25,942 nt of DNA. Source: a virus. Shown here one piece after another: positions 1 to 25,942 of the stretch. The position numbers and the translations under genes are program-made. The stretch covers positions 1 through 25,942 of IMG/VR virus record IMGVR_UViG_3300011188_000013. The stretch is one strand, 5' to 3'. How positions within the stretch are numbered: the first letter of the stretch is position 1; every line of letters begins with the position of its first letter. The notes under the pieces were generated by a model. That model was not told where the DNA came from. It was given only the letters and a program-made list of their open reading frames with translations, and did not search any database.

Positions 1-1556
1 AAGAATCCCATAGCAAAACCAACAATTCCAGCACCTATTGCTGTAATGATACCCATAGGACCCGATAAAAGCCCCATAAGCATACCAAAAATACCACCTT
101 TTTCTTCTTCTTTATCACCAACACCTGACTTCTGATCTCTAATGTCGGTTAATAAATCAATGATAGGTTCCCAAACATTTTCGAACATATCCCTAGATTC
201 TTCGCCTTTATCTTGTGCATCTAAAAGACTACTTTCGTTTTGTTCTCTTGAGTTTTCATTGGTCTTTTCAATTTCTGCTTTAATTTCGGGTACCACTGAG
301 GCAATTTGTTGTAGTAAATCGTCGGGTACTGATTCTGAGTCTGACCCAAAAAAACTTTCTGTGTTAGATAATTTCTTTACTTCTGGTTCTCTTCTAGAAA
401 TTTGAACCATTGTTTCTTCTTGGATTGATGCTGACTGAGGAAGTTCATCATTTTGCATTTCTAGGAAACTAACTACATTATCATAATCTTGATCTTCTTG
501 ATATACTAGTTCTTCGCCACGTTGTTTAGCCAAACTCTTTAGAAGATCTATACTATCAGATAATTTATTCGATATATTATCTGTATTCGATATATTATCT
601 GTATTCGATATATTATCTGTATTCGATATACTATTATCTGTATTCGATATACTATTATTATCTGTATTATTTCTAGTTTCTTTAGTTTCTTCTAAGAGTT
701 TTACTGTATCTCCAGTATTATTTCTAGTTTCGTCTGAAACCACTAGTTCATCATCCGAAACCTGTATAGATTTTAGAAGATCTATACTATCAGATAATTT
801 ATTCGATATACTATTATCTGTATTATTTCTAGTTTCTTTAGTTTCTTCTAAGAGTTTTACTGTATCTTCGGTATTATTTCTAGTTTCGTTTGAAGTCTCC
901 GCTGCATCATCCGAAACCTGTCTAGATTTTATTTGGTCTTGTATATCTTTTTTCGCTTGAATTATTCGTAACTTTCTATCCTTACGCTCAGTAACAAATC
1001 TACGGGTATTCATAAACGTATTCTTAGCACCGTCTATTACAAAATTTGTTAATCCTGTTACTAATGGATTATTATCAGAGAAAAAAGCAGCAGCATTTTT
1101 TGTTAGTGTCTCGGTTTTTTCTAATGCTTGAGATCCTACCTTTTTGAATGATTCTAATAATACGGGATACAGTCCTAATGACCTTTTTAGTGTAGCATTG
1201 GATTGTTCTATATATTTTATGAGAATTTCTTGTTCGTCACCATCTACATCAGATGAGGCTAATATAGCCTTTTTTAATTCTGTTAGTGTTTCTAATAAAG
1301 CACTTTGGTCTTCTTTTGAACTATTACCACCAGCAGCCTCTTCTAATGTCTGAATAATATTAATACCTAAGGAATCAGCAACATTGCTTGTATTACTATC
1401 ATTCAGTTCGGTCGAAAAGTTATCTATAATACTTTTCATAGATAACTGAAACTTATCCGATTTTTTATCATCTGATTCTTGAAAATTATCTAAAGCAACT
1501 TGATTTTGTTGCTTTAGATTTTCAATTAAGGAATTAAATGTTTTTTTATTTTCCAC
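1..1556 (-). CDS. Probable tail tape-measure protein, N-terminal part (runs off left edge)
   Basis: The frame stays open from a GTG at 1556-1554 to the left edge, giving at least 518 residues without a stop. The GTG overlaps the TAG of the upstream -1 frame (TAGTG), so translation is probably coupled. The protein is hydrophilic and rich in Glu, Asn, Ser and Lys. It has helical stretches, an internal duplication, and a run of six-residue ISNTDN repeats at about residues 300-330. A glycine-rich hydrophobic stretch (GIFGMLMGLLSG, then further small and hydrophobic residues) begins near residue 485 and could be a membrane segment. Tape measures are long, helical, carry hydrophobic segments and follow the tail assembly chaperone, which is the layout here. 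In T4 this role belongs to gp29. I infer tape measure from position and composition, not from a recognised domain; the C-terminus, which may carry a peptidoglycan hydrolase, lies outside the window. Confidence 0.6.
   Translation of the reverse strand, partial: MENKKTFNSLIENLKQQNQVALDNFQESDDKKSDKFQLSMKSIIDNFSTELNDSNTSNVADSLGINIIQTLEEAAGGNSSKEDQSALLETLTELKKAILASSDVDGDEQEILIKYIEQSNATLKRSLGLYPVLLESFKKVGSQALEKTETLTKNAAAFFSDNNPLVTGLTNFVIDGAKNTFMNTRRFVTERKDRKLRIIQAKKDIQDQIKSRQVSDDAAETSNETRNNTEDTVKLLEETKETRNNTDNSISNKLSDSIDLLKSIQVSDDELVVSDETRNNTGDTVKLLEETKETRNNTDNNSISNTDNSISNTDNISNTDNISNTDNISNKLSDSIDLLKSLAKQRGEELVYQEDQDYDNVVSFLEMQNDELPQSASIQEETMVQISRREPEVKKLSNTESFFGSDSESVPDDLLQQIASVVPEIKAEIEKTNENSREQNESSLLDAQDKGEESRDMFENVWEPIIDLLTDIRDQKSGVGDKEEEKGGIFGMLMGLLSGPMGIITAIGAGIVGFAMGF
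538..771. repeat. Direct duplication, copy 1 (contains the expanded 18-bp repeats)
   Basis: This copy starts TTTAGAAGATCTATACTATC and ends near CATCATCCGAAACCTGTATAG. It matches the adjacent copy at 772-931 almost base for base outside the 18-bp array. It encodes the same peptide string (EDTVKLLEETKETRNNTDN and SNKLSDSIDLLKS in minus-strand order). It is longer than copy 2 because it carries five ISN units instead of one. Confidence 0.85.
567..667. repeat. 18-bp tandem repeat inside the tape-measure-like gene
   Basis: The 9-mer ATTCGATAT occurs at 567, 585, 603, 621 and 642, so the periods are 18, 18, 18 and 21 bp. The unit reads ISNTDN on the minus strand. The single 21-bp unit has an extra Ser codon, so the frame is always kept. 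The copies are almost identical, which suggests recent expansion by slippage. Confidence 0.9.
772..931. repeat. Direct duplication, copy 2 (short form)
   Basis: This copy begins TTTAGAAGATCTATACTATC and ends at CATCATCCGAAACCTGTCTAG followed by ATTTTA. It has one ATTCGATAT unit at 801. It is collinear with 538-771. A few substitutions (for example CTCCAG against CTTCGG) show the two copies have drifted slightly. Confidence 0.85.
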
Positions 1557-1732
1557 TATGATTTTGCTTTTTGGTTTTCTTTTTCTATATAATCATTTAA
1601 CAATGAAATATAGATATCCCTTTCATAAGGTATTAACATCTCGAGTTCATGTAAAGAATATTTATGATGCTGTATTAGTTGAAATGTTAATATATAATAG
1701 TTGGCCAGGGAATTATGTCCTAGCCCTAACCG
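1556..1732 (-). CDS. -1 frame extension of gp26 (gp51-position tail assembly chaperone segment)
   Basis: This frame encodes 58 residues, ending in a TAG at 1558-1556. It includes NYYILTFQLIQHHKYSLHEL and a PYERDIY motif, and it looks like a real conserved small tail protein rather than chance coding. It has no start of its own: a TAA in the same frame lies at 1744-1742, and the first ATG (1639-1637) comes after most of the recognisable part. No GTG or TTG occurs earlier. The simplest way to make it is a -1 shift at the heptamer at 1738-1732, which joins 238 residues of gp26 to these 58 for a fusion of about 296 residues. In T4, gene 51 (hub assembly) lies next to gene 26. Similarity to gp51 itself is positional only. 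A rare CTG start at codon 12 is the alternative. Confidence 0.72.
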   Translation of the reverse strand, partial: RLGLGHNSLANYYILTFQLIQHHKYSLHELEMLIPYERDIYISLLNDYIEKENQKAKS

Positions 1733-1738
1733 AAAAAA
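1703..1738 (-). promoter_or_regulatory. Programmed -1 ribosomal frameshift signal (slippery site plus stem)
   Basis: On the minus strand the order is heptamer TTTTTTC (1738-1732) in the phase T TTT TTC relative to gp26, then spacer GGTTAG (1731-1726), whose TAG is the gp26 stop. The 5' arm GGCTAGG (1725-1719), a 9-nt loop (1718-1710) and the 3' arm CCTGGCC (1709-1703) follow. All seven pairs form, one of them a G-U wobble. The loop bases ATAAT (1716-1712) could also pair with ATTAT at 1698-1694 to make a weak pseudoknot. The X XXY YYZ heptamer and 6-nt spacing are the canonical geometry for -1 frameshifting. Confidence 0.8.
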
Positions 1739-2445
1739 CTGTTAAGACCTGAAACTACTACTGTTTCCTTTTTATTACACTTAGGGCAAGTTACCTCAAA
1801 TGTTTTTTGGATAGATGGCATCGTTTTGAAAAAATTAGTTATATCTTCAAATTGCTTGTGGCTTAATATATTTAAATATTCCATCAATTCACTTTCTGTA
1901 TGGTCATTAGAACTATAAGTAGTTTCAGCATCGTAGATATAATCTATACAATCTATTATCATCTTATACATTGAATCAACCGAGTCTTTAGCATCATTGT
2001 ATGTGCTTAATAAACTTAAACTAGGATATTTTAAAACAATGCCATCAGTAGCTGTTAACTCAATTTTTGTAGTATGATTTTCATCTCTTTTTATTTCCAA
2101 ATCATGCAAATCTAGTTCAAATTTTACTGTTTTTGGACAACTTTCTTCTTTACAGCCTTTCATCTTCGCATTTAGAATGATTATATTACTTATTGACTTT
2201 GCCCTAAGCTGCGTGAAAATATATTCCATATCAAAAATAGGAAGTTTTTCTGTTTCTATGTCGCTAATTATACAATTTTTTATTAATTGTTTTAGCGCCA
2301 ATATCATATCTTCATCGGTATTAGACTCCATAGCAGTCAAAAGAATTTTTTCTTCTGCTACTAAAAACGGTCTGTATTCGATTTTTTCCCCACTAGAAGG
2401 AAGTGTTAGTTTAAAATGTGGTGTTATTAGTTTTGGTAATGCCAT
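1726..2445 (-). CDS. gp26: Baseplate hub / tail assembly protein, T4 gp26 family
   Basis: The protein has 239 residues (T4 gp26 has 208). It belongs to the T4 baseplate protein family (PF12322 as I recall it). The N-terminus, with LPS..EKIEYRPFLVAEEKILLTA, is the family's characteristic opening. Two cysteine pairs are visible: C-KEES-C in the middle, and CPKCNKK near the C-terminus, the latter looking like half of a zinc ribbon. In T4, gp26 acts in assembly of the central baseplate hub. The start ATG at 2445-2443 lies 10 nt after the gp54-like stop. The last codons (AGT TTT TTC GGT TAG) form a -1 slippery site, so this is probably the short form of a two-product tail chaperone. Confidence is high for the family and lower for its precise role. 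Confidence 0.85.
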   Translation of the reverse strand: MALPKLITPHFKLTLPSSGEKIEYRPFLVAEEKILLTAMESNTDEDMILALKQLIKNCIISDIETEKLPIFDMEYIFTQLRAKSISNIIILNAKMKGCKEESCPKTVKFELDLHDLEIKRDENHTTKIELTATDGIVLKYPSLSLLSTYNDAKDSVDSMYKMIIDCIDYIYDAETTYSSNDHTESELMEYLNILSHKQFEDITNFFKTMPSIQKTFEVTCPKCNKKETVVVSGLNSFFG

Positions 2446-2455
2446 ATTATTATTA

Positions 2456-3379
2456 TTATGAATTTGTGGTTAATGTATTGAATAGTGTACTTGCTACGCT
2501 TTTTAAATTTCCTTCAGAAATTGACTTGGCAAAATATGCCGCTCTTTTTAAGTCTTGCGGTTGAACTGTCTGCATCTTAAAATCTCTGTATGCGAATGTT
2601 ACAGAAAGTTTCATAACAGAAGAGGTAGAATCCCAGGTTAAAGGTATACCTGATACCTGTTTTGGATAAACATCTGAAAAAATTACCTTGAATCTTGTTT
2701 CACCGTCTGGGTCAAAATATACCAATTCAGCATTGGATATTATTTCACTATACCAACCTATGCGAAACTTATTTTCTGCTGCTACATAGGCCGCATTTTT
2801 TTCAAATGTACCTCTATTAAGTTCACCCAACCCAATTTTATTAGATAAAGAATTTAATTGATCCTTTATAGTTTTGTCTAATGTTGCGTTAGAACCACTA
2901 ATAGACTCCAACGGGTTTCCAGAATTATATATCTGATTTTGCCAAAGTTCAAAGAAATACCTTTCAAGAAGACCTGAACGAACATACATTTCTATGGTAA
3001 GTTCATCATTAGTTTTTCCTGTTGGCATCGTGTAACCAGGTCCTGGTCTTGTATAGTCAATTTCTGTATCTATGTTTCTACCTGGTATGCTCACATCAGA
3101 AACAAGAAAAGGAAAATCCTTTGGTATTTCCTTAAGTACTTTATCAGAATAATCTCTCGAATCAGGAACGACAGATGAGATTATTCTGTTTGCCTGGTCC
3201 AGAATCGAAGAGCCATTGTTAGAACCTTGTATAGAACCCGTCAGTGTTGCTGGTGGATAAATGTAAAAGATAAAGTTACTAGTAGAAGCAGGACCACCTA
3301 ACTCATTAATGTTTGCTCTAAATTTTGTTAGATTAAACTGGTCTCTAGGACCTAATAGTGAATTTACTATAATACTCAT
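2456..3379 (-). CDS. gp54: Tail-tube initiator at baseplate, gp54-like (tail-tube fold)
   Basis: The 307-residue protein has T4 tail-tube family features (gp19/gp54): a stretch reading VSDVSIPGRNIDTEIDYTRPGP, then TNDELTIEMYVRSG and FELWQNQI, and a late FRIGWYSEII...FKVIFSDVYPKQV block. It ends on KLSVTFAYRDFKMQ, very like the C-terminal FDVTFAYRVMQ of T4 gp54. T4 gp54 (320 residues) polymerises on the gp48 cap to start the tail tube. Its partner gp48 lies on the opposite strand about 1 kb away. Translation is probably coupled to the upstream gene, since its ATG overlaps that gene's TGA (ATGA). The alternative is a paralogue of the main tube protein gp19. That gene normally lies after gp18 and is outside this window. 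Confidence 0.65.
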   Translation of the reverse strand: MSIIVNSLLGPRDQFNLTKFRANINELGGPASTSNFIFYIYPPATLTGSIQGSNNGSSILDQANRIISSVVPDSRDYSDKVLKEIPKDFPFLVSDVSIPGRNIDTEIDYTRPGPGYTMPTGKTNDELTIEMYVRSGLLERYFFELWQNQIYNSGNPLESISGSNATLDKTIKDQLNSLSNKIGLGELNRGTFEKNAAYVAAENKFRIGWYSEIISNAELVYFDPDGETRFKVIFSDVYPKQVSGIPLTWDSTSSVMKLSVTFAYRDFKMQTVQPQDLKRAAYFAKSISEGNLKSVASTLFNTLTTNS

Positions 3380-3933
3380 TTTGAGGAATCACTCCAAACT
3401 TTGTTTTTACTTGCTTTTTTGAATTGTTCTAACGGCAGCATCATAGCATTATTCCATTCAATTGATTCTATTTCTATAAAGTTTGACTTTACGTGTTTCC
3501 ATAGATAACGTTTAAATGCTGGATTAAATAGCTTAAATTTTCTTGTTGATTTTAAAATATTGTATGATAATTTTAGCCTAGTTTTTCTGTCATATTTTTC
3601 ATCTGATACTAGATCATATAAAGCATCCATGAGAACTGCTCTTTGACGTGGATGTAAATAATGCAAGTTAATGCCAAAGAAACCTCCCTTCGCAGAATCG
3701 ACCATAAAAATTAAAGGATATACGTCATAATAAGGTAAGGTTTCTTTGTGTTTCGGATCGTAGGAAAAGAAATACATTTTACCTATTTCAGGTCTCATTA
3801 CTGAGTGCGATGTTCTTTTACCAGCCGAAACTTCTTTTGCTTTACCTTTTAACCAAGTAAAGGCACTTTTTGCTGATGCTTTTACATTGGATGTACTAAT
3901 TCTATTAAATAAATTTCCGAATATGTTTGCCAT
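3376..3933 (-). CDS. Unidentified conserved-looking late protein between gp4 and gp54
   Basis: The protein has 185 residues and no family I can name with confidence. The N-terminal 45 residues are basic and Ser/Lys-rich. The core reads RPEIGKMYFFSYDPKHKETLPYYD, VYPLIFMVDSAKGGFFGINLHYL and HPRQRAVLMDALYDL, dense in aromatic residues and compact. The C-terminal part is basic (STRKFKLFNPAFKRYLWKHVK). There is no signal peptide or membrane segment. It lies in the late minus-strand operon, 8 bp after gp4 and overlapping gp54, so a structural or DNA-end role in the head or tail is likely. T4 places gp2 (DNA end protector) beside gp4, but I see no clear gp2 similarity. Its ATG is exactly 6 nt from the end of a late-promoter-like element. 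Confidence 0.8.
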   Translation of the reverse strand: MANIFGNLFNRISTSNVKASAKSAFTWLKGKAKEVSAGKRTSHSVMRPEIGKMYFFSYDPKHKETLPYYDVYPLIFMVDSAKGGFFGINLHYLHPRQRAVLMDALYDLVSDEKYDRKTRLKLSYNILKSTRKFKLFNPAFKRYLWKHVKSNFIEIESIEWNNAMMLPLEQFKKASKNKVWSDSSK

Positions 3934-3938
3934 GTATG

Positions 3939-3946
3939 TATTTAGG
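3939..3946 (-). promoter_or_regulatory. Late-promoter-like element CCTAAATA before the 185-aa gene
   Basis: The minus strand reads CCTAAATA (3946-3939), then CATAC, then ATG at 3933. It keeps the TAAATA core of the T4 late octamer. With the octamer at -13 to -6, +1 falls on the A of the ATG. The TAA stop of gp4 (3944-3942) is inside the element, so chance cannot be excluded. Confidence 0.45.
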
Positions 3947-4385
3947 TAAGGTGATCCTCAGTTAATATTACAAATTCTATGCCTATTTTTTTACAGTATT
4001 CATTTGCTGCTTCCCATTTAGCCGAATTTACAGCAAATGTTGCTGATTCTCTCAAATATGATAGTGTAGGTTTTCCTTTTGATGTTGTTTTCTTTTTTGG
4101 TGGTACGGTTTGCCCTTTTGGTTTTACTTCTATTAACCTTGTTTTTTTAGTTCCGTCTTCTGAAATATATTTTACTAAAAAATCTGGATAGTACTTATGC
4201 CATTTTTTATCTACCGGAGAATAATAAGGAATTACTGTTTCTTCGGAAGACCAACCAATAACATTTCTACTACCATCACAATATTTCATAAAGTTTCTTT
4301 CCCACAAACTTCGATAAATAATGTTAGAAGAATTACCTATATATTTATTTGGGTTTTTCGGTTTGTATGTGCCTTTGTATGCCAT
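3942..4385 (-). CDS. gp4: Head completion protein, T4 gp4 (50/65)
   Basis: The protein has 147 residues (T4 gp4 about 150). It carries the family's signature YRSLWERNFMKYCD, followed by WSSEETVIPYYSPVDKKWHKYYPDF and RLIEVKPKGQ. These give the PD-(D/E)XK nuclease-like pattern E29, P67-D68, E86-x-K88, known from TnsA-like folds. In T4, gp4 is added to the filled head before tail joining. It is the first gene of the minus-strand block and diverges from gp48 across only 27 bp. Start ATG is 4385-4383. A perfect late octamer lies 11 nt upstream. Whether it cuts DNA is unknown; the residue pattern is seen, the activity is inferred. Confidence 0.88.
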   Translation of the reverse strand: MAYKGTYKPKNPNKYIGNSSNIIYRSLWERNFMKYCDGSRNVIGWSSEETVIPYYSPVDKKWHKYYPDFLVKYISEDGTKKTRLIEVKPKGQTVPPKKKTTSKGKPTLSYLRESATFAVNSAKWEAANEYCKKIGIEFVILTEDHLT

Positions 4386-4396
4386 TTTTTTAAATT

Positions 4397-4404
4397 TATT
4401 TATA
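4397..4404 (-). promoter_or_regulatory. T4-type late promoter TATAAATA for the minus-strand block
   Basis: A perfect TATAAATA reads on the minus strand (4404-4397), upstream of the gp4 ATG at 4385. The predicted +1 is near 4391, leaving a leader of about 5 nt. It sits in the 27-bp gap between divergent gp4 and gp48. Confidence 0.65.
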
Positions 4405-4408
4405 ATTA
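4401..4408 (+). promoter_or_regulatory. Degenerate late octamer TATAATTA before gp48
   Basis: TATAATTA ends 4 nt before the gp48 ATG (4413) and overlaps the minus-strand octamer. It differs from TATAAATA at one position. gp48 needs a promoter within this 27-bp gap or upstream inside gp4, and this is the best candidate. Confidence 0.35.
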
Positions 4409-4412
4409 CTAT

Positions 4413-5360
4413 ATGAAATTTCCTAAGTTAAAAATACCTCCAAAATTATCTAAACTCGGTACTAATGTAGTTAAGTTTCGAAATAGGGTTCAAGAAGAAC
4501 TGTCTGGGTTTGATGCACTATCTAACCCATTAACTACAGCACGAACTGAAGGTCTTGGTATAAATGCTTATGAAATGCCCTTCGGTGCTAGTAATTTCCC
4601 TCATTTAGAAATAGTCTCACGAATCAATAAGACCACTAAAAAAGAAGATGTTACTTCGTATGACACAAAGACCGCAAATATATATGTGCTACCCTTTCCT
4701 ATATCAGGATTTACCGATAACTTGAATATGTCTTGGAGTTCTGCTAAATTAGGCCCTTTATCTATGTCTATAGTGGATTCTTCTAAGAGTGCAATCACAA
4801 ATTTATTAGAAGGTAATGCTGGCTCATCCGATTTAACTGATACACTGGCTGGATTAAAAAGTAATGATGTAATTGGTAAATTAGGACAAGCAACCGCAAT
4901 TAATGTTTTAAAGAGTTCTGAGGGTGTTCTAGGGTTTAATCTTTTAGATGCGTATCAAGCCTCAAATAATATAGCAATAAACCCAAATGAAGTTCAGTTA
5001 TTCGAAAGAGTTAATTATAGAACTTTTAGTTTTGAGTATAAATTTATACCAGCATCGGAAAAAGAAGCACAAGAACTCATAAAAATGATAAAACAGTTAA
5101 AAATAGATTCAATACCCGGTAAAGATGGAGCTTATTTTCTTACAATACCTAGCATTTACAGTTTAGAATTTAAGGGAAGTACTGGCGAATCATTATCAGA
5201 CAAATATGGAAAAATCATGGACTGTGCATTGACTCGAATTGAAGTTCAATATAATTCAGGCACCGGAAATACATTTCACCGTGGAGATTATCCAAATGAT
5301 ATTATACTAAGTTTGGGCTTTACCGAAATAGATTTACTAACAAAAGAATCTTTTAATTAA
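4413..5360 (+). CDS. gp48: Baseplate tail-tube cap, T4 gp48
   Basis: The protein has 315 residues, beginning MKFPKLKIPPKLSKLG. An in-frame ATG at 4197 would lie antisense inside gp4 and adds an unrelated hydrophobic stretch, so I take 4413. Features seen are NIYVLPFPISGFTDNLNMSW, then a central Ala/Leu/Asn region. The conserved NPNEVQLFERVNYRTFSFEY is followed by KFIPASEKEAQELIKMIKQLK, typical of gp48-type caps. In T4, gp48 binds the finished baseplate and, with gp54, primes tail-tube growth. It starts the plus-strand baseplate block and is followed 7 nt later by gp53. T4 gp48 has about 364 residues, so this is somewhat short. Confidence 0.82.
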   Translation: MKFPKLKIPPKLSKLGTNVVKFRNRVQEELSGFDALSNPLTTARTEGLGINAYEMPFGASNFPHLEIVSRINKTTKKEDVTSYDTKTANIYVLPFPISGFTDNLNMSWSSAKLGPLSMSIVDSSKSAITNLLEGNAGSSDLTDTLAGLKSNDVIGKLGQATAINVLKSSEGVLGFNLLDAYQASNNIAINPNEVQLFERVNYRTFSFEYKFIPASEKEAQELIKMIKQLKIDSIPGKDGAYFLTIPSIYSLEFKGSTGESLSDKYGKIMDCALTRIEVQYNSGTGNTFHRGDYPNDIILSLGFTEIDLLTKESFN

Positions 5361-5367
5361 TAAAATA

Positions 5368-5883
5368 ATGTCCTTTTCTAATTACTTCAAGAATCATCCC
5401 ACAATAACATACAACAATCAGATAGTTAGTAATATACTATCAAAAATTATGTTTCTAGATAAAACTATAAATGAAACTAGTATTCTTTATGATTACACCA
5501 TAAAAGAAGGAGAAAGACCTGATATACTAGCCAATAAATTTTATGGAGATTCAAAATATGACTGGATTCTTTTAGCTATAAATAAAATATACGATATTTA
5601 TACCCAGTGGCCTTTATCTAACATACAGTTAGAGGAAAAAATTAATTCTAAGTATGGCTCTTTTTCTGCTGCTAATTCATTTGTAGATCACTATGAAGAC
5701 CTCGATGGCGATATTATAGATGAAAAGGAATATTTTAGATTAGCACCAGGTCACAGAAAATTAATAACTGGCTACGAATACGAAGTAAAAGAAAACGATA
5801 GAAAAAGATCTATTAGATTAATTGAGGATTCTTATATACCTCAATTAGATTATGAACTCAACTTAATAAGAAATAATGTCTGA
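5368..5883 (+). CDS. gp53: Baseplate wedge subunit gp53
   Basis: The protein has 171 residues (T4 gp53 has 196). The region YTIKEGERPDILANKFYGD followed by YDWILLAINKIYDIYTQWPLS is the family's LysM-like core and matches the same block in T4 gp53 closely in spacing. An N-terminal YFKNHPTITYNNQIVSNI precedes it, and an acidic C-terminus follows. In T4, gp53 joins neighbouring wedges around the hub to close the baseplate. The stop overlaps the gp27 start by 8 nt, so the hub genes are probably co-translated. Confidence 0.88.
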   Translation: MSFSNYFKNHPTITYNNQIVSNILSKIMFLDKTINETSILYDYTIKEGERPDILANKFYGDSKYDWILLAINKIYDIYTQWPLSNIQLEEKINSKYGSFSAANSFVDHYEDLDGDIIDEKEYFRLAPGHRKLITGYEYEVKENDRKRSIRLIEDSYIPQLDYELNLIRNNV

Positions 5884-7093
5884 TACCTCAATACAAGAAA
5901 ATAAACTGCAAATACTTAAATTAGTAATAGAATCATTTGATGGCAAAAAGAAAATTGATGTGTCTCCTTGGTATCTTGGATTAATCCTAAATGAAGATAT
6001 TTACTCTTATTTTGTTACTGGTGGTATTATAATAGCAGAAACAGTTGGTCTAATTTCATCATTACCTATAATGGGCGAAGAATTTGTTAGAATAACTTTT
6101 CGACAAGAAGGTTTCGAAGAAATACATGAGCGAGTTTACTTTATTTCATCAATAACAAATCGCCAGAAAGAGGCTCGGAATGTTGACTCGTATATAATAA
6201 ACTTTATAAGTTTTGAATATTTTTCTGGTATAACAAATAGAGTATCTAAATCATTCGTAAATAAATCAGGAAAGGCTATTCTTGAATCTATTACAGCAGA
6301 TATAATTGATAAAAAAGATTTTCAACAGGATAGTGAGGTAATGAACTTAATTATACCTAACATTACCGTAAATAAAGCAATTACTTTTATATTGAAAAGA
6401 TCTTTAAATTCTTCTTCAATACCCGATTTTGTTTTTTATCAGTCAATCATGGACAATAAGTTTAACTTTAAATCCATTTCAGCCCTCAAAGAAAATACAG
6501 AAAACAAAACACTGCTCTATATACCTAGAGAAGACAGTAAGCCTACAGAAGAAAACTGGTCTTATTATACTGTTTTAGAAGAAATAAATAGCGATATTAG
6601 AGATAATACCTCAAACTATGTTTCCGGTACTTACGGGCAAGTAGAACATTATATCGAAAGTAAATCTAAAAAATCTGTGGTGTCTTTATTTGACATGAAA
6701 GAAAAAAGAGATAATTTTTCTAGACTAAATAACCATAATACATATACAGATTCTTGGGCGGAATCGTTGACTTCTCCTTTATCTAAATATACAATAACCA
6801 CAATGGGCCAAAAAGATAACAAGCAATCTTGGGCCGATAAGAGACAAATGGTCCAAAGTATTCTTGAATCTCATATAGTTACGGTAAAAACTATCGGGTA
6901 TTTACATTATAAAGTCGGTGAAACTATTTACTATAATCGACAAGCAACAAATGTAGAAATGGGTTCAGATGAGTATTCAGTGGACAAATACCTCACAGGA
7001 AAGTATTTAATTGCTGCGGTAAAACACGAAATAACTCCATTAACATTTCACACATATCTAAGACTAGTAAAGGATTCAAATGAGACCGTATAA
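5876..7093 (+). CDS. gp27: Baseplate central hub protein, gp27-like
   Basis: The protein has 405 residues (T4 gp27 has 391). It opens with an LQILKLVIESFDGKKKIDVSPW strand, then GGIIIAETVGLISSLPIMGEEFVRITF, the start of the tube-like hub domain shared by gp27, Mu gp44 and VgrG. The C-terminus has KTIGYLHYKVGETIYY and KYLIAAVKHEITPLTFHTYLRLVKDS, typical of this hub family. The trimer forms the ring that holds gp5 and connects to the tail tube. It is overlapped by gp53 (8 nt) and itself overlaps gp5 (14 nt). Identification rests on order (53-27-5) and these motifs. Confidence 0.8.
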   Translation: MSDTSIQENKLQILKLVIESFDGKKKIDVSPWYLGLILNEDIYSYFVTGGIIIAETVGLISSLPIMGEEFVRITFRQEGFEEIHERVYFISSITNRQKEARNVDSYIINFISFEYFSGITNRVSKSFVNKSGKAILESITADIIDKKDFQQDSEVMNLIIPNITVNKAITFILKRSLNSSSIPDFVFYQSIMDNKFNFKSISALKENTENKTLLYIPREDSKPTEENWSYYTVLEEINSDIRDNTSNYVSGTYGQVEHYIESKSKKSVVSLFDMKEKRDNFSRLNNHNTYTDSWAESLTSPLSKYTITTMGQKDNKQSWADKRQMVQSILESHIVTVKTIGYLHYKVGETIYYNRQATNVEMGSDEYSVDKYLTGKYLIAAVKHEITPLTFHTYLRLVKDSNETV

Positions 7094-8282
7094 CAATATT
7101 TTTTTTCATGGCGTAGTAGAGGACCGAAATGATCCGGAGTTATTAGGTAGAATTAAAGTTCGTTTTTTTGGTGTACATTCCCCAGATAAGCAAGATATAC
7201 CAACCGAAGATTTAGTATGGGCTACTGTTTTATATCACGGTAACCAGGTTTTTCCTCTATATGAAGGTACTTGGGTTGTCGGTTATTTCGAAGACGAAGA
7301 TTTACAATATCCCGTAATTTTAGGAAAAACTTTAGGGAATCATACCGAAAAACCTTCATCTGATACGGGATTTTCCGATGATGGAAAAAGTATAAATGAT
7401 AGACCAAAAGAAATATCTTCGAGAACCATAAACGAAGACGGTACTGGAAGTACATTCAGCGAAGAAAGGCCTGCAAGGTACCCGAAATATGTAGGAGAAT
7501 CCGAAATATCTAGATTGGCTAGAAATGAAAAAATTGAAGAAACTATAGTCGAACACAAAAAAAACACCATAGCACTAGAAATTCCAACAGCAGCAGCAGA
7601 AGTTGGAGCTATAGGAACAGCATGGAATGAAATAGAAACTCCTTATAATTCTAAATATCCTTATAATCATGTTAGGGAATATGAGTCGGGCCATGTTTTA
7701 GAAGTAGATGATACTCCAGATGCTGAAAGAATACACGAATTTCACCGCTCAGGTACATTTAAAGAAATTCATCCCGATGGTTCATTAATATCTAAAACAG
7801 TAAATGATAAAACAGATATTACAATAAAAGATAAAAAAACTGTTGTATATGGTAATAATTTTTCTTATATCCAGGGATCACAGAATTTATTGACTACAGG
7901 AAAAACTAATAAGCAATATAATGATGATTATTTAGTTATATTTGATACAAATAGTTCTACGAAAATAGGTGGTAATAAAACCGAATATATTTCTGGTAAC
8001 TTTGGATTAGCTGCACCTGAAATTACATTAGCAGGAAAAGTTCATTTAGGAGCCACGAGTGTTTCGGAGACTGGCGTTGGTACACATACGAGTGAAGAAC
8101 CTGTAGTAATGGGCGATAAATTAGTTGTATTTTTAGATTCTTTATTGACTTATATAGATTCACATATACACCCAACACCCGTAGGACCTAGCGGACCTCC
8201 TATAATTCCAGTAAGTACATCAACAGTACCTATAAAGCAAGAATTATCCCAATTATTATCTGAAATAGTAAGTACTCAATGA
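7080..8282 (+). CDS. gp5: Baseplate spike protein gp5, lysozyme-less form
   Basis: The protein has 400 residues against 575 in T4. Residues 1-85 are the gp5 N-terminal OB fold (HGVVEDRNDPELLGRIKVRF, then DLVWATVLYH, EGTWVVGYFEDED and YPVILGK). T4's lysozyme domain is absent; residues 86-190 are instead a polar linker rich in Glu, Ser and Thr. Residues 195-330 resemble the VgrG/gp5 C-terminal spike (ESGHVLEVDDTP, RIHEFHRSGTFKEIHPDGS), with short repeating strands as in a triple-stranded beta-helix. The tail end has SHIHPTPVGPSGPP. The trimer should form the membrane-piercing needle on gp27. Loss of the lysozyme domain is common in marine relatives. Wall digestion may be done by the tape-measure C-terminus or another virion enzyme. 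Confidence 0.88.
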   Translation: MRPYNNIFFHGVVEDRNDPELLGRIKVRFFGVHSPDKQDIPTEDLVWATVLYHGNQVFPLYEGTWVVGYFEDEDLQYPVILGKTLGNHTEKPSSDTGFSDDGKSINDRPKEISSRTINEDGTGSTFSEERPARYPKYVGESEISRLARNEKIEETIVEHKKNTIALEIPTAAAEVGAIGTAWNEIETPYNSKYPYNHVREYESGHVLEVDDTPDAERIHEFHRSGTFKEIHPDGSLISKTVNDKTDITIKDKKTVVYGNNFSYIQGSQNLLTTGKTNKQYNDDYLVIFDTNSSTKIGGNKTEYISGNFGLAAPEITLAGKVHLGATSVSETGVGTHTSEEPVVMGDKLVVFLDSLLTYIDSHIHPTPVGPSGPPIIPVSTSTVPIKQELSQLLSEIVSTQ

Positions 8283-8836
8283 TTAGTTATTTACCAAATC
8301 CAGTGGTTCCAAGCTTCGGTATTATGGTCGAAGCGTATTTAGAAAAAGCACGGAATTATTCTTTCACAGGACCTGCTGATGTTGCTGGTACAATAGGAAG
8401 TAAATACCATGAATGTATAGTTGGCGGTGGCGATCCTTTACTGAATCCCATTATAACTGGAAATTTAGGTGGGCTAATAGCAGGATTAACTTCAGCGTTT
8501 ACTGGTAATAAATCAAACTCGGAGTTCGAAGGTTTATTAACTGGTTCCTTTAATGCTTATTGGGCATCTGTTGTTTCTGCTGGCTTTTTATTCCCTCATG
8601 CACCAACAGTATCCGGTATCAGTAATATAGTTGTAGCACCGCTTGTGAGTTTGATTGGTGTGGTTGATGTAGAAGAAGGAATACCACCATATCCAGATTT
8701 TCCATTTTTTCCTAACACTATGGCATCAATCCTACATAGTCATTGTCTTGCAATAACTGGAACTTATACTGGATTAGTTCCAGGTACACCACCAGTACCT
8801 ACTCCGGTACCTTGGGCCGTATATACACCTTTATAA
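8279..8836 (+). CDS. Unidentified 185-aa protein coupled to gp5 (possible spike-tip or hub accessory)
   Basis: I do not recognise a family. The protein has 185 residues and its ATG overlaps the gp5 TGA (ATGA), so it is made together with the spike. It is rich in Gly, Pro, Ala and Val. An N-terminal helix-like part (VEAYLEKARNYSFTGPADVAG) is followed by a Gly-rich middle (IVGGGDPLLNPIITGNLGGL) and by GSFNAYWASVVSAGFLFPHAP. A MASILHSHCLAITG segment has clustered His and Cys, and the end is Pro-rich (GTPPVPTPVPWAVYTPL). No signal peptide is seen. T4 caps its spike with a PAAR protein, gp5.4, encoded elsewhere. A gene fused by overlap to gp5 with a His/Cys cluster could do a similar job, but no PAAR motif is visible. 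Confidence 0.82.
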   Translation: MISYLPNPVVPSFGIMVEAYLEKARNYSFTGPADVAGTIGSKYHECIVGGGDPLLNPIITGNLGGLIAGLTSAFTGNKSNSEFEGLLTGSFNAYWASVVSAGFLFPHAPTVSGISNIVVAPLVSLIGVVDVEEGIPPYPDFPFFPNTMASILHSHCLAITGTYTGLVPGTPPVPTPVPWAVYTPL

Positions 8837-8839
8837 ATA
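8832..8839 (+). promoter_or_regulatory. T4-type late promoter TATAAATA before gp25
   Basis: A perfect octamer contains the TAA stop of the preceding gene (8834-8836). Five bases (CTTGT) separate it from the gp25 ATG at 8845. With the octamer at -13 to -6, +1 is the A of that ATG, predicting a leaderless gp25 mRNA. Confidence 0.6.
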
Positions 8840-8844
8840 CTTGT

Positions 8845-9231
8845 ATGAATATTACACAATACAGAGATTTAGATTTTAATTTTAGGCCTCATCCTGTAAC
8901 TAAGGATTTAGCTATAATTAAAAATGAAAATGCCGTTAAAAAATCGGTATCAAACCTACTAAGAACTAGGTTTTTTGATAGAGCATTTAGACCCGAACTA
9001 GGTTCGGGAATTTATAATGCTCTATTTACACAGTCCGGTATAATGGCAGAAAAGGTAATAATAGCAGAAGTGCAGCAAGTTCTGTTAAAATACGAGCCGA
9101 GAATTATTATAAACGAAATAAAGATACGTGAATTATCAAGCGAATTGGGCTATAAGGTATCTGTTACCTTTTCCCTTATAAATAATTTTAATGATATAAC
9201 TGTAGAAGTATTACTTAAACAAATTACCTAA
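8845..9231 (+). CDS. gp25: Baseplate wedge subunit gp25
   Basis: The protein has 128 residues (T4 gp25 has 132). It contains the conserved core of the gp25/lysozyme-like wedge family, including FDRAFRPELGSGIYNALF and the EPR motif at residues 84-86 (KYEPRIIINEIKI), which anchors sheath contacts in related contractile machines. An in-frame ATG at 8743 lies inside the previous gene and would add an unrelated Cys/Tyr-rich stretch. The 8845 ATG gives the normal family N-terminus (MNITQYRDLDFNFRPHP) and sits next to a late promoter. gp25 forms the inner wedge core with gp6 and gp53. Its stop overlaps the gp6 start (TAATG). Confidence 0.93.
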   Translation: MNITQYRDLDFNFRPHPVTKDLAIIKNENAVKKSVSNLLRTRFFDRAFRPELGSGIYNALFTQSGIMAEKVIIAEVQQVLLKYEPRIIINEIKIRELSSELGYKVSVTFSLINNFNDITVEVLLKQIT

Positions 9232-11030
9232 TGGCAAATAATTCAATCTCAGGAATTTCTTTAGAAGAAATAAAACAGAATCTAATTACGTTTTTAGAAA
9301 CTAAAACAGAATTCGATGGCTTTGACTTCGAAGGATCTAATATGTCTATACTATTAGACCTATTATCTTATAATACATACTATCAGCAATTTTATGTGAA
9401 TATGCTTTCGAGTGAAATGTTTTTAGAAACATCACAACTTAGAAATTCTGTGGTCAACCATGCAAAAAAATTAGGCTATTTACCCACATCAAAGAGAGGG
9501 TCCATAGCAAGAATAAAAATCTCGATAACTGATACAACAAGCCCACAAAGCATAGTACTACCAAAATATACCAAATTAAAGACAGAATTTAACGGTATTA
9601 CTTATCCTTATTTTACAACTGATTCTTTTATACTATCAAATATACCTGGAACTAATAGGTATGAATCGGAAAATATATTTATAAAACAAGGAAAACTATT
9701 TAATCATACATTTAATTCAGTAAATGATATAATTTTACCTAATTCCGATGTAGACACTGAAACCATATCAGTTAAAGTTTTTGAAAATAATTCTGATACA
9801 GTCGGTTCCATATTTACAAAAGCATCGGATTTAATGAATGTTAATTCTACATCAAATGTCTATTTCATAAATGAAACTGATAATTTAAAGTATAGTATAA
9901 CATTTGGCGATGGTGTTTTAGGTGCCTCAGTATCAGCGCCTAATATAGTGGAGATACGATATGCAACATCTTTTGGTTCAGACTCGAATGGTGCTAATAT
10001 TTTTACGCTGACCGAAGATATAGGCTATAATACTTTTACTATAACTACATTAGATAATGCAGCAACAGGTTCCGATATTGAAAGTATGGAATCTATTAAG
10101 TATTTTTCGCCTAAGATGTATCAATCGCAAAACAGATTAGTAACAGCAAAAGATTATGCGTCAGCAATACAAAAGGAATTTCCTAATTTTAACAGTATTA
10201 AAGCATGGGGTGGCGATGAAAATGAACCGCCAGCATACGGCAAAGTTTTCATCTCTATAAAAACCGCTGAAAATAGTATATTATCTAATTCGGTAAAGCA
10301 GTTAATAATCAAAAGACTTTTGGACGCTAAAGGTATTGTTTCTATTACGGCTGAAATAGTGGACCCAGAATTTATATACATCAACATAAATTCAGAAGTA
10401 AAATATAATCCAAAAAATTCTAGTAAATCTTTGGCCGAGATAAAACAAGGAATCACCGATGTAATTTCTACTTTCTCTAGTAATACACTAGAAAAATTCG
10501 ATGAAAATTTTCAATATTCTAGGCTTTTAGCTTTAATAGATAACGCAGATCCTTCTATAAGTAATTCAACATTCTCATATACCTTAAGCAAAAGAATAAT
10601 CCCTAGACTAAACACATTTCAGTCTATAAATGTAAACTTCAATAATTCAATATACAGACCAAATATAAATTATGATGGTTCTATTAATTCTAGTAAATTT
10701 ACCTATGATGGGTTTTCTGACTGTTATTTGACAGACCAGGATGGTAGATTAAAAATAATAAGAAAATCTATCAACAGCATATTTATACTAAATGATAATG
10801 TAGGTACGATAGATTACACAACTGGTAAACTAACTATAAATAGTTTGTATATTACCCAGTTTCAAGGAGATTATTTAGAAATTACTGTTCAGCCAGGAAC
10901 ATCAGATGCTGAATCTAAAAACAATCAGATTTTGCTTATTAATGATGATACTTTATCTGTAAACCTAATAGATATTAATTTTCCATTAATTAACGAAAGA
11001 AATATAGCACCAATATATTCCAACCTATGA
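9231..11030 (+). CDS. gp6: Baseplate wedge subunit gp6
   Basis: The protein has 599 residues (T4 gp6 has 660). The N-terminus carries FDFEGSNMSILLDLLSYNTY followed by YVNMLSSEMFLETSQLRNSV and KKLGYLPTS, the strongest gp6 signature. A central FGDGVLGASVS (about residue 224) and the baseplate J-like block KYFSPKMYQSQNRLVTAKDY followed by AIQKEFPNFNSIKAWGGDEN (about 290-330) follow. gp6 dimers form the continuous ring that links the six wedges and moves when the baseplate opens. Start overlaps the gp25 stop; the stop overlaps the next ATG (ATGATAG). Confidence 0.93.
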   Translation: MANNSISGISLEEIKQNLITFLETKTEFDGFDFEGSNMSILLDLLSYNTYYQQFYVNMLSSEMFLETSQLRNSVVNHAKKLGYLPTSKRGSIARIKISITDTTSPQSIVLPKYTKLKTEFNGITYPYFTTDSFILSNIPGTNRYESENIFIKQGKLFNHTFNSVNDIILPNSDVDTETISVKVFENNSDTVGSIFTKASDLMNVNSTSNVYFINETDNLKYSITFGDGVLGASVSAPNIVEIRYATSFGSDSNGANIFTLTEDIGYNTFTITTLDNAATGSDIESMESIKYFSPKMYQSQNRLVTAKDYASAIQKEFPNFNSIKAWGGDENEPPAYGKVFISIKTAENSILSNSVKQLIIKRLLDAKGIVSITAEIVDPEFIYININSEVKYNPKNSSKSLAEIKQGITDVISTFSSNTLEKFDENFQYSRLLALIDNADPSISNSTFSYTLSKRIIPRLNTFQSINVNFNNSIYRPNINYDGSINSSKFTYDGFSDCYLTDQDGRLKIIRKSINSIFILNDNVGTIDYTTGKLTINSLYITQFQGDYLEITVQPGTSDAESKNNQILLINDDTLSVNLIDINFPLINERNIAPIYSNL

Positions 11031-12472
11031 TAGATTTTACCGATAAAAAAATATCTGACTATATTAAAAGTCAATTACCGGAATTTGTTTCTGTCGAGAA
11101 TGAAACCTTCGTGGCGTTCATTAAGGCTTATTATGAGTTTATGGAAAACCAGGCAAATGTATTGGATATTTCTCGAAATTTAGCAAATTATCAAGATATA
11201 ACAAGAACTATAGATAGGTTTGTTGATTATTTTCTAAAAGAAATTGCTGATGGTATACCCAAAGAAATTGCTAGCGATAAGCTAAAATTAGCAATGTATG
11301 CAAAACAGCTATATAAATCCAAAGGTACTGAAGAATCATTCAAGTTCTTTTTCCGTTTAATTTATAACGAAGATATAGAACTTTATTATCCCAAAAACGA
11401 TATTTTAAAGTTGTCTGATGGTGTTTGGATAAAAAATAAAATTATAAGGGTTTTAACTGATTCGAGATTATTTGATTCATTAGGACAAACTATTTCAGGT
11501 AGAAGAAGTTTAGCAACTGCGGTAATTGATAACGTATTAGTCCAAAAAATAGGTAATTTGGTTATAGCAGATATAACACTTATTAATATTTTAGGTAATT
11601 TTGAATTAGGCGAAACACTTGATTCTAAAACCGAAGACGGAGAAATTTTCCAGATTATTCCTATGAATATAGTTTCCTCTATTGACGTAACTTCTGGTGG
11701 TCTTGGTTATACAACATCTGATGAAATTACGATAACAGATAATACTAATAATGGTCAATCAGCCATAGCACGTATAACTTCTGTTTCTTCTTTAGGTGCT
11801 ATACGAAAAATAGAAATGATTAATCCTGGTGTAAACTATCCTATAGGAACCCAGGTAACACTACCGACGGGTGGAACTATAACTCAGGCTGCAGATTTAG
11901 TTCTAAATATTGGATATGTTGCTGAAACCATAGGTTCATATCAAGACACTAGAGGGCATTTAAGTTCTAATAAATATATTCAAGATTCTTTTTTTTATCA
12001 GGATTATTCTTATGTTATACGATCTGGGTTGGAAGTAAATACATATCGAAAACTAATAAAAAAACTCATACACCCATCAGGATTAATTCTTTTTGGTCAG
12101 GTATTGATACAGAAACTAATTAATATTTTTACTCTGTTTGATGCTGAAACGAATACTATAGTTAGGTACTTCAATCAGGTTTTGGATTATACCGACAATG
12201 ATGTAGTTTCCTTTGTTCAGTTAACGACACCTGTAAGATCTTATGTTACTATAAGCCAAAGTACTTCTGTTAATTCTTTCACACAAATTTCAGCTTTGAG
12301 TAGACAGGTAAGCATGGCCGGTCTTATAAGTGACTATGAGGATATAACACTTGCTGACGCTAGTAACCTTTCATTTGGACTTTTCATAACTAGACCTGAT
12401 GTTTCAATTTATGCGTATCTTGGTTCTACTGATCTGGCAGTAGTAACAGATACCGATAGAAGTACTATATAA
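11027..12472 (+). CDS. Baseplate wedge protein in the gp7 position
   Basis: The protein has 481 residues. The N-terminal 130 residues (SQLPEFVSVENETFVAFIKAY, DISRNLANYQDI, YAKQLYKSKGTEESFKFFFR, IYNEDIELYYP) match a block I associate with baseplate proteins of many marine myoviruses. It lies between gp6 and gp8, exactly where T4 has gp7, but is under half the length of T4 gp7 (1032 residues) and I cannot show homology. Residues about 164-290 carry two small repeated modules: LGNFELGETLDS, then SGGLGYTTSDEITIT and NPGVNYPIGTQVTLP, also found in gp8, gp14 and the 1805-aa protein. A gp7-like wedge role is inferred from place. Its TAA lies within a late promoter octamer. Confidence 0.75.
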   Translation: MIDFTDKKISDYIKSQLPEFVSVENETFVAFIKAYYEFMENQANVLDISRNLANYQDITRTIDRFVDYFLKEIADGIPKEIASDKLKLAMYAKQLYKSKGTEESFKFFFRLIYNEDIELYYPKNDILKLSDGVWIKNKIIRVLTDSRLFDSLGQTISGRRSLATAVIDNVLVQKIGNLVIADITLINILGNFELGETLDSKTEDGEIFQIIPMNIVSSIDVTSGGLGYTTSDEITITDNTNNGQSAIARITSVSSLGAIRKIEMINPGVNYPIGTQVTLPTGGTITQAADLVLNIGYVAETIGSYQDTRGHLSSNKYIQDSFFYQDYSYVIRSGLEVNTYRKLIKKLIHPSGLILFGQVLIQKLINIFTLFDAETNTIVRYFNQVLDYTDNDVVSFVQLTTPVRSYVTISQSTSVNSFTQISALSRQVSMAGLISDYEDITLADASNLSFGLFITRPDVSIYAYLGSTDLAVVTDTDRSTI

Positions 12473-12475
12473 ATA
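12468..12475 (+). promoter_or_regulatory. T4-type late promoter TATAAATA before gp8
   Basis: A perfect octamer contains the TAA stop of the preceding gene (12470-12472). The predicted +1 is 12481, giving a 20-nt A-rich leader (AATTACAAAAAAACAATTCA) without a Shine-Dalgarno sequence before the ATG at 12501. Confidence 0.65.
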
Positions 12476-12500
12476 TTTAAAATTACAAAAAAACAATTCA

Positions 12501-14066
12501 ATGGCAGCAATAATTACTAAAAAGTTTAGAATTCATAATTCCAAACAACTAATAGAAGCATTTTCAGAAGCAGAAAGCGATAAAATTTATCTCTTTATCG
12601 GTAAAGTTAGTAACTGGCCTGATGAAGCTACAGCGCCAACACCCACAGATTCGGTAATTGTTACTGATTATTCTCAATGGGATGATATGATAGCTGCTAA
12701 AAGAATAGGTTCGACTGACGTTTCACACGTAATACCCAGAAAAAACTGGACAACAGGAACCGCTTATGCACAATACGATGCCGAAGCTACAAATTTATAT
12801 TCTACTGATTTTTATGTAATGAATAGTAACTTTTACGTCTATAAAGTAATATCAAATAATAACGGTGCTAATTCTACTGTAGAACCTATTGGTTCTTCTA
12901 CATCAGTTTTTGAAACCGCCGATGGTTACCTTTGGAAATTTATGTACGAAATTTCTGGTGCTAAGGCGCTTAAATTTATAACTCCAGCATATATTCCAGT
13001 TCAAACATTATCTACATCCGATGGTTCTAGCCAATGGGGCGTACAGACCGCTGCCGTTGATGGTTCAATCGAAAATATAGATATTATCAATGGTGGTTCT
13101 GGTTATAATCAGGTACTAAGTGCAGATGTTGCTACTTCTACTAATGCTAACACATTTAATATTTCTGTATCTGCTTCATCTGCTTCAGCAAATACCGATT
13201 TTTATGTGGGTGCTTCTGTATATGTAAATAGTGGAACTGGTGTTGGTCAATTGGGTACAATTTTGTCTTATACCGTAACCGGTAATAATGGTGTTATCGT
13301 ATTAACAGAAAATCTAAATACTTCGCTGATTGCGAATGATTCAACTATTAAAATTTCACCGAGAGTTCAAATTGTTAGTCCATATACAGTTACACCACTT
13401 ACTGCATATTCGGTTGTTACTAGTGGTGCTATTTCTAAAATACAGATATTGAATAATGGTGCTAGTTACGTAAAGGCTACTGCTACGATACCAATAGCGG
13501 CTGCTGCTATAGCCGCGGGTGCTGCTGGTTCAAACGCAGATATAAAACCAATAATTTCTCCTATAGGAGGACATGGATCTGATGCTACATTAGAACTTGG
13601 AGGATGGAACATAATGTTGAATTCTCGATTGGAATATGCAGAATCTGGCGATTTTACAATAGCAAATGATTTTCGTAAAATAGGTTTATTAAAAAACCCA
13701 TTATTGAGCAATTCAGCTATAGCAACTGCTGTAACTTATGATTTTTCTACCACTATTGAATATAATAATACCAATTCTGCTTTTGTAGTGGATGAGGTAA
13801 TTACTGGCGCTACTTCTGGTGCCACGGCAACAATTGTTGATGTAAACAGTAGCGATACGGAATTAAGAATCATAAATGTTTTGGGAGAATTCTCGAACGG
13901 CGAAACCATCCAAGGCGGTACATCAAGTGCCCAGGACACAATAACGGGAATAACAGCACCATTGCTTAAAAAATATTCTGGGGATGTTCTATATGTTGAT
14001 AATAGAACAAAAATTGTTAGAGGCTTTGACCAGGTTGAAGATATAAAACTTGTTATACAGTTTTAA
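12501..14066 (+). CDS. gp8: Baseplate wedge subunit gp8, enlarged
   Basis: The protein has 521 residues against 334 in T4. The ends match T4 gp8 well. The first 170 residues include ITKKFRIHNSKQLIEAF, KIYLFIGKVSNWPDE, TPTDSV, HVIPRKNW and DGYLWKFMYEI. The C-terminus is GDVLYVDNRTKIVRGFDQVE followed by DIKLVIQF. Extra length comes from inserted modules: INGGSGYNQV (about 190) and LNNGASYVKA (about 312) of the GGxGY type, an Ala-rich IPIAAAAIAAGAAGS (about 330), and GATSGATATIVDV with LGEFSNGETIQG (about 430-470). In T4, the gp8 dimer sits on the outer wedge and binds gp10. The insertions are probably surface decoration. The gene ends just before a terminator. Confidence 0.88.
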   Translation: MAAIITKKFRIHNSKQLIEAFSEAESDKIYLFIGKVSNWPDEATAPTPTDSVIVTDYSQWDDMIAAKRIGSTDVSHVIPRKNWTTGTAYAQYDAEATNLYSTDFYVMNSNFYVYKVISNNNGANSTVEPIGSSTSVFETADGYLWKFMYEISGAKALKFITPAYIPVQTLSTSDGSSQWGVQTAAVDGSIENIDIINGGSGYNQVLSADVATSTNANTFNISVSASSASANTDFYVGASVYVNSGTGVGQLGTILSYTVTGNNGVIVLTENLNTSLIANDSTIKISPRVQIVSPYTVTPLTAYSVVTSGAISKIQILNNGASYVKATATIPIAAAAIAAGAAGSNADIKPIISPIGGHGSDATLELGGWNIMLNSRLEYAESGDFTIANDFRKIGLLKNPLLSNSAIATAVTYDFSTTIEYNNTNSAFVVDEVITGATSGATATIVDVNSSDTELRIINVLGEFSNGETIQGGTSSAQDTITGITAPLLKKYSGDVLYVDNRTKIVRGFDQVEDIKLVIQF

Positions 14067-14082
14067 AATTATAAAACGAATC

Positions 14083-14120
14083 AAAATAGCAGGACAATTT
14101 GTTCTGCTATTTTTGTTTTA
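14083..14120 (+). terminator. Rho-independent terminator after gp8
   Basis: A 13-bp stem (14083-14095 with 14101-14113, one G-U pair) closes a 5-nt AATTT loop and is followed by TGTTTTA, giving a T-rich tail. It lies 17 nt after the gp8 stop and just before a late promoter, so it insulates the baseplate block from the next transcript. Confidence 0.85.
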
Positions 14121-14126
14121 ACTATG

Positions 14127-14134
14127 TATAAATA
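14127..14134 (+). promoter_or_regulatory. T4-type late promoter TATAAATA before the 1805-aa gene
   Basis: A perfect octamer lies in true intergenic space, 28 nt before the ATG at 14162. Predicted +1 is 14140. The leader shares AATTACAAAAA (14150-14160) with the gp8 leader. Confidence 0.75.
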
Positions 14135-14161
14135 CATAAAATTCAAATAAATTACAAAAAG

Positions 14162-17100
14162 ATGCCAATACAAACGAATTTTAATACAAATCCTTATTTT
14201 GACGACTATAACGAAGAAAAGGATTTTCTTAGAATATTATTTAGACCTGGAGTAGCAGTACAGGCTAGAGAATTAACTCAATTACAATCTATCATACAAG
14301 GTCAAATAGAAAGGTTTGGTAGCCATATATTTGAAGAAGGTTCTAATGTTCTTGGCGGTCAATTAACTATAGATTCAGAAGTTCAATACCTAAAATTATT
14401 CAGCACGTACGAAGCAAATGGTTCAGCCGAAGGTCCTGTAATAAATGTTTCCGATTTTATAGGCAAAACAATCACACAAAACGGATCAAATGCCACCGCA
14501 AGAGTAGTTCATGCTGTACCTGCGGTCGGAAACGATTTTGCTACTTTATACATCAAATCCATAAACTCTGGCGCTTTCAATGAAAATACAGCTTCTGTAG
14601 ATGCTACAATATCATTTACTGAAACTATAGATTCTGCCGATGTTACCACAAGCGCTAGGGTTGGTGGTACACAAACTGGAACCGGAATTACTATTCCTAG
14701 CCCAATTGGTACTGGTTCTATTGCGAGTATTGATGCTGGTATATTTTATATAAATGGCTTTTTTACGAGGTGCGACTCCCAGACAATTGCACTAGATAAG
14801 TACGGAAATAATCCTACGTTCAGGATAGGTCTATCTATAACAGAATCTATATTAGATGAGTTTGATGATGAAAGTTTACTAGATCCTGCAAATGGTTCAC
14901 CGAATTTTACAGCACCAGGTGCTCATAGGTTTTCTATATCTCTACTACTCGATAAAAAAACAACAGATTCTTTGAATTTTGTCGAACTTTCTAGAATAGA
15001 TAATGGTGTTATACAGTCTCTGAAAGTAAATCCAATATACAGTGAATTAGGAAAACAAATTGCTAGACGTACATTTGATGAAAGTGGTAATTATACAACT
15101 AGACCTTTCAATATAAACCTACAACCTCATCCTACACTTCCAAGCACAAAAATAAGAGCAGCATTAGATAACGGAAAGGCCTATGTTCATGGTTATGAAT
15201 ATGAAACAACAGGTACTGAAGTATTAGATATTGATAGGTCGCTTGATACTAATTTAGTTACAGATCAACAGATTTATGTTCGGTATGGTAACTATACCAT
15301 TATTGACAATCCTACTGGATTATTTGATATTTCTACACAAGAAACTATAAACCTTTATTCAACAGCAAACGTACAAACAGCAACCCTTATAGGTACTGCT
15401 AGTGTTATTTCATATACGAATAACGATACCGATTCCATGAGAATCTATCTTCGTAATTTTAAGATGAATAATTTAGCATTTACTGCAAATACTGAAGCTA
15501 TTGAAGGTGGTAATACTATAACATTAATAGGTTCTTCTAGCACAAATAATGCTTATAAAGGAATGACAATAGAAATATTGGGCAGAAAGCATAGAGTTTT
15601 AAGTCAATCAGGTGCTATATTGACCGTGGATGGCATATTAGCAGAAAATGGTACTTCTACGCAGGCAGTTACATTGTTACCTACAAGAAATAACGTTTCA
15701 TTATTTGCAAGCTCTGATGGAAGTAAATTAGCATTAGTTTCAACGAAAGCAAAAGTTTCTGGTGTTTCATCAAATGATACAATATTTAGTGAAACAAACC
15801 TAAATTCCTTGGTATTTCCTTTAAATGATACTTATGTAAAAACATTATCAGATATTTCTTATACTTATACTAAAAAAGGTTCCCTTACATTTAGCAGTGG
15901 TACAGGTCAATTATCAATAGCATCAAACGAAGAAGTATATCCAGGTACTGATACTATATTAGGTTCCGATCTAGAAAGAATAATAGTTTTTTCCGATAGC
16001 ACAAATGTCAAGCAAGTTGTTACAAGCTGTAGTATTTCAGGTACGACAGTTACTGTGAATACAGCTAACACATCTTATGCTGGTGCTAGTACAATTATAC
16101 TACCAGTTACTATAGCAAATGCAGACGAAAGATCTAAATCATTGTCTAATGCTAACACTTCGGCTGTTGTAACTGAAACGAATAATGCAACATTAACAAG
16201 AGGACAAAGGTTAATCAAGGTACCAAACAAAATTCCAGGTGTTTCTGAATCTCTTCTTGTTTCTGACGTTTTGCGTATAAGAAAAATAATTGACTTAGGT
16301 TTAACTTCTATTGCTGCTGATTTTGATGTTGATGATGAAACTACATGGACAGAATTTACTTCTACTGTCTATGAAGAATCAGCAGCTGATATAACGACAA
16401 ATTATAAATTTGATAATGGCCAAAGAAATTATATCTACGACCATGCAAATATTACACTTATACAAGGAAGAAATATACCTACAGGACCTATATTAGTATT
16501 CTTTGATTACTTTGTACCCAATGCAAATCCTGGGTTTTTTAACGTAGATTCCTATTCTAGTGTTGATTATGAAGATATTCCCGTCTATATAGCACAAACT
16601 AGCGCAAATAGTATAAAATTATCGGATGCGATTGATTTTCGTCCAGTAAGAGATATAAATTCGACTAGTTTCGATGGTGGTGTCCAAGTTCCAGATCCTA
16701 GGTTCGTATTCACAACAACTTACGAAAACTATCTTTCTAGAATTGATAAAATTATTCTTACAAAAAATAGAAATTTTGAAGTTATAAAAGGTATCTCCAA
16801 TGAAGATCCTATGCCACCTACTGATCTAGATACGGGCATGACATTATACACTATATCTTTACCTCCATATACAGCAAACACAAATTTAATTACTGTTTCT
16901 AATACCGACAACAGACGTTATACGATGAAGGATATTGGTAAATTATCTAGCAGAATCAGATCATTAGAAACTAATGCAATTCTTTCGAAAATTGAAAGAG
17001 AAACATTAGATACTACGATATTTGACGATTTTGGCATAGAAAAATTCATCAATGGTGCATTGGTTGATAATTTCACAGGACATTCTATAGGCGATGTAGA

Positions 17101-19579
17101 AAACTTAGATTATGATGTTTCTATTGACTTTTCAAACAGAGAAATGAGACCTCCATTTAAAGCAGAAGGTTACGCTCTCGACTACGATACTTTAACTAAT
17201 ATCTCGAATGTAAATGGATATACTACTATGGACTATACCATAGATGAATTTGTATCGCAAAGTCTAGCATCCAAATCTGTTAATGTTAATCCTTATAATG
17301 TATTTAACTTCAACGGTTCAGTAAAATTAACACCGTCTCAAGATACATGGTTCGATACAAATACAAGACCAGCAGTTTCTGTAAATCTGGGTGGCGATAA
17401 TGATGCTTGGAATTCCATAGGTAGAGCGGTAGAAGACAATAGAAGAAACGGTTTTGGTACTGAGTGGAATGACTGGCAAACACGTTGGACAGGTATGCAA
17501 ACGTCCAATAGTGTTATCTCTAGTAATTTGAATGTTGAAGTCGATGGTCGAAGAGTTACAGCAACTAAGTCTACAACATCAGAACAAGTTATTACCCGAA
17601 ACCAGGAAGAATTCAGAGATGCAACAAGAACTAGTTTCAGTACACAATCAATCACAAGAAATTTAGGTTCTAGAATTGTTGATATAACTGTGGTTCCTTT
17701 TATTCGTTCTAAATCTATTTCTTTTGTTATCGAAGGTTGTAAACCAAATACTAGATTATATGCCTTTTTTGATGATACAAATATAAGTGACAGTACTGGC
17801 GTAGTTACAACAGATGCTTCTGGTAAAGCAAGCGGAACATTTACACTACCGGGTGGTGTTTTTAGAACAGGTACTAGAATCTTACGATTTATAGATAGAG
17901 AAGATAATAATGTTAGGTTATCAGACACGAAAGCTGAAGGTACCTATTCGGCTCAAGGTTCACTTGCTACGACTGAACAAATTGTAGCAACAGTACGTGA
18001 GCCGATTATACGAACACAAACGGTAAGAGAATCTAGACCAATACCAGATGTTGTTACTAGGTCATTAACAACATCCGAAAATGTTACTACAACTTGGATA
18101 GACCCACTTGCACAATCATTTTTGGTCGATCCTAGGATTTATCCAAATGGTCTTTATTTATCATCAGTTGATTTATTTTTCTCGACCAAGGATTCAAACT
18201 TACCAGTAACTGTTCAAATAAGACCTACAGTTAATGGTTATCCTTCAAGTTCTGTAATATTACCAGGTTCAGAAGTAATTCTTGAAGCAGCTGATGTAAT
18301 AATACCTACAGGTTCTCAAGTAATACCAGATCCTACAAGTTTTGCTTTTGAAAATCTAGTTTATCTAGAACCTGGAGAATATACTTTTGTAATTCTTTCT
18401 AATTCTAATCAATATGAAGTATTAGTTGGTGAAATTGGTCAACAATCACTTAACGGTAACTTTTTAATTACAGAAAATCCTTATGCTGGTGTAATGTTCA
18501 AATCTCAGAATGCTTCTACATGGACTGCTGTTCAAGAGGATGATATTATGTTCGTATTAAAGAAGGCTGTTTTTGCTACTCAAACTACAAGTACAGTAAA
18601 AATTGATGTTGATGTTAGTGACCTCACAGAAAATAAACTATATGACCTTCTTCAACTTTCATTAACAGAATTTAAACCTAATGGTACAAATATTTCATAT
18701 AAGTTTGATTATTTAGATGAAAATGATAATGTAATTACTCAAAATTCTTATGTACCTAATGATAATTACTCATTAAGAACTTCTGGGAAATTATCTAATT
18801 CTGCTACTTCATTTACTACAACTGCTACGCTTACGTCATCTGATTCTTCTGTATCTCCAGTTATCGATGAAGAAACACTTAATCTAATAGCAATAAGCAA
18901 TAATATAGATAATGGGTCTATATATAATAATACACTTATTCTAGAAAACGGTGGTACTGCTTATGCAAATACAGATACTTTTACCGTAACTGGAGGATTA
19001 ATTGCTGCTGTTGTTGGAATTGTCACCGATGGTGCTGGTAAAATCCTAACCCTTAACGTTACACAAAAAGGGTTAGGATTCACAGATACAGCAACCGTAA
19101 CTTACGTGGGGTCAACAGGTTCAGGTGCTGTAATTAAGGTCTTGAATGAGGGTTCAAATCAAGGGGGTAATGCAATTTCTAGATATATAACCCGAAGAGT
19201 TACATTAGCAAAAGGTTTTAATTCTGATTATCTACAGGTTCGATTTAAAGCATTTAGACCATCAGGTGTCAACATAGATGTCTACTATAAAGTTCTTAAT
19301 GCTAACGATACTGATAAATTTGATGATAAAAACTATGTAAAAATGGAATTAGATCCAGAAACGGATCAGTTATCTACTACTATGAATGATTTTCGAGAAT
19401 TTATATATAAACCTAAGACTGAAACTATAACATATTCTAGTGGTGGAAATAATAATGATGACAATGATTATAGCGATTATAATACATTTGCTGTTAAAAT
19501 TGTACTAAGATCAGAAAAAACTACAAACTATAAAATACCTAGAGTAAGAGATCTTAAAGTAATATCATTCGCATCATGA
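14162..19579 (+). CDS. Giant virion protein, DUF4815-like (peripheral baseplate or fibre)
   Basis: The protein has 1805 residues, the longest in the window. The N-terminus (NPYFDDYNEEKDFLRILFRP, then VAVQARELTQLQSIIQGQIER) and about 190-240 (FYINGFFTRCDSQTIALDKYG, then TFRIGLSITESILDE) are what I know as the DUF4815 domain of marine myovirus structural proteins. A DPLAQSFLVDPRIYPNGLYL block near 1312 is also typical. At about 1590-1675 lie GGxGY-type modules (ENGGTAYANTDTFTV, KGLGFTDTATV). An Asn/Asp-rich loop (GGNNNDDNDYSDYN) near 1763 could bind metal. No T4 gp9, gp10, gp11 or gp12 is found between gp8 and gp13, so this protein probably takes over the outer baseplate and fibre-attachment roles. 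That function is inferred. Confidence 0.85.
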   Translation: MPIQTNFNTNPYFDDYNEEKDFLRILFRPGVAVQARELTQLQSIIQGQIERFGSHIFEEGSNVLGGQLTIDSEVQYLKLFSTYEANGSAEGPVINVSDFIGKTITQNGSNATARVVHAVPAVGNDFATLYIKSINSGAFNENTASVDATISFTETIDSADVTTSARVGGTQTGTGITIPSPIGTGSIASIDAGIFYINGFFTRCDSQTIALDKYGNNPTFRIGLSITESILDEFDDESLLDPANGSPNFTAPGAHRFSISLLLDKKTTDSLNFVELSRIDNGVIQSLKVNPIYSELGKQIARRTFDESGNYTTRPFNINLQPHPTLPSTKIRAALDNGKAYVHGYEYETTGTEVLDIDRSLDTNLVTDQQIYVRYGNYTIIDNPTGLFDISTQETINLYSTANVQTATLIGTASVISYTNNDTDSMRIYLRNFKMNNLAFTANTEAIEGGNTITLIGSSSTNNAYKGMTIEILGRKHRVLSQSGAILTVDGILAENGTSTQAVTLLPTRNNVSLFASSDGSKLALVSTKAKVSGVSSNDTIFSETNLNSLVFPLNDTYVKTLSDISYTYTKKGSLTFSSGTGQLSIASNEEVYPGTDTILGSDLERIIVFSDSTNVKQVVTSCSISGTTVTVNTANTSYAGASTIILPVTIANADERSKSLSNANTSAVVTETNNATLTRGQRLIKVPNKIPGVSESLLVSDVLRIRKIIDLGLTSIAADFDVDDETTWTEFTSTVYEESAADITTNYKFDNGQRNYIYDHANITLIQGRNIPTGPILVFFDYFVPNANPGFFNVDSYSSVDYEDIPVYIAQTSANSIKLSDAIDFRPVRDINSTSFDGGVQVPDPRFVFTTTYENYLSRIDKIILTKNRNFEVIKGISNEDPMPPTDLDTGMTLYTISLPPYTANTNLITVSNTDNRRYTMKDIGKLSSRIRSLETNAILSKIERETLDTTIFDDFGIEKFINGALVDNFTGHSIGDVENLDYDVSIDFSNREMRPPFKAEGYALDYDTLTNISNVNGYTTMDYTIDEFVSQSLASKSVNVNPYNVFNFNGSVKLTPSQDTWFDTNTRPAVSVNLGGDNDAWNSIGRAVEDNRRNGFGTEWNDWQTRWTGMQTSNSVISSNLNVEVDGRRVTATKSTTSEQVITRNQEEFRDATRTSFSTQSITRNLGSRIVDITVVPFIRSKSISFVIEGCKPNTRLYAFFDDTNISDSTGVVTTDASGKASGTFTLPGGVFRTGTRILRFIDREDNNVRLSDTKAEGTYSAQGSLATTEQIVATVREPIIRTQTVRESRPIPDVVTRSLTTSENVTTTWIDPLAQSFLVDPRIYPNGLYLSSVDLFFSTKDSNLPVTVQIRPTVNGYPSSSVILPGSEVILEAADVIIPTGSQVIPDPTSFAFENLVYLEPGEYTFVILSNSNQYEVLVGEIGQQSLNGNFLITENPYAGVMFKSQNASTWTAVQEDDIMFVLKKAVFATQTTSTVKIDVDVSDLTENKLYDLLQLSLTEFKPNGTNISYKFDYLDENDNVITQNSYVPNDNYSLRTSGKLSNSATSFTTTATLTSSDSSVSPVIDEETLNLIAISNNIDNGSIYNNTLILENGGTAYANTDTFTVTGGLIAAVVGIVTDGAGKILTLNVTQKGLGFTDTATVTYVGSTGSGAVIKVLNEGSNQGGNAISRYITRRVTLAKGFNSDYLQVRFKAFRPSGVNIDVYYKVLNANDTDKFDDKNYVKMELDPETDQLSTTMNDFREFIYKPKTETITYSSGGNNNDDNDYSDYNTFAVKIVLRSEKTTNYKIPRVRDLKVISFAS

Positions 19580-19791
19580 GGGAACTAATTCAAATTGAAG
19601 ACAACAAAGATTTAGCAAGAGACCCGAAGACAAAAGCAATTCTTCGGGTTGATACTAAGGCATTTGAACAGCATAAAAGAAAAAAAGAGTTTAGAAACTC
19701 TGTTGCTTTCATGAAAAATGACCTAGAAATGCTAAAAGATGAATTGGCTGACATTAAAAACTTATTAAAACAGATATTAAACGATGGCTAA
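19576..19791 (+). CDS. Small coiled-coil protein before the neck genes
   Basis: The protein has 71 residues and no recognised family. The N-terminal half is polar (IQIEDNKDLARDPKTKAILR), and the C-terminal half (FMKNDLEMLKDELADIKNLL) has heptad spacing of Leu, Met and Ile, predicting a coiled coil. It overlaps the 1805-aa gene by 4 nt and gp13 by 8 nt, so it is translationally coupled to both. The reading frame is therefore real. Its place suggests a minor structural or assembly factor linking fibre and neck genes. Confidence 0.78.
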   Translation: MRELIQIEDNKDLARDPKTKAILRVDTKAFEQHKRKKEFRNSVAFMKNDLEMLKDELADIKNLLKQILNDG

Positions 19792-20521
19792 ACCAACAAC
19801 TAGAATAGAATTAAAAGAGTATTGTCTGAGACGTTTAGGTAAACCTCTCATTGAGATAAACGTTGCTGATGCACAGTTAGAAGATAGAATAGATGATTCT
19901 CTTTCATTTTTCTATGACTATCACTATGATGGTTCAGAACATACCTATTTGGGAGTAGAAATAACTCAACAAATGATTACAGAAAGAGCAATACCTGTGG
20001 ACGACTCAATTATAGGTATTTCTAAGGTATTTAAGCATACTTCAGGCGATGTGAAAAATATATTTGACGTGAAATATCAGATGAGATTAAATGATGCTTT
20101 TTGGATTACTGCTGGTAATTTTCAGCATTATTTTATGACTATGCAAAAACTTGCGGAAGCTGAGCACTTGTTTAGTAAAAATATCCCTATACGCTTTCAA
20201 AGACACATGAATAGAATTAATTTAGACACAGATTGGTCTAATTATGCAGTTGGAGATGTAGTAATTTTCGAGGGTTATAGAATTATAGACCCAGAAACAT
20301 ACGCTGATGTCTATAGTGACCGTTTTGTCCGAGATTATACAACTTCACTTATTAAAAGACAGTGGGGAGAAAATTTGTCTAAGTTTGGAGGTATGACTTT
20401 ACCTGGAGGTATGACTTTAGACGGCAGCACAATTCTTAGCGATGCAAAAGAAGAAATTCAAAAACTAGAAGAAGACCTTTATAACTCTTCTGCTGGTTTA
20501 ATACTAGATATTATAGGTTAA
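19784..20521 (+). CDS. gp13: Neck protein gp13
   Basis: The protein has 245 residues (T4 gp13 has 309). The opening TTRIELKEYCLRRLGKPLIEI followed by ADAQLEDRIDDSLSFFYDYH is the standard gp13 N-terminus. IPVDDSIIGISKVFK and IRFQRHMNRINLDTDW follow, and the C-terminus has a helical KEEIQKLEEDLYN. In T4, gp13 and gp14 form the neck that closes the filled head and accepts the tail. The order 13-14-15-16-17-18 that begins here is the T4 order. Confidence 0.9.
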   Translation: MAKPTTRIELKEYCLRRLGKPLIEINVADAQLEDRIDDSLSFFYDYHYDGSEHTYLGVEITQQMITERAIPVDDSIIGISKVFKHTSGDVKNIFDVKYQMRLNDAFWITAGNFQHYFMTMQKLAEAEHLFSKNIPIRFQRHMNRINLDTDWSNYAVGDVVIFEGYRIIDPETYADVYSDRFVRDYTTSLIKRQWGENLSKFGGMTLPGGMTLDGSTILSDAKEEIQKLEEDLYNSSAGLILDIIG

Positions 20522-20523
20522 TT

Positions 20524-21375
20524 ATGCCACTAAATCAATATTTTTCAAATTACACACACACACCAACCCAAGATTTATTAGAAAATTTAATAATAGAATC
20601 TATCCAGATTTATGGAGTTGATACATATTTTATAAGAAGAAGCATAGAAAATACAGAAGATATTTTAGGCTCAGACCAGGCTGGTTCTTTTACTAATGCT
20701 AGGTCTTTAGAAATGTACGTGAAAAATGTTGAGGGCTACGAAGGACAAGGCGAATTTTTAAGCAGGTTTGGCCTGAATATACAGGATAATATAACATTTA
20801 CAGTAGCCAGAAAAAGGTGGGAAGAAACATTCGTAGGCGAAACTCTCATGAGACCAAAAGAAGGGGATTTGGTTTATTTTCCTATGACTAAAGCATTATT
20901 CGAGGTTACTTTTGTCGAAGACGAAGAAGTTTTCTACCAAACAGGTAAATTAATGACATACGACCTACAATGTGAGAAATTTACATTCAGTGGTGAACAG
21001 TTTAATACCGGGGTCCAAGAAATAGATGATATTGCTACTAAATTTTCTATAGCAAAAGTATTGGATTATTCAGCAATAGACGGAACTCCTATAATCGGGG
21101 AAACAGTAACTGGCCAGACTTCAGGTACTACGGCTAAATTGAAGAGTTTTAATTTATCCGATGATACTATCGAATTAATAGATCTATCTGGTATGTTCTT
21201 AGACGATGAAATTCTTCTAGGTGCTACATCTAGTGTAAATATTACAATAACAGAAGGAAATTCATTAAATATAAATATAGATAATGCTGATATGTTCAAT
21301 GATAATATACAAAGTAAAGGAGACGACATTTTCGATTTTTCTGAAAATGATCCTTTTTCTGAAGGAAACTACTAA
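20524..21375 (+). CDS. gp14: Neck protein gp14
   Basis: The protein has 283 residues (T4 gp14 has 256). The start PLNQYFSNYTHTPTQDLLEN, then ESIQIYGVDTYFIRRSIEN, and the middle PKEGDLVYFPMTKALFEVTF are typical of gp14. So is the end FDFSENDPFSEGNY. Residues about 180-240 hold an added module, GETVTGQTSGTTAKLKSF with IDLSGMFLDDEILLGATSS, closely resembling one near the end of gp8. The gene begins 2 nt after the gp13 stop and overlaps the gp15 start. It forms the neck complex with gp13. Confidence 0.9.
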   Translation: MPLNQYFSNYTHTPTQDLLENLIIESIQIYGVDTYFIRRSIENTEDILGSDQAGSFTNARSLEMYVKNVEGYEGQGEFLSRFGLNIQDNITFTVARKRWEETFVGETLMRPKEGDLVYFPMTKALFEVTFVEDEEVFYQTGKLMTYDLQCEKFTFSGEQFNTGVQEIDDIATKFSIAKVLDYSAIDGTPIIGETVTGQTSGTTAKLKSFNLSDDTIELIDLSGMFLDDEILLGATSSVNITITEGNSLNINIDNADMFNDNIQSKGDDIFDFSENDPFSEGNY

Positions 21376-22094
21376 TGTTCGGTAATCACTTCTATCACAA
21401 ATCCATAAAAAAATATGTTACCATCTTTGGTTCATTGTTTAATGGAATTAGAGTAGCAAAATACGATAATTCCAACGATATAAAGGAACTTACATTAGTT
21501 CCAATTTCTTATGGGCCTAAAGAAAAATTTATCGAAAGACTAAATGCACAACAAGATCTAAGGAAAGAAATTGCTATTTTAGTTCCTAGAATGGGCTTCG
21601 AAATTTCATCTTATCAATACGACCCATCTCGGAAATTAAATAATATTAATAAGTTACAAAAAAGAATAAACTCAAGTTCTGTTAATACTTCATTTTCTGC
21701 GGCTCCTTATAACATAGGATTTTCCTTAAATATTTTTGTGAGAAACGTAGAAGACGGCACTCAGATTATAGAACAAATTTTACCATATTTTACCCCAAGT
21801 TTCTCAACTACCATAAATCTAATACCAAATCTAGATACTAAATTCGATATTCCTATTCAGCTTAATTCTATTAATATGAATGATGATTATGAAGGCACCT
21901 TCGAGAATAAAAGAATAATCCAATGGGAACTTGATTTTACATTAAAAGGCTATTTTGTTGGCCCTACTAAAATTGCCAAACCTATAGAAAAAATTACCAC
22001 AAATATAGGTAGTGGTTCTGTTATTAATAATGAAATAAGCACAAGTATAGAACTAACAGAAGATGAATTTGGCTTTAACGAAATAATACTATAA
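21375..22094 (+). CDS. gp15: Tail sheath stabiliser / completion protein gp15
   Basis: The protein has 239 residues (T4 gp15 has 272). It opens with MFGNHFYHKSIKKYVTIFGS followed by LFNGIRVAK and has PISYGPKEKFIERL, all gp15 hallmarks, then IAILVPRMGFEISSYQYDPS and a central SINMNDDYEGTFENKRIIQW. In T4, a gp15 hexamer caps the tail tube and sheath and binds the gp13/gp14 neck. A GAAGGA sequence about 8 nt upstream is one of the few clear ribosome binding sites in the window. Ends coupled to gp16 (TAATG). Confidence 0.9.
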   Translation: MFGNHFYHKSIKKYVTIFGSLFNGIRVAKYDNSNDIKELTLVPISYGPKEKFIERLNAQQDLRKEIAILVPRMGFEISSYQYDPSRKLNNINKLQKRINSSSVNTSFSAAPYNIGFSLNIFVRNVEDGTQIIEQILPYFTPSFSTTINLIPNLDTKFDIPIQLNSINMNDDYEGTFENKRIIQWELDFTLKGYFVGPTKIAKPIEKITTNIGSGSVINNEISTSIELTEDEFGFNEIIL

Positions 22095-22540
22095 TGGCTA
22101 TAATAGGAAAAAAAATTGAAAATGCACTAGATATAATGTCGACCGAAAATGTAGAAATTATAGACGAGATCAATAAATCATCCGCAGAATTAAGAGAAAT
22201 TGAGATTGATGAAGATTATGTCTTTGCTAGAGATAACTTACGCAGCGTTATTACTAAAGGCTCAAATGCCCTTGCCAAAATGATTGAATTGTCTGACGAG
22301 ACTGAACATCCTAGAATGTATGAAGTAATGGCATTAATGATGAAGACCATAAATGACTCAACAAAAGATTTATTAGACATACAAAAGAAAACAAAACAAC
22401 TAAAAAACGAGAGCCTAGGTGGTTCTTCCTCGGCTAAAACATCTGAAACACATAATGTAAGTAATAACATCTTTGTTGGCTCGACAAAAGAACTTCAGGA
22501 GTTTTTTAACACCCAAGAAATGAAAAAATTGGATAAATAA
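22094..22540 (+). CDS. gp16: Terminase small subunit gp16
   Basis: The protein has 148 residues (T4 gp16 has 164). The central half is strongly helical (DNLRSVITKGSNALAKMIEL, then HPRMYEVMALMMKTINDSTK and DLLDIQKKTKQL), matching the T4 small-terminase core that oligomerises into a ring. The C-terminal tail is Ser/Thr-rich, then ends FVGSTKELQEFFN, the usual family ending. It recognises phage DNA and stimulates gp17 for packaging. It is 2 nt ahead of gp17 and its last codons form GATAAATA. Confidence 0.9.
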   Translation: MAIIGKKIENALDIMSTENVEIIDEINKSSAELREIEIDEDYVFARDNLRSVITKGSNALAKMIELSDETEHPRMYEVMALMMKTINDSTKDLLDIQKKTKQLKNESLGGSSSAKTSETHNVSNNIFVGSTKELQEFFNTQEMKKLDK

Positions 22541-22542
22541 AA

Positions 22543-24216
22543 ATGGCAGTAGATTTAAACTATCAAGTTCAGCATTATTTAGGTAACCCAAAATTAAAAA
22601 GAGCCAATGTAAATATACCATTCACAAAAGAACAAATCATTGAGTACAAGAAATGTTCTATGGACCCTATATATTTTACTAAAAATTATGTAAAAATTAT
22701 AAATATAGATGAAGGACTAGTACCTTTCGATATGTACCCATATCAGCGAAAAATGGTTAAGACCTTTGCTGAAAACAGGTATACTATATGTAAGTTACCA
22801 AGGCAATCAGGTAAAACTACTACTGTAGCAGCCTATGTTTTGTGGGTAATTTTGTTTCATGAGTTAAAAAATGTGGCCATACTTGCTAATAAGGGTTCTC
22901 TTGCCCGTGAAATTCTGGAACGTATAAAAAATCCCTACGAGAATTTACCTCTTTGGATGCAACAAGGAGTTACCGAATGGAATAAAGGTTCAATTGAATT
23001 AGAAAATGGCTCTAAAGTTATTGCATCTTCCACTACATCATCTGCGGTTCGTGGTAGTTCTTATACCCACCTTATACTAGATGAGTTTGCTTTTGTTCCC
23101 ACAAACATAGCAGAAGATTTTATGAGATCTGTATATCCAACCATCTCATCAGGTAAAAAATCCAAAGTTATTATAGTATCAACACCTAACGGTATGAATC
23201 ATTTCTATAAAAGCTGGATGGATTCTGTTGACGAAAGATCAGACTATGCCAACATAGACATAAACTGGAATGAAGTACCTGGCCGAGATTTAACATGGAA
23301 AAAACAACAAATAAGAAATATAGGACAAACTGCGTGGAACCAAGAATTTGAAGGAAAATTTCTTGGTTCAAGTAATACACTTATATCTGGTTCTAAATTA
23401 AACACGCTGAGATATGTAGAACCATTACTGGTTCAAAATGATGTAACGATTTACGAAAAACCAAAACTCGGTAATAAGTATGTTATGATGGTAGACACTT
23501 CTCGTGGTGTTGGCGGTGACTATTCTGCGTTTATAATTATTGACATTTCAGAAACCCCGTACAGAGTTGTGGCATTATATAGAAATAATCTGATTCAACC
23601 CATTCATTTTACTACATTCGTTAGAAATGCAGCCATTTATTACAATAAAGCCAGTATGTTGGTGGAAATAAATGACATTGGGGCGCAAGTTGCTGATATT
23701 ATAAAAAACGACTTAGGCTATGATAATATTTTAAGTATTGCTTATATGGGAAGAGTAGGCCAAACAATATCAGGTGGTTTTGCTAAAAATTCAGCAAACG
23801 GTCTTAGAATGACACAACCAGTAAAAAAATTAGGTTGTTCTAATTTAAAAATGTTAATCGAACAAGATAAACTTATTATAAATGATTTTAATATATTAGA
23901 AGAATTAACTACCTTTGTCCATTCCGGTGGTTCTTATGCTGCTGACGAAGGAAAGCACGATGATTATGCTATATGTCTAGTTATTTTTGGATGGATGATT
24001 GACCAAAGGTATTTAAAAGAATTGACTGATATAAATATTAGAAAGGAAATTCAAGAAGAACTTAAGGAAGAAACATCGGATGCTGATGGTAGAAATGAAG
24101 ATTCCATGTTTTTTGGTTTCATTGATGTAGTAGAAGAAGATGAAAGTTTCGTTTCAGCCGACGGTGACCACTGGACGCCAAATAAAAAATGGGAACTAAG
24201 TTTGAATAATTGGTAG
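22543..24216 (+). CDS. gp17: Terminase large subunit gp17 (packaging ATPase-nuclease)
   Basis: The protein has 557 residues (T4 gp17 has 610, mainly longer at its ends). The ATPase domain has Walker A PRQSGKT at 86-92, Walker B LILDE at 177-181 (catalytic E181) and the coupling motif VSTP at 212-215. The C-terminal RNase H-fold nuclease has D318 (MMVDTSRGVGGDYS), E375 (LVEINDIG) and D473/D474 (GKHDDYAIC), corresponding to the T4 catalytic acids D401, E458 and D542. It drives headful packaging of concatemeric DNA and cuts it at the portal. All key residues are present, so it should be active. The stop is TAG at 24214-24216. Confidence 0.97.
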   Translation: MAVDLNYQVQHYLGNPKLKRANVNIPFTKEQIIEYKKCSMDPIYFTKNYVKIINIDEGLVPFDMYPYQRKMVKTFAENRYTICKLPRQSGKTTTVAAYVLWVILFHELKNVAILANKGSLAREILERIKNPYENLPLWMQQGVTEWNKGSIELENGSKVIASSTTSSAVRGSSYTHLILDEFAFVPTNIAEDFMRSVYPTISSGKKSKVIIVSTPNGMNHFYKSWMDSVDERSDYANIDINWNEVPGRDLTWKKQQIRNIGQTAWNQEFEGKFLGSSNTLISGSKLNTLRYVEPLLVQNDVTIYEKPKLGNKYVMMVDTSRGVGGDYSAFIIIDISETPYRVVALYRNNLIQPIHFTTFVRNAAIYYNKASMLVEINDIGAQVADIIKNDLGYDNILSIAYMGRVGQTISGGFAKNSANGLRMTQPVKKLGCSNLKMLIEQDKLIINDFNILEELTTFVHSGGSYAADEGKHDDYAICLVIFGWMIDQRYLKELTDINIRKEIQEELKEETSDADGRNEDSMFFGFIDVVEEDESFVSADGDHWTPNKKWELSLNNW

Positions 24217-24237
24217 ATTTATACAGAACCTAATTTT

Positions 24238-24245
24238 TATAAATA
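24238..24245 (+). promoter_or_regulatory. T4-type late promoter TATAAATA for gp18
   Basis: A perfect octamer lies in intergenic space, with predicted +1 at 24251. It leaves a leader of about 67 nt, the longest in the window, before the gp18 ATG. This fits the need for large amounts of sheath protein. Confidence 0.75.
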
Positions 24246-24307
24246 AATCAAAACGATAATATGTTCATATATAAAAGAACAAACTTATTATAATTAAAAC
24301 AAAAAAC

Positions 24308-24311
24308 GGAG
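24308..24311 (+). promoter_or_regulatory. Shine-Dalgarno GGAG for gp18
   Basis: CGGAGAAG lies 6 nt before the ATG at 24318. Most other genes here have A-rich leaders or overlapping stop-start coupling with no such site, so it supports strong initiation and fixes this start. Confidence 0.75.
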
Positions 24312-24317
24312 AAGCAC

Positions 24318-25942
24318 ATGGGATTTTTAGTTAGTCCTGGAGTTAATGTTTCAGAAGTCGACTTAACGAACGTTATACCTACGGTATCGTCTACTACAGG
24401 TGCCTTTGTTGGCGCTTTTGAGTGGGGACCTTTAGAGGAACGTGTACTAGTTGATTCAGAAAAAACTCTTGAAGCTCGATTTGGTGAGCCAAAAAGCGAT
24501 ACAGCAGTGGATTTTTTAACTGCAAGTAGTTTCTTGGCCTACGGTAATGCACTTTTTGTAGTACGTGCAGCAAATAGTACAGCAATTAATGCTACCACAA
24601 GTGGTACTGCTGTTCTAGTAAAAAACAGAGACAATTACGATACATTAACATTAACAGACGAATGGTTAGCAAAGTATCCAGGAGTTCTAGGTAATTCACT
24701 TAGAGTTGTTGCTATTGATTCCCTAGCAAGTAATACTGCTGCTTATGAAGCGGCAACATATTTTGGTACTGCAACATATAGTTCTTTATTCCAAGCAACA
24801 CCTGGTACTTCTGACTATGTAGCAGAACGTGGCGGGTCCAATGATGAAATTCATGTTGCAGTTATAGATGTTGCTGGTGCAATTTCAGGAACTGCAGGAA
24901 CAGTTCTAGAAGTATTTGAAGGTTTGTCTAAAGCTTCGGATGCTAAAAGTTCTTCTGGTGCTAACAATTATTACAAAAATGTAATAAACAGTCAGTCTAG
25001 ATATTTATGGTTTGGCGACCATCATTCAGACGGAACAAATTGGGGAACAGCTGCTTCAGGAATTGCATTTACTTCACTTACCGATTCTGTTGAGACAACC
25101 CTTACGGGTGGTGTTTCTGGAAACTCAGATGTTCCTAAAACTGCAGGGTATGACCTTTTCTTGTCGCCAGAAGATGTCGATGTCTCTTTGATATTTGCAG
25201 GCGCTGGAGATGAAGTATTAGCTCAAAAAGTTATTGATACTGCTGTTGCTCGTAAAGATTGTATGGCATTCGTATCTCCTAGAATAGCAGATGTTGTAAA
25301 TGCTGGGGCTGATTCTATAACTAATGTACTTGCATTTAAGACCTTGGTATCAAGAGATACTTCTTATGCAGTAATGGATTCAGGTTGGAAACTAATGTAC
25401 GACAAGTATAACGATACTAACGTATGGGTCCCACTTAATGCTGATATTGCTGGTCTTGTTGTGCGAACAGATGCTACTCAAGATGCTTGGTATTCTCCTG
25501 CTGGATTTACTCGTGGCGGTATTTTAAATTCAATACGTTTAGCATGGAACCCGAAACAAGCAGAAAGAGATCTTATTTATAAGGTTGGAATTAATCCTGT
25601 GGTTTCATTTCCTGGTCAAGGTACAATACTTTATGGAGATAAAACTCTTCAAAGTAAACCATCAGCATTCGATAGAATTAATGTTCGTAGACTGTTTATT
25701 GTTTTACAAAAAGCAATTTCTACTGCGGCTAAATTCTTATTATTTGAATTTAATGACGAATTTACTAGAGCCCAATTTAGAAATTCAGTTGAACCATTCC
25801 TAAGAGAGGTTCAAGGTAGAAGAGGTGTAACTGATTTTTCGGTTGTTTGTGACAGCACAAATAACACACCACAAGTAATAGACACTAACAGTTTTGTTGG
25901 AGATATTTACGTCAAGCCAAACCGTTCAATAAATTTCATTAA
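24318..25942 (+). CDS. gp18: Tail sheath protein gp18, N-terminal part (runs off right edge)
   Basis: The frame is open from 24318 to the right edge, giving 541 residues of a protein that has 659 in T4. The opening FLVSPGVNVSEVDLTNVIP, then STTGAFVGAFEWGP and SSFLAYGNALFVVRAAN match the T4 gp18 N-terminus. Domain III/IV features lie later, such as RKDCMAFVSPR, VPLNADIAGLVVRTD and AWNPKQAERDLIY, ending with the conserved FEFNDEFTRAQFRN and FLREVQGRRGV. The first few residues contribute to the inter-subunit mesh that holds the sheath together during contraction. The promoter, long leader and Shine-Dalgarno sequence upstream suit a major virion protein. The C-terminus is outside the window. Confidence 0.96.
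   Translation, partial: MGFLVSPGVNVSEVDLTNVIPTVSSTTGAFVGAFEWGPLEERVLVDSEKTLEARFGEPKSDTAVDFLTASSFLAYGNALFVVRAANSTAINATTSGTAVLVKNRDNYDTLTLTDEWLAKYPGVLGNSLRVVAIDSLASNTAAYEAATYFGTATYSSLFQATPGTSDYVAERGGSNDEIHVAVIDVAGAISGTAGTVLEVFEGLSKASDAKSSSGANNYYKNVINSQSRYLWFGDHHSDGTNWGTAASGIAFTSLTDSVETTLTGGVSGNSDVPKTAGYDLFLSPEDVDVSLIFAGAGDEVLAQKVIDTAVARKDCMAFVSPRIADVVNAGADSITNVLAFKTLVSRDTSYAVMDSGWKLMYDKYNDTNVWVPLNADIAGLVVRTDATQDAWYSPAGFTRGGILNSIRLAWNPKQAERDLIYKVGINPVVSFPGQGTILYGDKTLQSKPSAFDRINVRRLFIVLQKAISTAAKFLLFEFNDEFTRAQFRNSVEPFLREVQGRRGVTDFSVVCDSTNNTPQVIDTNSFVGDIYVKPNRSINFI

Follow-up and report, generated by a model that had tools for sequence, protein, structure and literature searches.

A probable programmed −1 frameshift joining gp26 to gp51 as short and long tail assembly chaperone forms in an uncultured T4-like marine phage

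The window analysed here is the whole 25,942-nucleotide stretch of the IMG/VR virus record IMGVR_UViG_3300011188_000013. The minus strand carries, in order, a tail tube-like gene, gene 26, a gp51-like −1 frame and the tape measure gene, an order that places the end of gene 26 where a tail assembly chaperone locus lies. The features of this locus are the following:

2456..3379, minus strand: tail tube-like protein encoded upstream of gp26 (matches phrog_45, tail tube, at E 5e-30)
1726..2445, minus strand: gp26, the zero-frame product of 239 aa, predicted short tail assembly chaperone (TAC-N; phrog_150, PF12322)
1746..1754, minus strand: position of the Shine-Dalgarno-like element of relatives, weak in the window (AGG at 1750-1748)
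1732..1738, minus strand: slippery heptamer T TTT TTC, in phase with gp26 (TTTTTTN in phase in 117/117 distinct junctions)
1726..1728, minus strand: zero-frame stop TAG, within the 6-nt spacer 1726-1731
1703..1725, minus strand: downstream stem-loop, with pairing kept in the relative L062 but not conserved in the wider family
1559..1732, minus strand: −1 frame extension of 58 aa, gp51-like (TAC-C; phrog_634)
3..1556, minus strand: N-terminal part of the tape measure protein, truncated by the window end and identified via a 94%-identical relative

Read directly, the minus-strand 3' end of gene 26 is ...GGT CTT AAC AGT TTT TTC GGT TAG..., and a reading made from this sequence alone had described here an in-phase T TTT TTC, a 6-nt spacer containing the TAG, a 7-bp stem and a 9-nt loop. 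All of these are present as described, the stem pairing GGCTAGG (1725-1719) with CCTGGCC (1709-1703) around the loop (1718-1710) and including one G-U pair. The −1 frame ends at a TAG (1558-1556), so that slippage at the heptamer would yield a gp26-51 fusion of 296 aa. The zero-frame product matches the baseplate hub family phrog_150 (E 9e-65) and Pfam PF12322 (E 1e-59), and the extension matches the baseplate hub assembly catalyst family phrog_634 (E 3e-23); both parts are thus homologous to the T4 gp26/gp51 family defined by these three entries. The identity of the gene that follows comes from the complete tape measure (1047 aa) of the 94%-identical relative L172, which matches phrog_58 tape measure (E 1e-17). 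The annotated gene after the −1 frame of HTVC008M likewise matches tape measure families. The −1 frame stop TAG (1556-1558) and the GTG that starts the tape measure gene overlap by one base, the last of the TAG, which suggests that translation of the tape measure is coupled to that of the long chaperone form.

Taken alone, the window says little about the significance of the heptamer. It holds nine in-phase TTTTTTN in about 8,428 codons, an expectation of ~0.011 for the final 10 codons of any one gene, and by itself the motif means little. For the other components, the −1 frame stays open across 58 codons in 23 of 5,000 dinucleotide shuffles, and an equally good stem at the same spacing arises in 0.45% of shuffles, while on folding energy alone 7 of 200 shuffles equal the stem region of the window. 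It is the comparison with relatives, rather than these single-sequence odds, that confirms the observation.

The relatives were collected from IMG/VR with gp26 alone, which gave 52 loci, 50 of them reaching the gene end, and a set that is unbiased towards the frameshift arrangement. All 50 have an in-phase TTTTTT and a −1 frame that stays open past the gp26 stop. A second search with the gp51 part, which is biased towards that arrangement, added 80 loci, and the in-phase heptamer was found in 135/135 of the non-T4 loci scored. It is also in phase in PX29, DLP6, ACP17, IG49, pf16, LPCS28, Yut2, phiM9, Melnitz and P-HM1. Once ten divergent isolates had been added and duplicates dropped, 117 distinct junctions remained, forming 36 clusters at 70% identity, all of them with an in-phase T TTT TTN. 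The final base of the heptamer varies (C in 88, T in 17, A in 11 and G in one), and its last codon accordingly alternates between Phe and Leu (FF or FL), which indicates that the nucleotides are constrained rather than the FF residues. TTT is the first codon throughout, against a background in which 72% of gp26 Phe codons are TTT and 28% TTC, and the base that precedes it is always T (background 39%). The distance from the start of the heptamer to the zero-frame stop ranges from 7 to 34 nt. The gp26 of the window is about 40% identical to that of characterised phages.

Two candidate stimulatory elements accompany the heptamer. Most relatives have a Shine-Dalgarno-like sequence 10-15 nt upstream, the commoner of the two elements among them and one that the sequence-only reading had missed. 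The 9-mers starting 15-16 nt before the heptamer pair with the anti-Shine-Dalgarno with a mean of -6.2 kcal/mol, compared with -0.1 across gp26, and pairing reaches -5 in 77% of junctions versus 16% of background 30-mers. A conserved Glu-Gly accounts for part of this signal; nonetheless, GAG is used in 54 of 86 cases there against a background of 27%, and GGG/GGA codons are also enriched at this position. In the window the element is weak, with about -3.3 kcal/mol at 1746-1754. Its downstream region folds at -11.7 kcal/mol in the 50 nt tested (z about -3), a z that becomes -1.9 over a slightly different stretch. Over the clusters as a whole, the enrichment of downstream structure is modest (mean z -0.98 versus about -0.2 elsewhere, p 0.009). 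Such structure is strong in S-PM2, S-MbCM7, L077, IG49, ACP17, P-HM1 and the window, and many relatives have none.

The stem of the window is nevertheless a real feature of its sequence. The nearest relative, L062, whose extension is 72% identical, carries two synonymous changes within the stem, U-G to U-A and G-C to G-U; both preserve the pairing, and the stem is probably functional in its own lineage. The alignment check proposed by the sequence-only reading therefore has a divided outcome: the heptamer is conserved at the nucleotide level, but the stem is kept in L062 only. As a family-wide feature the downstream stem was rejected, since the structures differ among lineages and many lineages lack them. 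Overall, no trade-off was found between a weak upstream element and a strong stem (r = 0.25, in the opposite direction), so that any 'replacement' of the Shine-Dalgarno-like element by a stem rests on single lineages. The E. coli dnaX gene combines a Shine-Dalgarno-like sequence about 10 nt upstream with a downstream stem, around an A AAA AAG slip site; compared with this cellular gene, the upstream element is dominant in most T4-like lineages and the stem is strong in some only. No Rfam family was found at the frameshift site, the only match in the window being a sub-threshold one elsewhere. This match, to the GP20-b cis-regulatory RNA, lies at 2495-2566 on the minus strand (25 bits versus a gathering threshold of 36.2), just upstream of gp26 and within the tube-like gene; a sub-threshold match is also present in L003 (28.3 bits).

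In T4-type phages, gene 26 has neither the heptamer nor the −1 extension. In a profile built from the 36 fusions (295 positions), T4 gp51 covers 24-282 and T4 gp26 covers 12-237, its alignment breaking off at the slip site. Thus, T4 gp26 and gp51 are paralogues that match the short and long forms, respectively. Pfam and PHROGs concur: T4 gp51 matches PF12322 over its first 201 residues; its match covers the gp26 family from end to end and the gp51 tail in addition.

Several scenarios may explain this arrangement. Many T4-like records, and most of those in GenBank, annotate a separate gp51, and in some relatives an ATG lies just past the gp26 stop or overlaps it (for example TAATG in KVP40, and S-PM2), as would be expected if gp51 were translated as a protein in its own right, either from its own start or through termination-reinitiation at that stop. 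Yet, in the window, a separate start had to be rejected, as the −1 frame offers no ATG, GTG or TTG until extension residue 32, which lies inside the conserved domain. An ATG or GTG within about the first 20 extension residues is missing in 7 of the 36 clusters; elsewhere its position is scattered and none is shared. The −1 homology starts at the slip site, ahead of any start codon, and the conserved open frame behaves as a second domain without a start of its own. A separate gp51 would also leave the invariant heptamer unexplained, and the full-length fusion seen in T4 gp51 speaks against it as well. This scenario is consequently improbable. The annotation of gp51 as a separate gene would be wrong or incomplete in many T4-like records, and the −1 part is encoded in 554 phage records. 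Public records start gp51 from assorted downstream codons or omit it, and none of those inspected had a joined gp26-51 frame.

The motif could otherwise be a chance T-run, with the apparent frameshift created by a sequencing indel or by gene decay, as runs of T are frequent in DNA this rich in A and T. The comparison of relatives refutes this possibility, whose remaining probability is negligible, because the same arrangement occurs in 36 divergent clusters that include isolates from many sequencing groups. A third scenario would produce both forms by transcriptional slippage on the T6 run, and the slip motif is indeed a homopolymer run in every case. Nevertheless, the strongly placed upstream Shine-Dalgarno-like sequence agrees with slippage by the ribosome, as does the in-phase requirement, and runs of six T are short for polymerase slippage; we consider this scenario very unlikely. 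The programmed −1 frameshift proposed by the sequence-only reading is, on the other hand, strongly supported by the nucleotide-level conservation of the heptamer, the always open −1 frame and the lack of a shared start, and a gp26 frameshift that makes short and long chaperone forms is very probably present in this uncultured phage and in almost all of the relatives compared.

On sequence grounds, gp26 is the short and gp26-51 the predicted long tail assembly chaperone. From the sequence elements, their conservation, the homologies and the gene order, we infer that slippage occurs and at a low rate: gene 26 would encode the short form, and close to its 3' end, at T TTT TTC, a minority of ribosomes would move back by one base, bypass the TAG and add 58 codons to make the long form. 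The probable stimulator of slippage is, in the lineage of the window, the hairpin 6 nt downstream and, in most relatives, the upstream Shine-Dalgarno-like sequence. T4 itself would obtain its two forms from its two paralogous genes, 26 and 51. The precedent is the gpG/gpGT pair of lambda, reportedly described by Xu, Hendrix and Duda in 2004. The lambda gene order V-G-T-H is the same as that of tube, gp26, gp51 and tape measure in the window; the lambda slippery site differs from that of the window, and gp26 is larger than lambda gpG. By analogy with lambda, many short and few long forms would coat the tape measure protein encoded directly downstream, and the extra domain of the long form may help to start the tail tube on the tape measure. 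We infer this chaperone action from the homologies and the gene order, together with what PMC5009743 describes for lambda. PMC3004832 classes T4 gp26 and gp51 as hub assembly chaperones and has gp51 missing from the final particle, both of which fit the chaperone reading. The comparison thus supports the view that the long-puzzling hub 'catalyst' gp51 of T4 is the long tail assembly chaperone. Structurally, the AlphaFold model of gp26 (pLDDT 89) places the HK97 tail assembly chaperone 2ob9 at ranks 4-5 in the PDB, a non-significant match (E 0.7, prob 0.57-0.66), and a PDB sequence search with the gp26 profile found no relative.

The sequence-only reading knew of no description of such a mechanism for the gp26 locus of T4-like phages, but the concept is already published: Vladimirov, Gautam and Davidson (Virology 2022, 566:9-15) identified the chaperone genes of T4-like phages, according to the papers that cite them (PMC10885494, PMC12846349). 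As summarised there, some T4-like phages have one short gene and one longer fusion gene instead of frameshifting (PMC10885494), and the TAC-N genes of T4-like phages carry polyT −1 signals (PMC12846349). In the TAC locus of the Vandenendeviridae and Andersonviridae (phage Adele), a conserved GTTTTT stands at the end of TAC-N and the −1 frame is uninterrupted (PMC12846349). That locus belongs to other phage families and has GTTTTT rather than T TTT TTN. The window shares the short and long form logic and the polyT −1 site with the T4-like TAC-N/TAC-NC genes as the citing papers describe them, and the junction comparison agrees with their description. Unlike characterised T4-like TAC loci, however, it has a weak upstream Shine-Dalgarno-like sequence and a strong, lineage-specific stem. 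The abstract of the 2022 study is said to name T4 genes 26 and 51 and to report frameshifting as conserved in several T4-like groups; this identity of the T4 genes agrees with the Pfam, PHROGs and fusion-profile results.

A different situation is found in eight Ackermannviridae-type phages (Kuttervirus, Taipeivirus, Limestonevirus, Vapseptimavirus and allied; L140, L141, L149, L152, L168-L171). All eight retain a gp51-like −1 frame directly after gp26, and the canonical T TTT TTN heptamer is absent from their gp26 3' ends, which have only xTT TTY, one codon and TAA. In some of these genes the stop overlaps an ATG (TAATG), and the −1 frames of Kuttervirus and Taipeivirus have no start codon before +32. 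It is conceivable, though we would put it at slightly under an even chance, that the T4-like chaperone frameshift uses interchangeable stimulators, mostly the upstream Shine-Dalgarno-like sequence, with a hairpin taking over in lineages like that of the window, and that the Ackermannviridae use another kind of slip site. We found no description of the upstream element, the lineage-specific stems or the heptamer-less Ackermannviridae −1 frame, the full text of Vladimirov 2022 lying outside this comparison. The value of the present analysis lies in the confirmation across uncultured lineages and in the description of the stimulatory elements.

Within the tape measure gene, the minus strand of window positions 560-930 contains degenerate repeats encoding TVKLLEETKETRNNT and SISNTDN units, and the number of these repeats varies between the window and the 94%-identical L172.
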